Origin: Planctomycetota bacterium
GTDB lineage: Bacteria > Planctomycetota > UBA1135 > GCA-002686595
Assembly: GCA_027083445.1 (NCBI GenBank)
Contig: JALWOP010000161.1
Span: forward strand, 1 to 64,000
Reading direction: 5' to 3'
Length of the DNA stretch: 64,000 nt
Below are positions 1-64,000 of this stretch, in pieces. Positions within the stretch are counted from its first letter, which is position 1; every line of letters starts with the position of its first letter. Both the position numbers and the translations under genes were made by a program. The notes under the pieces are model-generated. The model saw nothing but the letters and a program-made list of their open reading frames with translations. It ran no database searches and was not told where the DNA came from.

Positions 1-1
1 C

Positions 2-1396
2 CCGGTTCTCCTGCTGGGTCTCACGGCCGGCATCGCATCGACTCCTATCCCCATGCAGCAGGAGACGCCCTCGCTCACAGACCGCTACCGAGAGAGCGCC
101 GGGCGCATCCTCGGAGCCGCCCTCGTGGACGAGGTCGGCTGGGACAAGCTCGAGTACCTGACCATTCGCATCGGGCCACGACTCAGTGGATCGAAGGCGC
201 TGGAGCACGCGATCGACTGGGCCATCGCGACGATGCGTACCGAGGGACTCGAGGTGCGCCGGCAAGAGGTTCGGGTCCCCCACTGGGTCCGAGGGGCGGA
301 GTCCGCGCGTATCGTGAGCCCCCGCCCCAGGGCGATCGCCATGCTCGGACTGGGCGGCAGCGTCGCCACACCCGAGGACGGAATCACGGCTCCGGTCGTC
401 GTCGTGCAGAGCTTCGAGGAGTTGGAATCCCTGGGCAGGGAGGGCGTGCAGGGCAAGATCGTCGTCTACGCGGTCGACTGGGAGGGCTATGGAAAGACCG
501 TGCGCTATCGCAGCGCGGGTCCCTCACGGGCTGCGCGGCTCGGGGCTGTGGCTGCCCTGGTACGGTCGGCAACCGGTCGTGCCCTCGCAACGCCACACAC
601 CGGAGCCCTGCACTACAGCGAGGACGATCCACGCATCCCTGCCGCAGCCATCACGGTCGAGGATGCGATGTGGATGCTGCGCCTCCAAGAACAGGGACAG
701 ACGGCCGTCGTGCACCTCGAGATGGAAGCGCGCACCCTCGAGGATGCACCCAGCGCCAACGTGATCGCCGAGATCCGTGGCAGCGAACACCCCGAGCAGG
801 TGGTCGTCATGGGTGGGCACTTCGACTCCTGGGACGTGGGTCAGGGTGCCCACGACGATGGGGCGTCCTGTATTGCGGCCTGGGAGGCTCTGACCCTCTT
901 GCACCGGCTCGGCATGAGGCCCAGGCGCACCCTGCGGGTCGTCCTCTGGACCAACGAGGAAAACGGTGGAGCCGGAGGGCGGGCCTATCGCAAGGCACTG
1001 GGCGAGACGGTGGATTCCCACGTGGCTGCCATCGAGATGGACGGCGGATGCGAACGTCCCCTCGGGTTTGGGTTCACCCTCGCCGGTGCCGAAGCGGGGA
1101 GCAGCAAGGCCCAGGAGGCCGCGGCTCTCCTACGCCAGATCTCCGCCTTCCTCGAGCCGATCGACGCGGACCAGATCCAGGATGGGGGCCACGGCGCGGA
1201 CATATCCCCCCTGATGGCGGACGGAGTGCCCGGTCTGGCCCTGGTCACGGTCGGCGAACACTACTTCGACTGGCACCACACCGACGCGGACACGCTCGAC
1301 AAGGTCGAGCCCAAGTACCTGCGGCGCGCGACCGCCATGCTGGCCGTGATGGGCTATGTGCTAGCCGACATGGAGGAGACCTTGGGGCCGCGCTGA
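2..1396 (+). CDS. M28 family zinc aminopeptidase/carboxypeptidase, 5' end cut by window edge
   Basis: Exported peptidase of the M28 (di-zinc) family, which removes amino acids from peptides. The frame is open from nt 2, and the residues before the ATG at 53 (PVLLLGLTAGIAS) read as the hydrophobic core of a signal peptide, so the true start lies left of the window. Seen from the first full codon: the metal-binding series His273 (GGHFDSWD), Asp285 (HDDGAS), Glu319-Glu320 (NEENGG; catalytic base and ligand), Asp347 (EMDGG) and His426 (WHHTDAD), all in the family order. A protease-associated-type insert lies at roughly residues 110-220, where expected. It ends 9 nt before the convergent permease gene. 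Substrate is not predictable; carboxypeptidase Q-like is the closest description. Confidence 0.9.
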   Translation, partial: PVLLLGLTAGIASTPIPMQQETPSLTDRYRESAGRILGAALVDEVGWDKLEYLTIRIGPRLSGSKALEHAIDWAIATMRTEGLEVRRQEVRVPHWVRGAESARIVSPRPRAIAMLGLGGSVATPEDGITAPVVVVQSFEELESLGREGVQGKIVVYAVDWEGYGKTVRYRSAGPSRAARLGAVAALVRSATGRALATPHTGALHYSEDDPRIPAAAITVEDAMWMLRLQEQGQTAVVHLEMEARTLEDAPSANVIAEIRGSEHPEQVVVMGGHFDSWDVGQGAHDDGASCIAAWEALTLLHRLGMRPRRTLRVVLWTNEENGGAGGRAYRKALGETVDSHVAAIEMDGGCERPLGFGFTLAGAEAGSSKAQEAAALLRQISAFLEPIDADQIQDGGHGADISPLMADGVPGLALVTVGEHYFDWHHTDADTLDKVEPKYLRRATAMLAVMGYVLADMEETLGPR

Positions 1397-1405
1397 GTCA
1401 TCCCC

Positions 1406-2929
1406 CTACTCCCCGCTCCCGTCTCGATCCCCGGTGGGGTGCAACAGGGATGGATCGTCGCGGTGGGCCTCCCACCAGGCTCGCAGGGCGGCGATCTCCT
1501 GGCGGTGCTGTGCCGGCGCAGCGTTGCGGTCATAGGGGAGACCAGAGGCTACGTGGGCTTCGAAGTGTTCGAACGCATCACGTCGAGCTCCGCGTGCTTC
1601 GCCGCTCTCCATAAGGGCCAGCAGAATGGGGATTCCCCGCGTATCGCCGAACTCGAGGAGGGTCTCCGCGAGTTCCACCCGCAGATACTCGTCCTCTTCC
1701 CCCGACGCCGCGCTGAAGACCGCGTCGGCGCTCTCCCGATCCCCCAGTTCGCGCACGGCCTGAATCGCGCTCTCGCGCACGTTGTCGTCCTCATCGGAAA
1801 GCAGCGCGAGTAGATCGCTCTCGAACTCCGTCCGACCCTTCTCTCCGAGGATCTCGATCAGGCGTAGCCGCACCTCGAGCTCTCCGTTCGCCAGTAGGTC
1901 ACGCACTTCACCCTCGACCTCTTCGAACTCCTCGGGGTTGGCTTCGAGCTCGGCCAGAGCGATCATGCGCTCGGCGGGGGAGCCGGCAGCCAGCAAGTGA
2001 GCCAGTTCGAGCTCCTTGGTGCGCTCGAAGAACATCGTTCCGCGAATGAAGGCAAGACCCAGAATCGCGTAGGCCACCACCTTGACCAGGGCCTTGCCCC
2101 GGTTGTCCGCCCAGCCGACGAAATGAATGATGCCGGCCAGGAGCAAGAAGGCTCCGAAGCAAACGACAATGACCGGACCGGAGGGAAGATCCCCGTAGTA
2201 AGAGATCGTCACACCGCTGGCGCTGACCAGCGTACCGACGATCCAGCCCAGGGTCAGCCGAGCCCGCACCGACTGGGCGAACAGGATCGCAATCACCGAG
2301 GGGATCACCAGATAGGAGAACACGAGCAGCACTCCCGCGATCGAAACGGAACTCGTCACCACGAAGCCGAACGACACATAGAACAGAAAGTCCCAGAAGC
2401 GCACGTTCATGCCCGCGGCTTCGGCAGCGGCCGGATCCCGGGAGATGGCGAAGAACTGCTGCCGGAAGACGTAGTGGAAAACTCCTATCAACGCGTAAAG
2501 GAGTGCGGTCCAACCGATCGTTGCTCCACTGATCCAGAGAATGCTCCCCGCCTGGAGTTCGCGCAGTTCCTCGGCCCCATGGGGTAGCTTCGAGCTCCCC
2601 AGGATGATCGCGGCCAGAGCCACGGCATAGGTGATCCCGATGAAGGCCTCATGGGGAACCTTCTCGTGCCGCATGCGCGTCAGCGAGAAAAGTGCCGCCC
2701 CCGCGATCGTGAAGGCCAGGGAAAAACCCTTGATGATGAGCATGTTCTCGTGAACATCCCAACCCAGTAGAGCCCCCCAAACCGCTCCGAGGGCGGCAAT
2801 GGTCGCCAATGCAAGGTCGACGAAGATGACCTTGCGTTGGATGACGTGGATACCCAAGTAGACATGGATGCCCGTCAGGATCATGCACGCCAAGAAGGGA
2901 TATGTCATGGAATCCAAGAACTCGGACAT
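1406..2929 (-). CDS. ABC-3 family zinc/manganese permease fused to C-terminal HEAT repeats
   Basis: Inner-membrane permease of the ZnuB/MntB (ABC-3) type for divalent metal uptake. Residues about 8-290 carry the usual 8-9 hydrophobic segments (starting MTYPFLACMILTGI). From about residue 310 to the end the protein is soluble and acidic, with HEAT/PBS-lyase-like helical repeats (VRLRLIEILGE, DDNVRESAIQAVRELGD, YLRVELAETLLEFGD). Usual ABC-3 permeases are about 280 residues, so this is a 507-residue fusion. It is the last gene of the metal operon, 186 nt after the binding protein. No ATPase gene is adjacent. The ATG at 2929 is the only standard start, yet the frame stays open upstream without ATG or GTG and reads like protein (PPYADLYWSPDKA). 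Function of the HEAT tail is unknown. Confidence 0.88.
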   Translation of the reverse strand: MSEFLDSMTYPFLACMILTGIHVYLGIHVIQRKVIFVDLALATIAALGAVWGALLGWDVHENMLIIKGFSLAFTIAGAALFSLTRMRHEKVPHEAFIGITYAVALAAIILGSSKLPHGAEELRELQAGSILWISGATIGWTALLYALIGVFHYVFRQQFFAISRDPAAAEAAGMNVRFWDFLFYVSFGFVVTSSVSIAGVLLVFSYLVIPSVIAILFAQSVRARLTLGWIVGTLVSASGVTISYYGDLPSGPVIVVCFGAFLLLAGIIHFVGWADNRGKALVKVVAYAILGLAFIRGTMFFERTKELELAHLLAAGSPAERMIALAELEANPEEFEEVEGEVRDLLANGELEVRLRLIEILGEKGRTEFESDLLALLSDEDDNVRESAIQAVRELGDRESADAVFSAASGEEDEYLRVELAETLLEFGDTRGIPILLALMESGEARGARRDAFEHFEAHVASGLPYDRNAAPAQHRQEIAALRAWWEAHRDDPSLLHPTGDRDGSGE

Positions 2930-3115
2930 GGCTTTATCGGGGCTCCAGTAGAGGTCGGCGTAGGGCGGGAGCGGGGTGGTCGTCGCAGGAACGGCGAGCG
3001 CAGGCGGGGAGATCCCTCGCCCGCGCCCGCCCAGGAAGGTTCAACTCGAAGTTGCCGCGCACCTTCCCGGATCGATCGCGTTGGGCCACCGGTAGGAGAA
3101 AGAACGCATGGCGGG

Positions 3116-4201
3116 TCAGTCCTTGCGGGTTTCGGATTCCACGAGGCGCGTGATGAGGTTGTCCATCATCGCGAAGTAGTCCGGCACCCCAACGCTCTCC
3201 CCGACATCGATCGGTAGGGAGAGGAGGTGGGCCCCGGTCTTCTGGGCAAGGTAGGTGCCTGCGGTCCGATCGTGGTAGATCGCTTGCAGAATCGTGCGTA
3301 CCCCCTGCTCGCGCATGACGCCCAACACCCGGTCTCGCTGCTTGGCCGAGGGGGGGATCCCCGGCTTCTCTTCGATCTCGATGGGAATGGTGAACCCGAA
3401 TCGCGTCGCCAGATAGATGAAGGTCTTGTGATAGGTGACGATGGGCCGTCCGGCTAGGGGGGCGGCCTTTGCAAGCCACCCTCCGAGCATCTCCGTGAGC
3501 TCTCGATGCTCGAGGTAGTCGGAGAGACGGCCGCCCTTCGCCAGCCGATCGAGCTTTCGGCCACCCACCTCATCCACGAGTTCCGCGCCGTATAGCGCCA
3601 CGTCGATGCGGTGGCGGAAGTCCGCCAAGTTGTCCTCGTAGGTCTGCTTGTGGGCTCCGTCCAGCTCTTCGAGAGCTGTGGCGATATTCCCAGCCAGGAT
3701 CTTTGCGTTGAGTGGGTCCAGCCAGACATGGGGATTGCCATAGGGGTGTACGTCCCCCCACTCCCGGCTCAGGACGGTTGGAAGCTCCAAGGTCTGGACC
3801 CCGGTCGAGGCGATCACCCTTCCCGGCTGTCCGATCTGGATCTTGGGATTGCCCGATCCCGAGACGACTTTTTCGCCCCAGAGTTCGAGCTGCAGCCCAC
3901 ACTCGACGAAGAGATCCGCGTCCCGTGCCTTCTTCATCAGGATCGGAGTCGGCTGGACGTAATGCGGATCCTGGTTGGGAAGTGCGAGGGAGTCCACGCT
4001 GACAAACTCCCCCCCTACCTGTTTGGCCAGGTCGGCCAGGACCGGCAGGGTGGTCAGGATCTTCAGGGGAGCAACCGGCACGGCGGCCGGCTCCGCAGTT
4101 CGTTCACCTTCCGGGAGATGCGGTCCGGCAAGGGCTGTTCCCGCCCCCAGGAGGAGAGCCGCGAGGAGGAGAGAATGCCGAAGAGAGTTCCGTGATTGCA
4201 T
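3116..4201 (-). CDS. Periplasmic zinc/manganese-binding protein of ABC transporter (ZnuA-like)
   Basis: Solute-binding protein of the cluster 9 (ZnuA/MntC/PsaA) family, delivering divalent metal to the ABC-3 permease. Seen: signal peptide ending ALAG near residue 25; metal-ligand histidines at His80 (QDPHYVQP), His158 (NPHVWLDP) and His258 (TYHKTF), with an acidic ligand candidate near residue 311. Total 361 residues, normal for the family. There is no long His-rich loop, which in ZnuA proteins marks zinc preference, so the metal (Zn or Mn) is left open. It starts 10 nt after the porin gene stops, so the two are very likely co-transcribed. Confidence 0.9.
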   Translation of the reverse strand: MQSRNSLRHSLLLAALLLGAGTALAGPHLPEGERTAEPAAVPVAPLKILTTLPVLADLAKQVGGEFVSVDSLALPNQDPHYVQPTPILMKKARDADLFVECGLQLELWGEKVVSGSGNPKIQIGQPGRVIASTGVQTLELPTVLSREWGDVHPYGNPHVWLDPLNAKILAGNIATALEELDGAHKQTYEDNLADFRHRIDVALYGAELVDEVGGRKLDRLAKGGRLSDYLEHRELTEMLGGWLAKAAPLAGRPIVTYHKTFIYLATRFGFTIPIEIEEKPGIPPSAKQRDRVLGVMREQGVRTILQAIYHDRTAGTYLAQKTGAHLLSLPIDVGESVGVPDYFAMMDNLITRLVESETRKD

Positions 4202-4211
4202 GATGAGCCTC

Positions 4212-5528
4212 CTAGCGATTGACCCAGTAGGGCTCGACGGGGTGCGAGCCGAAGATGAAATTCGTTTCGAGCAAGACGGTGTTGCGCCCGTCGAGTTCGG
4301 AGAAGTCGCTCGTCGAGTGCTCCAGCCCCAGACGCATGCGGAAGAACTCGGTGGTATAGAAGGTCACATACGCGCCGTAGGTGTCGGTGCGCATGCTGGA
4401 GTCGGCTAGGTCCTCGGAGTGGTCGTAGCGCACGCCGACATAGAGATTCTTGTCGAACTGGTACTGGGACCACAGGTAGTAGCCGAGCGGACTCGAATCC
4501 AGGCCGGCCTCGCTCAGGTCGGCCTGGAACAACTCGCCTCCGATCAGGAACGACTTCCACTCTCCGCCCTGGTAGGGCTTCCACTTGTAGGTTGCGTCGA
4601 GTCCATAAACACGGTGATCGCTCCCATTCTGGAGACCGGAGAGCCCCACCTCGAGGTCCTTGCCCTGGCCGAGATCGTCGAACCATTTCACCCGGCCGAG
4701 AACGCTCAGATTGGATGCACTCTCGAGGGGTGCGATGGGAAGCTCCCCACCGTCAAAAAGACCGAGAGTGGCTTCCATCGTTTGACTCTCCGTGGGTGAG
4801 GGAAGGAAGAACTGCCCCTCCATCCCGTCCCGGATGTAGCCCTCGGGACCCAGGAAGGTGCCGAGCGCTTCCGGATAGCTCGGTTGGGGCAGGTCGTGCA
4901 GGTGGATCTGATTGAAGCGTCCGAAACCCGGACGGAAGCGGCCGAGCTTGAGCTTCAAGCCGGCGGGTGCACTGTCGAGTATCGGCAGTTTCTTGACGAC
5001 GACGTAGCCCTCCTCGATGGTGGAGTTCGCATCACCGGGGGTCTCGGATTCGTAGGTCCCGATCAGCACCCCGTCGGTCCACGGATCGATGGCGGCCCGG
5101 TAGTCCACCTCCATCTCCCTCAGGTTGAACTGGTCGTCGATTCGCGGCGCCGAAGGATCCCCGTCGAGGTGGACGGGCTGATCGTCGGAACGCATCAGGA
5201 AGTTGCCGAAGACGGTGAGTCCGGGATTGAAGACGTTCGAGCGCTGCGTGGTGACAGCCCCCTTGGCCTCCAGGCGACTCAAATCCTCCTCGATGCCCTC
5301 GAGTTCGAATTCGAAGTCGTCGCGATCATCCGATCGGCTCTGCTCGAGCTTTTCGAGACGCCGCAGGATGTCTTGGATCGTCGCCTGGGATGGGTTCGAG
5401 GAATCACTCTCGACGCCCACTTCCTGGGACGCGCTAGGAAGGGTTTGGGAATCTTGGGCGTTGGTCTGGCAGGGGATGGCAAGCAGCCCGATCCCGGCCG
5501 GAAGCGCCCAGCGAATGCTAGGGAACAT
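4212..5528 (-). CDS. Outer-membrane porin with N-terminal coiled coil, linked to metal uptake
   Basis: Predicted outer-membrane beta-barrel of 438 residues. Seen: signal peptide at 1-24 (ending TNAQ), a charged heptad-like coiled coil at about 45-95 (ILRRLEKLEQSRSDDRDD), then alternating hydrophobic/polar strands typical of phosphate-selective-porin-like or putative metal-porin barrels, ending in FGSHPVEPYWVNR. The C-terminus is not the usual aromatic residue. A periplasmic coiled coil before a barrel is common in porins that contact peptidoglycan. Position immediately upstream of the metal-binding protein suggests it lets zinc or manganese cross the outer membrane. That substrate is inference. 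Confidence 0.8.
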   Translation of the reverse strand: MFPSIRWALPAGIGLLAIPCQTNAQDSQTLPSASQEVGVESDSSNPSQATIQDILRRLEKLEQSRSDDRDDFEFELEGIEEDLSRLEAKGAVTTQRSNVFNPGLTVFGNFLMRSDDQPVHLDGDPSAPRIDDQFNLREMEVDYRAAIDPWTDGVLIGTYESETPGDANSTIEEGYVVVKKLPILDSAPAGLKLKLGRFRPGFGRFNQIHLHDLPQPSYPEALGTFLGPEGYIRDGMEGQFFLPSPTESQTMEATLGLFDGGELPIAPLESASNLSVLGRVKWFDDLGQGKDLEVGLSGLQNGSDHRVYGLDATYKWKPYQGGEWKSFLIGGELFQADLSEAGLDSSPLGYYLWSQYQFDKNLYVGVRYDHSEDLADSSMRTDTYGAYVTFYTTEFFRMRLGLEHSTSDFSELDGRNTVLLETNFIFGSHPVEPYWVNR

Positions 5529-5651
5529 GATGGGTGAAGTAGGGAGGTCTCGGCGATGCGCTGCACGACCACCCAGGGACCGCCTAGGCCTTACCTGGCT
5601 GGACCTTGCCTGGGGTGGGGTGGCTAGAGCGCGAGAAACTGACGCATGAAG

Positions 5652-5674
5652 TCCGTGGCCCTCGAGGCCACGGA
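5652..5674 (-). terminator. Perfect 9-bp hairpin between small ORF and porin gene
   Basis: TCCGTGGCC and GGCCACGGA pair perfectly around a 5-nt loop, 18 nt downstream of the stop codon of the small minus-strand gene. No T-run follows on the minus strand, so it may instead act as an operator-like palindrome or an mRNA processing element ahead of the porin gene. Confidence 0.4.
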
Positions 5675-5691
5675 ACTCGATGGAGAGAGGG

Positions 5692-5967
5692 TCAGATTCG
5701 CTCCGGGGGACCCCGGCTCTCTCTCGGACGTCGCCGAAGCTGAGGGAGGAGACCGCAGCCCAGAACGGGCGGCTCCACCCACGCCAACTCCACGATCCTC
5801 GGAATCAGGATCGGGGCGGGAATCTCCACCAGATGGAGGAAGCACAGGTCGCAGGTCTCATGGGGACCATGGACGAAGGCCCCGCAGGGCAGCACGGCCA
5901 CGATGATCACGAGAACCAGCAGGGCCACGATGACCCAAGGGACCCGGCTCTGCCGCAGGTGCTTCAC
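5692..5967 (-). CDS. Small membrane protein with CxxC motif, head of metal-uptake operon
   Basis: 91 residues with a GTG start. One clear membrane segment at about 11-29 (VPWVIVALLVLVIIVAV), then a segment with two His and a CxxC (HGPHETCDLC), a second amphipathic/hydrophobic stretch and a basic tail. No family recognised. It lies 163 nt upstream of the porin on the same strand, so a role in metal handling is suggested by context only. A TTGACA hexamer sits 31 nt upstream of the GTG (minus strand, 6003-5998), but a convincing -10 box is not visible. The basic tail could be read-through, so this call is moderate. Confidence 0.5.
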   Translation of the reverse strand: MKHLRQSRVPWVIVALLVLVIIVAVLPCGAFVHGPHETCDLCFLHLVEIPAPILIPRIVELAWVEPPVLGCGLLPQLRRRPRESRGPPERI

Positions 5968-6161
5968 AACTCAATCCGTATGCTCACCGCGCCCACCTGT
6001 CAAGCCGCCATCAGCGGCCCCCGCAAGTGTCGGAGCGATCCTCGGAAAGGTCGGCGTAAACCCTCCACTGACTGGCCTGAGCAGCCTCAAACGCCCAGCC
6101 GAGTTCCCCGTTCCAAACTACACTCACCGCCCCCCCTCGACCTATCCCCGCCCGATCCACC

Positions 6162-8243
6162 ATGCGAGCATCCTCGATCCCGACCGTCCTGGCCCTCTTC
6201 CTCTGCGCCTGCGGCGCGAATCGTCCCGCGTCACCCCACGGGGAAACCCTCACGAGCGACGCCGAACGGGCGGGCACTCAGCAGGAGAGCGAGAAACGGG
6301 CGATCGATCCCGGTGATCTCGATCCTTCGGTTCGTCCCCAGGATGACTTCTGGCGCTACGTCAACGGCCGCTGGATCGATCGGACCGAGATCCCCGCCGA
6401 CAAGGCGAGCTGGGGAAGCTTTGTCGCTCTGAACGAGCAGGCTAGTCGCGATGTGCGCGAGATCATCGAAGACCTCGCCCAGAGGGACGATCTGGCAGAC
6501 GGTTCGCCGGAACAGCTCGTCCGCGACCTCTACCGCAGCTTCATGGACACCGAGCGCCTCGCCGAACTCGGTATGCAGCCGATCCGCGCCGATCTCGATC
6601 GGATTGCCGCCATCTCCTCGAAGGAGGAACTGGCGGCCACTTGGGGAGCCCTTGCACGCAGGCACATCGCCACCCCTCTCACCTTCTTCGTCTCCCAAGA
6701 TTCGAAGAACCCCACCGCCTATGCCGTCTTCGTCACCCAGGACGGTCTCGGGCTCCCCGACCGCGACGACTACGGCCGAGAGGGAGCGGAAGCCGCGGCG
6801 GTGCGAGAAGCCTACCGCACCTACCTGGAACGTCTTTTCGAGGAGAGCGGTGATCCCGATCCCACGCAAAGCGTCCTGCGCGCCTACGGCGTCGAAGAGT
6901 GGCTCGCCGCTGGGCAGTGGACACGCGTTCAGAATCGCGACAGCGAGAAGACCTACAACAAGCTCTCCTCGGAGGCCATGCGTGGTTCGGCGAGGAGCCT
7001 GCCCTGGGAGCCCCTGCTGGCTGCTCTCTCGCTGGATGAGATCTCCGAGTTCATCGTCCGGCAGCCGAGCTACCTCACCGCCCTAGGACGCGCGTTCGAT
7101 GAGACACCTCTCGAGGATTGGAAGGCTTACTTCCGTGCCCGCCTCCTGACCCATGCGGCGCCTTACCTCACCGAGTCGGTCTACGCCGCCTACTTCGAGT
7201 ACCAGGGGCGCACCCTCTTCGGCCAGGAGCAGCCATCCCCGCGCTGGAAACGGGGGGTGGGCCTGGTCAACCGTCAGCTGGGCCAGGCTGTCGGTCGAGA
7301 GTACGTTCGGCGCCATTTCCCCCCCCAGGCCAAGGAACGCATGCGGGCCCTTGTCGCCAACCTGCGGGCCGCTCTGGGAGAAAGCCTGAGCACCTGCCGG
7401 TGGATGAGCCCCGAGACCAAGGCCCGGGCCTTGGACAAGCTGGCCAAGTTCACCCCCAAGATCGGCTATCCCGATCACTGGCGGGACTACACCGGTCTAG
7501 AGATCCACCCGGACGACCTGATTGGAAACCTCGATCGGATCGAGGCTTTCGACTATGCCTACCAACTGGGCAAGCTCGGCGGACCCATCCGCCGTGATGA
7601 ATGGTTCATGTCTCCGCAAACCGTCAATGCCTACTACAACCCCAGGCTGAACGAAATCGTCTTTCCCGCCGCCATCTTGCAGCCCCCCTTCTTCGATCTC
7701 GAGGCGGACGATGCGGTCAACTACGGCGGCATCGGAACGGTCATCGGCCATGAAATGGGCCATGGCTTCGACGATCAGGGTCGCAAGTTTGACGGTGACG
7801 GGATGTTGCGTGATTGGTGGACCCAGGCGGATGCGGCTGAATACGAGGCCCGAGCGCAGCGTCTGCGCCAGCAGTATGAAGGCTTTTTCCCCCTCCCCGA
7901 CCTGCACATCAACGGTGCCCTCACCATGGGTGAGAACATCGGCGACCTGAATGGCCTCACCATCGCCTGGCGAGCCTACCACCACGATCTCCATGGCCGG
8001 CGCCCACCGCTGATCGATGGGCTCAGCGGAGACGAACGCTTCTTCATCAACTTCGCCCAGATCTGGCGTTCCAAGTTCCGGGAGGAAGCGCTTCGCCAGC
8101 AGATCCAGACCAACCCCCACTCTCCGCCGGAGTTCCGCGTGAGGGGGACCCTGATGAACTTCACCCCCTTCTACGAAACCTTCGCCGTACACGAGGGAGA
8201 CGGGATGTGGCGCGATCCAGCCGATCGTGTCGAGTTCTTCTAG
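6162..8243 (+). CDS. pepO: M13 family metallopeptidase (PepO/neprilysin-like), probable lipoprotein
   Basis: Exported zinc endopeptidase of the neprilysin (M13) family, 693 residues, full family length. The N-terminus has a short signal with an atypical lipobox (LCAC, Cys17). Zinc site: His530-Glu531-x-x-His534 (HEMGH) and Glu591 within ENIGD, with the supporting Asp595. The substrate-binding NAYYNPRLNEIVFPAAI region precedes the zinc motif, as in the family. Upstream are about 190 nt shared with the divergent metal operon. Downstream come three 14-nt direct repeats and then a hairpin. Acts on small peptides in the periplasm or at the membrane surface. Confidence 0.93.
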   Translation: MRASSIPTVLALFLCACGANRPASPHGETLTSDAERAGTQQESEKRAIDPGDLDPSVRPQDDFWRYVNGRWIDRTEIPADKASWGSFVALNEQASRDVREIIEDLAQRDDLADGSPEQLVRDLYRSFMDTERLAELGMQPIRADLDRIAAISSKEELAATWGALARRHIATPLTFFVSQDSKNPTAYAVFVTQDGLGLPDRDDYGREGAEAAAVREAYRTYLERLFEESGDPDPTQSVLRAYGVEEWLAAGQWTRVQNRDSEKTYNKLSSEAMRGSARSLPWEPLLAALSLDEISEFIVRQPSYLTALGRAFDETPLEDWKAYFRARLLTHAAPYLTESVYAAYFEYQGRTLFGQEQPSPRWKRGVGLVNRQLGQAVGREYVRRHFPPQAKERMRALVANLRAALGESLSTCRWMSPETKARALDKLAKFTPKIGYPDHWRDYTGLEIHPDDLIGNLDRIEAFDYAYQLGKLGGPIRRDEWFMSPQTVNAYYNPRLNEIVFPAAILQPPFFDLEADDAVNYGGIGTVIGHEMGHGFDDQGRKFDGDGMLRDWWTQADAAEYEARAQRLRQQYEGFFPLPDLHINGALTMGENIGDLNGLTIAWRAYHHDLHGRRPPLIDGLSGDERFFINFAQIWRSKFREEALRQQIQTNPHSPPEFRVRGTLMNFTPFYETFAVHEGDGMWRDPADRVEFF

Positions 8244-8270
8244 GAGCGGACGGCGTCCCTGACGGGCTCT

Positions 8271-8312
8271 TCATCCTGAGCCCCCCATCCTGAACCCCCC
8301 ATCCTGAACCCC
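8271..8312. repeat. Three tandem 14-nt repeats
   Basis: Three consecutive copies of CCATCCTGAACCCC; the first has two changes (TCATCCTGAGCCCC). They begin 27 nt after the M13 peptidase stop, between two convergent genes. The unit is not a multiple of three and no gene covers it; probably slipped-strand expansion. Confidence 0.85.
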
Positions 8313-8334
8313 TGCGTGGAGCGCAAAATAGCAG

Positions 8335-8366
8335 CGTGCGCCCGGTGGTGAGCCACCGGACGCACG
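8335..8366 (-). terminator. Hairpin terminator for octaheme operon
   Basis: CGTGCG-C-CCGGTGG pairs with CCACCGG-A-CGCACG (13 bp with one mismatch, TGAG loop), 21 nt past the octaheme stop. On the minus strand a TATTTTG stretch follows a few nt later. It may also stop transcription from the convergent peptidase gene. Confidence 0.6.
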
Positions 8367-8387
8367 CGTTCGCTCGGAGAGCCGCGC

Positions 8388-9908
8388 CTACTTGGCGTAG
8401 CGCTTCTTGAAGTCCGCAGCGGCCTTCGCGCGCCTTGCGGCTTCTTCTGGATCCATCTTACCGATGAACCACTTGTGGTCGTCGGAGTTCAGAACCTCTT
8501 CGATCTTCGCCTTCAAGGCCTCTGCCGCCTTGACGCGGTCCGGGTCCTCGGAGTTCAGGTTCTTCTCGGCCAGCTCCTCGAGTTCAGGGATGTAGTCCGT
8601 GTAGAAGTGCTGGGCGATCTCGTAAGTGCCGTGCCAGTGGGTGTAATCCGGCCCCATCATCGATGCGGCGTGACGCGCACGGCGACCTTCGTGGTGCCAG
8701 AGCTCGAACCAGATGAAGTCCAGCTTGTTGCCGAACTTGACCGGCTTCAAGAGGGGCTTGGCCGCTGCATACAGCGCCGCACCCGGCTTGGCGAACTTGT
8801 TGTTGTAGAGGTCGATGAGAGCGTCGTACTGGGTGTAGAAGTTCTCGATCCAAGGTTTGCTGTGGCAGGCGGAGCAGACATCTTTCATGTTCTGCCGCCG
8901 CACCTGCCAGGGCACATCCTTGCCCGGCAGCCCCATCTTGCCGTCCGAGACCTCGGGACGAATCGAAGTAACCGGGCGGTTGTTCCAACTGATCCGCATC
9001 CCGATGTCATGGGTTACGGGCTGGTTGCGGGTCTCGGACATGTGACAGGTGGCACAGGTCGGAGCCGCGTGGTAGTCCTCACCGACGATCCACTTGGAGG
9101 AACCCAAGTTCATCTTGTCGATGTTCGCCGCATAGGCGATGCCGTGCTTGGACTCTTCGTAGATCTCCTTCTGAGGGTGGTCGGGACCCAGGTGGCACTT
9201 GCCGCAGGTCTCCGGCTGGCGGGCCTGGGCGACCGAGAAGGAGTGCCGCGAGTGACAGGCCGCACAAGAACCTTCCGAACCATCGGGGTTGAGCCGACCG
9301 ATGCCGGTGTTGGGCCAGGTCGAAGGATCGAGACCGCCTCCGGGGAGAACCTTGATCTGGGAGCCATGGCACTGCCAGCAGCCGCTGGCCGCCGCGGCCG
9401 AGACTCCTTCAGGGTGCCCCGGGGTTACGAAAGCCGAGTTGCCTTCGACCACCTCGGCCAGGACGTTGTCCAGCGAGCCCAGGATGCGCCCCGCCTTGGC
9501 GTGGTGAGAGCCGATGAATTCCTCGGTCTCCCTGGTGTGACAACGGGCACAGTCCTTGGGACTGACGATGACCGAGATCGTGAAGTCGTAGTGCCGCATC
9601 GCGTCGGGGTCGTCCCTGCGCGCGGCGTGGCACTCGTAACAGCCGACGTTTCCGCGGTAGTGCTTACTCTCGCCCCACTGCGCGTAGAGCCCAGGGCTCT
9701 CCTTGCGGTGACAGTCGATGCACTCTCGGGATTCCTTGCTGATCTCCTTGAGGCCGATCGCTTGGGGTGCGACCGGGGTGACGAGGGGTTTGGTGGTAGC
9801 TGTAGATGTCGATGCGGACGGGAGGGGTGCGTCCCCGCTCGCGCCGAACGCGATACCCACTAGCGGCACGAGGCCCAGGCCACCGATGATGACCGGGTTG
9901 AATCTCAT
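8388..9908 (-). CDS. Octaheme c-type cytochrome of the hydroxylamine oxidoreductase (HAO) family
   Basis: Periplasmic multiheme enzyme, 506 residues, signal peptide cleaved near AFGA/S23. Eight CxxCH motifs at Cys63, 90, 120, 177, 215, 235, 285 and 345. All are CxxCH; none is the CxxCK that marks NrfA or octaheme nitrite reductase (ONR). Spacing, the THDIG pair (His300-Asp301, matching the catalytic His/Asp of HAO) and the C-terminal HHEGRRARH...DYTHWHGTYE region identify the HAO family. Family members oxidise hydroxylamine or hydrazine, or run in reverse to reduce nitrite or NO. The start overlaps the NrfD stop by 4 nt, and it is the last gene of a quinol-linked operon divergent from nap, so nitrite reduction is the favoured role (inference). 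Confidence 0.88.
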   Translation of the reverse strand: MRFNPVIIGGLGLVPLVGIAFGASGDAPLPSASTSTATTKPLVTPVAPQAIGLKEISKESRECIDCHRKESPGLYAQWGESKHYRGNVGCYECHAARRDDPDAMRHYDFTISVIVSPKDCARCHTRETEEFIGSHHAKAGRILGSLDNVLAEVVEGNSAFVTPGHPEGVSAAAASGCWQCHGSQIKVLPGGGLDPSTWPNTGIGRLNPDGSEGSCAACHSRHSFSVAQARQPETCGKCHLGPDHPQKEIYEESKHGIAYAANIDKMNLGSSKWIVGEDYHAAPTCATCHMSETRNQPVTHDIGMRISWNNRPVTSIRPEVSDGKMGLPGKDVPWQVRRQNMKDVCSACHSKPWIENFYTQYDALIDLYNNKFAKPGAALYAAAKPLLKPVKFGNKLDFIWFELWHHEGRRARHAASMMGPDYTHWHGTYEIAQHFYTDYIPELEELAEKNLNSEDPDRVKAAEALKAKIEEVLNSDDHKWFIGKMDPEEAARRAKAAADFKKRYAK

Positions 9909-11185
9909 GACTGGGGTTCTCCTTTCGGTTTGGAAGCCATTTTGAGCCGTTTGGCCCAGGGAGCGTGCGCAACGCTCCCGCGCAAATAGAGTCGATCGAT
10001 CGCCAGCCTCCCGGAAAGAACCGGAATGCTGATGCGCACGAAAATGGTGAAGAGCAACAACCCGAAGGCCCAGATACCCAAACTGACGAGTATCTCATTC
10101 CAGGTCGGGGTGTATTCGACGATTTCGCCCAGCGGCGAGGGGATGAAGGCCGGAATGATCAGGCCCATCCCCTTCTCAATCCAGATCCCCACGATCAGGG
10201 CCAGGCACCCGATGTTGAGATACTTGAGGCTGAGCTCCACGGGGAGGAGCAGGACGCCCAGGCCGATCAGGTCCAATGCAATAGCCGACCAGATCCAAGG
10301 GACCAGGCCGGAGTGGCCGTGCAATCCCAGGAAGAGGTAGCGGGCAGAAGCTCCATGCGCCGAATCGGTGTAGAACTCGGTGAAGACCTCGCAGGCCAGG
10401 AGGAACATACTGATGATCATCGCCACCGTGACGATGTTGCGCAGGGTCCGAATCGCCTTCTCAGGCACTTCGTACTCCGTAAAGCGGTCGATGATGCGCA
10501 GGGCGATGATCAGTACGGCCGGACCGCCGGCGAAGGCCGAGGCCAAGAAGCGCGGGGCAATGATGGCCGAATTCCAGAAAGGACGCCCACCCAAGCCTAC
10601 ATAGAGGAAGGCCGTAACGGTGTGGATGCTGACGGCCCAGAAGATGGCGAGGAAGACAAAGGGGATGTAGAAGATCCGGCTCGGCTTGCGGTGGCGGTAG
10701 GCGCAGTAGATGAGGTAGCCGCAGATATGCAGGTTGAGTAGGAGGTAGCCCGAGAGAACGACCACGTCCCAGGTCAGCATCGAGATCGGGAAGTGAAAGC
10801 GCAGGAACAGGTGATGGGCCCGGTCGACGCGCCCCAGGTCCACCGTCACGAAGAGCAGACACATGATGATCGAGGCCACGGCGAGCAACTCGCCGAAGAT
10901 CACCAGGTCATGCAGCTCCTTGTTGCGGTAGATGTAGACGGGGATCACGAGCATCACCGCCGAGGCGGCCACCCCCACCAGGAAGGTGAAATTCGCGATG
11001 TAAAGGCCCCACGAGACCTGATCGGTCATCCCTGTCGTCGCCAGACCGTAGACGAACTGCCGGCAGTAGGCGTTCAGCCCCAAGAGGGAGAGAACCGTCA
11101 ACAGGGTCATCCACCCCAGGTAGCGCCAGTCTCCGACGAAACTCAGCCGGAAGCAGCGGCGTAGGAAGCGCAGGTACTCCTTCAA
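9905..11185 (-). CDS. nrfD: NrfD/PsrC-family quinol-interacting membrane subunit (DsrP/HmcC-like)
   Basis: Integral membrane protein of 426 residues with about ten hydrophobic helices and a basic cytoplasmic tail. The length and helix pattern match the longer NrfD-family branch (DsrP, HmcC) rather than the shorter PsrC type. Members bind quinol or quinone and pass electrons to an attached iron-sulfur protein. It overlaps the ferredoxin gene by 4 nt upstream and the octaheme gene by 4 nt downstream, so all three are translationally coupled. Predicted role: take electrons from the quinol pool for the octaheme enzyme. Confidence 0.88.
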   Translation of the reverse strand: MKEYLRFLRRCFRLSFVGDWRYLGWMTLLTVLSLLGLNAYCRQFVYGLATTGMTDQVSWGLYIANFTFLVGVAASAVMLVIPVYIYRNKELHDLVIFGELLAVASIIMCLLFVTVDLGRVDRAHHLFLRFHFPISMLTWDVVVLSGYLLLNLHICGYLIYCAYRHRKPSRIFYIPFVFLAIFWAVSIHTVTAFLYVGLGGRPFWNSAIIAPRFLASAFAGGPAVLIIALRIIDRFTEYEVPEKAIRTLRNIVTVAMIISMFLLACEVFTEFYTDSAHGASARYLFLGLHGHSGLVPWIWSAIALDLIGLGVLLLPVELSLKYLNIGCLALIVGIWIEKGMGLIIPAFIPSPLGEIVEYTPTWNEILVSLGIWAFGLLLFTIFVRISIPVLSGRLAIDRLYLRGSVAHAPWAKRLKMASKPKGEPQS

Positions 11186-12171
11186 CGATCCTCCTCCATC
11201 GCTCGGACTTGCTCATCGGTGCGCGGGTAGCGCTCGTCGAAGTAGTAGAAGAAGCGCGGCATGGTCCCGACTTCGGCCTTCAAGATGAAGACGCGCTTGT
11301 TGCGCAGGATCTGTGCCACCTCGCTCTCGGGATCGAGGACGTTGCCGAACTTGCGCGCCCCGACTGGGCAAACCTCGAGGCAGGCAGGCAGACGCCCCTC
11401 ACGAGTACGATGGAGGCAGAAGGTGCACTTCTCCATGACCCCCTTCTCCCGTGGACGGTTCGAGAGGTAGGCCATGTCCGGGTTGACATCTTCGGGGGGC
11501 AGGGTCGGCTCGGCGTAGTTGAAGCGCCGTGCCCAGTAGGGACAGGCCGCCTCGCAGTATCGGCAGCCGATGCACCAGTCGTAGTCGATGACCGTAATCC
11601 CGTCGGGCTCCTGCCAGGTGGCCTCCACCGGGCAGACCTTGACGCAAGGGGGGTTCTTGCACTGGTGGCACTGCACCGGCATGTAGAAGTGCTCGTCGTC
11701 CGGGACAGCCTCACGGTCGTAGTGATGATCGGACATCTCCACGTCCAAGGTCCCCTTGGGGAGCTCGAGCACACGGATGTACTGGATCTCCGGCGAACGG
11801 CTCTGGTTGTTCTCGGCCACGCAGGCATGCACACACTTGCGGCATCCGATGCAGCGACTGAGGTTCAGGGCGTAGACGAACTCAACCCCCTCCTGGGGCT
11901 TGACGTCTTTGACGGTCACCTCGACGCCCGTGCGTTGCTCGACCTCCTTCTCTATGCGCTGCAGGGCTTCGTTCATCTCCTCTGGGGACATCTCCTTGTA
12001 GTGCTTCTGCAGCAGCTTCTGGATCGAGGGCAGGTCGTCGCCTTCGAGATCCTTGAGAGGAGAGAGGGCTCCCGCCACGGCGGCGGTGGCGCCGGCCACG
12101 GTCAAGCCTCCCTTGAGTACGCCGCGCCGCGTCGGTTCGGAAGAGTCGGGGGTGGGGGAAGGATCAGTCAT
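11182..12171 (-). CDS. Tat-exported ferredoxin with four [4Fe-4S] sites (DsrO/HmcB/NrfC-like)
   Basis: 329 residues. The N-terminus has a twin-arginine signal (TRRGVLKGG, then a small-residue hydrophobic stretch), placing it on the periplasmic face. Four cysteine groups follow: CIGCRKCVHAC, CHQCKNPPCVKVCP, CIGCRYCEAACP and CTFCLHR...CLEVCP, the DmsB/NrfC/DsrO pattern for four [4Fe-4S] clusters. An insert of about 90 residues precedes the first cluster and looks helical and charged. It is the electron wire between the NrfD subunit and the cytochromes encoded on both sides. It overlaps the tetraheme gene stop by 8 nt. Confidence 0.92.
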   Translation of the reverse strand: MTDPSPTPDSSEPTRRGVLKGGLTVAGATAAVAGALSPLKDLEGDDLPSIQKLLQKHYKEMSPEEMNEALQRIEKEVEQRTGVEVTVKDVKPQEGVEFVYALNLSRCIGCRKCVHACVAENNQSRSPEIQYIRVLELPKGTLDVEMSDHHYDREAVPDDEHFYMPVQCHQCKNPPCVKVCPVEATWQEPDGITVIDYDWCIGCRYCEAACPYWARRFNYAEPTLPPEDVNPDMAYLSNRPREKGVMEKCTFCLHRTREGRLPACLEVCPVGARKFGNVLDPESEVAQILRNKRVFILKAEVGTMPRFFYYFDERYPRTDEQVRAMEEDR

Positions 12172-12799
12172 GGTCGGATGGCCCCGTGCGCATGTGCTTC
12201 AGCAGGGGATCTTCCGGGGCGGGTTCCCCGTGACCGGGGTCGCCCATGCGCAGGGTGTGCGGGCCCGGGAGGGGCTTTAGGGTGGGGAAGGCGGGTGAGT
12301 GGGGATCGTGACACTGGGTGCAGACCAAACGGCCTCGCTCGGGTCGCTTCGGATCCCAGCTCCCGGTCGAGCGCCCGTGCATGCCGCGTTCCCAGTCACG
12401 GTAGGTCGGCCCGTGGCATTTCTGGCAGAGCAGCTCGACCTGGTCGTAGCCGATCTCCTGTTCCAGGTAGAGCACCAGCCGGTCGCGGTGCTTGTTCGAG
12501 TGGCAGTTCGAACACTGGTTGTTGATCCCGTGGCGCAGGTGAATCTCCCCGTGTTGCAGACGCTCGCCATCGGTCACGAGCGGGGTGTCGAACAACTTGT
12601 GGCAATCCGAGCAGCGCTGCTTCAGCCCCCCGATCTCGATCGTGGGAGGGTCGGGAAAGATGGTTCGGCGCGGGGAGGGATCGATGTCCGCGGGCGAGAC
12701 CGAAGCCGCCGGCTCCAGATCGGGCAGCGTGGGCTGGGGTCCGACGAAGAACCAGAGGGCTAGCCCGAAGAAGACCACCGGGATGGCTAGGTTCGACAT
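12164..12799 (-). CDS. Membrane-anchored tetraheme cytochrome c
   Basis: First gene of the octaheme operon. Starting at the ATG at 12799 the protein has 211 residues and opens with a membrane anchor (MSNLAIPVVFFGLALWFFV). An in-frame ATG at 12820 adds seven residues ahead of the anchor and is less likely. Four CxxCH heme sites: CSDCHKL, CSNCHSN, CQKCHGP and CTQCHDP. It is not a NapC/NirT protein by sequence; the arrangement cytochrome - ferredoxin - NrfD recalls DsrJ-DsrO-DsrP and Hmc complexes. It likely sits between the ferredoxin and the octaheme enzyme. Confidence 0.82.
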   Translation of the reverse strand: MSNLAIPVVFFGLALWFFVGPQPTLPDLEPAASVSPADIDPSPRRTIFPDPPTIEIGGLKQRCSDCHKLFDTPLVTDGERLQHGEIHLRHGINNQCSNCHSNKHRDRLVLYLEQEIGYDQVELLCQKCHGPTYRDWERGMHGRSTGSWDPKRPERGRLVCTQCHDPHSPAFPTLKPLPGPHTLRMGDPGHGEPAPEDPLLKHMRTGPSDHD

Positions 12800-12877
12800 G
12801 CTTGGTGGGGGGCAGGTCATGGGGAAGCGCCGGGCAGGGAATGGTGCCTAGCGGGAGTGGAGAAGGTATCGGGTGAA

Positions 12878-12897
12878 GCCTTCCCGGTCGGGAAGGC
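12878..12897. promoter_or_regulatory. 8-bp perfect inverted repeat in the nap/octaheme divergent promoter region
   Basis: GCCTTCCC and GGGAAGGC flank a 4-nt spacer, between the divergent tetraheme and napD genes. A second small palindrome, TACCC-TC-GGGTA, is at 13003-13014. No FNR-like TTGAT-N4-ATCAA is visible in the gap. Either repeat could be an operator for coordinated control, or an mRNA hairpin. Confidence 0.4.
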
Positions 12898-13067
12898 GAT
12901 CGGCCTACCCGAGAAGGACCAAGTGCGTAGCCGACCACCTGCGAAGGTCCTACGGACCCGCAACCCGAAGAGTACGCACAGCGAGTCATTCGCTCCGCCC
13001 CCTACCCTCGGGTATAGCTGCGGTCGATACGTCGTGCTTGTCACGCGCCCAACAAGGAGATCCCGCC

Positions 13068-13319
13068 ATGGTCACGATCGGTGTCCTCGTTCGCGTGGAC
13101 CCAACCCAAGAACCCGAGACCGAAGCGCGCCTCGGAGTTCTGGAAGGCGTCCAGCTCATTCCCCTCGAGGAGCCCCACACCCTGGGCGCAGTGATCCAAG
13201 CCGAGGATCTCGACGAGGCCCACGAGCGCCTCGTCACCCAGGTCCAAACCCTGCCCGGCGTGCTCTGTGCCTGGCCCCTGCACACCGAGCTCGCGTCCAC
13301 CCCCCCGTCGCACAACTGA
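13068..13319 (+). CDS. napD: NapD-family chaperone for nitrate reductase maturation
   Basis: 83 residues, about the family's usual length. NapD binds the Tat signal peptide of NapA and holds it back until the molybdenum cofactor is inserted. The start at 13068 is chosen for the AAGGAGA ribosome site 9-15 nt upstream and because the longer open frame (from 12873) would run through the promoter. Seen: a ferredoxin-like alpha/beta pattern and the conserved LPGVLCAWPLHTEL ending, equivalent to the family's GVL..SLVYH. It lies 7 nt before napA, which fits its role. Confidence 0.88.
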   Translation: MVTIGVLVRVDPTQEPETEARLGVLEGVQLIPLEEPHTLGAVIQAEDLDEAHERLVTQVQTLPGVLCAWPLHTELASTPPSHN

Positions 13320-13326
13320 GCCAACC

Positions 13327-15633
13327 ATGCAGATCAATCGAAGAGACTTCGTCCGCATCTCCGCCGCCACCACGGCTGCTGCCGCGGGCGGGCCGGCCGT
13401 CGCAGCCGCCGCAAGGCCCCGCGCAATCGAGTGGCACAAGTCCGTCTGCCGCTTCTGCGGAACGGGCTGCGGCGTTCAGATCGCCGTCGACAACGGCCGC
13501 CTAGTCGCCCTCCGAGGCGACCCCGAGCACCCCACCACCAAGGGACTGGTCTGCGCCAAGTCGCTCTTCCTTCCCAAGATCGTCCACTCCCCCACCCGTC
13601 TGAAGTATCCGATGATCCGCAACGCAGCCGGGGAGTTGGAGCGGGCTACCTGGGATCAGGCGATGGATCTGGTCGCCGACAAGTTCGCCCAGGCCATCCG
13701 TGACCACGGTGCCGACAGCGTCGCGTACTACGGATCCGGCCAGGCCCTCTCCGAGGAGAGTTACTACGCCAACCGTCTCTTCAAGGGAGGGATCGGAACC
13801 AACAACGTCGAGGGCAACCCCCGGCTCTGCATGGCCAGTGCCGTGGGCGGCTATGTGACGACGTTCAGCAAGGACGAACCCATGGGCTGCTACGACGACA
13901 TCGATGCGGCCAATACCTTCTTCCTGATCGGCTCCAACACTGCCGAATGCCACCCGGTCATCTTCGACCGCATCATGGCCCGCAAGCAGTCGAACCGCCG
14001 TACGACGGTCATCTGCGTCGATCCGCGCAAGAGCCCTGTCCAGACGATTGCCGACCTCTACCTGCAGCCCAAACCGGGCTACGACCTGGCACTCCTGCAT
14101 GCGATGGCGCAGGTGATCATCGAGGAGAAGCGCTACGACGAGGCTTTCGTCGCTCAGCACGTCAACTTCAAGACCGTCGTGGACGGCAAACCCCTCGCGG
14201 TCGGCTTCGACGACTACCGGGAGTTCCTGGCCGACTGGACGCCCGAGAAGGCCGGCGCAGTCTGTGGCGTGAACCCCGAGTCCATCCGCGAAGCGGCACG
14301 CCTGTTCGCCAGCGGTCCGACGACCTCCTTCTGGACCATGGGGCTCAACCAGCGCGTGCACGGGGTCTGGGCCAACAACCTGGTCCACAACCTGCACCTG
14401 CTCACCGGACAGATCGGCAAGCCCGGGGCAACCCCCTTCAGCCTCACCGGTCAACCCAACGCCTGCGGCGGGGTGCGCGACACCGGTTCCCTGTGCCACA
14501 TCCTGCCCTACGGTCGCGTCGTCAAGAAGGCCGAGCACCGCGCCCAGATGGAAGCGATCTGGGGCTGCAAACCGGGTACGATCCAGCCCAAGCCGGGACT
14601 GAACACGATCGAGATGTTCAAAGCCCTGGGGGAAGGGAAGATCAAGGCCATGCTGGTCTTGACCACCAACCCCGGCCAGTCCCTGCCCAACCTGAACAAG
14701 CACCGCAAAGCGATGGCGGGAGACTCGTTCCTCGTGGTGCTCGATGCGTTCCCGACCGAGACGACCAAGATCGCCGACGTCGTCCTGCCGGCTGCCATGT
14801 GGACCGAGAAATCCGGCGTCTTCGGCATGTCGGAGCGGCGTTACCAGTACCAACCGAGCGTGGTCACCCCACCGGGAGAGGCCCGCTCTGACTATGCCAT
14901 CCTGGTCGACTTCGCCCGGCGCCTGGAGGCACGCGGCGCGATTCCCAAGGGCTATGCGACCGGCAAGCTCTCGACGACCGATGACTGCTGGGAAGAGATG
15001 ATGCAGGCTTCGAAGGACACGGCCTATGACTTCCGCGGCATGCCCCGAGAGCGACTCAAGCGGGAGCGCGGTGTGCGCTGGCCGGCCCCCACGGTCGATC
15101 ATCCCGGCACCGCTCGTCGCTACGTCAAGGGCGAGGACCCCCTGCTCGACAGCGGCCCCTACGCCGACGCCAGCCTCGAGCCGGGCGATGTGAAGTTCTA
15201 TGCCGCCGCCGATGGCAAGGCCAACATCTGGCTGCGTCCCGTCGTCGGCCCCGCCGAACCGCCCGATGCGGAGTACCCCTTCGTGCTCTCGACCGGCCGG
15301 GTGCTCGAACACTGGCACACGGGAACGATGACCCGAGCCGCCGCCGAGCTGCGCCGCGCACAGCCCGAGGCCTTCGTCGAGATCCACCCCAAGGATGCCA
15401 AGGCCCTGGGCATCCGCACGGGCGACCGAGTCGACATCGAGTCCCGACGGGGACGCTCCACGATCAAGGCTCGCGTGGTCGACATGCCCCAGCCGGGAAT
15501 GGTCTTCGTGCCCTTCCACTGGGATGACGAGGGCAGCCTGATCAACGAGGTCACGATCGACGCCTATGACCCCGGATCGAAGCAGCCCGAGTTCAAGATC
15601 TGCGCCGTCCGACTCTCGAAGGCCAAGTCATGA
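13327..15633 (+). CDS. napA: Periplasmic nitrate reductase catalytic subunit NapA
   Basis: Molybdenum enzyme reducing nitrate to nitrite in the periplasm; 768 residues. Tat signal NRRDFVR at residues 4-10. The N-terminal [4Fe-4S] site is Cys41-x2-Cys44-x3-Cys48-x27-Cys76. The presumed molybdenum ligand is Cys168 in PRLCMASAVGGY, the NapA signature (formate dehydrogenases have Sec/Cys in a different context), followed by the typical DEPMGCYDD. The C-terminal molydopterin-binding domain is complete (LSTGRVLEHWHTGTMT near residue 657). The start at 13327 places the Tat motif at the N-terminus; the open frame from 13267 is an overlap with napD. The stop overlaps the next gene by 4 nt. Confidence 0.95.
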   Translation: MQINRRDFVRISAATTAAAAGGPAVAAAARPRAIEWHKSVCRFCGTGCGVQIAVDNGRLVALRGDPEHPTTKGLVCAKSLFLPKIVHSPTRLKYPMIRNAAGELERATWDQAMDLVADKFAQAIRDHGADSVAYYGSGQALSEESYYANRLFKGGIGTNNVEGNPRLCMASAVGGYVTTFSKDEPMGCYDDIDAANTFFLIGSNTAECHPVIFDRIMARKQSNRRTTVICVDPRKSPVQTIADLYLQPKPGYDLALLHAMAQVIIEEKRYDEAFVAQHVNFKTVVDGKPLAVGFDDYREFLADWTPEKAGAVCGVNPESIREAARLFASGPTTSFWTMGLNQRVHGVWANNLVHNLHLLTGQIGKPGATPFSLTGQPNACGGVRDTGSLCHILPYGRVVKKAEHRAQMEAIWGCKPGTIQPKPGLNTIEMFKALGEGKIKAMLVLTTNPGQSLPNLNKHRKAMAGDSFLVVLDAFPTETTKIADVVLPAAMWTEKSGVFGMSERRYQYQPSVVTPPGEARSDYAILVDFARRLEARGAIPKGYATGKLSTTDDCWEEMMQASKDTAYDFRGMPRERLKRERGVRWPAPTVDHPGTARRYVKGEDPLLDSGPYADASLEPGDVKFYAAADGKANIWLRPVVGPAEPPDAEYPFVLSTGRVLEHWHTGTMTRAAAELRRAQPEAFVEIHPKDAKALGIRTGDRVDIESRRGRSTIKARVVDMPQPGMVFVPFHWDDEGSLINEVTIDAYDPGSKQPEFKICAVRLSKAKS

Positions 15634-16346
15634 AGATCCCCCTCTCCCTTCTCACCCTGGCCCTAGCGGCGGTTCCCGCCTGTCAGGAAAGCGTGCCCGA
15701 GCCGGACGCCGCAACCGTGGAGGTGGCGGAGCCGGTGCCCCCCGCCGGACCGTCAACCCAGGTACCGGCGACACAGGAACCGGCAGTGAGCGACAGCTCC
15801 CAGCCCAGCGCGCCGGTGGCCGCGGTTCGCGAGGCTCCCCAGGGCGCACGCGGTGAGAGGATCGCCGCTCCCAAGGCCCAGAAGGACGAAGCACAGGAGG
15901 CGGTCGCCTTCGTCGACTTCGCGCCCCATGCCTTCCCGCCGACCCTCCCCCACGACGACAACCACGCCGACCCCTGGTCCGCCCAGACCTGTCTGCTCTG
16001 CCACTCCCGGGGAATCGGAGATGCTCCCCGTGTGCGCCACTCGGGCATGTCGGGCGAGTTGATCAAAGGCAATTGCCGCTCCTGCCACCTCCCCCGGGGG
16101 GGCGAGGAGGAACCCTTGACCGAAGCAGGGTTCAGCGCCAACGCCTTCCCGCCCCTGCTCCCCGGTGACTCCTCGCACAGCGGGGCGTGGATGCGGGATG
16201 ACTGCCTGCTCTGCCACGAGAGCGGAACCCGCAGGGCTCCTAGGGTGAGGCACAAGGGCATGTCCCCCCTCCTCCTCAAGGCGCGCTGCCGCTCCTGTCA
16301 CCTGCCGGGAGCTCCCTCCATCGATGCAAACGCGAGCGGAGACTGA
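15630..16346 (+). CDS. napB: Tetraheme NapB-like cytochrome made of a tandem duplicated diheme unit
   Basis: Periplasmic electron carrier to NapA, 238 residues. A signal with a possible lipobox (VPAC, Cys18) is followed by a Pro/Ala/Glu-rich linker to about residue 90. Then two similar units: FPPTLPHDDNHADPW...CLLCHSRG...APRVRHSGM...CRSCHLP and FPPLLPGDSSHSGAW...CLLCHESG...APRVRHKGM...CRSCHLP. Each resembles one whole diheme NapB core (CLxCHxxG-AP-H-CxxCHxP). Ordinary NapB has two hemes and about 150 residues, so this is an internal duplication giving four hemes. Its ATGA overlap with napA and 23-nt overlap with napG show tight coupling. Confidence 0.85.
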   Translation: MKIPLSLLTLALAAVPACQESVPEPDAATVEVAEPVPPAGPSTQVPATQEPAVSDSSQPSAPVAAVREAPQGARGERIAAPKAQKDEAQEAVAFVDFAPHAFPPTLPHDDNHADPWSAQTCLLCHSRGIGDAPRVRHSGMSGELIKGNCRSCHLPRGGEEEPLTEAGFSANAFPPLLPGDSSHSGAWMRDDCLLCHESGTRRAPRVRHKGMSPLLLKARCRSCHLPGAPSIDANASGD

Positions 16347-16920
16347 ATCCGCCGGACCCCGCCCCAGTCGCCGGCTGCTCCTGGCAGCGGTCGGTCTGGG
16401 GATCGGGGCGGGAGCGGGGACCCTCGTGCGCGAAGGCGGGCGCCACGGGGGAACCTACCTGCGTCCCCCCGGGGCCGCCGCCGACTTCCTCGCCACCTGC
16501 CTGCGCTGCGGCCTCTGCGCAGAGGCCTGCCCGGTGGATGCCATCGCCATGGCAGGGGTCGCGGCGGGAACCTCCTACGCGACGCCGACGATCGATGCGC
16601 GCGAAGCACCGTGCCGGCTCTGCGCCGGCTTCGACGAGCTACGCTGCACGGCCGTCTGCCCATCGACAGCCCTGTCGGCCCCCGCGAGTCGCCGGGAGGT
16701 ACGCATGGGTGTTGCCCGCATCGATACCGACCGCTGCCTGGCATGGCTCGGGGTGGTCTGCCGCGCTTGCTGGCACGCCTGCCCCTATCCGGGGGAGGCG
16801 CTGGCCCTCGATGAGCGCACCCGACCCAGCGTCGTGGAAGAGGTCTGCGTGGGTTGCGGGATCTGCGTCCACGCCTGCCTGACCGAAGAGAGCTCGATCC
16901 AGGTCACTCCCGCGTCATGA
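16324..16920 (+). CDS. napG: NapG-type ferredoxin, Tat-exported, four [4Fe-4S] sites
   Basis: 198 residues, MauM/NapG family. An N-terminal twin-arginine signal (SRRLLLAAVGLGIGAG) directs it to the periplasm. Cluster motifs: CLRCGLCAEACP, CRLCAGFDELRCTAVCP, CLAWLGVVCRACWHACP and CVGCGICVHAC, in the NapG order. With NapH it forms a quinol dehydrogenase supplying NapA, and here it would replace the absent NapC. It overlaps the NapB-like gene by 23 nt and napH by 4 nt. Confidence 0.93.
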   Translation: MQTRAETESAGPRPSRRLLLAAVGLGIGAGAGTLVREGGRHGGTYLRPPGAAADFLATCLRCGLCAEACPVDAIAMAGVAAGTSYATPTIDAREAPCRLCAGFDELRCTAVCPSTALSAPASRREVRMGVARIDTDRCLAWLGVVCRACWHACPYPGEALALDERTRPSVVEEVCVGCGICVHACLTEESSIQVTPAS

Positions 16921-17723
16921 TTCCCCGCTGGACGATCGCACGGCGGGCGTCCGCCGCCGCCTTCCTCTCCTGGCTGGCACTGGGCTGGGGCATCCAAGGC
17001 TCCTCGGTGGCCACTCGTATTGCGGACAGCCTGCCCTTCACCGATCCCCTCGCTGCCCTGGAGGTCAGCCTCGCCAGCGGAGAGTTGCATCCCCACCTCT
17101 GGATCGGGGCGGGAGTGGTGCTCGGGATCACGCTGCTCCTGGGTCCGATGTTCTGCGGCTGGCTCTGCCCGCTGGGACTCCTGCTCGACCTGGCTCACTC
17201 GCTGGAGAGACGTGTGCGCCGGCTCATGCACCGGCACGTGGGTGTGGAGCGCAGGCTCCCGCCGCGCACGCGCATCCTGACCCTGGCCCTGGTGCTGGGC
17301 TTCGCCGCCACTTCGGGCCTGCCCCTGTTTCAGCTCATCTCCCCCATCCACGCCATCGGACGGGGCATCGTCCTCGGTTTCGACGTTGCCCTGGGTCTGG
17401 TCGCGCTCCTCTTGGTGGTCGAGATCTTCGTTCCCCGGGTCTGGTGCCGGGCCCTGTGCCCCCTGGGTGGGCTCTACGGCTGGGTCGGCAAGCATGGTCT
17501 CTTGCGGGTCCGGATCGACCCCGAGCGGGCAGGTCAGATCCGCTGCCGGCGGTGCGACGTGGCCTGTCCCGCCGGCATCGCGGTCATGGAGGAGTACGCC
17601 CTGGGTGGAGCCACCTCCGTCGTCGACGAGGGCTGTATGCGCTGCGGCGCCTGCACCGAGGTCTGCCCCCGGGGAGTGCTGCACATGGGCCTTGGCGCTT
17701 CCCGGAAGAGGCGGGAGAATTAG
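16917..17723 (+). CDS. napH: NapH-type quinol dehydrogenase membrane subunit
   Basis: 268 residues with four or five membrane helices. Two membrane-loop CxxxCP motifs typical of NapH/NosR/CcoG (MFCGWLCPLG and WCRALCPLGG), then two [4Fe-4S] motifs in the cytoplasmic tail (CRRCDVACP and CMRCGACTEVCP). The ATG at 16917 overlaps the napG stop (ATGA). It oxidises menaquinol and passes electrons to NapG. It is the last gene of the nap operon. Confidence 0.93.
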   Translation: MIPRWTIARRASAAAFLSWLALGWGIQGSSVATRIADSLPFTDPLAALEVSLASGELHPHLWIGAGVVLGITLLLGPMFCGWLCPLGLLLDLAHSLERRVRRLMHRHVGVERRLPPRTRILTLALVLGFAATSGLPLFQLISPIHAIGRGIVLGFDVALGLVALLLVVEIFVPRVWCRALCPLGGLYGWVGKHGLLRVRIDPERAGQIRCRRCDVACPAGIAVMEEYALGGATSVVDEGCMRCGACTEVCPRGVLHMGLGASRKRREN

Positions 17724-17820
17724 AAGGGGCGGCAGGCGGGGAAAAGGCATGCCCTCACTACCCCGGCGCGGTACAACGGGCCGCTTCGCATGCCCCCTCT
17801 CCCCCAAGGTCGCCCACCGT

Positions 17821-17835
17821 CCTTCCGTAGGAAGG
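17821..17835. terminator. Small hairpin in napH-trkH gap
   Basis: CCTTCC-GTA-GGAAGG, perfect 6-bp arms with a 3-nt loop, about 100 nt after napH. No T-run. It shares the CCTTCC/GGAAGG core with the inverted repeat at 12878-12897 at the other end of the nap operon. Confidence 0.3.
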
Positions 17836-17899
17836 CGCTCGCCGCCGTGCCGAGCCGCAGCGAGATAGAGCGAGCCTCCACTCCCTATCGTCCCACGCC

Positions 17900-19399
17900 A
17901 TGAACGTTCGGGCCGTCGCCTGGATCCTCGGATCCGTCCTGATCGTGGTCGCCGCTTTCCTCCTCGTCCCCATCGGGATCGGCTTGGCCTATGGAGAGAC
18001 CCAGGACGTGCTCGCCTGCCTTTGGAGCGCCGCTCTCTCGGCCCTGACGGGAGGGGCCCTGGTCATCGGCCTGCGGGGCAGCACGGTCCGCGACGGGAGA
18101 GCCGCCTACCACCGTCGTGAAGGCATCGCAGCCGTTGGTCTGTCCTGGATCGCGGTCGGAATCGTGGGTGCCCTCCCCTTCGTCTTCCGCGGCACGATCC
18201 CCTCGATGGTCGATGCGGTCTTCGAGTCGGTTTCGGGCTTCACGACCACGGGTTCCACGATTCTCACCGCGGAGCGGATCGACGCCCTGAGTCACACCCT
18301 GGCCTTCTGGAGATCCTTCACCCACTGGCTGGGAGGCGTCGGCATCGTCATGGTCTTCGTACTCGTCCTACCGACAGGGGCACGCAGCCTCTTTCGCGCG
18401 GAGGTCACCGGCTATGACCGCGAGGCTCAATCGGCTCGTGTCCAGGACAGCGCCAAGCACCTCTTCATCGTCTATACGATCCTGACCCTGGCCTGCGGCC
18501 TCTCCCTCTGGGCCCTGGGGATGACCCCCTTGGACTCGGCCATCCACACCTTCGGCACGGTGGGAACCGGAGGCTTCTCCAGCCACGGCGCCAGCGTGGC
18601 CTACTTTCACTCTTGGCCCATCGAGGCGGTGATCGTCGCCTTCATGTTCCTGTCGGGGATCAGCTTCAGCCTCTACCAGGGCATCTATGGCAAGCGCGTA
18701 CGCGCCTGGCTGCCGAGCTTTTGGGCCTCGGTGGAACTTCGGACCTACACCGCGATCACGGTGCTGACGATCGGCGCAGTGACCCTGGCCCTGTGGTTCA
18801 GCGGCAAGCCTCCCACGGATGGTCTGCCGGACTACACGAGCTTCAGCCAGGCCCTGCGCGACAGCAGCTTCAGCGTGGTCACGATGCAAACCTGCTCGGG
18901 CTTCGCCACGGCCGACTTCGACCGCTGGCCGGACTTCTGCCGCATCCTCCTCCTCCTGGTGGCCTTCATCGGAGGCTGTGCGGGTTCGACGGCCGGAGGC
19001 CTGAAGGTCATTCGCCTGGTCATCCTCTTGAAGCTCGCCCGGACCCAGATCGGACGCGCGATCCGCCCGCGCGCCGTCCAGGGGATCCGCGTCGACGGCC
19101 AGAGCCTCGACGATTCGATCGCCTCGGAAGTCGGAGCCTACTTCGGGCTGTGGTGCCTCTTCGCCGTCTTCTCGACCCTGGTGGTCACGAGCTGCGGGAT
19201 CGACATGATCTCGGCCTCGACCAGCGTCCTGGCAACCCTGAACAACGCCGGACCGGGTTTGGGACTGGTGGGACCCGCCTCCAACTTCGGCGCCCTTCCC
19301 GATCTGGCCAAGCTCTGGCTCACCGTCTGCATGCTCGCCGGACGCCTCGAGTTCTATGCCATTCTGAGCCTCCTATTGCCCTCCTTCTGGCGTCACTGA
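17900..19399 (+). CDS. trkH: TrkH-family potassium uptake channel subunit
   Basis: 499-residue inner-membrane K+ transporter subunit. Four pore-loop repeats with the glycine selectivity positions are visible: SGFTTTGS, FGTVGTGGFSSH, TCSGFATADF and NNAGPGLGLVG. Trk systems also need a cytosolic TrkA NAD-binding subunit, which is not in this window. The 3' end overlaps the convergent aldehyde dehydrogenase gene by 7 nt. Confidence 0.94.
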   Translation: MNVRAVAWILGSVLIVVAAFLLVPIGIGLAYGETQDVLACLWSAALSALTGGALVIGLRGSTVRDGRAAYHRREGIAAVGLSWIAVGIVGALPFVFRGTIPSMVDAVFESVSGFTTTGSTILTAERIDALSHTLAFWRSFTHWLGGVGIVMVFVLVLPTGARSLFRAEVTGYDREAQSARVQDSAKHLFIVYTILTLACGLSLWALGMTPLDSAIHTFGTVGTGGFSSHGASVAYFHSWPIEAVIVAFMFLSGISFSLYQGIYGKRVRAWLPSFWASVELRTYTAITVLTIGAVTLALWFSGKPPTDGLPDYTSFSQALRDSSFSVVTMQTCSGFATADFDRWPDFCRILLLLVAFIGGCAGSTAGGLKVIRLVILLKLARTQIGRAIRPRAVQGIRVDGQSLDDSIASEVGAYFGLWCLFAVFSTLVVTSCGIDMISASTSVLATLNNAGPGLGLVGPASNFGALPDLAKLWLTVCMLAGRLEFYAILSLLLPSFWRH

Positions 19400-20850
19400 G
19401 CCCCGCCGTCCGAGACCTGGCTCTCGGGCGGCCTGCGAATGACCATGAGGCGCGGTTCGGTCATCTCCTCGATCGAGTAGCGCAGACCTTCGCGACCCAG
19501 TCCCGAATCCTTGACGCCCCCGTAGGGCATGTGATCGACACGCCAACTGGGGATGTCGCCGATGACGACAGCACCCACTTCGAGCCGCTCCCAAGCACGC
19601 TGCGCATGGTAGAGGTCGCGGGTGAAGACTCCGGCCTGCAGGCCGTACTTGGAGTCGTTGACCCGCTCCAAAGCTGCGTCGAAATCCTCGAAGGGCTCGA
19701 TCACGGCCACCGGTCCAAAGGCCTCCTCGGCCCAGAGGGGCGAGCTGTCCGCTACCCCCCCGAGCAGAGTCGGCCAGAGCAGGGCCCCCTCGCGCCGCCC
19801 CCCGCAGTAGAGCCGCGCACCCGCGGCGCGGGCCTGCTCGATCCAGCCCTCGAGGCGCCGAGCTTCGGCCTCGGTGATGAGGGGGCCGACAAAGGTCTCC
19901 TCGCGCCGGGGATCACCCACCTCCAGAGCCTCGCTGGCCGCTACCCAGCGCTCGACCAACTCGGAGTGGATGCTCTCATGGACGAGCACGCGCTGCACGC
20001 TGATGCAACTCTGTCCAGACTGGTAGAAGGCACCGATGACCAGACGGTCGATCACGTCCCGAAGGTCGCTCTCCGCGTCGACGATGCAGGCGGCATTCCC
20101 ACCCAACTCGAGCTGGACTCGCTTCTTGCCCGCGGCGTTCTTGAGCTTCCACCCCACCTCATGGGAACCGGTGAAGGAGAGTAGCTTCAAGCGATCGTCG
20201 CGCACGAGGGGCTCGGCGTCAGCGACTTCGCAGGGCAGAATCGAGAAGGAGCCGGGGGGCAAGTCGCACTCGGCCAGGACTTCGCCCACGATCAGGGCGC
20301 TGCACGGGGTTGCGCTGGCGGGCTTGAGTACGAAGGGGCACCCCGCGGCGATGGCGGGGGCGACCTTGTGGGCCACCAGGTTGAGGGGGAAGTTCCAGGG
20401 GGTGATCAGGCCGACCGCCCCCAGGGGCAGGCGACGGGTCATACCCTGATAGCCGCGTGCCCTGGGCGTGACGTCGAGGCAGAGGACCTCACCCCCGATG
20501 CGAGTCGCCTCCTCGGCAGCGATACGAAAGGTGTCGATCAGCCGACCCACCTCGCCCCGCGCGTCCCGGATCGGCTTGCCGGCCTCCCCACAGAGCACCT
20601 CCGCGAGCTCGGAGGCACGCTCTTCGAAGCGTCTCGTGCAGTGGGCCAGGATTCGGCTGCGCTCATAGCTCGGCAGCTCGCGCATCGCATCCTCGGCTCC
20701 CTGGGCAGCCCCGATCGCCGCCAGGACCGCTCCTCGATCGGCGCGGCAGACCCGGGTCAGGATCTCCCCAGTGAACTTGTCGACCACGGGAAGCTCGAGA
20801 TCCGATTCGGTCGCTTCCCCCGCCAGGTAGTAGGGATGGTTGGCTTGCAC
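19393..20850 (-). CDS. NAD(P)-dependent aldehyde dehydrogenase
   Basis: Aldehyde dehydrogenase superfamily, oxidising an aldehyde to the acid. Motifs in order: PWNFPLN (oxyanion Asn), FTGS coenzyme loop, LELGGN (general-base Glu), GQSCISVQ (nucleophile Cys), EEAFGPV and the C-terminal YGGVKDSGLGREG. A GTG at 20850 gives 485 residues, normal for the family, and starts at MQANHPYYLAG. The open frame reaches 21033, but those 61 extra residues are low-complexity and would contain the terminator hairpin at 20944-20974. Closest to the succinate-semialdehyde/lactaldehyde dehydrogenase branch; substrate not determined. Confidence 0.9.
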   Translation of the reverse strand: MQANHPYYLAGEATESDLELPVVDKFTGEILTRVCRADRGAVLAAIGAAQGAEDAMRELPSYERSRILAHCTRRFEERASELAEVLCGEAGKPIRDARGEVGRLIDTFRIAAEEATRIGGEVLCLDVTPRARGYQGMTRRLPLGAVGLITPWNFPLNLVAHKVAPAIAAGCPFVLKPASATPCSALIVGEVLAECDLPPGSFSILPCEVADAEPLVRDDRLKLLSFTGSHEVGWKLKNAAGKKRVQLELGGNAACIVDAESDLRDVIDRLVIGAFYQSGQSCISVQRVLVHESIHSELVERWVAASEALEVGDPRREETFVGPLITEAEARRLEGWIEQARAAGARLYCGGRREGALLWPTLLGGVADSSPLWAEEAFGPVAVIEPFEDFDAALERVNDSKYGLQAGVFTRDLYHAQRAWERLEVGAVVIGDIPSWRVDHMPYGGVKDSGLGREGLRYSIEEMTEPRLMVIRRPPESQVSDGGAQ

Positions 20851-20933
20851 GGTGGCCGCAGGGTACACCGCAGGGACCGATCCGGGAGCACTCGCACTGG
20901 CGACTCGCCACCCGGCCCGCGCGGAAACGCCCC

Positions 20934-20974
20934 CAAAAAGGATGCCTCCGAGCGGCACAGGGCCGCCCGGAGGC
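20934..20974 (-). terminator. Intrinsic terminator or attenuator ahead of aldehyde dehydrogenase gene
   Basis: On the minus strand CGGAGGC (20974-20968) pairs with GCCTCCG (20950-20944), with an inner GCCGC/GCGGC pair, giving 12 bp with one mismatch. Then come ATCC and TTTTT (20939-20935). It sits 94 nt upstream of the GTG start, between two divergent genes, with no minus-strand gene just upstream. That placement suggests leader attenuation rather than ordinary termination. The stretch from 20975 to 21126 holds nothing else recognised. Confidence 0.6.
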
Positions 20975-21168
20975 GAGGAGGGTTCGCGTGGGTCGCGGGC
21001 TGCCTGCCAGCGCCCGCGGCGCGAGACCCTCACAAGAGGAGGAGACTCGGATCGCTACGCCTCCGGGTGAAGCATCGCCCGGAGATCTAGCGAACCACCC
21101 TCTCTTTTACGGTATGGAAGGGAATCTTGCGCCCCGGCAATGTATGCATTTATCCCATACTGTCTGCG

Positions 21169-21780
21169 GTGACTGGCGCGGACACGAAGTGGACCCACCA
21201 GGGAGCGGGCCAGCGGTATGCCGCGTCCCGCTTCCGGACCGCGAGGGCCCGCGAGCGGGACCTGCGCCTGGTCTCTCGGCTCCTGGCACGCCATCGAGCG
21301 ACCCCCGAGCGAGTCCTCGATGTCCCGGCTGGGACCGGACGCCTGCGGGCGAACTTCGCCGATTCCCGCCGCTACGTAGCCGTGGATCGCTCGCCGAGCA
21401 TGCTCGCCCAGTGCGAAGGGAATCGCCTGCAGGCCGACATCCTCGCCCTGCCCTTCCCCGATGACTGTTTCGATCTGGTCCTCTGTTGCCGCCTCTTGCA
21501 CCACCTCGATCCCTCCGAACGGCGCGCATGCCTGCGGGAACTCGCGCGGGTGAGCAGAGGCTGGGTCATCGTCTCGTTTTGGGATAGCGCCAGCTACCAC
21601 GCCTGGCGCCGGCGCCTGGGCCTACGCCGTGCCCGGCATGCCGATCCGCGCCGCAGCGCTTCGCGAGCCGACCTGGAACGGGACTGCGCCGCTGCCGGCC
21701 TCGAGGTGCTCGGGTACGCCGCCTCGATGCGCTGGATCTCCCCCCAGACCTTCCTCGCCGCACGGGTCGATGGGAGCTGA
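21169..21780 (+). CDS. SAM-dependent class I methyltransferase
   Basis: 203 residues. Rossmann-type methyltransferase: motif I VLDVPAGTGRL, motif II-like VAVDRS, then DILALPFPDDCFDLVLCCRLLHHL (motif IV region). A GTG at 21169 is preferred because residues before it do not fit the family; an ATG at 21127 is in frame. It overlaps the next gene by 11 nt. The pairing with a WaaP-type kinase suggests modification of a cell-surface glycan or lipid (inference). Confidence 0.82.
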   Translation: MTGADTKWTHQGAGQRYAASRFRTARARERDLRLVSRLLARHRATPERVLDVPAGTGRLRANFADSRRYVAVDRSPSMLAQCEGNRLQADILALPFPDDCFDLVLCCRLLHHLDPSERRACLRELARVSRGWVIVSFWDSASYHAWRRRLGLRRARHADPRRSASRADLERDCAAAGLEVLGYAASMRWISPQTFLAARVDGS

Positions 21781-22594
21781 CCGGCGCGTCAAGACCACGA
21801 GCGGAACGATCGTCGGGCGCGGCGCGCCGGGCGCGGACCGAGCGGTGATCGAACTGGCCCTGGCCGGCGAGCCCCGGGTGGGGGCGATCGAGATCGGCGG
21901 CGCCCGGGTCTTCGTCAAGGCCAGCGCTCTGCGCGGGAGTGCCGCCCGACGTCACGCCCTGCGCAAGAGGCTCGCCGGCCTGCCCCTACCACGGGTGCGT
22001 GAGTACGAGAACCTACGCTGGCTGCGGGCGAGGATCTTTCAGGCCCCGCGCCCCCTGGCGGCGGCGGTCCTGTGGCGCGGGGGACTGCCACGCTTCCAGG
22101 TCCTGATGTTGGAGGAGCTCTCCGGAGTGGCAAACCTCGACCACATCCTGCCCGGCGAGTCGCCCGCTGAACGTCTGGCCCTGGCACGGGAGCTTGGCTC
22201 CGAGGTCGGGCGCATGCATTCCCTGGGGTTCATCCACCGTGACCTCTTCCCCCGCAACCTGCTCGTTCTATCCCCAGAAAATCCCCGGCGCATCGTCTTC
22301 GTCGATGCCTGGCGCGCTGCCCCCGGCGCCTCCCTTCGCGGGCCGGCCTACGACCTGGGCTGCCTCTTCCTCGAGGGGGCCGAACTGTGGAGCGAAGAGG
22401 AGCAGCAGAGCCTGCTCGACGCCTATGCGGCCTCGCGCAAGGCCCAGGGCCGCCCGGCCAAACCACGTCTCCTCCACAGCGCGCGCCGGGAGCGGGCACG
22501 GCTCTTGGCACGCCTGATCGCGGAGCCCAGGCGCCTGGGTGGCGCCGCCCCGCCCGGACCCTGGTCCGCGGAGCTGCACTGGCCTCGGGGGTAG
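21770..22594 (+). CDS. Lipopolysaccharide (Kdo/WaaP-type) kinase family protein
   Basis: 274 residues; protein-kinase-like fold of the Kdo/WaaP family, which phosphorylates sugars in the lipopolysaccharide core. Seen: VFVKAS (ATP-binding Lys), catalytic loop FIHRDLFPRNLL (HRD..xxN) and metal-binding IVFVDAWRA (in place of DFG). The ATG at 21770 lies inside the end of the methyltransferase gene, so the pair is translationally coupled. The 44 nt that follow separate it from a convergent gene. Confidence 0.85.
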   Translation: MGADRRVKTTSGTIVGRGAPGADRAVIELALAGEPRVGAIEIGGARVFVKASALRGSAARRHALRKRLAGLPLPRVREYENLRWLRARIFQAPRPLAAAVLWRGGLPRFQVLMLEELSGVANLDHILPGESPAERLALARELGSEVGRMHSLGFIHRDLFPRNLLVLSPENPRRIVFVDAWRAAPGASLRGPAYDLGCLFLEGAELWSEEEQQSLLDAYAASRKAQGRPAKPRLLHSARRERARLLARLIAEPRRLGGAAPPGPWSAELHWPRG

Positions 22595-22638
22595 TGCCCC
22601 CTGCCCGCCAGGGCAACGGAGGGTATCCACCAGAACAT

Positions 22639-24183
22639 TCAGTCCCCGTCCGCCGCGTCGCTCTCGTCTGGGATTTCGGCCGCTGCGGGGCTGCTGTCTC
22701 CCTCCTCTTCGCCGGCACGGACCATCTCTCCCGCATAGCCGAAGGCCTGCAAGGCATCCCGCAGGCGTTCACCCGCCTCCCCGGCGACGACCTGTTCCTC
22801 CCGGGCATAAGCCTCGAGGTGCTCGAGCTGGATCCCGGTCAGGCGATCGACATCCTCGGGGCGACGGGCATAGAGATTCTGCCGTTCGCGGGGATCGCTC
22901 CCAAGGTCATACAGCGCGGGCCGAATCCCCAGCGAAACCCCCTTCTCGGTGGGCAGGATCAGCTTGAGGCCGCTCGCCTCCTCGCGCACGACCATTCCGT
23001 GTTGAACGTAGGCAAAGGTGTGCCCGCGAAGTTCGCCCGCCGCGTCGGGTCGTCGCATCCAGGGCACGAGGCTCGTTCCGTCGAGATCGAAGTCGATGCC
23101 GATGTCGCACAGCTCGAGCAGGGTTGGAAAGAGGTCGATGTTCTCGACCGGCTCTTCGATGGTGCGGCCCGCAGGGACTCCCGGACCGCTCAAAATGAAC
23201 GGCGTGCGCAGGGAGGGTTCGGTGAGTAGATAGCCGTGGGTCTGGAAGAACAGCTTCTCGGGCGGGAAGGTGCGCTGCACGTCAGGCCCGACGGGTGCCA
23301 GGTGCTCCCAGAGTTCTTCTCCATGATCCGCCACGACCGCAATGAGCAGGTTCTCGCGCAGACCGAGTTCCTCGAGCTCCGCGAGGAGGGCCGTGAAGCT
23401 CTCATCGACATAACGGATCTCGCGGTCATAGCAGCCGCGCGCCCGATGCATGCGGTCAAAGGCATGCTCCCATCCAGGGTCATCCTCAGGGGGAGGAGCA
23501 CCCAGTGCCGCCATCGTCTTGCGCCACCAACCCGGTGGCTCGACGTCCGGCACGGTCCCCATGGGCAGGATCTGGTTGTATTCGGGATGCTGCTCGTAGG
23601 AGTCGTGGGGATCGACGACGTGCAGATAGAAGAAGAGCGGCGGTCGATCCTCCTGGGAGGCGAGGGCACGCAGATCGTCCCGGACCCACGAGACCACATC
23701 CTCGAAGGTGCCCCCCGGTCGCTTGCGCTGGATTCCCCGCGCGTTCGTGTAGTGGCGCGTCAAGAAGGTGTCGAAGCCCCGCTCGAAGCCCACGTCGTTC
23801 AAGATGACGAAGTTCGCCACCACTCCGAGGGTGTGGTAGCCCGCCCTCTGAAAGACCTCCGCCATGGTGGGTGCGTCGGGATCGGGGCACTCCTGATGGG
23901 AGGTCAGATAACGTCCGGTCAAGAGCGACGAGACCGAGGGCAGGGTCCAGGGAGCCTGGGAGGTGACATTGGCCATGCGCACCCCCTCGCGCGCCAGGGC
24001 GTCCAAGCCGGGACTGGTCGCCCGCGGATAGCCATAGCACCCCAGGTGATCCGCCCGCAGGGTGTCGATCATCAGGAGCAACACGTCGGGTCGCCGCGTC
24101 TCGCGGGCCCGCGCGGTTTCGCTACCGCAGGAGATGCAAAGGCCCGGAATGAAACAGAGGAGGAGGAAGAGGCAGAAGCGCAC
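22639..24183 (-). CDS. Sulfatase-family lipoprotein lacking the formylglycine cysteine
   Basis: 514 residues, alkaline-phosphatase superfamily, sulfatase branch. The lipoprotein signal ends at Cys19 (LCISC). The metal site LLLMIDTLRADHLGCYG and the later VVADHGEELWEH are present. The region that normally holds C/S-x-P-x-R reads WTLPSVSSLLTGR, with Thr80 at the nucleophile position and Val in place of Arg. It therefore cannot be converted to formylglycine. It could be a phosphodiesterase/phosphotransferase using Thr, as in LtaS or phosphoethanolamine transferases, or an inactive homologue. It ends with an acidic low-complexity tail. Confidence 0.85.
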   Translation of the reverse strand: MRFCLFLLLCFIPGLCISCGSETARARETRRPDVLLLMIDTLRADHLGCYGYPRATSPGLDALAREGVRMANVTSQAPWTLPSVSSLLTGRYLTSHQECPDPDAPTMAEVFQRAGYHTLGVVANFVILNDVGFERGFDTFLTRHYTNARGIQRKRPGGTFEDVVSWVRDDLRALASQEDRPPLFFYLHVVDPHDSYEQHPEYNQILPMGTVPDVEPPGWWRKTMAALGAPPPEDDPGWEHAFDRMHRARGCYDREIRYVDESFTALLAELEELGLRENLLIAVVADHGEELWEHLAPVGPDVQRTFPPEKLFFQTHGYLLTEPSLRTPFILSGPGVPAGRTIEEPVENIDLFPTLLELCDIGIDFDLDGTSLVPWMRRPDAAGELRGHTFAYVQHGMVVREEASGLKLILPTEKGVSLGIRPALYDLGSDPRERQNLYARRPEDVDRLTGIQLEHLEAYAREEQVVAGEAGERLRDALQAFGYAGEMVRAGEEEGDSSPAAAEIPDESDAADGD

Positions 24184-24208
24184 GCCCCAAGGCTACCTCA
24201 TCGGGGGA

Positions 24209-25243
24209 CTAGGGCCTGGAAACCGGCGGCCAGCTCGAGCGCAGCTCCCGCAGGGCGCGCAGGGGGGCCTGATGCTCCTCGAGGTGGGTCACCCGCTGCA
24301 ACTCGTGGCCCTCGGTCAGGACGCTGCCCTCGGGCCGCACGAGCGCTTCGGGGGTCGTCCCATTCGGGCAGAAGGTGCGCACGACCCCCTCGCAGCAGCA
24401 GACACAAACCTTCTGGGGCCCGAAAACGTCGACGCCGAAGACGGTTCCGGTCACCTCGAGGTAGCGCGAGGGGCAGCGGAACTCCAGGCCCCGACCCACC
24501 TCGTGGAAGCGCTCGGTGGTCGCGATACGGTAGGCCCCGGGGCTCCCGTCGCTGGCGAGGACATAGGGTCCCACGTCACCCGTCTCCGGGTGAACGGCCT
24601 CCGGATGGGTCAGGCCCACAAGGTCGAGCCGCGAGTGCTCGGCCAGCTCGATCAGAATCTGGCCGTCGAAGGCCAGGAGCAGTTCCTCGTCACCGGCCGT
24701 GACGGTTCGGGCTTTCCCCAAGCGCCGGGCAAGCTCCTCGGGTCCCGCGCCGGCGGGCAGCAATTCCCCGTCGACTCGAATGCCCTCGGCGACGAAACCC
24801 GCTCCGCGAACGACGAAGGGAGGCGCTACCCCGTCGGACGGGGTGGCCCCTCGCTCGGGCCAGAGGACCCACAGGAGCAGGGCAGCGGCGGCGGCCAGGA
24901 GGGGGGCCCAGACGGAGACCGGCAGGCGGCGGGGGAGGAAGCCGCCTCCCGCTCGGGGAAGCTGCGCGGAGCTCGGCTGCGAAGCCTGCGCGAGAAAGCG
25001 CCGGCGTAGATCCCCTTCGAATTCCGCACGAGCCTTGGGTCGGAAGAGATCCAAGGCTCCCCTGAGGGTCGAAGGGTCGCCGCCGGATGCCTGCCGCTGG
25101 GCCGCCTGGGCCTCGAGCCCCTCCGCCACCGCTCGCAGGAAGCGCTCCCGAAGCTCCTCGCGGAACTCGGGCCGAGCCGACGGTTGAAAGCCGTCGAGCA
25201 GACGCGCCAGGCGTCGATCCGGGTCTTGGCGGGGGGTACTCAT
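24209..25243 (-). CDS. FecR-like membrane anti-sigma factor with duplicated N-terminal motif and cysteine cluster
   Basis: 344 residues, overlapping the sigma gene by 4 nt. The cytoplasmic part (1-108) carries the same motif twice, near residues 15-38 and 63-86 (LDxFxPxARxEFxxxLRxRFL), a candidate sigma-binding element. One membrane helix at about 109-128. The periplasmic part resembles a FecR domain (SDGSPGAYRIATTE, VTGTVFGVDVFG) and contains an unusual Cys run, Cys280 and Cys282-284 (KVCVCCCEG), plus a later Cys. Role: sequester the ECF sigma until a periplasmic signal is sensed. Signal unknown. Confidence 0.72.
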   Translation of the reverse strand: MSTPRQDPDRRLARLLDGFQPSARPEFREELRERFLRAVAEGLEAQAAQRQASGGDPSTLRGALDLFRPKARAEFEGDLRRRFLAQASQPSSAQLPRAGGGFLPRRLPVSVWAPLLAAAAALLLWVLWPERGATPSDGVAPPFVVRGAGFVAEGIRVDGELLPAGAGPEELARRLGKARTVTAGDEELLLAFDGQILIELAEHSRLDLVGLTHPEAVHPETGDVGPYVLASDGSPGAYRIATTERFHEVGRGLEFRCPSRYLEVTGTVFGVDVFGPQKVCVCCCEGVVRTFCPNGTTPEALVRPEGSVLTEGHELQRVTHLEEHQAPLRALRELRSSWPPVSRP

Positions 25244-25875
25244 TGGTTCTCGATCGCCGATCCCAGCCGGCGACGCAGCTCTTCCATCGCACGCGAGTAG
25301 CGCTTGCGAACGGCCGTCTCATTGCGATCCACCATCGCACCGATCTCGGCGAAGGAGAGACCCTCGTAATAGCGCAGGACCAGGGTGGTTTTCATGATCT
25401 CCGGCAAGCTGTCGATCGCCGCCGCGACCTGATCGCCGACCTCGCCCGACTCGAGAAGCTCGTCCGGGCCCCGCCGGCTCTCCACGGCGGGGGTGCCGTC
25501 GTAGTCCGCTCCCTCCGCGACGGTTGCGCTCACCTCGCGCAGGGAGTCCCTGTGGCGTCGACTCCGCCAATGATCGCGCACCTTGTTGGTGGCGATCGTG
25601 AACACCCAGGGCCGCAGCGGGCGGCGTGGGTCGTAGCCCTCTAGAGCGCGGCACAGGTGCATGAAGATGTCCTGAGTCACGTCCTCCGCCAGGTGATCGT
25701 CGTGTAGCAGCCTACGCACGAATCCGTAGACTCGATCGAAATAGAGTTCATAGAAGCGCTCCAGCGCGTCTGGCGCACGCGCCGCCAGGGCGGCACGCTC
25801 CTCGTCGGTGAACTCCAGCAGGGCGGGGTCCGCCGCAAGCTCCGACGGGGCACCGGGATCGATCCGGGATTCCAA
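25240..25875 (-). CDS. ECF-family RNA polymerase sigma factor
   Basis: 211 residues. Sigma region 2 (ALERFYELYFDRVYGFVRRLL...DDHLAEDVTQDIF, then RPLRPWVFTIATNKVRDHWRSRR) and region 4 (LPEIMKTTLVLRYYEGLSFAEIGAMV...NETAVRKRYSRAMEELRR) are complete. The stop overlaps the anti-sigma start by 4 nt. The 276 nt upstream, shared with the divergent secreted-protein gene, would hold its promoters; no clear consensus could be read there. Confidence 0.93.
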   Translation of the reverse strand: MESRIDPGAPSELAADPALLEFTDEERAALAARAPDALERFYELYFDRVYGFVRRLLHDDHLAEDVTQDIFMHLCRALEGYDPRRPLRPWVFTIATNKVRDHWRSRRHRDSLREVSATVAEGADYDGTPAVESRRGPDELLESGEVGDQVAAAIDSLPEIMKTTLVLRYYEGLSFAEIGAMVDRNETAVRKRYSRAMEELRRRLGSAIENQ

Positions 25876-26151
25876 GGTGAATGCTGGGTGGATTCGGGTG
25901 TGAGGGGAGGGATGTGACCGCGGGAACGGGGAAAGTCGCGGGAGCGACGAAACCGGACCCTAGAGGATACCTCCAAGGCCCCTCTGGGCCGCCTGGGGTG
26001 AGGCGATCGGCCCCCGGGTGTCGCCTTTCCTCTTCGAGAGACGACCGGGACAGAATAAGCCCTCCCCGGACCCGTACGCCTCCCAGGGGATGCGACCGCA
26101 TCCGGCCCCCATTGACCCCCAAAGGCCCCTCCAACCAAGGATTACGTAGCC

Positions 26152-27870
26152 ATGAGCCTGCTCGCCACCACCCTGCTGGCCGCCGCCCCGGCGGCCCTTC
26201 CGCCGGCCCAGGACACAGAGCTGCTGAGTTTCTGGATTACCGATCTCGAGAAATTCTTTCCCGACCCCAAGGATGCCGGCCTGCTGGAGGCTCTACGCCT
26301 GGTCGACGACCGCATCCTCGAGCTCCCCGACGAGATCCCCGGCTTCCACATCGACGCCCCCCCGCAGGTGATCGATCTCGCCATCCACTTGATGACCGGA
26401 GAGAAGAGCCTGCGCATCTTCTCTTCCAACGACTCGAACCTGATGTTCCCCATCTACGGCCAGCTCGAGCTGATGGAGAACGACCCCGAGCGGGCCAGGA
26501 GCATCGCCTCGACCCTGATCAACCTCGGCCGGCAGGCGGGTGCTCCCCTGGGTGAGCCCCGCGAGGACGGACTGGTTCCGGTGGAGCAAGCCCCGGTTCC
26601 GGTGCTCTTCGGTGCACGGGACGGCGAAGTCATCCTCTCCGCCGGCAAGCTGGTCCCCGCGGCCTACGACCCCAGCCTCGCCCCGCTCCCCGACGGCGTC
26701 GACCCCCAGGTGGCCCTACACGTCGATGTCGGCGGGATCCTGCAACTCGTCACGAGCCTGGCAGAGGGCAATGATCGCGAGTTGGGAATGATGCTCGCCC
26801 TCTTCTCCAGGGCCGGGCTCGACGACATGGAGGTCTACTTCGCCCACGGCATCGACGCCGAGCGGGGCTACACGACCGCACGCATGCCTCGCTGGGGCGG
26901 CCACATGCGCGAGAAGGGCCTCTTGCCCGCCAGCACCCTGACCGCCGCCGACCTGGCGCTGATCCCCAAGGACGCGACCTTCGCCTCGGTGGGCAAGGTC
27001 AACTTCCAGGGCACCCTCGACTACGTCTTGGGGATGTTCCGGGAGCCCCTGGCCCAAGAGGGCATCGACGATCCGATCCAGATGATCGCCGGGATGACGG
27101 GCTTCGACATCGAGAAGGACTTCATCGCCCACCTGGGAGATACTTGGGGCGTCTATACCTCCGACACGACCGGCGGAGGGGGCCTGCTCTCCGGAGTCGC
27201 ATTCGTCGAACTCAAGAACTCCGACGGCCTACTCGACACCTTCGAGCGCCTGCAGGACCTCGCCAACGAGCTGTCGCGCAGCGAGACCGAGGGTTATGTG
27301 CAACTGCGTAGCTGGGAGCAGGGGGGCACGAGCTACCTCAGCCTGACCTTCCCCGGCCTGCCGATCCCGGCCGAGCCCACCTTCGCCTTCACCGACCGCT
27401 ACCTGCTGATGGGCCTCACCAGGTCGACCTGCACCGCCGCCGTGCGCCAAGCCAAGGGCGGCGCTCCCAGCCTGGTCGAGAACCCCCGTTTCCAAGAGAG
27501 CCTTCCTGGGCCGATCGACGGTGCCCTGTCGGTCAACTTCTGTGACACCCCCAGGCTCCTGCGCGACGGATATGGCCCGACCAACCTGCTCATGTCGGCC
27601 CTGGTGAACGGCACCCGCTCGCGCCTGGACGCCACGCGCGACGCCGGGGTGATCATGCCCTCCTACGGTGAACTGGTCGCCGGTGCCAAGGCGTCGGCAG
27701 GCATGGCTCGCATCCAGGGAGACGACTATGTCTTCGAGTCCCGGGGAGATCGCTCGGCGATGGTCTGCTTGACCAGCACGGTCGGCTTCCTGAGCCGCAA
27801 CCCCGTGATTCTCGCCCTACCCGCGGCAACCCTCATGTGGGCACGCGTCGAGGGAGTGCCCGGCTACTAG
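26152..27870 (+). CDS. Large exported protein of unknown function (DUF3352-like)
   Basis: 572 residues. A short N-terminal signal (LLATTLLAAAPAALPPAQ). The rest is soluble and resembles the exported Planctomycetota proteins with repeated LFGARDGEVILSAG / FAFTDRYLLMGL-type segments, seen in DUF3352 families: an internal two-fold pattern in which a protein value is computed for a full-length and a chain-like half. A hydrophobic stretch near the end (VICL...NPVILALPAATLMW) could anchor it. No catalytic motif recognised. It faces the ECF sigma gene across a shared promoter region. Confidence 0.7.
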   Translation: MSLLATTLLAAAPAALPPAQDTELLSFWITDLEKFFPDPKDAGLLEALRLVDDRILELPDEIPGFHIDAPPQVIDLAIHLMTGEKSLRIFSSNDSNLMFPIYGQLELMENDPERARSIASTLINLGRQAGAPLGEPREDGLVPVEQAPVPVLFGARDGEVILSAGKLVPAAYDPSLAPLPDGVDPQVALHVDVGGILQLVTSLAEGNDRELGMMLALFSRAGLDDMEVYFAHGIDAERGYTTARMPRWGGHMREKGLLPASTLTAADLALIPKDATFASVGKVNFQGTLDYVLGMFREPLAQEGIDDPIQMIAGMTGFDIEKDFIAHLGDTWGVYTSDTTGGGGLLSGVAFVELKNSDGLLDTFERLQDLANELSRSETEGYVQLRSWEQGGTSYLSLTFPGLPIPAEPTFAFTDRYLLMGLTRSTCTAAVRQAKGGAPSLVENPRFQESLPGPIDGALSVNFCDTPRLLRDGYGPTNLLMSALVNGTRSRLDATRDAGVIMPSYGELVAGAKASAGMARIQGDDYVFESRGDRSAMVCLTSTVGFLSRNPVILALPAATLMWARVEGVPGY

Positions 27871-27915
27871 CCGCCTCCCCGGGCTCACCCCAGGTGATGC
27901 CTGAAGGCGAGTTGC

Positions 27916-27952
27916 GATGCCGGCCACGCCCTCCGCGGGCGTGGCCGGCATC
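27916..27952 (+). terminator. 16-bp perfect hairpin after the large exported protein gene
   Basis: GATGCCGGCCACGCCC pairs perfectly with GGGCGTGGCCGGCATC around a 5-nt loop, 46 nt after the stop codon. No strong T-run (TCTCTATGG follows). It is symmetric enough to serve both strands. Confidence 0.65.
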
Positions 27953-28060
27953 TCTATGGACACGGCGACCGCTTACGAAATCGCAGCCGCCCATCGGCAA
28001 GGCCCCGGGGCCACCCTTCCCTGGAGGATGAAAGCGGGAGACTCGGGGTACACTGCCCCC

Positions 28061-28276
28061 ATGCCTCTGTTCGAGTTCACCTGCAAGGGGTGTCAGCAGA
28101 CCTTCGAGGAGCTGGTCACCCCCGACGAGACCGTCACCTGCCCCCATTGCGGTAGGGAGGAGCTGGAGCGACTCGTGTCGACCTTCGCGGTCAACCACAC
28201 CCAGACCGAGCCCCCTCCCCCGCCCTGCGGCCGCTGCGGCGACCCGCGTGGAGCGGGTGCCTGTTCGATGAACTGA
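28061..28276 (+). CDS. FmdB-family zinc-ribbon protein
   Basis: 71 residues. Starts MPLFEFTCKGC, the FmdB signature, with two CxxC knuckles, CKGC (residues 8-11) and CPHC (residues 27-30), forming a zinc ribbon. A second pair, CGRC, plus a C-terminal Cys occur in the tail. The ATG at 28061 is chosen for this family start; the open frame from 27917 is upstream noise through the hairpin. It begins a plus-strand run of genes with 2-48 nt gaps, ending with pyrE. Regulatory role in the family is only putative. Confidence 0.88.
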   Translation: MPLFEFTCKGCQQTFEELVTPDETVTCPHCGREELERLVSTFAVNHTQTEPPPPPCGRCGDPRGAGACSMN

Positions 28277-28278
28277 CC

Positions 28279-29247
28279 ATGCGTCGCCTCCTAGCCCTCT
28301 TCCTCGCCGCCCCGGCCCTGTGCTACCAGGATCCCCCCTCCGTACTGGACTGGACCACGACCCTGGAAGAGGGAGCCTGGCAACTCTCCCTGCGCGCCGA
28401 CATTGCGAGCGCGGACGGGCTGCGGGACGGTCGTGAGGAACTCGACCAGGCGGCCCTCTCCGCCTCTGGGTACTCCCGTTTCACGAGCGACCTGGACCGG
28501 CGCGAACTCACCCTACGCCTGGCCCACGGCGTGGCGGGCTGCACGCTCTTCGCAGCCCTGCCCGTGGCGGAGATTCGGCGCAAGGGCAACGATGCACCAG
28601 CCACCCCCTTCGACGAGAAGGTGCAAGCACTCGGAGACCTCGAGTTCGGCCTGACCAAGCACTACCGGCGGGGGAAGCGCGATGCCCTACTCGCCTCGGT
28701 GGCCCTTTCGCTTCCCACCGGTGGTTTCGACGAGGATGGTGCTCCCTACCCCCTGCAGGTCGGCGGAGGCACCTTCGATCTTTGGGGGGCGGCGGCTTGG
28801 ATTCGCCGGGGGAAGGCGCTGCGCTACGGATTGGCCCTGCGAGGGCGGGTCCCCCTGAATGAGAACGACCAGGGCTGGGCGCGCAGCCGATCCCTGGTCA
28901 CCGACCTGTGGGTGGCGCGCAGCTTGAACAGCCGTTTGTGGGGGCGGCTGGGTCTGCGCAACACCTCCTTTGGGGACATCTACGGCCGCGACCCGGACCT
29001 CGACCCCAGCGCCGACCCGCTCGCGGATCCCAAACGTCAGGGAGGTAGCCGCACCGACCTGCTCGCCGGCTTCTCCTGGCTCGCTTCCCCTGGGAAGGAT
29101 CCGGTGCCGGCCGCCCCCGGCTCCTCCCATGCAGGAGGCGACCTGCGGCTGGAGTTCGAGTTCGGCCTACCCATCGACGAGTGGCTGGACGGCCCCGGAC
29201 CCTCGAACGAATACACCCTCTCGGTGGGCCTGCGATACGGCTTCTGA
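28279..29247 (+). CDS. Outer-membrane beta-barrel protein (DUF3187-like)
   Basis: 322 residues, 2 nt after the FmdB gene. Signal peptide ending ALCYQ, then alternating strands with ends rich in aromatic and charged residues; the last residues EYTLSVGLRYGF end in Phe, the usual barrel-assembly signal. The pattern resembles the DUF3187/phenol-degradation MetA-type barrel families. Ligand unknown. Confidence 0.72.
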   Translation: MRRLLALFLAAPALCYQDPPSVLDWTTTLEEGAWQLSLRADIASADGLRDGREELDQAALSASGYSRFTSDLDRRELTLRLAHGVAGCTLFAALPVAEIRRKGNDAPATPFDEKVQALGDLEFGLTKHYRRGKRDALLASVALSLPTGGFDEDGAPYPLQVGGGTFDLWGAAAWIRRGKALRYGLALRGRVPLNENDQGWARSRSLVTDLWVARSLNSRLWGRLGLRNTSFGDIYGRDPDLDPSADPLADPKRQGGSRTDLLAGFSWLASPGKDPVPAAPGSSHAGGDLRLEFEFGLPIDEWLDGPGPSNEYTLSVGLRYGF

Positions 29248-29251
29248 TCCC

Positions 29252-30544
29252 ATGCTGTCCGCGTTGCTCCTCTTGCCCCTCTTGGCCCAGGATGGAGAGG
29301 CGCTGACCCAGCGCTTGGCCCAGGCGGCGGACCTACCCGATCCGAGGGAACGCCAGAGCGCCGCCCGGGCCCTGGCGGAGGACGAGGAGGTCTCCCTGGA
29401 GGCATGGCTCCAAGCCTGCCGTTCACTCCCGCCCCGCTCGGCTCCAGCGAGTGGGTTGCACGAGTTGCAGTTGGAACTCTATGCCGACGGCAAGCTCGAG
29501 GAGACCCCCGTCGCGGTCTACGTCCCAAAGAGCTACCGCTCCGACACCCCCGCGCCTCTCATGCTGGTCCTTCACGGCACGGGTGGCGAAGGCAAGGGGC
29601 TCCTGCCACTTTGGAGGGAGTGGGCCGAAAAGCTCGGCATGCTGCTCGTCGCCCCCACGGAGACCCAGCGCGCGGGAGGCTACGGCTTCACCCAGCGGGA
29701 ACGCGACATCAGCCTCTCCGCCCTGCACTGGGCCAAGCGCGAGTACCGCGTCGACTCGGACCGGGTCTTCGTGACCGGCATCAGTCGCGGCGGGCATCTC
29801 TCCTGGGACCTGGCCCTGCGCCATCCCGACCTGTGGGCCGGGGTGGCACCGATGATCGGCGGACCCTACTGGAACCTGAGCGGTGGACGAGCCAACCTGC
29901 GCTACATCGAAAACGTGCTGCCCCTGCACCTCGTCGACATACAGGGCGCCATGGACGACGCGGGCCTGGTTTGGAACGTGCGCTTTGCTTTCGAGGAGCT
30001 CGAGCGCCTCGGGGCCGAGGATGCACGCTACATCGAGATTCCGGACATGGGTCACAGCGTCGACATGTCCGCGGTGGATTGGGACTCTTGGTTTGCCGCT
30101 GCGCGACGCCCCCCGCGACCGGACCACATCGTGCGAGCCACCGCGCGCAAGGGCGAGGGGCGCTCGTTCTGGATCGAGGTCACCCAGAACGGCCGTGAGG
30201 TCACCGAAGAGTTCGTCCCCCGCATCAGCGCCAAGGAAAACGCACGCCTCGACGAGGAGGGGCGTCGGCGTTGGCTCATCGCCGAGACGGCGAAGCGCAC
30301 CGGCCGGGTCGAGGCGCGTCTCCTCGAGCCCGGTCACATCAGCATCGACATGACCCGGGGAACCAAGCTGCGCCTCTACCTGGAAGCGGACATGCTCACG
30401 GAGCGAGGCGGCCTGACGGTGGATGTCCGCGGCAAGCATCGGCGCTTCCACCCCACACCCTCGGCCAGGGTCCTTCTGTCCGACTTCGTGGAGCGCCTCG
30501 ACCCAGGCTTCCTGCCCACCGCCAAGGTCGACCTTCGCCGCTGA
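29252..30544 (+). CDS. Exported alpha/beta-hydrolase (esterase/peptidase-like)
   Basis: 430 residues with a brief signal (MLSALLLLPLLAQ). Alpha/beta-hydrolase core: oxyanion-hole HGTGGEGKG, nucleophile elbow GISRGGH (Ser), and the DMGHS histidine. An acidic residue of the triad is likely in the segment between. Esterases of the LpqC/feruloyl-esterase-like or phospholipase/carboxylesterase type are the nearest relatives. A C-terminal domain of about 130 residues follows (KTGxRxxI..TRGTKLRLYLEADM). The ATG at 29252 lies 4 nt after the barrel gene. Confidence 0.82.
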   Translation: MLSALLLLPLLAQDGEALTQRLAQAADLPDPRERQSAARALAEDEEVSLEAWLQACRSLPPRSAPASGLHELQLELYADGKLEETPVAVYVPKSYRSDTPAPLMLVLHGTGGEGKGLLPLWREWAEKLGMLLVAPTETQRAGGYGFTQRERDISLSALHWAKREYRVDSDRVFVTGISRGGHLSWDLALRHPDLWAGVAPMIGGPYWNLSGGRANLRYIENVLPLHLVDIQGAMDDAGLVWNVRFAFEELERLGAEDARYIEIPDMGHSVDMSAVDWDSWFAAARRPPRPDHIVRATARKGEGRSFWIEVTQNGREVTEEFVPRISAKENARLDEEGRRRWLIAETAKRTGRVEARLLEPGHISIDMTRGTKLRLYLEADMLTERGGLTVDVRGKHRRFHPTPSARVLLSDFVERLDPGFLPTAKVDLRR

Positions 30545-30546
30545 GC

Positions 30547-31653
30547 GTGGTGCGCTCCCTCCTCTTCTGCTTGACCCTGCTTGCCTGCGCCAGGGACCCC
30601 GGCCCCACCACGCCGCGCGCCTCCCACTCCACCGGCAACGCGCAGGACCTCCGTGCCCTCGGCTATGCCGCTGCCGACCCTGGGGCGGACCGGCGACAGA
30701 GGGGGGTGACCCTCTACGACCGGGCGCGTTCGGTTCCGGGGTGGACCCTCCTGGGGGAACTCGACGGCCCACATCTCCTCGCCTTGGACAGTGAGGGCCG
30801 CCAGGTCGCCTCCTGGAGCACGCCCGGCTTCGATCGGGTCGAATTGGGCCTGCTCTTGGACGGGCAGCGGGTCCTACTGCTCTCGACCGATCAGGGGGTC
30901 GCGCTCCTGGAGCGGGACGGGACGCTCCTCTGGAAAACCCCCCTCGCCTGCCACCACGACCTCTGGCCACTCCCGGAAGGCGACCTGTGGGTTCCGGTGC
31001 ACACCGAACGCCGCTGGCGCGGGCGACGCGTACGCTTTGACGCGATCCAGCACTTGGATGGGCAGGGCCGTCTCCTCGAGCGTGTCGACCTCTTCGAGCT
31101 ACGCGATCGGCTCTCTCCCCTGCATGCACCCACGCCCCTCGACGGGGAGAGCGCCCAAGCTGGGGATGAGATCTACGACTACTACCACCTGAACGCCTTC
31201 TCGATCGTCCCGGAGGACTCCCCCTGGCTGCCCGGCGCCTGGCTCCTCTGTTTGCGCAACGTCGATCTGATCGTCGCTCTCGATCCAAGGACGCGGGAAG
31301 TCCTCTGGAGTCTCGGTCCAGGCATCCTGGACGCCCCCCATCACGCCCGCGTCACCTCCGGCGGACACCTGCTCGTCTTCGACAATGGACGGCATCGCGG
31401 TTGGTCGCGCGTGGTCGAGTTCGACCCCGAGAGCGGGGAGGTGGTCTGGGAGTATCGCCGGCAGGGATTCTTCAGCCCGGTGCGCGGCGCGGCCCAGCGC
31501 CTGAGGGGTGGAAACACGCTCATCACCGAGAGCGAACGGGGACATGTCTTCGAGGTGACCCCCGCCGGAGAACTCGTCTGGGAGTGGTGGAACCCCCTCT
31601 TCGAGGCGAAAGGACGCCGCCGGGTCTACCGCGCCCTGCGCTCCCTCCCCTGA
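30547..31653 (+). CDS. Arylsulfotransferase-like beta-propeller lipoprotein
   Basis: 368 residues from a GTG start (another GTG is 3 nt later). Lipoprotein signal LLFCLTLLAC. The rest is a beta-propeller of the ASST/arylsulfotransferase family, with repeated blades such as HHARVTSGGHLLVFDNG, VVEFDPESGEVVWEY and GNTLITESERGHVFEV. Genuine ASST transfers sulfate between phenols through a His; here the catalytic His is not assignable without an alignment, so a structural or sensing role remains possible. Two sulfatase-family genes occur elsewhere in the window, but not next to this one. Confidence 0.78.
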   Translation: MVRSLLFCLTLLACARDPGPTTPRASHSTGNAQDLRALGYAAADPGADRRQRGVTLYDRARSVPGWTLLGELDGPHLLALDSEGRQVASWSTPGFDRVELGLLLDGQRVLLLSTDQGVALLERDGTLLWKTPLACHHDLWPLPEGDLWVPVHTERRWRGRRVRFDAIQHLDGQGRLLERVDLFELRDRLSPLHAPTPLDGESAQAGDEIYDYYHLNAFSIVPEDSPWLPGAWLLCLRNVDLIVALDPRTREVLWSLGPGILDAPHHARVTSGGHLLVFDNGRHRGWSRVVEFDPESGEVVWEYRRQGFFSPVRGAAQRLRGGNTLITESERGHVFEVTPAGELVWEWWNPLFEAKGRRRVYRALRSLP

Positions 31654-31663
31654 AGCCCACCCC

Positions 31664-31692
31664 CTAGCAGTCCTTCTTCAACGGGCTGCTAG
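31664..31692 (+). promoter_or_regulatory. Stem-loop just upstream of pyrE
   Basis: CTAGCAGTCC pairs with GGGCTGCTAG (10 bp including one G-U pair, 9-nt loop), ending 9 nt before the pyrE ATG. It covers the expected ribosome-binding position, so it may limit pyrE translation, or it may mark the end of the upstream gene. Only the stem is seen; a regulator is not. Confidence 0.45.
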
Positions 31693-31701
31693 AATGCCCC
31701 G

Positions 31702-32373
31702 ATGCAGGGCTACAAGCGCGAGTTCATCGAGTTCATGGTCGAGAGCGAGGTCCTGATCTTCGGGGATTTCACCACCAAGAGCGGACGCGAGACGCCTTAC
31801 TTCATCAACACCGGGCGCTACGGGACGGGGGCGGAAATCGATCGGCTGGGGGCCTTCTATGCCGATGCGATCACGGCCCAGGGACCTGCGGAATACGACC
31901 TGCTCTTCGGCCCGGCCTACAAGGGCATCCCCCTGGCGGTGACGACCGCGGCGACCCTGGCGCGGCGGGGACGCAACGTCGGCTTCTGCTTCAACCGCAA
32001 GGAGGCCAAGGATCACGGTGAGGGTGGCGTCCTGGTGGGCCACAGACCCAGGGCCGGCGAGCGGGTGCTCTTCATCGAGGATGTGACCACGGCCGGTACC
32101 TCGATCCGCGAAACCGTTCCCGTTCTCCGCGCTGCCGCGGAGGTCGAGTTGGCGGGGCTGGTCGTCTCGGTCGATCGTCAAGAACGGGGACGGGGCGAGC
32201 GAGCTGCCCTGGCCGAGATCGCCGAGGAGTTCGCCATGCCCACCTTCGCCATCGTCACCCTGGATGAGATCGTCGACCACCTCAGCCGCCATGACGTCGG
32301 GGGCCGCCGCGTGCTCGACGCCGCCCTGCTCGAGCGCATCAACGCCTATCGTGCGCTCTATGGGGCGAGCTGA
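31702..32373 (+). CDS. pyrE: Orotate phosphoribosyltransferase
   Basis: 223 residues. Converts orotate plus PRPP to orotidine monophosphate in pyrimidine synthesis. Seen: PRPP-binding VLFIEDVTTAGTS (residues 129-141), the flexible catalytic loop with Lys (FNRKEAKDHGEGG), and TPYFINTGRYGTG at the N-terminus. Length is normal. No other pyrimidine gene is in the window. A stem-loop sits directly upstream. It converges with hutU with a 9-nt gap. Confidence 0.95.
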   Translation: MQGYKREFIEFMVESEVLIFGDFTTKSGRETPYFINTGRYGTGAEIDRLGAFYADAITAQGPAEYDLLFGPAYKGIPLAVTTAATLARRGRNVGFCFNRKEAKDHGEGGVLVGHRPRAGERVLFIEDVTTAGTSIRETVPVLRAAAEVELAGLVVSVDRQERGRGERAALAEIAEEFAMPTFAIVTLDEIVDHLSRHDVGGRRVLDAALLERINAYRALYGAS

Positions 32374-32382
32374 GACCCACCC

Positions 32383-34065
<1,683 letters not shown>

Positions 34066-34108
34066 ACCCAGGATTCTAAGCAGTCATCCGATTCTTGCCG
34101 TCGATGGA

Positions 34109-34687
34109 ATGGGCGTGCCCCGCGCCTTCCTCGAAACCACCCTCTCCGATCCGATCCGTGTCCGCGCCATTCTGGACGACCTCGGGCGCACCTTCGGACC
34201 GAAGCTGCGGAGCGCCCATGGGGGGCAGTGGCGGGTCATTTGCCCCCCAACTCTTGGGATCTCCAACCCCGAAAAGGTCCCACCCGACGAACGGGACAGC
34301 CTCTGGTTCGAGCACTCTTGCCGGCTCCTGGCCGGCCTACGCAGGGGGGTGCAGGCCCGGGTGCGCTGGGAGGCGATCGAGCCGGAAATCCTGGTCGAGA
34401 CCCTGCCCTACAGCCGGCTGGAGGAGTGGCTCTTCCCGGCCCTGGTCGGCCTGCCGATGGTGGCCGCCACCCTGTACGGCTGGTGGGCTGGCGGCCACCT
34501 GTGGTTGGGACTCCTGGCAGGGGGCGGTGGCGCAGTCCTTGGGCTTTTCCTCTATGCGCTGCTTGCAGCCCCGCTGACCGATGCACTCCTCGCCGGCCCC
34601 CGGGAGCGCTGCGTGGAGACGGTGGAAGCGGTCCACGCAGCGCTTCTCGAGGCGACCCGCGACGCTTTCAGCCCCCACAGAAAGTGA
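34109..34687 (+). CDS. Small membrane protein of unknown function
   Basis: 192 residues from the ATG at 34109. An N-terminal soluble part (1-115) is followed by two hydrophobic segments at about 116-131 (LFPALVGLPMVAATLYG) and 135-157 (LWLGLLAGGGGAVLGLFLYALL), then a charged tail. No family recognised. Codon use looks like its neighbours. It is divergent from hutU with only a 43-nt gap, so their promoters overlap. Confidence 0.65.
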   Translation: MGVPRAFLETTLSDPIRVRAILDDLGRTFGPKLRSAHGGQWRVICPPTLGISNPEKVPPDERDSLWFEHSCRLLAGLRRGVQARVRWEAIEPEILVETLPYSRLEEWLFPALVGLPMVAATLYGWWAGGHLWLGLLAGGGGAVLGLFLYALLAAPLTDALLAGPRERCVETVEAVHAALLEATRDAFSPHRK

Positions 34688-37217
34688 CGTCGAGACCGTC
34701 GGAGAGGTTGTTGCCCGCGGGCCCCCCCGCCACGTCGCGGTACCAGAACTGAAAGCTGCGTTGATCCCCGTTCTGGAGCCCGCTGGCGGGGAGGTCGAGC
34801 TGGTCCGTGGCCTGGCCGAAGATGTCGGTGGTCACGACCCCCAGGCGCTTCAGGCTGCCCCCCACGCACAGGAAGCCGTCCCCCAGGGGAACCTGCTGCT
34901 GACCCGGCCCATAGAAGAAGAGGCCGAACTGCCCGGAGGGGGCGCCACTCACCAGGAGGTGGAAGTCGTTCTGGGCCACATCCACCGATCCGTACCAGTC
35001 CATGATCGCCCCCGGACCGACGGAGTTGGGCGCCGCGATGCAGTAGTTGACCGGGTCGTTGCAGGAGCTTCCCGTGACGTAGCTCACGGTGACGTCGTCC
35101 AGGGCAGCCTCGACGATCGAGCCGCTACCGAGGTCACTGGCGACGACGCGCATGCGAACTTGGGAGGTATCCGAGAGGAAGTTGTCCAGTTCCAAGGTGA
35201 CCTCGTACCACCCCCCGTTCGATCCCGCGCCGCTGGGGCCCACCGTCTCCGCCGGGATCCAGGTGCTGCCGCCGTCCTGGGAAAGCTCGACCTTCAGGAT
35301 GTCGCTGTTGGGAGCGCTGCCCTTGTCGTTGGAGTACCAGCGCCAGTAGTGGATGCGCGGCGCGACTCCGCCCGAGAGGTCCCAAACCGGCGACCAGAGG
35401 CTGGTACTGCCGTTGTCGACGTCGTTCTCACCCAGGCTGCCTCCCACGCTGCCCTGTCCGGTCACCCAGCAGCGAGTCCCCGAGGGCGTGTGGTCGTCCT
35501 CGGGCTGGGCTGCGGTGCCGTTGGGATCCACGCGGGTCCAGGTGCCCGTGCTGGCATCGTTGGGGTTGCCGACCGACCACCCCTGATCGGAGCCGCCTTC
35601 GAAATCGTAGTCGCCGACGATGACCTGACTGCCGACGAAGATCTCGCCGGGGAAGGATTCGGTGAAACCGTCGACCGTGATTTCGACCGTGAAGTCGATG
35701 GCGCTGCCGGCAGGTGCTCCCGCGATCGTGAAAGCCAGGGGCTGGCTGTTCGCCCCATCCGAGAAGGAGGCGATCGGACCCGCCGAGGCACCGGCGACGG
35801 TGATGTTCGCGTAGGGGCTGGTGGAGGTGAGAGCGAGGTCCACCAGCGCAGCGCTCAGAGTCCCGCTGTTGCGCAGGTTGGCCGTGATCTCGACCGACTC
35901 CCCATCCTCGTAGTCCCCGTCCCCATCCCCGGCGTCGACCAGTGTGAGGCTGATCCCGCGCACCCAGGGGCCGCCCGCCAGTGCCGTGCGCTGGAAAGCA
36001 AGCAGGTTGTCCTCGGCCAGGGGCACGATGCGGCTCTGGGGGGGCCAGAACCCATCGCTGGAGCTGCCGATCTCCGGGGTCCAGGAGAGGGTCCCGTAGC
36101 TCCCGTGATCGGTGTCGATCGTGACGCCGTTGGCCTCGTAGAGGATGATCGCTGCGGGGCCGTGGGGATAACCGTTGACCTCGGTGGCCAGCCCGGCAAC
36201 TTCGGAATAGTCGTCCCAGTTGGCGGGATAGAGGGTGTCGTAACCCCAGGGTGCCAGCCAGAGGTTGGAGTAGGTGTGCACCGAGAGCGCGGTCTGGAAG
36301 GTGTGCGCTGAAAGGAAGGCGGTCATGGCCGCCACCTCGGGCTCGCTGGCCGGACCCGTGCCGCGATAGACCTCGGAGTTTGGATCTCCGCTGGAGCCGA
36401 TGTTGTCGAAGCCCCACTTGTAGGGGTAGTTGCGGTTCAGGTCGACGCCACGGGAGCCGCCGCCGTTGTTACGCCGGTTCTTGCGCCACAGTCCCCCACC
36501 CCCTGGAGCCTGCTGGTGGTTGTACTCGTACCCGTCGGGGTTTACGCAGGGGATGCAGTAGATCTCGCGCTCGTTGACGAGGTAGGTCGCGAGCGGATCA
36601 CTGCCGTAGGATTCGAGCAGGTAGAGCATGAACCAGAGCGTGCACTGCATGCCCTCGGGTTCCCGGGCATGGTGGAGGGCGTCGAAGCGAACCTCCGGCT
36701 CGCTCTCATCGACATCGGGGTTGTCGCTGATGCGCACCCACCAAAGATCCCGCCCCTCGATGCTGGTCCCCATGCTCTGCTTGGCCGAGATCAGATTCGG
36801 ATAGGCCGCCCGCATCTGGTCCAGGACCGACCCGATCTCGCTCAGGGTGTAGTACCCCCCCATGCTCCCGCTGCCGAAGGGCGGGCTCAACCAGTTCCCA
36901 TAGCTGCCCGCCGCCGGGCCTTGGTTCTGGCCGGCGGCCAGACGCCGCGCGTAGAACCCTGCTAGGTCCCGCGTCAAGAAGCGCCAGCGCAGGCCGGCCC
37001 GATCGAGACGGCGCTGGTCCGCGGCATCCGCGATGACCTCGGCTCGCCTCGCCCGTACGTCCACGGCGGCGATGTCCAGGTCGAGCTCCTGGAGGGGCGT
37101 GAGCCCCTCGACCGGAAGCACGACCTCGATCAGGTCCTGAACAGGCGGTGGCGCACTGACATCGAGGTCCTGAGGAACGGCGATCGCGGCGCAAAGAAGA
37201 AAGGAGGAGAGAAGCAC
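34668..37217 (-). CDS. Secreted M14 zinc carboxypeptidase with C-terminal sorting-like module
   Basis: 849 residues from the GTG at 37217, which begins a signal peptide (MLLSSFLLCAAIAVPQ). The frame opens to 37565 but would then be antisense to clpS. The M14 catalytic domain at about 105-450 has His183-x-x-Glu186 (HHAREPEG) and a third His in LSVHTYSN; a Glu in SWTPEIG is the candidate general base, and NRNYPYKWG supplies the Arg. Then two Ig-like or CARDB-like segments and an MAM-like/jelly-roll portion (GWSVGNPND..VTV). The last 120 residues hold the module SFQFWYR...LDVTFC shared with two other proteins here. Role: extracellular peptide degradation. Confidence 0.9.
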   Translation of the reverse strand: MLLSSFLLCAAIAVPQDLDVSAPPPVQDLIEVVLPVEGLTPLQELDLDIAAVDVRARRAEVIADAADQRRLDRAGLRWRFLTRDLAGFYARRLAAGQNQGPAAGSYGNWLSPPFGSGSMGGYYTLSEIGSVLDQMRAAYPNLISAKQSMGTSIEGRDLWWVRISDNPDVDESEPEVRFDALHHAREPEGMQCTLWFMLYLLESYGSDPLATYLVNEREIYCIPCVNPDGYEYNHQQAPGGGGLWRKNRRNNGGGSRGVDLNRNYPYKWGFDNIGSSGDPNSEVYRGTGPASEPEVAAMTAFLSAHTFQTALSVHTYSNLWLAPWGYDTLYPANWDDYSEVAGLATEVNGYPHGPAAIILYEANGVTIDTDHGSYGTLSWTPEIGSSSDGFWPPQSRIVPLAEDNLLAFQRTALAGGPWVRGISLTLVDAGDGDGDYEDGESVEITANLRNSGTLSAALVDLALTSTSPYANITVAGASAGPIASFSDGANSQPLAFTIAGAPAGSAIDFTVEITVDGFTESFPGEIFVGSQVIVGDYDFEGGSDQGWSVGNPNDASTGTWTRVDPNGTAAQPEDDHTPSGTRCWVTGQGSVGGSLGENDVDNGSTSLWSPVWDLSGGVAPRIHYWRWYSNDKGSAPNSDILKVELSQDGGSTWIPAETVGPSGAGSNGGWYEVTLELDNFLSDTSQVRMRVVASDLGSGSIVEAALDDVTVSYVTGSSCNDPVNYCIAAPNSVGPGAIMDWYGSVDVAQNDFHLLVSGAPSGQFGLFFYGPGQQQVPLGDGFLCVGGSLKRLGVVTTDIFGQATDQLDLPASGLQNGDQRSFQFWYRDVAGGPAGNNLSDGLDVTFCGG

Positions 37218-37320
37218 GGGCGGGTGGGGGCGAGAGATGAAGGGAGGAGAAAGGCGAAGGTCGGACGCATCCGGGGGGAGGAATGTTCCCCCTCCAGTGT
37301 AGACTCGTCCGGCGCGTGGC

Positions 37321-37638
37321 ATGCATTCCTCGAACGCGACAGTCGAACCCGAGATCCTGACCGAGGAGGAGACCCGCGAACGCCTCTCTCCCCTCTGGCG
37401 GGTGATCTGCCACGATGACCCGATCACGACCATGGATTTCGTGGTCGAGGTCCTGCGTTCGGTCTTCCGCATCTCCCAGGCGCGAGCCGTGGAGCTCATG
37501 TACCGCGTCCACCACACGGGCAGCGCGGTGATCGGGCACTGGCCCGAGGAGGCCGCCCGGCGCAAGGTCGAGCGCGCGACCAGCCTGGCTCGGGGCCGGG
37601 GCTACCCATTGACCTTCACCATCGAAGAGGCCGAATAG
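37321..37638 (+). CDS. clpS: ClpS-family adaptor protein
   Basis: 105 residues. ClpS binds ClpA and delivers N-degron proteins to ClpAP. Seen: the VICHDDPITTMDFVVEVL motif (N-degron pocket region, Asp and Met at the usual positions) and VHHTGSAVIG, followed by the conserved ARGRGYPLTFTIEEAE end. Residues 1-25 form an acidic N-terminal extension that inserts into the protease. clpA is not in the window. Confidence 0.93.
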   Translation: MHSSNATVEPEILTEEETRERLSPLWRVICHDDPITTMDFVVEVLRSVFRISQARAVELMYRVHHTGSAVIGHWPEEAARRKVERATSLARGRGYPLTFTIEEAE

Positions 37639-38090
37639 AGGTGGGTCACCAAGTGGCGCCAGTTGAGCCGGGGTTTTCGTTATGCCGTAGGGCACGCGAG
37701 TCGAGGTCTTGGTTGGGTTAGGGGGTCAGGGGTGCTCGGCTGCCTGGGGCCACGGAGGCCGTAGGCCGGAGTGGCCCCAGGACGCCACTGGTGGCGCCGC
37801 TGACACTCGGCGACCAATAAGGTCACCTGCTCGGGGGCAAGACCGCCTCCAGTAGGCCATCCCGTCGGATGGCGATCGCCTACCGTCGGTCGTGCGGGCC
37901 CCGTCCTACTTCCGCTTGCACCCCACACCGTTCTCGGCGCGGTCCGCGCTGGCGCAGGTCAGCCTCGTCTGTGGTGTGACGGGGAAAGATTCGCTCCGGA
38001 TAACCGACCGTTCCTCACCCGTCATCCCGCCACGCGATCCGCGGATTCCGTATTGCCCAGGCGCCGGGCTGATGACCCGGCGGAGCGACA
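37639..38090. other. Intergenic region with inverted repeats, no convincing gene
   Basis: 452 nt between clpS and the toxin remnant. CTGGGGCCAC (37744-37753) pairs with GTGGCCCCAG (37771-37780), with an inner GGCC-gta-GGCC. CGCCAC-TG-GTGGCG lies at 37783-37796, and TGGCGCCA recurs near 37654. Short frames here (e.g. 37906-38094, minus) lack family features and are not called. Confidence 0.6.
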
Positions 38091-38437
38091 TCATTCACCA
38101 GGCAAGAGTGGGGGAGCGAGCTCTTCAGGACCGCTCAGCGGCGGCAAGCTACCGTGCTGGTAGCGCACGACGTACACCACGGCGTCGTCGATGAAGAAGA
38201 TGATGCGAGCTTGTGCTGCCTGCGGCCGTAGAGGAGTTGCCGGAACTCGTCGTCGAAGAGCCACTGTTCCGGAATCACGCCGCAGCGTGTGGGCATTTCC
38301 GAGAGCGACGCGATGGCTTCGATGAGCCCGTGGTACCACCGATCCGCTATCTCGGGAGAGGCCTGTTGGCGGATGTAGACGATGTCGCGGTCAATCGCCG
38401 CCTGTGCCTCCGGGGTTATCACGACTCGGTATTCCAT
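38091..38437 (-). pseudogene. RelE/ParE-family toxin gene broken by a 1-nt deletion
   Basis: Starts MEYRVVITPEAQAAIDRDIVYIRQQ, a RelE/ParE toxin N-terminus, and runs in frame to LLYGRRQHK. The rest of the family sequence continues in the next frame as ARIIFFIDDAVVYVVRYQH (ending at the stop at 38091-38093). Inserting a single base between AAG and GCTCGC (near 38216-38220) restores the whole domain of about 115 residues. As written the frame continues into Ser-rich nonsense to 38135. Either a real inactivating deletion or a sequencing error. It overlaps the antitoxin gene by 47 nt. Confidence 0.8.
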
Positions 38438-38711
38438 GCTTCTCTCGCATCGCTCGGTCGAAGTCCTCGAGCGATGTCCCTTCGCCACGGCGCGCTTGGT
38501 CAAGCCCGCGACGGATGCCCCGCAGAGTGTCGAGCTGATCCAGCGCTTCGAGCACGAACTGGAAGGTATCCACGCCCATGACCGCAACCTCGGCCTTCCC
38601 ATTCACCGTGAGCACGACCGCGTGGCGCGTTTCGCGCAGTCGGCCCAGGAAGGACGGCGTGTTGCGCTTGAAGTCGGTCAGCGAGTGGATGTCTTTGGCG
38701 ACGTTGAGCAT
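38391..38711 (-). CDS. Phd/YefM-family antitoxin
   Basis: 106 residues starting MLNVAKDIHSLTDFKRNT, the typical Phd/YefM-like DNA-binding start for this ParE-linked subgroup. LGRLRETRHAVVLTVNGKAEVAV follows, then a charged C-terminus that would cover the toxin. The ATG at 38711 is preferred over upstream starts by this motif. An AT-rich patch upstream (TAATAATACT on the minus strand, 38751-38742) is a probable -10 region and stands out against the GC-rich window. The C-terminus overlaps the toxin gene. Confidence 0.88.
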   Translation of the reverse strand: MLNVAKDIHSLTDFKRNTPSFLGRLRETRHAVVLTVNGKAEVAVMGVDTFQFVLEALDQLDTLRGIRRGLDQARRGEGTSLEDFDRAMREKHGIPSRDNPGGTGGD

Positions 38712-39080
38712 GGTGGATGTATCCGCATCGAATTCGAGTATTATTAGATGCTGGCACATCCTTCGGCGGAATGCCATCTGGGGTTTGAAAGGTCCGTCGT
38801 CCGCCTTGACCGTGCTTGATAGCACCAGGTTGCGCGCACAATCGCCCCGGGTAGGGAGCACGCCCACGGGTCGTCCCGACGGGCCATCCAGGAGGCCCGT
38901 CGAACTCACAGGAGTTCCCATCCGACACCTCACCGTCGACTGGGCTACCGCAACTACGAAGACCCCTGCCGAGGCGTTCCAGCGCACCTCCGCTGAGATC
39001 CGGACCTCCCAAACCCCACCGTCCTCCGAGAGGCCCACGAACTCCATGGGAAGACAGCTTCCGCTCCCCCTCCAGGCCCT
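38712..39080. other. Intergenic region upstream of antitoxin, with hairpins
   Basis: 369 nt. CGACGGGCC (38877-38885) and GGCCCGTCG (38894-38902) form a perfect 9-bp stem with an 8-nt loop, and GAACTC-ACAG-GAGTTC (38902-38917) follows directly. No gene recognised; frames across it are shadows. Confidence 0.6.
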
Positions 39081-40412
39081 TCACAGCTCACGGATGTAGA
39101 TGTTTCGGAACCAGGCGTAGGCGTCACCCTCGAGCTCCCCTGCCGGTGCATGGCGCTGCAGGCCGATGAAGCCGCTCGCAGCCCGCTCGGCGAAGGGTGC
39201 ACCCTGCTCGGGCTCGAGTTCCAGCGTGTCGACATCGTAGAGCACCTGGCCGTTGAGCACGGTGATGATGCGGCTGCCCCGGTAGGTGACCTGGTAGGTG
39301 TTCCACTCGCCGAGGGGCCGCAGGGCTCGACTTCCGGGAGCTACCGATCCGTACAAGCCGCCGCTGAACTGATAGGGATGGAGCTGTGTGCCCGTAACCG
39401 ACTCCCAGTTGAAGTCGTCGAGGATCTGAATCTCACAGCCCGAGAAGGCGGGGTTGCTCCCATCGCGTGCCGCACGCAGAAAGAGGCCCGAGTTGGCCAT
39501 CTTGGAGATGCGGAAATCGAGCCGCAACTGGAAGTCCCGGTAGTCCCGCTCTGTCGCCAGGAAGGGAGAGCTACCCTCGGCCAAGAAGACCAGGTTCCCA
39601 TCCCGAACCGCATAGCCACTCCCGCCCGCCTGCCAGCCGGTCAGGTCCCGACCGTTGAAGAGGGGACGCCAACCCGCGGCGTCTCCCACGGCGGTCAGTT
39701 CGAGATTCCCCAGGGGGTCGACGGTCCAGTACTCACCGGCCTGGTCCGGTAGCTCGCGTACGCGCAGGTTGCGAAAGCGAGCGAAACCACTCCTATCGCC
39801 TCCCCCATGGACCTGGATCCCGATCTTGCCCGAGGGGGAGAACTCCCCGCTCCCCTCGGGGATGCGGTAGTCGGTCACGAGTTCTCCATTGAGCCACATC
39901 GTCAGGTGCATCGAGCGGCCGACACAGCGAACACGGACGTGGTTCCACTCATCCTTCTTCCAGCGCTGCTTGGGACCGGGATTGTGGTAGAGCCAGCCGT
40001 CGGAGTAGATTCCACCCACCTCCCCGTTCGGCCGGTAGTCCAGGGTGAGCTGCGCGCCGCGCGGCTCGGGGCGGGGTCGCATGCGCACGAATACGCCCGA
40101 GTCATAGGGGTAGGAGAGGAACACGTCGCACTCGAACTCGACGTTTTGGAACTCGCGCTCGGTGTAGAGCAGGCCGCCCCTGCCGCCGGAGGCCTCACGC
40201 CCCTCGATCACTCCATCCCTCACCGACCAGCATTCCGCTGGACCGTCATAACGGCCTCCCTCTGTCGTCCAGCCCGCGAGGCTCTCGCCGTCGAAGAGAT
40301 TCTCCCAGCCATCCGATCCCACGGCTCGCCGCGGGAGTGGGTGCCCGGGATGCAAGGGGGTGGCCGAGGAGGGAGCCGGTAGACAGAGAAGCAGAATGGC
40401 AAGGGGAGTCAT
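39081..40412 (-). CDS. Secreted protein with two DUF1080 (3-keto-disaccharide hydrolase-like) domains
   Basis: 443 residues, signal peptide ending SSAT. The DUF1080/LamG-like jelly roll is present twice: residues about 34-220 (ENLFDGESLAGWTTEGG...GFARFRNLRVREL) and 245-443 (WRPLFNGRDLTGWQAGG...AYAWFRNIYIREL). The family, widespread in Planctomycetota, acts in breakdown of oxidised disaccharides or binds carbohydrate. It is divergent from the Gfo/Idh operon across 169 nt, consistent with a shared sugar-oxidation pathway (inference). Confidence 0.9.
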   Translation of the reverse strand: MTPLAILLLCLPAPSSATPLHPGHPLPRRAVGSDGWENLFDGESLAGWTTEGGRYDGPAECWSVRDGVIEGREASGGRGGLLYTEREFQNVEFECDVFLSYPYDSGVFVRMRPRPEPRGAQLTLDYRPNGEVGGIYSDGWLYHNPGPKQRWKKDEWNHVRVRCVGRSMHLTMWLNGELVTDYRIPEGSGEFSPSGKIGIQVHGGGDRSGFARFRNLRVRELPDQAGEYWTVDPLGNLELTAVGDAAGWRPLFNGRDLTGWQAGGSGYAVRDGNLVFLAEGSSPFLATERDYRDFQLRLDFRISKMANSGLFLRAARDGSNPAFSGCEIQILDDFNWESVTGTQLHPYQFSGGLYGSVAPGSRALRPLGEWNTYQVTYRGSRIITVLNGQVLYDVDTLELEPEQGAPFAERAASGFIGLQRHAPAGELEGDAYAWFRNIYIREL

Positions 40413-40581
40413 GGAAACTCGTATCGAGGGAGATGACGGAGCGTAGGGGCAGGCGAGGGACCGAACCTACGCCTCCACGCCCGAGCTGGCCACTCGCGTC
40501 CTACGCGAAACATGCGTTAGGATCCCTTCACAGAGCCCCCCCTCTTGGGGCGGCGTCCGCCTCGAGCCAGAAGGAGTACCC

Positions 40582-41889
40582 ATGTCCGCCCCCAGCCGCC
40601 GCGAGATCCTGACCTCGGGTTCCGCCCTGACCGCCTTGGGCCTGACCGGCTATGCCGGTGCCTCTGCCCGATCCGCCGATCCCTTGCCGCGCCCGATCCC
40701 GATCGCGCCGGACAAGGCGCCCATCCCCGAGGGGACCCCGGTCCGCCTGGGGGTGATCGGCCCGGGAGGCATGGGCCGCGGTCACCTGAACTCGATGATG
40801 ACGCAGATCAAGAACAAGGCCCACGACTTCCAGGTCGTCGCCGTCTGCGACGTCAACACGATCAACCTCGAGAAGGGCCGCAAGATCGCCGCCGACGGCC
40901 AGCCCGGGGTCGAGGTCGCCACCTACACGAGCTACGAAGAGCTCCTTGCGCGACCCGACATCGATGGTGTTCTGATCGCCACCCCCGAGCACTGGCACGC
41001 ACAGATCTCCGTCGACGCCATCGGTGCCGGCAAGGATGTCTACTGTGAGAAGCCGATGACCCTCACGATCGAGGATGCGCTCTGGATCATGCGCACCCTC
41101 GATGCCAACCCGCACATGCGCATGCAAGTCGGGACGCAGTACATGATGCTCGAGAAGTATCGCGCGGCGAAGAAGCTCATCGCCGAGGGCGCCATCGGGC
41201 ATCCGACGCTGAGCCAGACCAGCTACTGCCGCAACTCGATCAACGGCGAGTGGCTCTACCCCATCGACCCCAACGTCAAGCCGGGCGAAACCCTCGATTG
41301 GGAGAAGTGGTGCGGTCCCAAGGGGGTGGTCGAGTTCGACACCGAGATCTACCACCGCTGGCGTCGCTACCGCAACTGGTCGACGGGCATCATCGGCGAC
41401 CTGCTCGTGCACATGATGACGCCGATGATGTACGCCCTCGACCGCGGCTGGCCGACGCGAGTCAGCGCCTCCGGCGGCCACTACTGCGACAAGAAGATGG
41501 AGAACCACGACCAGCTCTTCATCACCGTCGAGTTCGAGCGCGAACACACCATGGCCGTCGCGGGATCGACCTGTAACGAAAACGGACTCGAAACGATGAT
41601 CCGCGGTCACCAGGCCAACCTCTTCCTGGGAGGCAACAACTGCGTGCTGCGGCCCGAGCGGGTCTTCGCGGAGGACATCGACGAGCAGACGATCAACTGC
41701 CCGCAGGTCGACTCCCAGCCGGCGCTGCGTCTGAACTGGATCGAGTGCATCCGCAGCCGCGAGATGAACATCAGTCCGGTCCATCTGGCCGCAAAGGTGA
41801 TGGTCATCGTCGACCTGGCGACACGCTCCATGTGGGGCAATAGCGCCTGGAAATTCGACCCGACCACGCTGAAGGCGAGCCAAGCCTAG
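40582..41889 (+). CDS. Tat-exported Gfo/Idh/MocA-family oxidoreductase
   Basis: 435 residues. Tat-type start PSRREILTSGSAL. NAD-binding GVIGPGGMGRGH near residue 55, and the catalytic-type EKP motif in YCEKPMTL. The C-terminal domain has YRNWSTGIIGDLLVHMMTPMM, typical of the large secreted Planctomycetota group. Family members oxidise or reduce sugars and sugar derivatives with NAD(P). First gene of a four-gene operon. Confidence 0.92.
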   Translation: MSAPSRREILTSGSALTALGLTGYAGASARSADPLPRPIPIAPDKAPIPEGTPVRLGVIGPGGMGRGHLNSMMTQIKNKAHDFQVVAVCDVNTINLEKGRKIAADGQPGVEVATYTSYEELLARPDIDGVLIATPEHWHAQISVDAIGAGKDVYCEKPMTLTIEDALWIMRTLDANPHMRMQVGTQYMMLEKYRAAKKLIAEGAIGHPTLSQTSYCRNSINGEWLYPIDPNVKPGETLDWEKWCGPKGVVEFDTEIYHRWRRYRNWSTGIIGDLLVHMMTPMMYALDRGWPTRVSASGGHYCDKKMENHDQLFITVEFEREHTMAVAGSTCNENGLETMIRGHQANLFLGGNNCVLRPERVFAEDIDEQTINCPQVDSQPALRLNWIECIRSREMNISPVHLAAKVMVIVDLATRSMWGNSAWKFDPTTLKASQA

Positions 41890-41903
41890 CTCGCGGAGTT
41901 CTC

Positions 41904-42824
41904 TTGATCCTGCGCCTGGCCACCCGCGCCATGGGGACGCGCTTCGAGCTCGTCCTCTCCGGCGACGACCCCGTTTACTTGCGTGCGACCGGAGAGGAAG
42001 CGCTGGCCGAGATCGAACAGGTCGAGAGCAGGCTGTCGCTCTTTCGGCGCGACAGCCTGCTCTCCCACATCAACCGTGTGGCCCACGCCGCGCCGGTACG
42101 CCTCGACCTGGACACCTTCGGGCTCTTCGAGACCATCGACCGGACGGTACGGGAATCGCGGGGGGCCTTCGATCCAACGGTCGCCCCCTTGATGCGCAGC
42201 CTCGGTCTGCACGGCGAGGATTCCGGAGCACCCTTGCTGGACTTGGCGGATGCCCACGCGCTCGTCGGCTGGGACTCCGCCATCCTGCTCGATCCGAACG
42301 AGCGCAGCCTGCGCTTCACCCGCGAGGGCGTAAGCCTCGACCTCGGGGGGATCGCCAAGGGACACGGCCTCGACCTCGCGGCGACCAGCCTGCGTGAGAA
42401 CGGTATCTTGAGCGCACTCCTGCATGGGGGCACCAGCAGCATCGTCGCCCTGGGGGCGCCGGAGGGCCGGCAGGGTTGGTCTATCGCCCTCGGCGGCGAA
42501 ACCCGACCGGTCACCGCTCTCTTGCGGGATGCTGCTCTGTCGGTCTCCGCCCCCTCGGGGCGCCGCGCTGTCGGTCCCCTCGGTGAGGTGCACCATCTCG
42601 TCGACCCCCGCAGCGCACGCCCGGCGAAGGGGTCCTCCCAGGCGGCGGTCATCGCAGCGCAGGCCGCGACGGCGGATGCCTGGTCCACGGCCCTGGTCAT
42701 CGACCCCGCCCTGGCACCCGGCCTGCCCTTCGAGAACCTGCTCACCGGGGAAGGATCGTGGAGCCACAACCTTCCCCCCTCCTCTCCCACCACCCCCCGC
42801 TTTCGACTTCCGCAAACCGTATGA
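41904..42824 (+). CDS. apbE: FAD:protein FMN transferase (ApbE family)
   Basis: 306 residues from a TTG start. ApbE attaches FMN covalently to Thr residues of flavoprotein targets such as NqrBC/RnfG/NosR. Seen: RAMGTRFELVLSG at the start (an ATG is 8 codons in), SLFRRDSLLSHIN, LDLGGIAKGHGLD (nucleotide-binding core), LHGGTSSI and STALVID. Length is normal. There is no N-terminal lipobox, so the site of action is uncertain. It overlaps the next gene by 4 nt. Confidence 0.9.
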   Translation: MILRLATRAMGTRFELVLSGDDPVYLRATGEEALAEIEQVESRLSLFRRDSLLSHINRVAHAAPVRLDLDTFGLFETIDRTVRESRGAFDPTVAPLMRSLGLHGEDSGAPLLDLADAHALVGWDSAILLDPNERSLRFTREGVSLDLGGIAKGHGLDLAATSLRENGILSALLHGGTSSIVALGAPEGRQGWSIALGGETRPVTALLRDAALSVSAPSGRRAVGPLGEVHHLVDPRSARPAKGSSQAAVIAAQAATADAWSTALVIDPALAPGLPFENLLTGEGSWSHNLPPSSPTTPRFRLPQTV

Positions 42825-44053
42825 CCCCCTCCGACCGTCGCGATTTTCTCAAGGGAGCCGTCGGCGCGGCCGCCGTGACCCTGCTTCAACCCCACCTTTT
42901 CGCCGGACCCAGGCGGCTCTCCGCTCCGGTGCGGCTGGGCCTGGTCGGGTGCGGGCGCCAAGGCCGGGCCATGCTGAGCGAACTCAGCAAGATCGAGGGA
43001 GCGACTCCCGCCGGGCTCTGCGACATCGACGCGCGCAGGCTGCGGGGCGCTACCCGACGTGCCCCCGATGCCGCGACCTTTGATGACTACCACGCGCTCC
43101 TGGACAGCGATGTGGATGCGGTGATCGTGGCCACGCCGACCCATCTCCACCGCGAGGTCGTGCTCGCGGCCTTGGCGGCAGGCAAGCACGTCTACTGCGA
43201 GGCTCCCCTCGCCCACAGGCTGGCGGACGCCAAGGCCATCGCCGCCGCCGCGCGACGTGCGGAGAGCCTGGTCTTCCAGGCCGGTTTCCAGGGACGCTCC
43301 GATCCTGTCTACACCCTGGCCCAGTCCTTCGTCCGCGCGGGTGCCATCCGCGACATCTTTCAGATGCGTGCCCAGTACCACCACAAGACCTCTTGGGTCA
43401 CCCCCTCGACCGACCCCGAGCGGGAGAAGCTTCTCAACTGGCGCCTGGATCCGGAGCTCAGCACGGGACTGGCGGGCGAGATCGGTGCCCAGCAGTTCGA
43501 TGTGGTGCACTGGTTCACCGGCAAGTATCCCGAGCGGGTACGCGCAACCGGAGGCGTCCTGGCCTGGCAGGATGGACGCGAGGTTGCGGATACCGTGCAC
43601 GCCGAGTTCCTCTTTCCTGGGGGAGCGCGCCTCGACTGGGACGCGACTCTGGGCAACTCGTTCGAGGGGCAGTACGAGCTCCTCTACGGAGTCATGGGTA
43701 CCGTACGGCTGGCCTGGACCCACGGCTGGATGTTCAAGGAGGCGGATGCCGCCACCCAGGGCTGGGAGGTCTACGCCAATCGCCAGCAGTTCTACAACGA
43801 TGAGGGCATCACCCTCATCGCGGACGCGACCAAGCTCGCCTCCCAGGGCAAGCTCAAGGAGGGAGTGGGCCTGCCCAATCCTCCCCTCTACTACGCGCTG
43901 GAGAGCTTCCTCTTGGCGATCACCGAGGGGGCTGCTCCCGCCTGCGGAGCGGAAGAGGGTCTGCGTGCCACCGCGGTCGCCCTACGAGCCCAGCAGGCGC
44001 TGATCGAGGGAGACGAGGTGACGATTCCCGAGGATGATTTCAAGGTCGACTGA
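42821..44053 (+). CDS. Second Tat-exported Gfo/Idh/MocA-family protein, EKP Lys replaced
   Basis: 410 residues from the ATG at 42821, whose first residues (DRRDFLKGAVG) are a Tat signal. NAD-binding GLVGCGRQGRAML. At the usual EKP position the sequence is YCEAPLAHR, so the catalytic Lys is Ala; such EAP members exist and may lack the classical acid-base Lys. The C-terminal domain is complete. Overlaps: 4 nt with ApbE, and 1 nt with the downstream gene (TGATG). Confidence 0.9.
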   Translation: MTPSDRRDFLKGAVGAAAVTLLQPHLFAGPRRLSAPVRLGLVGCGRQGRAMLSELSKIEGATPAGLCDIDARRLRGATRRAPDAATFDDYHALLDSDVDAVIVATPTHLHREVVLAALAAGKHVYCEAPLAHRLADAKAIAAAARRAESLVFQAGFQGRSDPVYTLAQSFVRAGAIRDIFQMRAQYHHKTSWVTPSTDPEREKLLNWRLDPELSTGLAGEIGAQQFDVVHWFTGKYPERVRATGGVLAWQDGREVADTVHAEFLFPGGARLDWDATLGNSFEGQYELLYGVMGTVRLAWTHGWMFKEADAATQGWEVYANRQQFYNDEGITLIADATKLASQGKLKEGVGLPNPPLYYALESFLLAITEGAAPACGAEEGLRATAVALRAQQALIEGDEVTIPEDDFKVD

Positions 44054-44829
44054 TGGATGTAGCCACCCTCCGTCTGCGCAACCTGCCCCTTGCCGCGCGC
44101 CTCTCCCTGACCTTTCTGCTCCTGGTCATCGCCGGAGGCTATGTCGCCTCGGGACTGCACCTCTCGGGACACCACGCAGCGCGGGACGGTCGCCCGGGTC
44201 TCTCGGTCACCGACATCGAGGGGGTCTATCACGGCGTGACCACGCCGCCACTGCTGAAGGAACTGCTCGAGCAGGGTCACCCCGCCGAGGTCTCCGGTGG
44301 GAAAGCGTTGGATGAAGATGACCGCGCAACCCTCCTGGCTTGGGTCACCGGCGACAGAATCGCGGAGAACTGGGCCAACATCGACTTCGGGGACGGCTTC
44401 GGCTCGCCCGAGGAGATCGCTCAGGCTGCGTGCGGTAGCTGCCACGGAGCGACGGTCCCCGCCGAGAAACGCGCCGAGCCCCTGCTCGCGACCTGGGACC
44501 AATACAAGGAGCTCTGCTTCGAGAACCGGGTCTCCCCGACGGATCCGGCCCTACTCCTGGCTTCGACCCACGCCCACGCCCTGGCCCTGGGGACGATCAC
44601 CCTGCTCCTGTGCGCCCTGATGTACGCCACGCGCTTCTCGTCGGGACTCAAGGGTCTCCTCGCTCTCTGCGCTTCGGGTGGTCTGCTCGTCGACCTCGCG
44701 GCCTGGTGGCTCACGCGTCAGGTGGCGGGCATGGTGAGCTTGATTCTCCTCGGCGGCCTCGCCCATGCGGGGGCCGTGGGGCTCATGCTCGTCGCGATCG
44801 GTCTCGATCTTTGGCGACCCCAGCGATAG
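44053..44829 (+). CDS. Membrane protein with one CxxCH heme site
   Basis: 258 residues. TM helix at about 15-35 (LSLTFLLLVIAGGYVASG), a periplasmic part of about 100 residues with a single heme motif CGSCHGA, then four hydrophobic segments from about 175 to the end (LALGTITLLLCALMY ... LILLGGLAHAGAVGLML). No family name recognised. Co-transcribed with the Gfo/Idh and ApbE genes by 1-nt overlap. It could carry electrons from sugar oxidation (inference). It converges with a short minus-strand gene. Confidence 0.75.
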   Translation: MDVATLRLRNLPLAARLSLTFLLLVIAGGYVASGLHLSGHHAARDGRPGLSVTDIEGVYHGVTTPPLLKELLEQGHPAEVSGGKALDEDDRATLLAWVTGDRIAENWANIDFGDGFGSPEEIAQAACGSCHGATVPAEKRAEPLLATWDQYKELCFENRVSPTDPALLLASTHAHALALGTITLLLCALMYATRFSSGLKGLLALCASGGLLVDLAAWWLTRQVAGMVSLILLGGLAHAGAVGLMLVAIGLDLWRPQR

Positions 44830-44913
44830 ATCGAACGCCGGTCCGCTCCCCGTCAGGGAGCCCCGTAGAGGAACGGCCCTGGGCCACCCTGAGGGGGCCA
44901 CTCCGAAGGGCGG

Positions 44914-45075
44914 CTAGTCGGTAAGGGTCGGCTCTGCCGCGGAGGCGGGTCGGTGGATGGAGTAGTTGGAGACGACCGCGCTGACGAAGAGGCCCAGCAA
45001 CACGACGAAAGCCCAAATCACCGCCAGACGACGGCCGTCGAGTGCCTTGCGCACCGCAAGGGAGGGGTCAGGCAT
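44914..45075 (-). CDS. 53-residue single-helix membrane protein
   Basis: Short frame, ATG at 45075, stop at 44914-44916. Basic N-terminus (MPDPSLAVRKALDGRRL), one clear TM helix (AVIWAFVVLLGLFVSAVVS) and a short tail ending EPTLTD. It lies about 100 nt downstream of hutH on the same strand, with an AT-richer spacer. The amphiphilic design and start/stop fit make it more likely real than chance. No family recognised. Confidence 0.6.
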   Translation of the reverse strand: MPDPSLAVRKALDGRRLAVIWAFVVLLGLFVSAVVSNYSIHRPASAAEPTLTD

Positions 45076-45173
45076 GGGAGGGAACGGGAGGGAAACGGGG
45101 AGAGTGATTACCTAGCCCGAATCTACACACACCTTCCTGTTTTCGCACGAACGATCCCGGGAATCGCCTCGTC

Positions 45174-46709
45174 TCAAGAGGCCAGCTTCCCCACGACCGC
45201 TTCGGCGGCGGAGACCAGGTCGCCGCTGCGTAGGATGTCGCTAACTGCGACCAGGTCGGGGTGCAGGTAGCGGTCCTCGTCCAGGGCTGGGACGGTGGCG
45301 CGCAAACGATCGTAGGCCGCACTCGCTCCCCGACCCGCGCGCAGTTCCCTGTGGAACTCCCTGGCCTGCCCGGCACAGAGCCATTCGATCGCCAGAACCT
45401 GCTCGCAATTGCCCAGCACCTCGCGTGCACGCCGTGCCGCGGTGACTCCCATCGAGACGTGATCCTCCTGATTCGCGCTGGTCGGCACGCTGTCCACCGA
45501 GGCGGGGTGGGCCAATCCCTTGTTCTCGCTCACCAGGGAAGCCGCCGTGTACTGGGCGATCATCAAGCCGGAATGGAGGCCCGCGTGGGGTGAGAGGAAA
45601 GGCGGCAGGTTGGAAAGATCGGGATTGACGAGCTGTTCGATGCGCCGCTCGGAGACGTTGCCCAGGGTACAGCTCGCCAGGCAGAGGTAGTCCTGGGTCA
45701 TCGAGAGGGGCTGACCGTGGAACATGCCCGCCGAGAAGACCTCGCCCGTCTCGGGTATGACGAGCGGGTTGTCGGTAACCGCGTTGAGTTCGTGGGAGAG
45801 TACCTCGGTGACGTGGGCCAGGGCCGTCTTGAACGCTCCGTGGATCTGGGGAATGCAGCGCAGGGAGTAGGGATCCTGCACGCGGTCGCAGTCCGCGTGG
45901 GAGCGCAGGATTTCGGAATCCTCGAGGCAGGCACGCAGATTCGCCGCGGTGCGGCGGTGCCCTTCGTTGTCCTTGAGGTCGGCGAGAAGATCCTGAAAGG
46001 GCCGCGCGGAGCCGAAGAGGGCCTCCACCGAGAGCGAGGCGATGACGTCCGCGGATTTCGAGAGGGTGCGCGCCCGCAGCACGTTCATCACCCCGATGGC
46101 CTTCATGCACTCCGTGCCGTTGATCAGGGCCAGCCCCTCCTTGGCCTCGAGCACCAGAGGCCCGATCCCAATCCGGTTCAGGGCCTCGCAGGCCGGGAGT
46201 CGCTCCCCTTGCAAGCTCACCCAACCGACCCCCAGGTAGGCTGCGGTCAGGTGCGCCAAGGGAGCGAGGTCTCCGCTGGCCCCCACCGAGCCCTGCTGGG
46301 GAACCTCGGGGACGAGACCCGCATTGAAGAAAGCGGCCAGGGCCTCGACCAGGGCGACCCGCACCCCCGAGCACCCCCGCAGGAGAGAGTTGAGCCGCAG
46401 AACCTGCATGATGCGCACCTCCGCTGGGAGCATCGGCGGGCCGACCCCAACGCAGTGGGAGAGAACCAGGTTGCGCTGGAGGGCGGCCAGGTCCCCGCGA
46501 TCGACGGCCACGTTCTTCAGTCGACCGAAGCCCGTCGTCAGCCCATAGACGGCTCCGCCCTCTGCGATGATGCGCTCGACCATCTCGCGCGACGCGCGCA
46601 CACGCTCCAGGGCGGCGCTGGAGATGGCCAGGCGTAGCTCCTCTCCGCGGGCGAGCGGTGCCAGATCATCGAGGGAGAGGGAGCGTCCATCCAGGGTGAG
46701 CGTCTTCAT
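45174..46709 (-). CDS. hutH: Histidine ammonia-lyase
   Basis: 511 residues, full length. First step of histidine breakdown: histidine to urocanate plus ammonia. The MIO cofactor triplet Ala144-Ser145-Gly146 lies in GSVGASGDLAPLAH. Also seen: the YGLTTGFG motif, GKEGLALINGTE-like EAKEGLALINGTECMKAIG, and the QDPYSLRC-type VQDPYSLRCIPQ. Its product feeds hutU 11 kb away. Confidence 0.97.
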   Translation of the reverse strand: MKTLTLDGRSLSLDDLAPLARGEELRLAISSAALERVRASREMVERIIAEGGAVYGLTTGFGRLKNVAVDRGDLAALQRNLVLSHCVGVGPPMLPAEVRIMQVLRLNSLLRGCSGVRVALVEALAAFFNAGLVPEVPQQGSVGASGDLAPLAHLTAAYLGVGWVSLQGERLPACEALNRIGIGPLVLEAKEGLALINGTECMKAIGVMNVLRARTLSKSADVIASLSVEALFGSARPFQDLLADLKDNEGHRRTAANLRACLEDSEILRSHADCDRVQDPYSLRCIPQIHGAFKTALAHVTEVLSHELNAVTDNPLVIPETGEVFSAGMFHGQPLSMTQDYLCLASCTLGNVSERRIEQLVNPDLSNLPPFLSPHAGLHSGLMIAQYTAASLVSENKGLAHPASVDSVPTSANQEDHVSMGVTAARRAREVLGNCEQVLAIEWLCAGQAREFHRELRAGRGASAAYDRLRATVPALDEDRYLHPDLVAVSDILRSGDLVSAAEAVVGKLAS

Positions 46710-46797
46710 CGCGCGAGATTCTAGCCCTCCCGGCCGGCCGGTGAGAGAGGTGCCGCCTCGGGCCCCAGGCGGAGATTCGCCCGGCGGTGGAGCGGAC

Positions 46798-48606
46798 TCA
46801 GCCTCCGCTGCTGGAACCGGAATCCGAGGTATCGAGGCCCTTGGTTTTTCCCCCGGCGGGCTCGAGCACCCCGGTCGCGGAGGGACCTTCGACTGCAGGA
46901 AGAGGCAGGACCAGGTTCTCGCGCGTCTCTCGCTCGGCCTCGATGCGCAGTTGCTTGCCGGGGATCAAGCGATCTTCGTGCCACCAGACTTCGAGCCGCC
47001 ACATTCCCGGCTCCAGCCCATCGATCTCGAGATCATCCTCCGCCGGAAGGATGCGGGGATCCTCGGGCTTGCCGTTGATGGTGAGCTCCACGGGGAGTCC
47101 CTGGTAACGCCCCCCCATGTGCAGGGTTAGCTGCCCTCCGCGGGATTCCACGGGTTCGAGTTGCACTTCGACCTCGGCACTGGCCGGCGCAACGCTGCGC
47201 ACGGCACGTGCCGAACCGTCGGGGGATTCGACGGTCAGGTAGTACCCCTTGGCCGTGATCTGTGGGAAGAGCGTCAGGATGAAACGCCCAGCGCCGTCCG
47301 TGGTGGTCTCTTGGACTGCGGCCGGTAGGAGCGGCGTGATCGCTCCGGTCACGAGGTCCGGTCGACGCTGCCCCATGGCCCGCGAACTGGCGAAGCTACC
47401 CTGGGGATCCTCGAGTCGCACGCGAGCCCCCCGGATAGGCTTGCCGTCGACTCCCAGAACCCTTCCGCGCAGGGAGGTCGGGGCGGCCCGCAGGCGGATC
47501 AGGTGCTGGTTCTTGCGACCCGGAATGAGCTTCATGTTGACCAGGGGTGGACTGGCCACGGCCCCCGGATGGAAGGCCAGGATGGTGATGTGCCCCTCCT
47601 GGAGGCCTTCGATCAGGGTCGATCCACCCGGATGAACCAGGACCGGGTTGATCTCGTGCCAAGGGAAGGTGTGGGCGCCGAGTCCCGTGCCGACGCTGCG
47701 CCCACCGATCGGCAGGATGTAGACCTGCACCGGCCCCGGACTTCCGACCGCGGCCTCCAAGCGCAGTTCCAGATCGACGCCCGGGTGCAGGGTGAAGGTC
47801 AGCTTGTCTCGCGCGATCGCCCGGCCAAAGGCAACGTGGAAGACCTGGTAGGCGCGGGCGAAGCCGTGCTTCTCGATCGTCACAGGCACCTTGCCTGGAG
47901 TGACCCGGGGGAACTCGAACTCACCGTTGATGTCGGTCAGGGTGGTGCTGCCGTCCATGCGTACCCGAGCACCTTCGATCGGAGAGCCGGACAGGTCCTT
48001 GACGCTTCCACTGACGTAGGCGGCCGCACGGGGAGAAAGGTCCAAGTTGAGTTCACTTTGACTGAGCTGGCGCAAACTGATCTCCCGCTCGGCACTCAGC
48101 CCTCCCAAGGTCTCGATGCGTACGAAGGAGAGTCCCTGGTAGAGATCGCTCGCTCCAAAACGCCCCTCCGAGTCCGATTGCAGGACCCTGCCCAGGTTGG
48201 GTCCGGCGGTGAAGGTGACCGTACAGGGCATCCCGACCCCCTTGCTCCCGTGCACGCTGCCCTTCAAGCGAGCGTTGGCGTCACCCCGCGGTGGAGGGAG
48301 CTGGCTGTCCTCGAATCCACCCGGCTGGGCAAGATCCAGGTGCACCTCCAGGGGGTACTTCACCGTCGTCTGCGTCGTGGCCGCTTGCTCCGTCGTCGGT
48401 GCCTCGAGACCGGTGACCGAATCGAGTCGGGTCTCCCCCCCCTGGGAGGCGTCCAGGCCCTTCGGACGTACCGATGAACCCGGAGCCTGGACCGGCTTGG
48501 GAGAGGGGCGATCCGTCTCTCGCCCCCCACCGAACCAGATCGTGGCGACCCCTCCACCGAGAAGGAGCACCAGGAGGACGAGGAGGAGTCGCTTGGAAGC
48601 GCTCAT
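46798..48606 (-). CDS. Membrane-anchored protein with carboxypeptidase regulatory-like domains
   Basis: 602 residues from the ATG at 48606. An N-terminal anchor (KRLLLVLLVLLLGGGVATIWF) is followed by a Pro/Ser/Thr linker. Several CarboxypepD_reg/transthyretin-like beta domains follow: near VSGSVKDLSGSPIEGARVRMDG, RGRVLGVDGKPIRGARVRLEDP and an N-terminal copy GSVHGSKGVGMPCTVTF. These extracellular Ig-like modules serve adhesion or surface display. No catalytic site is seen. Confidence 0.8.
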   Translation of the reverse strand: MSASKRLLLVLLVLLLGGGVATIWFGGGRETDRPSPKPVQAPGSSVRPKGLDASQGGETRLDSVTGLEAPTTEQAATTQTTVKYPLEVHLDLAQPGGFEDSQLPPPRGDANARLKGSVHGSKGVGMPCTVTFTAGPNLGRVLQSDSEGRFGASDLYQGLSFVRIETLGGLSAEREISLRQLSQSELNLDLSPRAAAYVSGSVKDLSGSPIEGARVRMDGSTTLTDINGEFEFPRVTPGKVPVTIEKHGFARAYQVFHVAFGRAIARDKLTFTLHPGVDLELRLEAAVGSPGPVQVYILPIGGRSVGTGLGAHTFPWHEINPVLVHPGGSTLIEGLQEGHITILAFHPGAVASPPLVNMKLIPGRKNQHLIRLRAAPTSLRGRVLGVDGKPIRGARVRLEDPQGSFASSRAMGQRRPDLVTGAITPLLPAAVQETTTDGAGRFILTLFPQITAKGYYLTVESPDGSARAVRSVAPASAEVEVQLEPVESRGGQLTLHMGGRYQGLPVELTINGKPEDPRILPAEDDLEIDGLEPGMWRLEVWWHEDRLIPGKQLRIEAERETRENLVLPLPAVEGPSATGVLEPAGGKTKGLDTSDSGSSSGG

Positions 48607-48823
48607 GCAGTTCCCAGGTTCCGTCGAAGTCCGGCGCAGTTCCGCGAAGTCGCCTGGGGCGCTGGAGCTCCCTCGATTCTCGAGGCAGGATCGGGCCACA
48701 GGTGGCCTCCGGGGCCGCCCGACGTGGAGAGGCGTTGCAACATCGGGGGTTAGTCTATCGGCAAGGGGCCAGGTCCAAGCGCAGGTAGTAGGGACGCTCT
48801 CGAGGAGAGTATCTTCCCGTGGC

Positions 48824-49450
48824 TCAAGAAAAGCGCACCTCGATCTTCGCGGCGTACTCCTTGGGGAGGGCCCTCTCCAGGTCGATCGGGGTCAGGCCAT
48901 AGGTCCATCCTGGGCGATCCCCCTCGCAGATGCGGCCGACCAGGGGCTGCCCCTGGAAATCGCACTCACGGACATAACCCACCTTCTCGAGGACCCGGGC
49001 CGAGGCGTGGTTGCCCTCGAGCACCTCGGCGGTCATGGCCCAGGCCCCAAGATGCTCGAAGGCCAGCAGCGCGACCAGGCGGCCTGCGTCCGTCGCCACG
49101 CCACGCCTCCAGAAGTCGGATCCTACCCAGTACCCGACGTTGCCGACCCCGGGGTGACCCTCGAAGCGCAGGGAGATCGAACCGACCATGCCCTCGTCTT
49201 CGAACTCGATTGCGAAGCCGTAGTTGACCCCGGCCTCGGGGCTCCCCCCGATCCAGTGGGTGTACAAACGGGTCAGCTCATCCGGATCTCTCGGGCCCCC
49301 GCCGGAGAAGCCCAAGAGCCAGCGGGTTACCTCGGGTCGCTCGTGCAGCAGCCCGAACGCGACCGGACCGTCGCTGGGCCGGAGCGGTCGCAGGCGCACA
49401 CGGGGCCCTTCGAGATGCGCGTCGACGAGGATCGCGGGGTGGGAAGTCAT
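48824..49450 (-). CDS. GNAT-family N-acetyltransferase (RimJ/RimL-like)
   Basis: 208 residues. Acetyl-CoA loop RRGVATDAGRLV, followed by ALEGNHASARVLEKVGYV-like EVLEGNHASARVLEKVGYV, the motif B/A pattern of RimJ/RimL acetyltransferases. GPRVRLRPLRPSDGP at the start matches the family. Likely acetylates an N-terminal or side-chain amine; target unknown. 217 nt without a recognised gene lie between it and the anchored protein gene. Confidence 0.88.
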   Translation of the reverse strand: MTSHPAILVDAHLEGPRVRLRPLRPSDGPVAFGLLHERPEVTRWLLGFSGGGPRDPDELTRLYTHWIGGSPEAGVNYGFAIEFEDEGMVGSISLRFEGHPGVGNVGYWVGSDFWRRGVATDAGRLVALLAFEHLGAWAMTAEVLEGNHASARVLEKVGYVRECDFQGQPLVGRICEGDRPGWTYGLTPIDLERALPKEYAAKIEVRFS

Positions 49451-49562
49451 GGCTACCTACGCTAGAGCCGAGCAGCCTGGACGGCTATTCTGCTGCCCCC
49501 GAAAAGGCCCCTCGGCGAAGGCGGCCCGTCTACCGGCGCCCAACCTACGAGATCCGCCCACC

Positions 49563-50585
49563 ATGACCCAATACACCGTCGTCGAGCTCCTGGGGGACGG
49601 TATCTCACCCGAGCTCAGCGCAAGCGTTCATTCCGTCGCCGAAGTCCTGCCCTTTGGAATCGACTTCCTGCCCGTGGATCTGTCGGACCAAGCGCGGCGG
49701 CGGGATGCCGAGGCCGTCTTCGACGAGGCTGTTCGCACCATGCGCGAGGTCGGGACGGCCATCAAGTATCCGACGGCCACGACCCAAGAGAGCCCTAACC
49801 GCATCCTGCGTGAACGCCTGGAATTCTCGGTGATTCACCGGCCGGTCTGTTCCATCCCCGGCATCGAGACCAACTTCACCAAGACCTTGGACATCGATGT
49901 CGTGCGTGTCGGCACGGGGGGGACCTATGAAGACCCCGGCCGGCGCATCGGACTCGACACCGCAGTCTCCCTGCGGGTCATCGAGCGCCACCCCTCCAGG
50001 CATGCTGCCCGTTTCGCCTTCAAGCTGGCACAGATCCGCGGTACCGGAGTCGTCTCCACCAGCAAGTACACCATCCAAAAGGCAACGGACGGCCTCTTCG
50101 AGGAGGCGGTGGACAACGTCGCTCAAGACTACCCGGCAACGAGCTATCGGCGTGAGCTCTTCGATGCCCTGCTCGCGGGGCTGGTGATGCACCCCGAACG
50201 CTACGACGTGATCGTCTGTCCCAATGAGTACGGCGACTTCCTCTCGGACTGCGCCTGCGGCCTGATCGGCTCGGTCGGCCTGGGGGATAGCGCCAACTAT
50301 GCTTTCGACGACCTGGGACGCATCACGACGGCCATGTTCGATCCCGCCGGTGGAACTGCCCCCGACATCGCCGGCCAGGACCGCTGCAACCCAACGGCTG
50401 CCCTCTTCGCCATGGCCAACCTCTTGAGACACATCGGCCAGCCCGAAGCCGGCAGTGCCCTGCGCGAGGCTCTGCTCTCCGCCATCGACGAGGGAGCCCG
50501 CACCGCCGACATCGGGGGCAGCCTCTCCACGAGTGAGTTCACCTCCGAAGTGGCTCGCCGCGTTCGGGCGGCCCTGGCGGAGTGA
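49563..50585 (+). CDS. Isocitrate/isopropylmalate dehydrogenase family protein
   Basis: 340 residues, ATG at 49563. Beta-decarboxylating dehydrogenase fold: VVELLGDGISPE (N-terminal loop), substrate-binding Arg residues in SPNRILRERLEF..RPV, the metal Asp pattern NEYGDFLSDCACGLIGSVGLGDSANY, and the coenzyme loop GTAPDIAGQDRCNPTAALFAM. The catalytic-Lys segment TSKYTIQKATDGLF resembles the isocitrate dehydrogenase group more than LeuB. Which substrate it uses (isocitrate, isopropylmalate, tartrate) cannot be decided by reading. Confidence 0.85.
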   Translation: MTQYTVVELLGDGISPELSASVHSVAEVLPFGIDFLPVDLSDQARRRDAEAVFDEAVRTMREVGTAIKYPTATTQESPNRILRERLEFSVIHRPVCSIPGIETNFTKTLDIDVVRVGTGGTYEDPGRRIGLDTAVSLRVIERHPSRHAARFAFKLAQIRGTGVVSTSKYTIQKATDGLFEEAVDNVAQDYPATSYRRELFDALLAGLVMHPERYDVIVCPNEYGDFLSDCACGLIGSVGLGDSANYAFDDLGRITTAMFDPAGGTAPDIAGQDRCNPTAALFAMANLLRHIGQPEAGSALREALLSAIDEGARTADIGGSLSTSEFTSEVARRVRAALAE

Positions 50586-50601
50586 CCTGCCGGCGGCAAG
50601 A

Positions 50602-51984
50602 TCAGTGAAAGGTCACACTGAGCGCCGCCGAAAAGGCCGAGGGGGAGCCGGACACCCGGTACCAATACTGGAAGTTCCAGGTCTCCCCCGGCTGGATGTT
50701 GCCCGCCCCCTGGGGTAAGCCGAAGTTCGGACCGCCCGTCAGGGTGTTCGAAATCTCCGTCGCGAAGGAGCCCGAGGCATCGGTGGTTCCGATGTCCTTG
50801 CTATAGCGTCCCAAGTAGGATCCACCGCTCACGCACAGATCCCCCTTGGCGCCGGGCGGGTCCGTCACGATCCCGAAGCCATTGCCGATCAACAGGTAGG
50901 TCGCCTGACCGGGAGCGGCGCCACCCAGAGTCAGGGTCACCGCACCCCCCAGGTAACAGGCATCGGAGTCGAGTGAGGCCACGTTGTCCGGGCTTCCGGT
51001 CTGAGGGTTGCAGTAGAACTCCACGCTGCAAGGAATGCAGGCCGGCTCCGGCTCGTAGGCGAGGGCTGCAAAGCTGTGGCCCATGCAATCGATCTGAAAG
51101 CCGGACTCGATCAGCAGCGAGGTATCCCCAAGGCCCAGGTAGGCCTGAATGTCGTCGTCTGCGACGTCGTACAGGTTTCCGGTCGCCAGGGGTCCAATCT
51201 GTCCCGCCCAAGCATCGCTCGCACTGAACGTGCCGGCCACGATGCCGCCGACGCTTTGAGTGCCCAGGTGAAACTCGTCCGTCGAGAGTTGCCCATCGTT
51301 GGCATTGACCAGCAGGTGCAGCGGACCCCCGTTGTAGGGACAGGAGAGGTTGAGTTCTGCCCGAGCATCACCCGTGGGTGAACTCTCAGTCGAGGTGTAC
51401 CCGGCAAAGAGGTCGACGGTGCGAATCGTCGGGTCCTGGGGAACCTGATAGATCAGGACCAGCGTGAATCCCTCACCAAGGGCAGCGGGATCGCTTCCGA
51501 GCATCCCGTCGCAGATCCCGTCGAAGGTGTTGGCTCCGCCGACATGGATCCAGGCTGAGATTCCCGACGCGGCGTAGGTCACCCCCAGAGCCTTGCCCCA
51601 GCACAGATCCGGCGATCCGAAACCCCGTCGTTCCCCGGTCACCGGCAGGCCATTGATCGTCATCGCGGCGGTCATCGGGTTGTCGTTTGCCAGGTAGGTC
51701 CAGGAGACGACAGCATCCATGAGGACCGCCCCCGGGGGAAGCGATGGAACGATGAGCTGCAAGGGACAGGCAACCCCCGGCGGACCCCCCGTGCGGGTGG
51801 CGTAGGAGACCTCTACGAAATCCGCGCCGGGAGCGGTGAAACTCCACTGGGGAGCGGAGGGGAAGCCCGTCTCCGAAATCACCGAGGCGCTGCCCCTCTG
51901 GCTGGGGCGAATGCCCCCGCTCTGGGCATCGGCGCCAGCAGCCGCCAGGAGAAGGGCAAGGGGCAGAAGGAGAGTGGGGTGCAT
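50602..51984 (-). CDS. Secreted paralogue A with Cys-rich middle and FQYWYR C-terminal module
   Basis: 460 residues, signal ending GADAQ. Region 1 (about 25-320) is a DUF3344-like all-beta segment (VVSWTYLANDNPMTAAMTINGLPVTG, LVLIYQVPQDPTIRTVDLFAGY, CPYNGGPLHLLVNANDGQ). Region 2 is a linker with Cys (CIPCSVEFYCNPQTGS). Region 3 is the C-terminal module, with KGDLCVSGGSY and NFQYWYR...SAALSVTF. It is similar throughout to the gene at 52529-53914, so the pair is a recent duplication. Likely surface-exposed; function unknown. Confidence 0.85.
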   Translation of the reverse strand: MHPTLLLPLALLLAAAGADAQSGGIRPSQRGSASVISETGFPSAPQWSFTAPGADFVEVSYATRTGGPPGVACPLQLIVPSLPPGAVLMDAVVSWTYLANDNPMTAAMTINGLPVTGERRGFGSPDLCWGKALGVTYAASGISAWIHVGGANTFDGICDGMLGSDPAALGEGFTLVLIYQVPQDPTIRTVDLFAGYTSTESSPTGDARAELNLSCPYNGGPLHLLVNANDGQLSTDEFHLGTQSVGGIVAGTFSASDAWAGQIGPLATGNLYDVADDDIQAYLGLGDTSLLIESGFQIDCMGHSFAALAYEPEPACIPCSVEFYCNPQTGSPDNVASLDSDACYLGGAVTLTLGGAAPGQATYLLIGNGFGIVTDPPGAKGDLCVSGGSYLGRYSKDIGTTDASGSFATEISNTLTGGPNFGLPQGAGNIQPGETWNFQYWYRVSGSPSAFSAALSVTFH

Positions 51985-52074
51985 CGCTGGCTCGATTCTC
52001 GTGAAGGCCGATCCGCCGGATTGGGTTCGACCCCTCTAGGAGACTACCCGATCCACGTCACACACCCTTTGGCC

Positions 52075-52284
52075 TCAGCGAACGGCAACCCAGAGTCCGC
52101 CGATGAGCAGGGCCGCGACACCGGCCAGCAACAGCGCACCATGGACGAGATAGGTGCAGCCCATTAGCGCCATACCGACCAGCAGCTGGGGGTAGGCCGG
52201 TTCCTTCTTGCCGTAGACGAAGAGACCGAAGCCGACGCTGCTGACGATGATCGAGACCACCAGGGTTGCAGGCGACAGGTCCAT
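52075..52284 (-). CDS. Small two-helix membrane protein
   Basis: 69 residues from the ATG at 52284 (an earlier in-frame ATG at 52326 is less likely). Two hydrophobic helices (LVVSIIVSSVGFGLFVYG; MALMGCTYLVHGALLLAGVAALLIGGLW) with a KKEPAYPQ loop between. It recalls small amino-acid-transport accessory proteins but no family is certain. It lies between the two secreted paralogues on the same strand. Confidence 0.6.
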   Translation of the reverse strand: MDLSPATLVVSIIVSSVGFGLFVYGKKEPAYPQLLVGMALMGCTYLVHGALLLAGVAALLIGGLWVAVR

Positions 52285-52528
52285 GCACCCACCATCGACC
52301 GGCCTTGGGCCCAAGTCGAGGCTCATCCCTGGAAGTACGCGTAAGTCCAGATTCCCGTTCCGGGACTCTAGCTGGTGGGTGAAAGGCGCAGGGTCGCGCC
52401 GAAAAGAGAACCCCGTGTCGACGGCTCGGGGGAGCAGCCGGCACGGGGCCTTTGCGGTCGACTCGTCGAGAGGAGAAGCGGCTACGCGAAGGTGCAGCGT
52501 CCGCTGACGAGCGAGGGGGCGATGCCCA

Positions 52529-53914
52529 TCACTGGAATGTGATGCTCACCGCTTCCGAGAAGGCGGAGGGGGCTCCGGTCACGCGGTACCAGTACTGGAA
52601 GTGCCAGGTCTCACCGACCTGGATGTTGCCCGCGTGGAGCGGTAGACCGAAGTTCGGGCCACCGGTCAGGGTGTTCGAGATGTCGGTGCTGAAGCTACCG
52701 CTGCCGTCGGTCATGCCGATGTCCTTGGCGTAGCGCGCGACGAAGTTGCCGCCGGCAACGCACAGATCGCCCTTGGCTCCCGGGGGGTTCACGATCAAAC
52801 CGGTCCCGTTGCCGACCGTCAGGTAGGCCAGTTCGTTCGGGGCTGCCCCGTTCATGGTCAGGATGATCGGGTTGCCCAGGTCGCAGGCATCGGGAGTGAT
52901 CGTAGCCACGTTGTCGAAGCTACCGGTGAAGGGGTTGCAGAAGGGAATCACCGTGCAGGGAGCACAGTTCGGGTCGGGCTCGTAGGCGACCGCCGCAAGG
53001 CTGTGCGCCACGCAGTCGGACCCGAACCCCGACTCGATCACCATCGAGGTATCACCCACGTTGACGTAGGCCTGCACATCGTCGTCAGCGGCGTCGTACA
53101 GGTTGTTGTCGGGCGCAGGACCGGAAAGTCCGGCCCAAGCATCTCCCGCCGCGAAGGTTCCGGCGACGAGGCCGCTGACGTCCACGCCGTTGATCAGGAA
53201 CAGGTCCGACGCGAACTGGCCGTCGTCCGCGTTGACGAAAAAGTGCAGCGGGCCCCCGTTGTAGGGACAGGTGAAGTCGAGTTGCGCCTTGGCGGCTCCC
53301 GTTCCCGAACTCTGGCTCGAGGTGTAGCCGGCGAAGACGTCGACCGTGCGCATCGTGGTGCTCGAGGGATCCTCATAGATCACGATAACCGTCAGCCCCT
53401 CACCGAGCGCGCTCGGATCGCTGCCGACCGTACCGTCGCAAACACCGTCGAATTTGTTCGTCGCGCCCAGGTTCACCAGCGAGGCGACGCCCGAGACCAT
53501 GTAGGTCACCCCGTAGGTGCGCCCCCAGCAGAGATCGGGGGTCCCCCAGCCGAGCTGAGCGCCGGTGACGGGGGTGCCGTTGATCGAGATCGGGTCGGTC
53601 ATCGGGTTGTCGTTGGCCAGGTAGGTCCAGGAGACGATGACATCGACGACGTTCGAACCGGGCGGAGGCGCCGGAACGTTGAGGGTCATGGGGCAGGTGA
53701 CCGGAGGGCTTGCGATCCCCGCCGTGCGCGTGCTGGAGGAGGCCTGGATGAAATCCGCCCCCATGCCACTGAAGGTCCACTCGGCACCGGAGGGGAATCC
53801 GGTCTCGGAGGCGGCGACGCTCGCCCCACCTCCACTGGGGTTGGTGCCGCGCTGGGCGCTCGCGGCAGTCGCGGCCAGGAGGGCGGCCACGGAGAAATAG
53901 AGTGCTCGTCTCAT
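52529..53914 (-). CDS. Secreted paralogue B with Cys-rich middle and FQYWYR C-terminal module
   Basis: 461 residues from the ATG at 53914 (signal ASAQRGT). Organised like paralogue A: beta domain (VSWTYLANDNPMTDPISINGTP, VIVIYEDPSSTTMRTVDVFAGY, CPYNGGPLHFFVNADDGQ), Cys linker (CAPCTVIPFCNPFTGS), and C-terminal module (KGDLCVAGGNF, WHFQYWYR...SEAVSITF). The upstream region holds a decayed fragment of a further copy (54213-54318). Confidence 0.88.
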   Translation of the reverse strand: MRRALYFSVAALLAATAASAQRGTNPSGGGASVAASETGFPSGAEWTFSGMGADFIQASSSTRTAGIASPPVTCPMTLNVPAPPPGSNVVDVIVSWTYLANDNPMTDPISINGTPVTGAQLGWGTPDLCWGRTYGVTYMVSGVASLVNLGATNKFDGVCDGTVGSDPSALGEGLTVIVIYEDPSSTTMRTVDVFAGYTSSQSSGTGAAKAQLDFTCPYNGGPLHFFVNADDGQFASDLFLINGVDVSGLVAGTFAAGDAWAGLSGPAPDNNLYDAADDDVQAYVNVGDTSMVIESGFGSDCVAHSLAAVAYEPDPNCAPCTVIPFCNPFTGSFDNVATITPDACDLGNPIILTMNGAAPNELAYLTVGNGTGLIVNPPGAKGDLCVAGGNFVARYAKDIGMTDGSGSFSTDISNTLTGGPNFGLPLHAGNIQVGETWHFQYWYRVTGAPSAFSEAVSITFQ

Positions 53915-54212
53915 CTCTTGCTCGTTTCTTGCTGGAGAAGGAAATCCGTCGTAGGCAGCCGAATCCATCGTCCGACAACCCCGCGCAGGCCCTCCGCCCC
54001 GCGCTCCTCAGACCTTTCACCGATCTCGAAAAAACCTGGCCACATTCCCTTTTCGAGACAGCCGGGCCTCCCCCCGAGAACAGGGAGTCCCCGGAGGAGT
54101 GATCTGTCCCGATCACCCCCGGATCCTGGTAGGCAGACACGCAGTCCCATGATGGGATCCCCGCTCCTCCACGGGCATCCCAAACAACAAGACACTCCGT
54201 CTGGAACGTGAG
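53915..54212. other. Upstream region of paralogue B, no gene
   Basis: 298 nt. Expected to contain the promoter for the minus-strand gene; an AAGAAACGAGCAAGAG stretch just before the ATG is a possible ribosome site. No clear -35/-10 pair was found. Together with the fragment and 54319-54488 it makes 574 nt without an intact gene. Confidence 0.5.
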
Positions 54213-54318
54213 CCTCACCGAGCACACTCGGATCGCTGCCGTGCGCGTGCAGGAGGAGGCCTGGATGAAATCCGCCCCATGCCGCTGAAGGTCCACTCGG
54301 TCCCGGGGGGGATCCGGC
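54213..54318 (-). pseudogene. Decayed fragment of a third paralogue with internal deletion
   Basis: 54215-54242 matches 53399-53426 of paralogue B with two mismatches (CTCACCGAGC...GGATCGCTGCCG). 54241-54316 then matches 53724-53800 with a few mismatches and one missing base (GCCCCATG versus GCCCCCATG). The two blocks are about 300 nt apart in the intact gene but adjacent here, joined at a shared GCCG. This is a duplicated copy that lost the interval between, and a frameshift confirms it is not coding. Confidence 0.85.
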
Positions 54319-54488
54319 CTTCCGGACCTCTCCGCAGGGCCCTCTCCGGGACAGGGCAGCAAGGGCTCGCCCCGGGCTTGGGACTCTCCCCACACCCCCT
54401 AGGCCAGCGGGCTCAAGCGCGCTCCCCAGTGGGTCGATCCTCCTCCATGCCCCCTCCCTGGGCGCCAGGAAGGCTGCTCCATAGGTCC

Positions 54489-56528
54489 ATGCACACCCCC
54501 CTCGTCCCGATCCTCCTTGGCCTCCTGCCTCCATGCGCCTGGGCCAGCCAGCTCCCCCCCTCCGGCCCCGAGCCAACCGATGTGGGAGTTCCTTCGGATG
54601 GCCTCGACGACGCGCTCGACCTGACCGACCTCTCCCTCGAGGAACTCATGAGCATCGACGTCGAGGTGACCTCGGTCTCCCGCAAGGCCGAGGCGCTCGA
54701 GGAGACCGCCGCCGCCGTCTACGTCATCACAGCCGAGGATATCCGCCGCAGCGGCGCAACCTCGATCCCCGAGGCTCTCCGGCTCGCTCCCGGTCTGCAC
54801 GTCGCGCGGCTCTCCACCGGGGACTACGCCATCTCTGCGCGTGGATTCGCTGGGGAATTCGCCAACAAGATGCTGGTGCTGATCGATGGGCGCTCGGTCT
54901 ACAGCTCGCTCTTCTCGGGAGTCTTCTGGCCCCAGCAGGATCTGGCCCTGCAGGACATCGCGCGTATCGAGGTCATTCGGGGCCCGGGGGGCACGATGTG
55001 GGGTGCCAACGCGGTCAATGGGGTCATCAACATCATCACCAAGCCGGCTCGCGACCTCGACGGCACCACCGTCCGCCTGCTCGCGGGGGATGAACAGAAG
55101 CTCGTGCAGACTCTGCGCGGAGGCGGCCCCCTTGGTGAATCGGGACACCTGCGCGCCTACGCCAAGACCACGGTCCGCGGCGGCCTCGCTCCACCCCCTA
55201 CCGGCATCGAAGGGGATGCCTCTTCGACGCGAGGAGGCTTCCGGACGGATTGGGACCTGGGCGACGGCGCCGAGCTGACGGTTCAGGGCGATGGATACCG
55301 TGAGGATCACACACGCTCGATCGAGGTCTTCGAGCCCAGCGCCCCCTTCCAGAGCCAGCAGGCCTCCCAGCGCCGCTACACGGGAGGCAACCTCCTCGGA
55401 CGCTGGAGCCGAACAGCTGAGAACGGAACGACGACGACTCTGCAGTCCTACTTCGACCACACGGAGATCGACTCCGAGGTCTTCAGCGAGAAGCGGGACA
55501 ACTTCGACCTCGACTTCCAGCGCCGCTTCGCCTGGGGTGATGCGCACGACCTGATCTTCGGCCTCGGTTTCCGGCACACGCAGTCGAAGGCCATGGGCTC
55601 GGACAGCCTCGATTTCAGTCCGGCCAAACGGTCGGATGAACTCTATAGCGCCTTCATCCAGGATGAGCACCAGGTGACCGACAACCTGCGCCTCATCTAT
55701 GGCACCAAGGTAGAGCACAACGCCTTCTCGGGGCTGGAGATCCAGCCCAATGTTCGTTTCTCCCTCTCGAGCGGAGAGCACACGACGCTCTGGGGCTCGA
55801 TCTCCCGCGCCGTTCGCACCCCTTCTCAGATCGAACAGGACATCTCCTTCATCCAGGGCTTCCTGCCCGACACGCCCCCAGGGTTCACGACGCTCCTCGA
55901 ACTGACCGGCAACGACGATTTCGAATCCGAGGTCCTGGTCGCCTATGAGCTGGGCCTGCGTACACGGCCGACCGAGGCCACATCCCTCGACATCGCCCTC
56001 TTTCTGCACTCCTACGACAACCTGTCGACGACAGAGTTCGGGACGGCAACCCCGATCGGGGGAGGCCTGATCGACCAGACCTTGTTCTTCGACAACCTCA
56101 TGGACGGGTTCACCTATGGGGGCGAGGTGGTCGGCCAGGTCAGCCTCTCGGAGAACTGGACCCTACAAGGTAGCTACAGCCTGCTCCTGTTCGACCTCAG
56201 CGTCGACCCCGCGAGCACGGATGTCGATCCCAAGGCCATCGCGGATGAAGCCCCGCGCAATCAGTTTCAGTTGCGCTCCTCCCATGACCTGACTCCAGCG
56301 ACGGAACTCGACTGGGCCCTGTGGTATGTCGACAACCTCGGTCAACAGATCGACAGCTACGTCAGGGGCGATGTGCGCTGGGGATGGAATCCCACTCGAG
56401 AAACGCAGCTCAGTGTCGGAGTTCAGGGGCTCTTCCACGACGGTGAGGAAGAGTTCGCACCCGGCGCCTTCGGCTCCTACTACGGCAGCCAGAGCCTTTT
56501 CTACATCCGCCTCGATCTAGGCTTCTGA
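54489..56528 (+). CDS. TonB-dependent outer-membrane receptor
   Basis: 679 residues from the ATG at 54489, signal ending CAWAS. Plug domain (AAAVYVITAEDIRRSGATSIPEALRLAPGL, ARGFAGEFANKMLVLIDGRSVY, GGTMWGANAVNGVINIITK) followed by a 22-strand-type barrel ending FYIRLDLGF. This plug/barrel type is often found with YfiR and a hybrid kinase, as here. Ligand unknown. Confidence 0.92.
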   Translation: MHTPLVPILLGLLPPCAWASQLPPSGPEPTDVGVPSDGLDDALDLTDLSLEELMSIDVEVTSVSRKAEALEETAAAVYVITAEDIRRSGATSIPEALRLAPGLHVARLSTGDYAISARGFAGEFANKMLVLIDGRSVYSSLFSGVFWPQQDLALQDIARIEVIRGPGGTMWGANAVNGVINIITKPARDLDGTTVRLLAGDEQKLVQTLRGGGPLGESGHLRAYAKTTVRGGLAPPPTGIEGDASSTRGGFRTDWDLGDGAELTVQGDGYREDHTRSIEVFEPSAPFQSQQASQRRYTGGNLLGRWSRTAENGTTTTLQSYFDHTEIDSEVFSEKRDNFDLDFQRRFAWGDAHDLIFGLGFRHTQSKAMGSDSLDFSPAKRSDELYSAFIQDEHQVTDNLRLIYGTKVEHNAFSGLEIQPNVRFSLSSGEHTTLWGSISRAVRTPSQIEQDISFIQGFLPDTPPGFTTLLELTGNDDFESEVLVAYELGLRTRPTEATSLDIALFLHSYDNLSTTEFGTATPIGGGLIDQTLFFDNLMDGFTYGGEVVGQVSLSENWTLQGSYSLLLFDLSVDPASTDVDPKAIADEAPRNQFQLRSSHDLTPATELDWALWYVDNLGQQIDSYVRGDVRWGWNPTRETQLSVGVQGLFHDGEEEFAPGAFGSYYGSQSLFYIRLDLGF

Positions 56529-56538
56529 TCCCGCAGCC

Positions 56539-57159
56539 GTGTCCCTAAAGGCCCAGAGCTTCTTCCCGCGCACCGTGAGTCCCGCCCTCTTGGCTGGACT
56601 GGTCGCTTTGGGCCCTACGGCTTCTCCAGCGGCGGGCACCATGCACGGAGCCCCGCATGAGTTCACGCTCGCCGACGATCCACCCCGCGCGAAGGAATAC
56701 ACCCTCAAGGCTGCCTTCCTTTTCAACTTTCTCAAGTACACGACCTGGCCCAAGGGGACCTTCGAGCGGCCCGACGATCCCATCCTCCTGGCGATCGTGG
56801 GGCGCGACCCATTCGGGTCGCTGCTCGAGCACGTCCTCTCCAAGAAGAAGGTCGGGGCCCACCCCATCCGCATCCTGCGCTTCAAGTCCGTTGAAGAAGT
56901 CAAGCAGGCCCACGCCATCTTCCTGGGAGAACTGAGTGCCAAGGAGCGAGCCTCGCTCTATGCGCGGCTCGCCGGCAAACCGGTCCTGATCATCGGTGAT
57001 GAACGTGGCCTGGCGAGCAAGGATGGGGCGGTAGCCAGTTTCTTCCTGAAGGATGGGAAGGTGCGTTTCGAAGTGAGCACGGAAGCAATCCGTCGTGCCG
57101 GACTCGCCATCAGCTCACAACTACTCAAGCTTGCTGACATCGTGGAGAAGCGTCGATGA
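56539..57159 (+). CDS. YfiR family periplasmic protein (DUF4154)
   Basis: 206 residues from a GTG start. N-terminal signal, then the DUF4154 core: [59 protein letters not shown] and the C-terminal [24 protein letters not shown]. YfiR proteins are periplasmic repressors that sense redox or envelope state and inhibit a neighbouring membrane signalling enzyme. It overlaps the kinase start by 4 nt (ATGA). Confidence 0.92.
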
Positions 57160-59549
57160 GCAAGGCCCCCAAACGCAACCGGAGTTCCATCCGCAACAAG
57201 GTGACGGGAATCATCCTGGTTGCCTGCACTGCATGCATCCTCTTGGCATCCGGCATTCAGGCCATCGGCTATGCACGTCAAGCCCGAAACGATATAGAAG
57301 CGGACCTGTCTCTCTCGGCACGCTCCACGGCCCAGAGCTGTGTTGCGGCACTCGAGTTCCAAGACCAGTCCTTTGCCCAGGACGCATTGGGCCTCTACCG
57401 TTTCGACCCGAGCATCATGAGCGCGGCCATCTACGATGCCCAAGGGTCTCGTTTTGCCGTATTCGATCGTCTCGACCCCAAGAACCCCCGCGTACCGGCT
57501 CGCCTCCTTGGGGATGACGTTCTCGACAGTGACGCCTGCGTCTATGTTCGCGAACCGGTGGTTTCGCACGGAGAGACGCTAGGCACGGTCCTGGTGCATG
57601 CCGATCTCAGTAGAGTCAACGCCAGCATTCGCCAGGCGTTCGAAGCCGCCGGCGTCGCCATCATCCTGGGGCTCCTCACCGCGTTCACGCTCTCGTCTCG
57701 CTTGGGCCGCCGCATCACCGCCCCCATCCTGGAGCTATCGCAGGTTGCTCGGCGCATCCGCGATGAGGGAGACTTCAACACGCGAGCGATCAAGCGCCAA
57801 GAGGACGAAGTGGGAGACTTGATCGATGCGTTCAATGCCATGTTGGCGGCTATCTCCAGTCGAGATCAAGCCCTGCAGGAACACCAAGAGAACCTCGAAC
57901 AGGAAGTGGCCGAACGAACGCGGGAGTTGGTCGCCGCCAAGGAGGTCGCTGAGAGGGCAGCCGAGGTCAAGTCCCAGTTCATGGCCAACATGAGCCATGA
58001 GATTCGGACGCCGATGAACGGTGTGCTGGGCATGACGGACCTCCTTGCCGAGACGGAACTCAACGAAGAGCAGGACCTGATGGTGCAGACGATCTCGACC
58101 TGCGGCCAACAGCTCCTCGCCATCATCAACGACATCCTGGATTTCTCCAAGATCGAGGCGGGCAAGTTGCAGCTCGAGGAGATCGATTTCGATTTGCGGC
58201 TGCTGGTCGAAGAGCTGGGAGATCTCCTGGCGCCGTTGGCTCAGGATGCCGGGCTCGAGCTCATCTGCATGGTGCACTCGACCATCCCGCCGCTCTTGCG
58301 CGGCGATCCGTCACGGGTCAAACAGATCCTCCTCAACCTGATGAACAACGCCATCAAGTTCACCGAGGAAGGGGAGGTCATGGTTGAAATCACCGTCCAG
58401 GAGGAGACTCCCGACGAGCTGACGCTCTCCTTTGCCGTGAGGGATACCGGAATCGGGATTCCGGCCGATCGCATGGACCGCCTCTTCCAATCCTTCTCCC
58501 AGGTCGATGCTTCGGACACTCGCCGCTACGGGGGTACGGGTCTCGGATTGGCCATTTCCGGGCAACTCGCGCGCATCATGGGCGGGGAGATCCTGGTCGA
58601 GAGCGTCGTCGGTGAAGGTTCGGTCTTTACGGTGAATCTCACCTTCAGGAAGCAATCCGGTTGTCAGCTCATGCTGCACTCACTCCCGAGGGACCTGCGC
58701 GGACTGCGGGTAGCTGTCGTCGACGACAACGCCACCAACCTACGCATCCTCGCGGCTCAGCTCGCGGCCTGGGAGTGCGAGGTCGAGACCTTCACCTCCC
58801 CCTTGGAGATCCCCGGAGCCCTACGCGCAGCCTCCGCCCCCGGGGAGACCCCCTACCAGCTTCTAATCAGCGACTACCAAATGCCGGGAATGTCCGGCTT
58901 GGACCTGGTCAAGGAGTTGCGAGGTGACCCCGCCTTCGAGGAGCTGCCGATTCTGCTGCTGACATCGATCTCATTCCTGGGAAGGAGTGAAGAGCTCCAG
59001 GCCGCCGGGGTGAGCGGCTTCCTGACCAAGCCCGTTCGACAGACCCGACTCTACGACTGCTTGGTGACCCTCCTCAGCAAGCAACGATCCTCCGAGGATC
59101 AGCGCCGGACTTCGATTACGACCGCTCACAACCTGGCCTCGACAGCGGTTCGTGCGAGAACACGCATCCTGCTCGTCGAGGACAACGTCGTGAACCAGCG
59201 CGTCGCCGCGGCCATGCTTGCCCGGGGTGGACTGCGGTGTGAGATCGCATCCAGCGGAATCGAGGCCCTGGAGGCCCTCTCCAAGCAGACCTTCGACCTG
59301 ATCCTGATGGACTGCCAAATGCCCGAGATGGACGGCTACGAGGCGACCCGGAGAATCCGCCAGCAAGAACTCAAGTCTGGCGCCCATGTGCCGATCATAG
59401 CCATGACGGCGAATGCCATGGAAGGCGATCGTGAACGCTGCCTCGAGGCGGGCATGGACGACTACCTGACCAAGCCGGTCAACCCAGACAACCTGCTGAC
59501 CCTCCTGGGCCACTGGATCCAATCCACGAGCGAGGGAATGTCCCACTGA
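57156..59549 (+). CDS. Hybrid sensor histidine kinase with two receiver domains
   Basis: 797 residues. TM1 at about 15-38, a periplasmic sensor (CHASE8-like) at about 40-165, TM2 at about 168-186, HAMP at about 187-240, and a coiled coil with [17 protein letters not shown]. HisKA has the phospho-accepting His281 ([15 protein letters not shown]). The HATPase domain is complete ([37 protein letters not shown]). Receiver 1 has phospho-Asp573 ([13 protein letters not shown]) and receiver 2 phospho-Asp719 ([17 protein letters not shown]). There is no Hpt or output domain, so a separate Hpt/response regulator must exist elsewhere. It likely senses through the YfiR partner. Confidence 0.94.
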
Positions 59550-59657
59550 GTCCGACCCAGCGGACGGCGTCGCTCCCCCACGACCCCCTACCTGCCTGCG
59601 ACGCTCGTCCAATTCGACATTCCCTGCACGGCGCGTCCCCCTTGGCCGCGTCGCAAC

Positions 59658-59694
59658 AACCCCCGGTGAGCTTCCCCCTAGCTCACCGGGGGTT
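59658..59694 (+). terminator. Strong intrinsic terminator after the hybrid kinase
   Basis: A 14-bp perfect stem (AACCCCCGGTGAGC / GCTCACCGGGGGTT) with a 9-nt loop is followed on the plus strand by CCTTTTTCTC. It lies 108 nt past the kinase stop and closes the TonB receptor - YfiR - kinase operon. Confidence 0.9.
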
Positions 59695-59760
59695 CCTTTT
59701 TCTCGACGGAAGTCCGCGAGGGCGATCCAGGCTCGGGGCCGTCCCGGTATCGTGCCGCCC

Positions 59761-60990
59761 ATGACGGCGATCCCGCGCAGAATCTGGGGCAGCACCGGTC
59801 TGCTCGTCCTCGGACGCATCTGGGGATCCGCCTGCACCCTCGCCATCCTGGCCCTCCTGGCCCGGCACTTGACCCAGGCGGGCTTTGGACGCTTCACCTT
59901 CTACTTGGCGGTCTTTCTGGTCCTCGACTCGGCTGTCGACCTGGGGACGGGACAGGCTGCGATCCAGGTCAGCGCCGCCCATCCGAGCAAGGTCAACGGA
60001 GCGATCGCCGCGGCACGGCGCATTCGCGCCACGACGGGCCTTCTCGGTATCGTTCTCGTCGGCGGCGGTGCCGTGCTCCTCGGCGAAGAGGGAGCCCGCT
60101 GGGTCTTGCTGGCGAGCTTCTACCCCCTGACCCACGTCCTCGAGCTCTCGACGCTCGTCTTCAAGAACGAGATCGCCTGGTCGCGTCCGGTCGCCATCCG
60201 TGCGGTGGCCTCGGGGATCTCCCTCTCGCTGGTGCTTCTGCTCTGGTATTGGGGTTCGAAGGAACCGGGTCACTACCTGTGCGCCGTGGCGGGAGGCAGC
60301 ACCTTCGGCAATATCGGCCTGCACCTGGTCGGCCGGCGCTACCTGCCCCCGCGGGGCGGCACGCCGGTCCCGGTCCGTTCTCTCCTGCGCCTGGCCCTCC
60401 CCATGGGGATCGCGAGTGTTTGCCAGCAGGCCTACTTCTGGGTGGACAACCTCTTCATCCGCGCGCATCTGGGGGAGGCCTGGCTCGGGCGCTACAACCT
60501 GGCGGTGCGCATCATGTCCTTCGGGATCATGGCCGGGGTCTACGCCTCCCTGGCAGCCCTGCCCTGGCTCACGCGTGAGTTCCACGCCGGTCGCCTCCGG
60601 AGCGCGGTCACGCGCCTGGCTGCCCCGACCTTCCTCTTGGCCTCGATCGGAACGGCGATCCTCTGGCCCTTCGCCGGGGATCTGCTGCAACTCTTGGGTG
60701 GAGACGAGCATTTCCGGCTGGCCACGCCGGCCCTGCACTGGCTGCTGCTCGCCACGGCGGCGGTCTACCTGGGGGCACCGCTTCTGACCGCGATCGTGGC
60801 CTCGGCCCGCTCCCGGACGGTGCTCGCCATATCGGTGGTGGCCCTGCTCCTCAACCTGGCCGGAAACGCCTGGCTCGTTCCCACCCGGGGCATCGAGGGG
60901 GCCGCCCTCGCCACCCTGGCCACCGAGGTCTGGGTCGCCCTCGGAGCGGGACTGACCCTGATCCTGGGGAAGGCCGGACCCAGGACCTAG
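59761..60990 (+). CDS. Oligosaccharide flippase / polysaccharide export protein (Wzx-like)
   Basis: 409 residues, about 11-12 hydrophobic helices. MATE/MOP-type pattern with the start GLLVLGRIWGSACTLAILALLARHL and QAGFGRFTFYLAVFLVLDSAVDLGTGQAAIQ, typical of lipid-linked sugar flippases. The ATG at 59761 is chosen over a GTG at 59752. The adjacent glycosyltransferase supports a role in surface polysaccharide. Confidence 0.85.
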   Translation: MTAIPRRIWGSTGLLVLGRIWGSACTLAILALLARHLTQAGFGRFTFYLAVFLVLDSAVDLGTGQAAIQVSAAHPSKVNGAIAAARRIRATTGLLGIVLVGGGAVLLGEEGARWVLLASFYPLTHVLELSTLVFKNEIAWSRPVAIRAVASGISLSLVLLLWYWGSKEPGHYLCAVAGGSTFGNIGLHLVGRRYLPPRGGTPVPVRSLLRLALPMGIASVCQQAYFWVDNLFIRAHLGEAWLGRYNLAVRIMSFGIMAGVYASLAALPWLTREFHAGRLRSAVTRLAAPTFLLASIGTAILWPFAGDLLQLLGGDEHFRLATPALHWLLLATAAVYLGAPLLTAIVASARSRTVLAISVVALLLNLAGNAWLVPTRGIEGAALATLATEVWVALGAGLTLILGKAGPRT

Positions 60991-61033
60991 GGAGCTGGAC
61001 GGAGCGCCCCACCGGCACCATGCTCTGCCTCCC

Positions 61034-62194
61034 ATGCGCATCGGCATCGACTACCGCCCCGCCCTCGTCAATCGCGAGGGGATCGGTCGTTACACCCGCG
61101 AGCTGGTACGCGGCCTGATCGAGCTGGGACTCGACGGTGAGCTCGGCCTCTTCGGCTACACCCTGAGGGGCCGGCGCTACTCCCTGGCGGAGCTGGGGCT
61201 GGTCGATTCCCGCGCGGAGTTGGCGCGCATGCGCCTCCCCTCGCGTTGGCTCTCGGGGCTCCTCGCTCGCCGAGGCCGAGGGGCCGACGATCTGGTCGGT
61301 GGCTGCCACGTCTACCACCACACCCAGCCGAACCTCCTACCGGTGCGCTCGGCGGCCGAGGTGGTGACGATCTTCGACTGCATTCCGGCCCTGGACGCGG
61401 ACAACCCCGAGGGACCGGGCTACCTCGAACCCGAGAGTGCCGCGCGCATGACTGCGACCCTGCGCGCCATGGCCCAGCGCGCCCGGCGCATCCTCGTTCC
61501 CTGTCGCTACGTCGGAGCGGAGGTGGTGCTCTCCCTGGGGGTCCCCCCTTCGAAGGTGAGCGTGACGCGGCTGGGCTGCGATCACGTCCTGGCCCACCTG
61601 CCGCCGGGGGGCTTTCCCGCCCCGCCCACCCCCTATCTCGTGACGGTCAGCCGGGTCGATCCACGCAAGAACCACCTGCGCATCCTGGCCGCTTTCGAAC
61701 GGCTGGTAGCCGACGGCTATCCCCACCATTGGATCGTGGCCGGGCCGGCGGGTTTCGGCAGTGAGACCTTCACGCGCGCCCTGGAGCGCTCTCCCGCCCG
61801 CCATCGGGTCCACTGGGAGAGGAACGTCCGCGACGCCCGGGTCGTCCAGCTCCTCGCCCAAGCCGAACTCCTGCTTTGGCCCAGCCTGAACGAGGGTTTT
61901 GGGCTTCCGCCCCTGGAGGCGATGGCCTGCGGTACGCCGGTCATCACCTCGATCGTCACCTCGATGCCTGAAGTCTGCGGTGATGCCGCGACGCTGGTGG
62001 AGCCGACCGATGTCGACCAGATCTTCGAGGCCGCGCGTCGCCTGCTCGACGACGCCGAGCTTCGTCGCGATCAGATCTCCCGCGGTCGTCGGCGGGCCCG
62101 CGAGTTCACCTGGCGGGCCTGCGCACGGGAGACGCGCATCGCCTATCAGGCGGCGCTGAGCGGGGAGGAAGAGGAAGCGGCGCGCCTCTTCTAG
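61034..62194 (+). CDS. GT4-family glycosyltransferase
   Basis: 386 residues. GT-B fold: N-terminal MRIGIDYRPALVNREGIGRYTREL (acceptor side), linker, and the C-terminal nucleotide-sugar site with TVSRVDPRKNHLRILAAF, LWPSLNEGFGLPPLEAMACGTPVITSIVTSMPEV (the E-x7-E motif) and DAATLVEPTD. It transfers a sugar onto a surface glycan precursor; donor unknown. It follows the flippase by 43 nt. Confidence 0.92.
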   Translation: MRIGIDYRPALVNREGIGRYTRELVRGLIELGLDGELGLFGYTLRGRRYSLAELGLVDSRAELARMRLPSRWLSGLLARRGRGADDLVGGCHVYHHTQPNLLPVRSAAEVVTIFDCIPALDADNPEGPGYLEPESAARMTATLRAMAQRARRILVPCRYVGAEVVLSLGVPPSKVSVTRLGCDHVLAHLPPGGFPAPPTPYLVTVSRVDPRKNHLRILAAFERLVADGYPHHWIVAGPAGFGSETFTRALERSPARHRVHWERNVRDARVVQLLAQAELLLWPSLNEGFGLPPLEAMACGTPVITSIVTSMPEVCGDAATLVEPTDVDQIFEAARRLLDDAELRRDQISRGRRRAREFTWRACARETRIAYQAALSGEEEEAARLF

Positions 62195-62273
62195 GAGCAG
62201 CGCGCCGTGGGAAGGGCGCCCCAACCCCTCCGGCATCGATCTCATCCAAGGCGCCGGCTGCGGGAGATCTCTC

Positions 62274-63701
62274 TCAATCGCGGCTTGGTTGAGTGAGGGT
62301 GTACTCTTTTTCGTAGAGCCGTCGGTTGTAGGCCGACCAGGTGGGCGCCGAGATGAAGAGTGGGTTGCGTTCCAGCTCGGCTTCCCAGGCATTGAACTCC
62401 CCCAGCATCTTGCGGACGAGATCGGGATGTTGCGCGGCGAGATCATGGAGTTCGCTGGGGTCATCGGCAAGGTTGTAGAGCTGGATCGGCTGGCTGTTGG
62501 GCCGAAGCCATTTCCAGTCCCCTTCGCGCATCGCCGAGCCGCGCAAAGCCATGCGCCAGAAGAGGCGCTGGTGAGGTGGCGTAGAGACCTCGCCTTTCAG
62601 GAAAGGCAGCAGGTTCACGCTGTCGTAGATCGGACCCTTTTTCTTCTTGCGGCCCGGCCGCTCCAGGCGCACGCCCACGGCGGGCGGCCGGCCACCCGCG
62701 GCTGCGACGAAGGTCGCCATCAAGTCCAGGGCGATCACGGGTTGGCGATAGACCCTTGGCTCCAGTTGATCCGGCCAGAAGAAGATGGTGGGTACTCGGA
62801 TGCCGCCCTCCAAGAAGGTCCCTTTCGTTCCCCGGAGAGGCGCGTTGACGGCGTGGCTGACCTCGACCGAACCGCCGTTGTCGGAGATAAAGACGATGAA
62901 GGTCCGATGGAGTTGACCGCTCGATTCCAGAGCGCTGAGAATCCTGCCTATGTTCTCGTCGAGGCAGGATTGCATGGCGCAGTAGATGCGACGGGTTGGT
63001 TCTTCCACATCGGCGTACTTGGCGAGGTCTTCCTCCTTGGCCTGCATGGGCGCATGGGGAGTGTTGTAGGCGAGGTAGAGGAACCATGGCGCCGGTTCCC
63101 GACCATCCTCTGCCAGCATGAAATCGATGGCCTCCAGGGTGAACCAGTCGGTCAAGTAGGGGGTGCGGATCTCGCTGGGCGGTTGTTCGCCATAGAGCAG
63201 GTGATTGCGCTCCACCGTCGGCCAATACGGATGGCTACCCCCCAGCATCCCGAAGAAGAAATCGAACCCCCGTCGATTGGGGTGCTGCTCGGCCAAGGAC
63301 TCGCCTAGATGCCATTTCCCGACCATGCCTGTCCGGTAGCCGAGGTCGTGCAGTCTTTGGGAAACCAGCGGTTCGTCCAGTGGGATGCCGGCGAACTCCG
63401 GTTTGAGTTGGGCGGGCCGACTGAGGTTGTGTTCGAAGCCGAAGCGCGAGCCGTAGCGCCCGGTCATCAATCCCGCGCGGGAGGGGGCGCAGACCGGCCC
63501 CGATACATAGCCGTCGGTACAGCGCACTCCTTGGGCGGCGAGGCGATCCAGGTTGGGGGTTTGGATTTGCAGGGAGCCATAGCAGGAGAGGTCGCCATAG
63601 CCCATGTCGTCGGCGACGATCAGCAGGATGTTGGGCGCTTCCTGCGCCATGCAGGGGAGAGCGGCCGCCAGGGCCAGCAGGAGGTTGAATCGTGTGAACA
63701 T
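62274..63701 (-). CDS. Secreted arylsulfatase-type sulfatase
   Basis: 475 residues, signal ending CMAQ. Formylglycine motif Cys71-A-P-S-R (VCAPSRAGLMTGRYG) is complete. Metal-binding IVADDMGYGDLSCYG (Asp31-Asp32) and FISDNGGS later. The full 475-residue length with an S1-type core marks a functional sulfatase, probably acting on sulfated polysaccharide, common in Planctomycetota. An ALCPCM-type Cys at 17 could also make it a lipoprotein. Confidence 0.92.
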   Translation of the reverse strand: MFTRFNLLLALAAALPCMAQEAPNILLIVADDMGYGDLSCYGSLQIQTPNLDRLAAQGVRCTDGYVSGPVCAPSRAGLMTGRYGSRFGFEHNLSRPAQLKPEFAGIPLDEPLVSQRLHDLGYRTGMVGKWHLGESLAEQHPNRRGFDFFFGMLGGSHPYWPTVERNHLLYGEQPPSEIRTPYLTDWFTLEAIDFMLAEDGREPAPWFLYLAYNTPHAPMQAKEEDLAKYADVEEPTRRIYCAMQSCLDENIGRILSALESSGQLHRTFIVFISDNGGSVEVSHAVNAPLRGTKGTFLEGGIRVPTIFFWPDQLEPRVYRQPVIALDLMATFVAAAGGRPPAVGVRLERPGRKKKKGPIYDSVNLLPFLKGEVSTPPHQRLFWRMALRGSAMREGDWKWLRPNSQPIQLYNLADDPSELHDLAAQHPDLVRKMLGEFNAWEAELERNPLFISAPTWSAYNRRLYEKEYTLTQPSRD

Positions 63702-63844
63702 GCCTGGATGCCGGCGCTGGGCAAAGCCCCTGATGAAGGAGGGAATCGACGGGGAGAAAGAGGCTGGATCGCGGCCGCTTCTCGTCCTGGATCGAGCATC
63801 GGGGATCCGTGTAGAGGGGCGGCCCGCACCTCGCTCAGCCGATC

Positions 63845-64000
63845 CTAGGTGTGGAACTTCGCGCGGGCAATGACCGCTTCGACCCCTTCGTAATCGTCGT
63901 CCATGGCCGTGTCTGGACGAGCAACACGAACTTGGAGTTGAAGGTACTCAGCCTCTCGTTCTCCAAGGCGCCCATGTTGGGGGCGCCCATGGCCACGAAC
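63845..64000 (-). pseudogene. Remnant of an aminopeptidase N (M1 family) gene, frameshifted and truncated
   Basis: Reading the minus strand from the window edge, one frame gives FVAMGAPNMGALEN then ERLSTFNSKFVL, matching the aminopeptidase N segment around NMGAMENKGLNIFNSKYVL. The next frame continues the same family sequence as ARPDTAMDDDYEGVEAVIA (usual ARTDTATDKDY..IERVIG). One missing G between TTG and CTC accounts for the shift. The following zinc site, normally HEYFHNW, reads RAKFHT then a stop at 63845-63847, so two zinc-site residues are lost. Inactive; whether the 5' part exists beyond the window cannot be seen. Confidence 0.85.

Follow-up and report, generated by a model that had tools for sequence, protein, structure and literature searches.

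The question raised by this locus is whether two operons placed back to back, one for periplasmic nitrate reduction (nap) and the other for an octaheme cytochrome of the hydroxylamine oxidoreductase (HAO) superfamily, serve a single pathway, and what the octaheme would do in it.

Gene content of the locus

Nine genes at positions 8388–17723 of the window, i.e., the whole analyzed stretch of 64,000 nt, form the divergent pair of operons anticipated by the original prediction (Table 1). On the minus strand, the tetraheme cytochrome gene is followed by those of a Tat-exported Fe-S protein, an NrfD-family protein, and the octaheme; the nap operon is located back to back with it on the plus strand. 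The genes are as tightly packed as had been claimed, overlapping by 4, 4, and 8 nt in the minus-strand operon and by 4, 23, and 4 nt in the nap operon, where a 7-nt gap lies between napD and napA. No site similar to an FNR box was found in the 247-bp intergenic region (the best candidate had four mismatches in 10).

The gene calls rest on profile or PDB matches with the exception of NapD, whose match to PF03927 (E 3.5e-4) is below the Pfam cut-off, so its identity rests on the recurrent position before napA in the relatives. The best PDB matches of NapA are 723-aa NapA proteins, with 820 bits for 2jio as against 403 bits for the highest-scoring formate dehydrogenase. The score against the NCBIfam NapA profile is 693 bits at a cut-off of 904, the nearest protein being the shorter 723-aa NapA. 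Judging by its full-length similarity to NapA and the presence of the Mo-ligand cysteine, the Fe-S cysteines, and the Tat signal, the protein is a genuine NapA. NapG scores 135 bits (PRK09476; cut-off 269) and NapH 164 bits (cut-offs 213–234). The doubled NapB of the original prediction is a single 238-aa protein harboring two NapB-like diheme units.

Table 1. Features of the divergent nap–octaheme locus (positions in the window)
Feature	Position	Strand	Remarks
Octaheme c-type cytochrome, HAO superfamily	8388..9908	-	predicted terminal nitrite reductase of 506 aa with signal sequence at the N terminus; all eight heme motifs CxxCH, none CxxCK
DsrP-branch NrfD-family membrane protein	9905..11185	-	426 aa; NCBIfam DsrP, PF03916; predicted quinol oxidase
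DsrO-like Tat-exported ferredoxin	11182..12171	-	DsrO best profile; Tat motif TRRGVLKG; Cys positions
Tetraheme cytochrome c, N-terminal membrane anchor	12164..12820	-	predicted relay to octaheme (NrfB-like role)
Divergent intergenic region, 247 bp	12821..13067	.	between both operons
NapD-like maturation chaperone	13068..13319	+	PF03927 below cut-off; recurrent place before napA
NapA, periplasmic nitrate reductase catalytic subunit	13327..15633	+	768 aa, Tat signal, Mo-ligand Cys168
NapB-like electron-transfer subunit, tandem duplication	15630..16346	+	signal sequence; four CxxCH in two diheme units
NapG, Tat-exported ferredoxin	16324..16920	+	PRK09476 NapG match
NapH, membrane quinol dehydrogenase subunit	16917..17723	+	NapH profile match

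The octaheme and its membrane module

The best PDB match of the octaheme is 4qo5 of Ignicoccus hospitalis (5.6e-56), which was also ranked first by Foldseek (E 8.5e-21), followed by the Kuenenia reductive HAO 6h5l and then by HAO. The AlphaFold model used for this search was built from an 89-row alignment (pLDDT 87); an earlier one, based on 21 close orthologues (pLDDT 50), was set aside. According to the model, the fold is that of HAO with 4qo5 as the nearest structure. Both 4qo5 and 6h5l share with the octaheme the HAO fold, the eight hemes, and a cross-link site devoid of tyrosine. The distal pair is D-H in the octaheme and in 6h5l, whereas it is D-V in 4qo5; on the other hand, 6h5l comes from an anammox bacterium and from a different complex.

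The eight CxxCH hemes and the HAO fold are also those of the oxidative (P460 cross-linked) HAO/HDH class, but this assignment was rejected since the cross-linking tyrosine (Tyr467 of N. europaea HAO, picked out by position) is missing. Its site corresponds to W425 in the ungapped alignment with the Tyr-less 6h5l type or to H424 in the gapped alignment with the cross-linked HAOs. W425 is invariant in 84/84 octahemes, as is the distal pair D243/H244 (Asp267-His268 of HAO), whereas the nearby Y422 is substituted in 5/84. Assignment to NrfA or to the octaheme nitrite reductases (ONR) was likewise rejected: all eight motifs are CxxCH, there is no CxxCK, and PF02335 (Cytochrom_C552) gave no match. 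By sequence and predicted structure, the octaheme is nearest to the reductive Tyr-less HAO type (6h5l, 4qo5), with which it is classed here. In a quick tree, the placing of HAO/HDH relative to the window-type octahemes hangs on very long branches, and so does that of the 6h5l-type sequence. The predicted nitrite reductase role fits the absence of the cross-link tyrosine.

As originally predicted, the octaheme is accompanied by a quinol module of its own, but this module is DsrOP-like and not NrfCD proper. The NrfD-family protein, which displays about nine hydrophobic segments in a simple plot, reaches 417 bits with the NCBIfam DsrP profile, above its cut-off of 350, but only 19 bits with NrfD. 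The best profile for the Fe-S protein is DsrO (183 bits; cut-off 200), and its 16 cysteines, arranged in four groups of four, probably bind four [4Fe-4S] clusters. The tetraheme gene, conserved as the first of the module in the relatives, encodes a protein lacking a match to the DsrJ profile. The module resembles DsrMKJOP in its DsrP and DsrO relatives and differs from it in possessing a tetraheme instead of the triheme DsrJ, in the absence of DsrMK from the octaheme operon, and in that no DsrAB was found in the genome. Of 80 octaheme loci in other genomes, belonging to several phyla, 57 have DsrO and DsrP genes at a distance of no more than 4.5 kb; hence, a chance neighborhood of these genes is excluded.

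Linkage to nap and the fate of nitrite

Among 154 species of the class to which the organism belongs, the octaheme was detected in 32/36 NapA-bearing genomes (Fisher p 3.7e-12, uncorrected for kinship). Comparison of gene order within the class revealed that the linkage recurs: the two genes are at most 10 kb apart in 25 of the 32 genomes having both, while random placing would give such proximity in well under 1% of cases per genome. With two NapA and two octaheme lineages, the linkage occurs in each of the four possible pairings; moreover, the octaheme heads the nap operon in one genome (G114) and directly precedes napA in a Sedimenticola MAG. The remaining 7/32 genomes, where the genes lie apart on the assembly, are what could be expected of unrelated operons that happened to become neighbors, but this explanation retains next to no probability and is already refuted by the conservation of the linkage. 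In some octaheme-bearing relatives, by contrast, nap or the DsrOP-like module is missing. The expected avoidance between NrfA and the window-type octaheme was not significant (co-occurrence in 4/26; Fisher p 0.49). Since both linkage and co-occurrence are conserved, the operons appear to function together, and the original idea that they act as one pathway is well supported by these genomic comparisons.

The absence of other enzymes was tested one family at a time in the draft genome, which is 86.6% complete. The lack of NrfA and of hydroxylamine reductase (Hcp) noted earlier for the window extends to this draft, where copper NirK was not found either. Nor were siroheme nitrite/sulfite reductases (NIR_SIR, including DsrAB) found in it, with 11/14 controls positive. 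The Hcp search matched five controls and was positive in 1/154 genomes of the class. For NapC, reported as missing from the window, the picture is less clear: across the genome, the NapC/NrfH family yields weak partial matches in longer frames. No AMO match was obtained in the genome, a weak result since the search matched in no control; the NirS search, also matching in no control, is uninformative either way. The three heme-copper matches in the genome are aa3-type, cbb3-type, or unclassified, with none identifiable as NorB. Because NrfA, copper NirK, NIR_SIR, and Hcp were not found, the octaheme is the sole nitrite reductase candidate detected in this draft.

It seems rather likely that the locus encodes a two-enzyme periplasmic nitrate respiration island, in which Nap would reduce nitrate to nitrite and the octaheme complex would reduce the latter, most likely to ammonium. 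NapGH would oxidize quinol and pass electrons via the duplicated NapB to NapA, the site of nitrate reduction. The second operon would encode a quinol:nitrite reductase built like NrfABCD of E. coli from other parts. The order of the parts is the same (NrfD-type quinol oxidation, four-cluster ferredoxin, multiheme relay, and multiheme reductase); still, E. coli employs the pentaheme NrfA with CxxCK instead of the HAO-fold octaheme, and the membrane part here is of the DsrP branch. The DsrP-like protein would oxidize quinol, possibly translocating charge, and the DsrO-like ferredoxin followed by the anchored tetraheme cytochrome would carry electrons toward the octaheme. Of the conceivable products (ammonium, NO, or hydroxylamine), ammonium, formed in a six-electron reduction at the octaheme devoid of the tyrosine cross-link, is the most likely.

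Other readings assign a different product or substrate to the octaheme. Ferousi et al. in 2021 reportedly observed reduction of nitrite to NO by a Tyr-less HAO homologue. The octaheme could be such a quinol-fed, NO-forming enzyme, with NO released or handled elsewhere: like its second structural match, 6h5l, it has the Asp-His pair and lacks the cross-link, and the Kuenenia enzyme is cited as converting nitrite to NO (PMC10732223). This is unlikely: none of the heme-copper proteins is identifiable as NorB, NO would be a toxic end product for a dedicated quinol complex, and identity to anammox octahemes is about 24–27% over the alignment. Release of hydroxylamine for conversion to ammonium by another enzyme (reverse HURM), put forward for Nautilia and Deferribacter, where Nap is paired with Hao (PMC3701875, PMC6896113), is improbable here given the rarity of Hcp in the class and the weak NapC/NrfH-family matches.

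Oxidation of hydroxylamine or scavenging of NO, with electrons delivered to the quinone pool via the DsrOP-like module, would agree with the in vitro oxidation of hydroxylamine and hydrazine by the native Beggiatoa orange octaheme (PMC6449678). It has little probability in view of the missing tyrosine, the linkage to nitrate reduction genes, and the negative, if weak, AMO search. Equally hard to credit is a reductase of sulfur compounds (tetrathionate, sulfite, or polysulfide) merely adjoining nap. The DsrP/DsrO type of its subunits and the promiscuity of octaheme enzymes toward sulfur compounds, described for OTR (PMC6449678), speak for it; the octaheme, however, has the HAO fold and not that of OTR, no DsrAB or other NIR_SIR protein was found, and nap linkage prevails in the class genomes having both genes.

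Related systems and implications

The nitrite-reducing role preferred here has precedents. Thermosulfurimonas dismutans and Dissulfuribacter thermophilus, which lack NrfA and possess an 11-gene nap cluster, both make ammonium from nitrate, and a four-gene locus beside napMADGH was proposed in 2017 for nitrite reduction in Thermosulfurimonas (PMC5276818). Judged by its published description, this locus (a HaoA-homologous multiheme cytochrome, an NrfD-family protein, a 4Fe-4S protein, and a membrane cytochrome c) is apparently identical to that of the window. Its Nap features NapM and lacks NapB, whereas the locus studied here has a tandemly doubled NapB-like protein and divergent operons. The parallel with Epsilonproteobacteria drawn originally is loose, because their route depends on a NapC/CycB donor and Hcp (PMC3701875), neither of which was found in this genome. 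Nautilia and Deferribacter likewise combine Nap with an HAO-family octaheme and have no NrfA, but they use CycB (Nautilia) and Hcp (PMC3701875, PMC6896113).

In Beggiatoaceae, nitrite reduction was measured in vitro for the orange octaheme BOGUAY_0691 (511 aa), encoded downstream of napA/napB (PMC6449678). This protein is a probable relative of the window octaheme, as traced via the Thiomargarita octaheme (L178), which is 68% identical to the latter but, unlike it, has no DsrOP-like module by tblastn. Together with the Tyr-less site and the lack of a rival enzyme, its activity agrees with the predicted nitrite reductase role. Counting against this role, the native Beggiatoa protein is oxidative as well, the nitrite activity of the recombinant one was weak, and ‘Ca. 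Thioglobus autotrophicus’, which encodes a homologue, failed to grow with nitrite as the sole acceptor (PMC6449678).

The idea of a nap-linked octaheme locus for nitrite reduction has already been proposed and is less new than it first seemed (PMC5276818, PMC6896113). Added here are the DsrOP-type assignment, the missing tyrosine, the multi-phylum distribution, and the coupling statistics; the survey of NrfD-like complexes by Calisto and Pereira mentions neither octahemes nor hydroxylamine. A broader proposal, held with slightly more doubt than belief, is that the HAO-fold octaheme, the tetraheme, and the DsrOP-like quinol module constitute a distinct respiratory complex, now mostly annotated as hydroxylamine oxidoreductase. 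It would be a nitrite-ammonifying alternative to NrfA, widespread among Planctomycetota, Verrucomicrobiota, and several further phyla, and may conserve energy via its DsrP subunit. A concrete test is possible, since the cassette comprises four genes, the residue in question is W425, and the product assay is defined.

The fate of nitrate (gas vs. ammonium) is commonly judged from nirK/nirS vs. nrfA. If the complex ammonifies, NrfA-based surveys miss this process in Planctomycetota and Verrucomicrobiota. Genes labelled hao, and therefore read as signs of nitrification or anammox, would then mark the opposite process. The occurrence of close relatives of the pair in many genomes of several phyla suggests an under-recognized route keeping nitrogen in ecosystems.

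Genes of the nap–octaheme island

The nine genes of the nap and octaheme operons, located in a draft genome of 4.79 Mb (477 contigs, 86.6% complete), are present as originally predicted. The island comprises exactly these nine genes, since it is flanked by genes for an M13 peptidase and a TrkH transporter. Along its full length, NapA aligns with periplasmic nitrate reductases of 723 aa (820 bits; the top formate dehydrogenase reaches 403 bits), and the Mo-ligand and Fe-S cysteines are all in place; its score falls under the NCBIfam cut-off for NapA. In one genome of the class (G114), a single 102-aa diheme protein occupies the place of the duplicated NapB-like protein. Elsewhere in the window, the urocanase and the histidine-type lyase are probably two histidine-degradation enzymes.

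Features of the island and of other parts of the window
Feature	Position	Strand	Remarks
ABC-3 family permease	1409-4201		HEAT repeats at end; adjoins ZnuA-like binding protein
Octaheme cytochrome	8388-9908	-	HAO superfamily
NrfD-family membrane protein		-	
Tat ferredoxin		-	16 Cys in four groups
Tetraheme cytochrome		-	N-terminal anchor
NapD-like protein		+	
NapA		+	
NapB-like protein	15630-16346	+	diheme unit duplicated in tandem
NapG		+	
NapH		+	
Urocanase	32386-34065		about 11 kb from the lyase
ApbE family protein	41904-42821		GFO/IDH/MocA oxidoreductase on each side
Aromatic amino acid (histidine-type) lyase	45177-46709		

The membrane protein of the octaheme operon scores 417 with the NCBIfam DsrP model (cut-off 350) and 19 with NrfD, and the nearest model to the Tat ferredoxin is DsrO (183, cut-off 200); on account of these scores, the quinol module is considered DsrOP-like. 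Hence, the initial annotation as NrfD holds at the level of the NrfD family, not for NrfD proper.

Fold and active site of the octaheme cytochrome

The best PDB match of the octaheme is the Ignicoccus hospitalis octaheme 4qo5 (5.6e-56). A search with its AlphaFold model (alignment of 89 sequences, pLDDT 87) retrieved 4qo5 first, the reductive Kuenenia octaheme 6h5l second and HAO and HDH thereafter, with no other structure at E < 0.001. The catalytic heme of oxidative HAOs forms a cross-link with a Tyr, which is Tyr467 in N. europaea; when an anammox HAO of a Scalindua genome was aligned to PDB chain 4fas, this Tyr fell in the motif GGWTY, at residue 467. The corresponding position in the window octaheme is W425 by ungapped match to the 6h5l type, or H424 by gapped alignment to cross-linked HAOs. 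W425 is invariant (84/84 octahemes), and the sole Tyr nearby, Y422, is replaced by Ile or Trp in five of the 84. The distal Asp267-His268 pair of HAO is kept in all 84 (D243-H244 in the window). A HAO free of the cross-link is reported to act as a reductase (Ferousi et al. 2021, as cited in PMC10732223). The window octaheme presumably works in the reductive direction.

Linkage to nap and phylogenetic distribution

Octaheme homologs occur in 61 of the 154 genomes of the class and NapA (at least 42% identity) in 36, with both in 32 (Fisher p 3.7e-12, uncorrected for kinship). According to gene coordinates, the two lie within 10 kb in 25 of these 32: ten with the window's octaheme type and 15, read from coordinates, with a second, membrane-anchored type about 47–51% identical to it. 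Each of two NapA lineages is found with each octaheme type. In G114, the octaheme gene lies about a dozen nt from napD and heads a six-gene nap operon; in four further genomes (G082, G084, G139, G141), the four-gene module and nap share one strand, and napA of a Sedimenticola MAG comes directly after the octaheme gene. The suggestion that both operons form one pathway has thereby become a well-supported association, based on linkage and co-occurrence.

Four octahemes (L080, L082, L084, L090, from G039, G009, G089, G035) form a single group in a quick tree (support 92) and possibly have a different role. No DsrOP-like module was detected beside them by tblastn (the L080 sequence ends about 1.3 kb past the gene); NrfA is encoded in three of these genomes. 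Within the class, the octaheme that diverges most (L108, G093) bears a long insert; G093 is also the only one of the 154 genomes with Hcp.

A scan of GTDB genomes revealed at least 473 octaheme relatives. Among the best 80, a few of which come from genomes already counted in the class, 57 loci have DsrO and DsrP genes no more than 4.5 kb from the octaheme; of the 63 loci with sufficient upstream sequence, 52 do. The module-bearing records are titled Planctomycetota (including a Scalindua), Verrucomicrobiota, Hydrogenedentota, Bdellovibrionales, Myxococcota and Deltaproteobacteria, although MAG titles can be wrong. In Thiomargarita and Sedimenticola, the octaheme is present and no DsrOP-like module was found by tblastn. 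The anammox Scalindua genome G154 (L185, L189-L196) harbors octaheme and module besides HAO, HDH and 6h5l-type octahemes. Octahemes of the window's family also occur in OFTM MAGs from the Oslofjord tunnel (L159, L111, L129, L137, L143, L148, L172, L186; PMC10732223). One of them, OFTM5 (L159), was said to possess hao and hox, its group being called putative anammox (PMC10732223); the lack of the cross-link Tyr in this octaheme family argues against a hydrazine-oxidizing role, as far as this one hao gene is concerned.

The four-gene locus adjoining nap was noticed in 2017, with nitrite reduction proposed and sulfur metabolism as the alternative (PMC5276818). Octahemes linked to nap were described in Beggiatoa (PMC6449678) and Deferribacter (PMC6896113), and the combination of Nap and octaheme in Nautilia (PMC3701875). 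The DsrOP-type assignment, the missing Tyr, the occurrence across several phyla and the statistics on coupling are new here; our literature search, covering sources outside subscription journals, found no report of an octaheme/DsrOP-like complex in Planctomycetota.

Proposed nitrate and nitrite respiration

The protein family of NapA strongly indicates that it would reduce nitrate to nitrite, with electrons presumably passing from quinol via NapGH and NapB, as known for these families. The substrate of the octaheme is likely nitrite, judging from the nap linkage, the active site and a probable Beggiatoa relative reducing nitrite at 0.003–0.31 umol/min/mg (PMC6449678). By analogy with the architecture of NrfABCD and DsrMKJOP, its electrons would flow from quinol through the DsrP-like and DsrO-like proteins and the tetraheme cytochrome.

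The product would be ammonium or, as the main rival, NO. No NrfA, copper NirK or Hcp (five controls positive; Hcp in one of the 154 class genomes) was found in the 86.6% complete draft. It yielded no NIR_SIR protein either (11 of 14 controls positive), therefore no siroheme nitrite reductase or DsrAB; the searches for NirS and AMO, with no control positive, are weak, and gaps in the draft could conceal any of these enzymes. Ammonium is favored because Hcp and a recognizable NorB are absent and because Thermosulfurimonas and Dissulfuribacter, with the same gene set beside nap and without NrfA, produce ammonium (PMC5276818). Apart from this putative conversion of nitrate into ammonium, the organism probably also respires oxygen, since the heme-copper matches in its genome include an aa3-type and a cbb3-type along with one unclassified.

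Follow-up and report, generated by a model that had tools for sequence, protein, structure and literature searches.

The closest described counterpart of the locus studied here was published in 2017 for two deep-sea thermophiles, in which, as the passages concerned of PMC5276818 have it, the loci TDIS_0606-0609 and DBT_2326-2329 code for a HaoA-homologous cytochrome, an NrfD protein, a 4Fe-4S protein and a further, transmembrane cytochrome, adjoin napMADGH, and are proposed to serve nitrite reduction. The window that we analysed, that is, the whole stretch of 64,000 nucleotides from a Planctomycetota bacterium, holds the same four gene types beside nap (Table 1); these are matched with the thermophile loci by description only, and the thermophiles belong to phyla other than that of the window. 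Within the literature on NrfD in conjunction with octaheme or HAO-type proteins, we found the four-gene pairing described in PMC5276818 only. The original prediction, which knew of no such pairing, is wrong on this point, since the four-gene locus was already in that paper and MccACD is, by the account of it considered below, another established octaheme-NrfD complex. New here are the breadth of the distribution, the separation from true DsrJOP systems, and an unannotated gene of ~145 codons.

We consider it rather probable that the four-gene set codes for a quinol:nitrite oxidoreductase, possibly assembled into one complex, in which the octaheme cytochrome (OCC) reduces the nitrite that the adjoining Nap nitrate reductase produces. 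NrfD would oxidise (mena)quinol in the membrane and deliver electrons via the four clusters of the Tat-exported ferredoxin (FeS protein) to the anchored tetraheme cytochrome (MHC4), whose four hemes are the presumed electron relay between the FeS subunit and the octaheme; the periplasmic OCC would then reduce nitrite, with ammonium as the most likely product.

Table 1. Features of the four-gene set and of the divergent nap operon in the window.
Feature	Position	Strand	Remarks
Membrane-anchored tetraheme c-type cytochrome (MHC4)	12164..12820	-	218 aa, 4 CXXCH, single N-terminal hydrophobic anchor
Tat-exported ferredoxin, DsrO/QrcC/NrfC-like (FeS protein)	11182..12171	-	329 aa, 16 Cys for four 4Fe-4S clusters
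NrfD/DsrP-type integral membrane quinol-binding subunit	9905..11185	-	426 aa, TTG start
HAO-family octaheme cytochrome c (OCC), presumed nitrite reductase	8388..9908	-	506 aa, 8 CXXCH
15-pair hairpin directly 3' of OCC stop	8334..8367	-	consensus match only
NapD-like chaperone	13068..13319	+	weak: 19 bits vs Pfam cut-off 28
NapA-like periplasmic molybdopterin nitrate reductase	13267..15633	+	best NCBIfam matches NapA, below cut-off
Tetraheme cytochrome in NapM/NapB place	15630..16346	+	weak NapB match
NapG-type ferredoxin	16324..16920	+	NCBIfam, below cut-off
NapH-type quinol dehydrogenase subunit	16854..17723	+	NCBIfam, below cut-off

Open reading frames, overlaps and motifs of the multiheme c, Tat ferredoxin and NrfD pattern are as originally claimed, and so is its coupling to the octaheme gene: MHC4 and FeS genes overlap by 8 nt, FeS and NrfD genes by 4 nt (TTGA), and NrfD and OCC genes likewise by 4 nt (ATGA). 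The original prediction covered positions 9905-12799, a span that omits the OCC gene itself. The nap operon (D-A-tetraheme-G-H) lies divergently and directly upstream, and its NapA-like gene likely starts at ~13327, with MQINRRDF. The hairpin behind OCC is a possible operon end, in a region with five terminator-like sites versus 2.6 expected; a promoter scan of the region gave no match.

The FeS protein carries the Tat motif TRRGVL and its cysteines form four groups of four, while NrfD has nine hydrophobic segments in a simple scan and matches Pfam NrfD with 132.6 bits. The likeness to DsrJOP that had been predicted is borne out to the extent that NrfD even passes the NCBIfam DsrP cut-off (NF045798: 417.2 bits versus 350), with the FeS protein under that for DsrO (183 versus 200 bits); NrfD is under the cut-off of the NrfD equivalog (TIGR03148: 18.8 versus 347.6 bits), and MHC4 matches neither DsrJ nor NapC/NrfH among the Pfam and NCBIfam models. 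The DsrP score, together with the naming of sulfur compounds as an alternative in the relevant part of PMC5276818, would fit a sulfur-respiring complex engaged in DsrJOP- or Mcc-like reduction of sulfite or thiosulfate, yet this reading is extremely improbable considering that (i) DsrA occurs in just 4 of 50 genomes carrying the gene set and was not found in the window's own genome (87% complete), (ii) the NrfD tree places the true DsrJOP loci (L184-L187, with a triheme protein of 125-128 aa) apart, in a group of their own, and (iii) all eight heme motifs of OCC are plain CXXCH. NF045798 also passes loci other than DsrJOP, and the NCBI DsrP model names many genes outside DsrMKJOP. Among 20 sampled DsrP-like loci of Planctomycetota without the octaheme cassette, only four exhibit the DsrJOP layout.

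In nine of these 20 loci, MHC4, FeS protein and NrfD adjoin NapA with no OCC in reach; the tetraheme-FeS-NrfD part is modular, and since related modules adjoin Nap without OCC, the quinol module may serve Nap. The original prediction that the module feeds an HAO-type enzyme is hence likely to hold for the window, but this is not the only use of the module. One could go further and regard the three proteins as chiefly Nap's quinol dehydrogenase, in place of NapC, which is shared with, or merely adjoins, an octaheme fed otherwise, and the window's nap operon, directly upstream and divergent, is compatible with such an arrangement. We regard it as unlikely, because the OCC-linked NrfDs fall nearly into one group of the NrfD tree, apart from the Nap-only NrfDs, because OCC follows immediately 3' of NrfD in the same operon, and because the window's nap has its own NapGH. 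Moreover, of the 49 cassette loci in named genomes, 13 have NapA at most 6 kb from OCC and 36 do not. The 13 speak for the proposed quinol:nitrite oxidoreductase; the 36 count against it as well, and so does the detection of NapA at E <= 1e-110 in only 20 of these 49 genomes, a threshold under which divergent NapAs fall. In one genome with the gene order of the window (G229), NapA-tetraheme-G-H-MHC4-FeS-NrfD-OCC are all on one strand.

The pairing of NrfD with an HAO-family octaheme is conserved across phyla and exceeds a chance neighbourhood. When the best 80 OCC relatives in named genomes were searched, with linkage defined as a DsrP-like NrfD within 6 kb, 49 were found to bear the cassette; one locus (L129) was left out of this count, its weak NrfD match being 23% identical and ~4 kb off. 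The 49 span about ten phyla, by the labels in the sequence records. The genomes are mostly MAGs, which counts against the proposed reading. The FeS gene is likewise present in 47, the two exceptions (L083, L135) being cut by contig ends. Within hand-chosen Planctomycetota loci, the cassette accompanies 13 of the 20 closest OCCs and none of the 20 more distant ones. It is also found in Scalindua-type anammox bacteria (L107) and in a genome of an anammox-like family (G239). The order MHC4-FeS-NrfD-OCC, at times truncated or partly detected, prevails in 53 of 60 linked loci, with OCC-MHC4-FeS-NrfD in six and a divergent arrangement in one; such reshuffling of the order with the content kept argues for one function. 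OCC and NrfD descend jointly: the linked label requires 11 changes on the OCC tree versus 44.9 when shuffled (0 of 500 shuffles as low) and two versus 17.9 on the NrfD tree. The distances among OCCs are correlated with those among NrfDs, with r = 0.605 for the 54 loci used out of 58 linked ones, a value that none of 2000 permutations reached. An apparent NrfD-OCC fusion (G192) turned out to be an out-of-frame ORF in GC-rich DNA, with NrfD in a different frame.

Its eight c-heme motifs and its fold place OCC among the HAO-family octaheme cytochromes. It matches Pfam Multi-haem_cyto, and the PDB entry most similar to it in sequence is 4qo5 (E 5.6e-56), the octaheme cytochrome of Ignicoccus hospitalis, followed by HAO-family entries. 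The same structure is the closest in fold (Z 25.4, rmsd 3.2, 384 aligned), ahead of the HAO family (HAO/HOX/HAOr/HDH; Z 17.5-20.5). The NrfA models, whose cut-offs are 595 and 692.5 bits, give OCC a score of 15. Fold and sequence do not separate reduction of nitrite to ammonium from its reduction to NO or from hydroxylamine reduction. OCC might reduce nitrite just to NO, like the anammox HAOr, or detoxify NO or hydroxylamine, without forming ammonium: the structures matched by fold include HAOr (6h5l; Z 19.5), and HAO-type octahemes make NO or ammonium, according to the pertinent statements in PMC11266412 and PMC12758564. OCC is, however, closer to 4qo5 than to HAOr both in fold and in sequence (E 9.6e-70 versus 3.2e-27), and both thermophiles with the described locus grow, as stated in the sections of PMC5276818 concerned, by nitrate ammonification without NrfA, so that we judge this outcome rather unlikely.

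As to catalytic type, a cross-link tyrosine is described, in the relevant part of PMC12758564, as present in oxidative and absent from reductive HAOs. In the alignment, which is uncertain by about one residue, HAO Y467 sits in a TY motif and is nearest to OCC residue 422; among 97 clade sequences, nine of which the pattern did not match, this residue is Y in 75, I in six, W in four and F in three. A profile-profile alignment with anammox HAO/HOX/HDH ended before the C-terminal tyrosine region. The HAO-family fold and the prevalence of tyrosine could be read as a sign that hydroxylamine, or some other N compound, is oxidised by the octaheme, with the module reducing quinone. This is very improbable, given that I, W or F occupies the position in 13 clade sequences, linked ones included, and that the linkage to Nap supplies nitrite and not hydroxylamine. 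The variation of residue 422 may point instead to a reductive enzyme, though most sequences have tyrosine.

A quinol-dependent nitrite reductase of this kind invites comparison with the occurrence of NrfA, which 41 of the 49 named cassette genomes lack and which, among Planctomycetota, is found in none of 13 cassette genomes versus 75 of 275 others. In named genomes, NrfA accompanies 8 of the 49 linked OCCs and 4 of the 31 unlinked ones, and so does not tell the two apart; with the Planctomycetota contrast not repeated there, the idea that the cassette enzyme replaces NrfA is retained as weak support. In about half of the loci, the unannotated gene lies 3' of the cassette. The predicted fold of its product aligns with IrrE-like 3dti in VIA-align (Z 9.1, rmsd 2.9, 101 aligned), where such IrrE-like matches are barely over noise level, and may thus be IrrE-like by fold only: in Foldseek, no PDB entry scored below E 0.15, one family member had no Pfam match at E <= 0.1, six members were nowhere near an NCBIfam cut-off, and no HExxH zinc site was seen by eye in the listed members. 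This conserved helper gene offers a handle on maturation or regulation. It is possible, if still speculative, that an unnamed and horizontally spread complex, composed of a DsrOP-like module, a tetraheme and an octaheme cytochrome and often attended by a cytoplasmic IrrE-fold helper, performs nitrite ammonification in many NrfA-less bacteria of about ten phyla, Scalindua-type included. If so, energy-coupled NrfD-dependent nitrite ammonification would be much wider than NrfA counts suggest and be missed by nrfA-based surveys, and such a complex could account for ammonification in Scalindua-type anammox bacteria.

When set against known systems, the locus shares features with several. HmcA of the Hmc complex has 16 hemes, whereas the window cytochrome has four, and the HmcB model is far under its cut-off (95 versus 420 bits). 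MccA features an unusual long heme motif, which is absent from the OCC of the window. MccACD does resemble the present set in combining an octaheme catalytic cytochrome, a four-cluster FeS protein and an NrfD-type subunit, but its MccD has 8 TMH and, going by the table in PMC8076601, no separate tetraheme is included. DsrMKJOP is similar with regard to NrfD and the FeS protein, yet the window locus is without DsrJ triheme or DsrMK match. The archaeal Ignicoccus hospitalis octaheme, the best match in sequence and fold, has no proven in vivo function according to the passage concerned of PMC4429474. In Caldithrix abyssi, as portrayed in the corresponding sections of PMC5317091, an HAO-family octaheme (epsilon-Hao) beside a napM-type Nap cluster is proposed to convert nitrite to ammonium, but there is no NrfD module, and quinol oxidation is assigned to Rieske/cytochrome b or ACIII. 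Finally, NrfABCD, as outlined in the relevant part of PMC12285233, couples an NrfC/NrfD quinol module through a small multiheme relay to a periplasmic multiheme nitrite reductase, likewise as proposed here, and differs in employing a pentaheme NrfA with CXXCK and a pentaheme NrfB where the window has an octaheme with eight CXXCH and a tetraheme relay.

Tetraheme cytochrome, Tat ferredoxin (FeS), NrfD and an HAO-family octaheme cytochrome c (OCC) are encoded in the window by consecutive ORFs overlapping by 8, 4 and 4 nt, in operon arrangement on the minus strand, and a hairpin is found 3' of the OCC stop codon.

Genes of the cassette and its surroundings in the window
Feature	Position	Strand	Remarks
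Tetraheme cytochrome	12164-12820	minus	4 plain CXXCH, one N-terminal anchor
Ferredoxin	11182-12171	minus	Tat motif, 16 cysteines in four groups
NrfD	9905-11185	minus	above NCBI DsrP cut-off
OCC	8388-9908	minus	8 plain CXXCH
NapD, weak	13068-13319	plus	nap operon divergent from cassette
NapA-like	13267-15633	plus	nap operon
Tetraheme, NapG-like, NapH-like		plus	rest of divergent nap operon
M13 peptidase	6162-8243	opposite to OCC	between OCC and the two ORFs below
Porin-like ORF (outer membrane)	4212-5528	minus	resemblance by eye
Zinc/manganese ABC-transporter binding protein-like ORF	3116-4201	minus	resemblance by eye

The NrfD scores 417 bits against the NCBI DsrP model (cut-off 350), and the ferredoxin 183 bits against the DsrO model, just under the cut-off of 200. 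For OCC, the top solved relative is 4qo5 (E 5.6e-56), the Ignicoccus hospitalis protein, followed by HAO-family proteins. The AlphaFold model of OCC (mean pLDDT 80.4) matches 4qo5 with Z 25.4 (rmsd 3.2, 384 aligned), HAO, HOX, HAOr and HDH with Z 17.5-20.5, and NrfA and the octaheme nitrite reductases with Z 8.5-9.8. Ignicoccus octahemes are the subject of PMC4429474.

The order tetraheme-FeS-NrfD-OCC is found in 46 of 60 linked loci from both sets, i.e., OCC loci with a DsrP-like NrfD; the others are truncated or partly detected forms of it (7), have OCC first (6) or are divergent (1). The tetraheme carries four motifs in 50 of 58 loci and three in one, and the gene was not found in seven. 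In the trees, which were built quickly and have many weak branches, the linked label clusters strongly for OCC (11 changes vs 44.9 when shuffled; 0/500 as low) and forms nearly one group for NrfD (2 vs 17.9). OCC and NrfD distances correlate with r 0.605 (54 of 58 loci, without L048 and L049, which have odd composition). In both trees Scalindua (L107, and genome G239) falls together with Desulfobacteraceae (L125), the pattern that joint transfer of the whole cassette would give.

OCC relatives were found in 101 of 294 genomes of the window's phylum, which the named relatives and the anammox-like family f46 indicate to be Planctomycetota. Among 40 fetched OCC loci, NrfD accompanies 13 of the 20 nearest to the window's OCC but none of the 20 more distant, L050, tallied as unlinked at a contig end, being the other half of genome G229, on whose second contig (L201) the cassette adjoins NapA-tetraheme-G-H. 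A scan of named genomes, covering the best 80 of 548 confirmed OCC relatives, yielded a DsrP-like NrfD for 49, in records titled Planctomycetota, Verrucomicrobiota, Hydrogenedentota, Bdellovibrionales, Cloacimonadota, Acidobacteria, Aminicenantes, Thermodesulfobacteriota/Desulfobacteraceae, Epsilonproteobacteria and Deltaproteobacteria (the last assigned to Myxococcota by the taxonomy tool); within these 80, the cassette was not found with OCCs of sulfur-oxidising Gammaproteobacteria or Nitrospirota. Nearly all cassette genomes are MAGs, so that single phylum placements may be binning errors. Anammox-type genomes carrying the cassette are G239 (L047:5493-9669) and Candidatus Scalindua (L107:5419-10419); G239 shows no NrfA, and in family f46, to which it belongs, nine further genomes have NrfA, with no cassette seen there.

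In 35 of 120 loci (L102:10432-10890, L079:10423-10869 and 33 others), the cassette is followed on its own strand by a small, conserved helper gene (about 145-200 aa) 3' of the OCC or nap genes, either 27-290 nt after OCC or after a several-kb stretch holding nap genes. All are cassette loci except L050, where the contig end splits the cassette. The phylum survey detected the helper in 10 of 288 genomes: nine belong to the 13 cassette genomes and one (G036) to the 275 others, where it lies on a 5.2-kb contig that does not hold the cassette; no copy was detectable in the window's genome. One member searched had no Pfam match, and the predicted model (pLDDT 95.5) resembles IrrE/minigluzincin-type proteins (Z 9.1). 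HExxH was not seen in the listed members, some of which have Cys-rich tails, so that the helper is probably not an active peptidase.

The quinol module had been framed as octaheme-specific, which does not hold. Of 288 genomes surveyed in the phylum, 57 have a match to the DsrP model, and 20 hand-picked non-cassette copies comprise (i) four with a DsrJOP-like triheme of 125-128 aa, (ii) nine in which tetraheme-FeS-NrfD adjoins NapA with no OCC in reach (L180-L183, L188, L189, L192, L194, L198), and (iii) seven with neither in reach. One of the latter is a tetraheme-FeS-NrfD module followed directly 3' by a 683-aa 11-heme cytochrome (L196:5271-7322), possibly a third kind of terminal partner. 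The four NrfD locus types separate on the NrfD tree (4 changes; minimum 3), the OCC-linked NrfDs being a lineage of their own. The Nap-side modules may serve as a NapC substitute in Planctomycetota. The cut-off of NF045798 (DsrP) is passed by NrfDs outside DsrJOP loci, and automatic DsrP naming in Planctomycetota may hence mislead.

As to function, the HAO cross-link tyrosine Y467 aligns within a TY motif, and the nearest position in 97 OCC-clade sequences is Y in 75, I in 6, W in 4 and F in 3 (pattern unmatched in 9). Since Ile or Phe may stand there, also in cassette members, the residue is probably not an essential cross-link, which, following PMC12758564, points to a reductive enzyme. Among the 49 named cassettes (from the best 80 of 548), NapA lies within 6 kb of OCC in 13 and anywhere in the genome (E <= 1e-110) in 20, and NrfA was not found in 41; DsrA was not found in 46 of 50 cassette genomes, the window's included. 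The putative reductive type, the nap genes and the missing NrfA and DsrA together favour quinol-driven nitrite reduction by the cassette. Because T. dismutans and D. thermophilus ammonify without NrfA and bear the locus described in PMC5276818, we infer by analogy that nitrite would be converted to ammonium. This conserved, modular quinol-to-octaheme system is hence most likely a nitrite reductase.

It was originally held that no such pairing had been described; it is not new, because PMC5276818 already reports the four gene types adjoining napMADGH, proposing nitrite reduction or sulfur metabolism. PMC10732223 places different NrfD clusters close to nap/nxr in Planctomycetota. As far as the literature was searched, what is new is how far the cassette extends, that it stands apart from DsrJOP and that it has modular relatives. 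Its parts are ordinary, and the whole is uncharacterised, with one earlier mention in print. PMC8076601, in whose consulted text no HAO-type partner was found, lists MccACD, a system of FeS and NrfD subunits and an octaheme.
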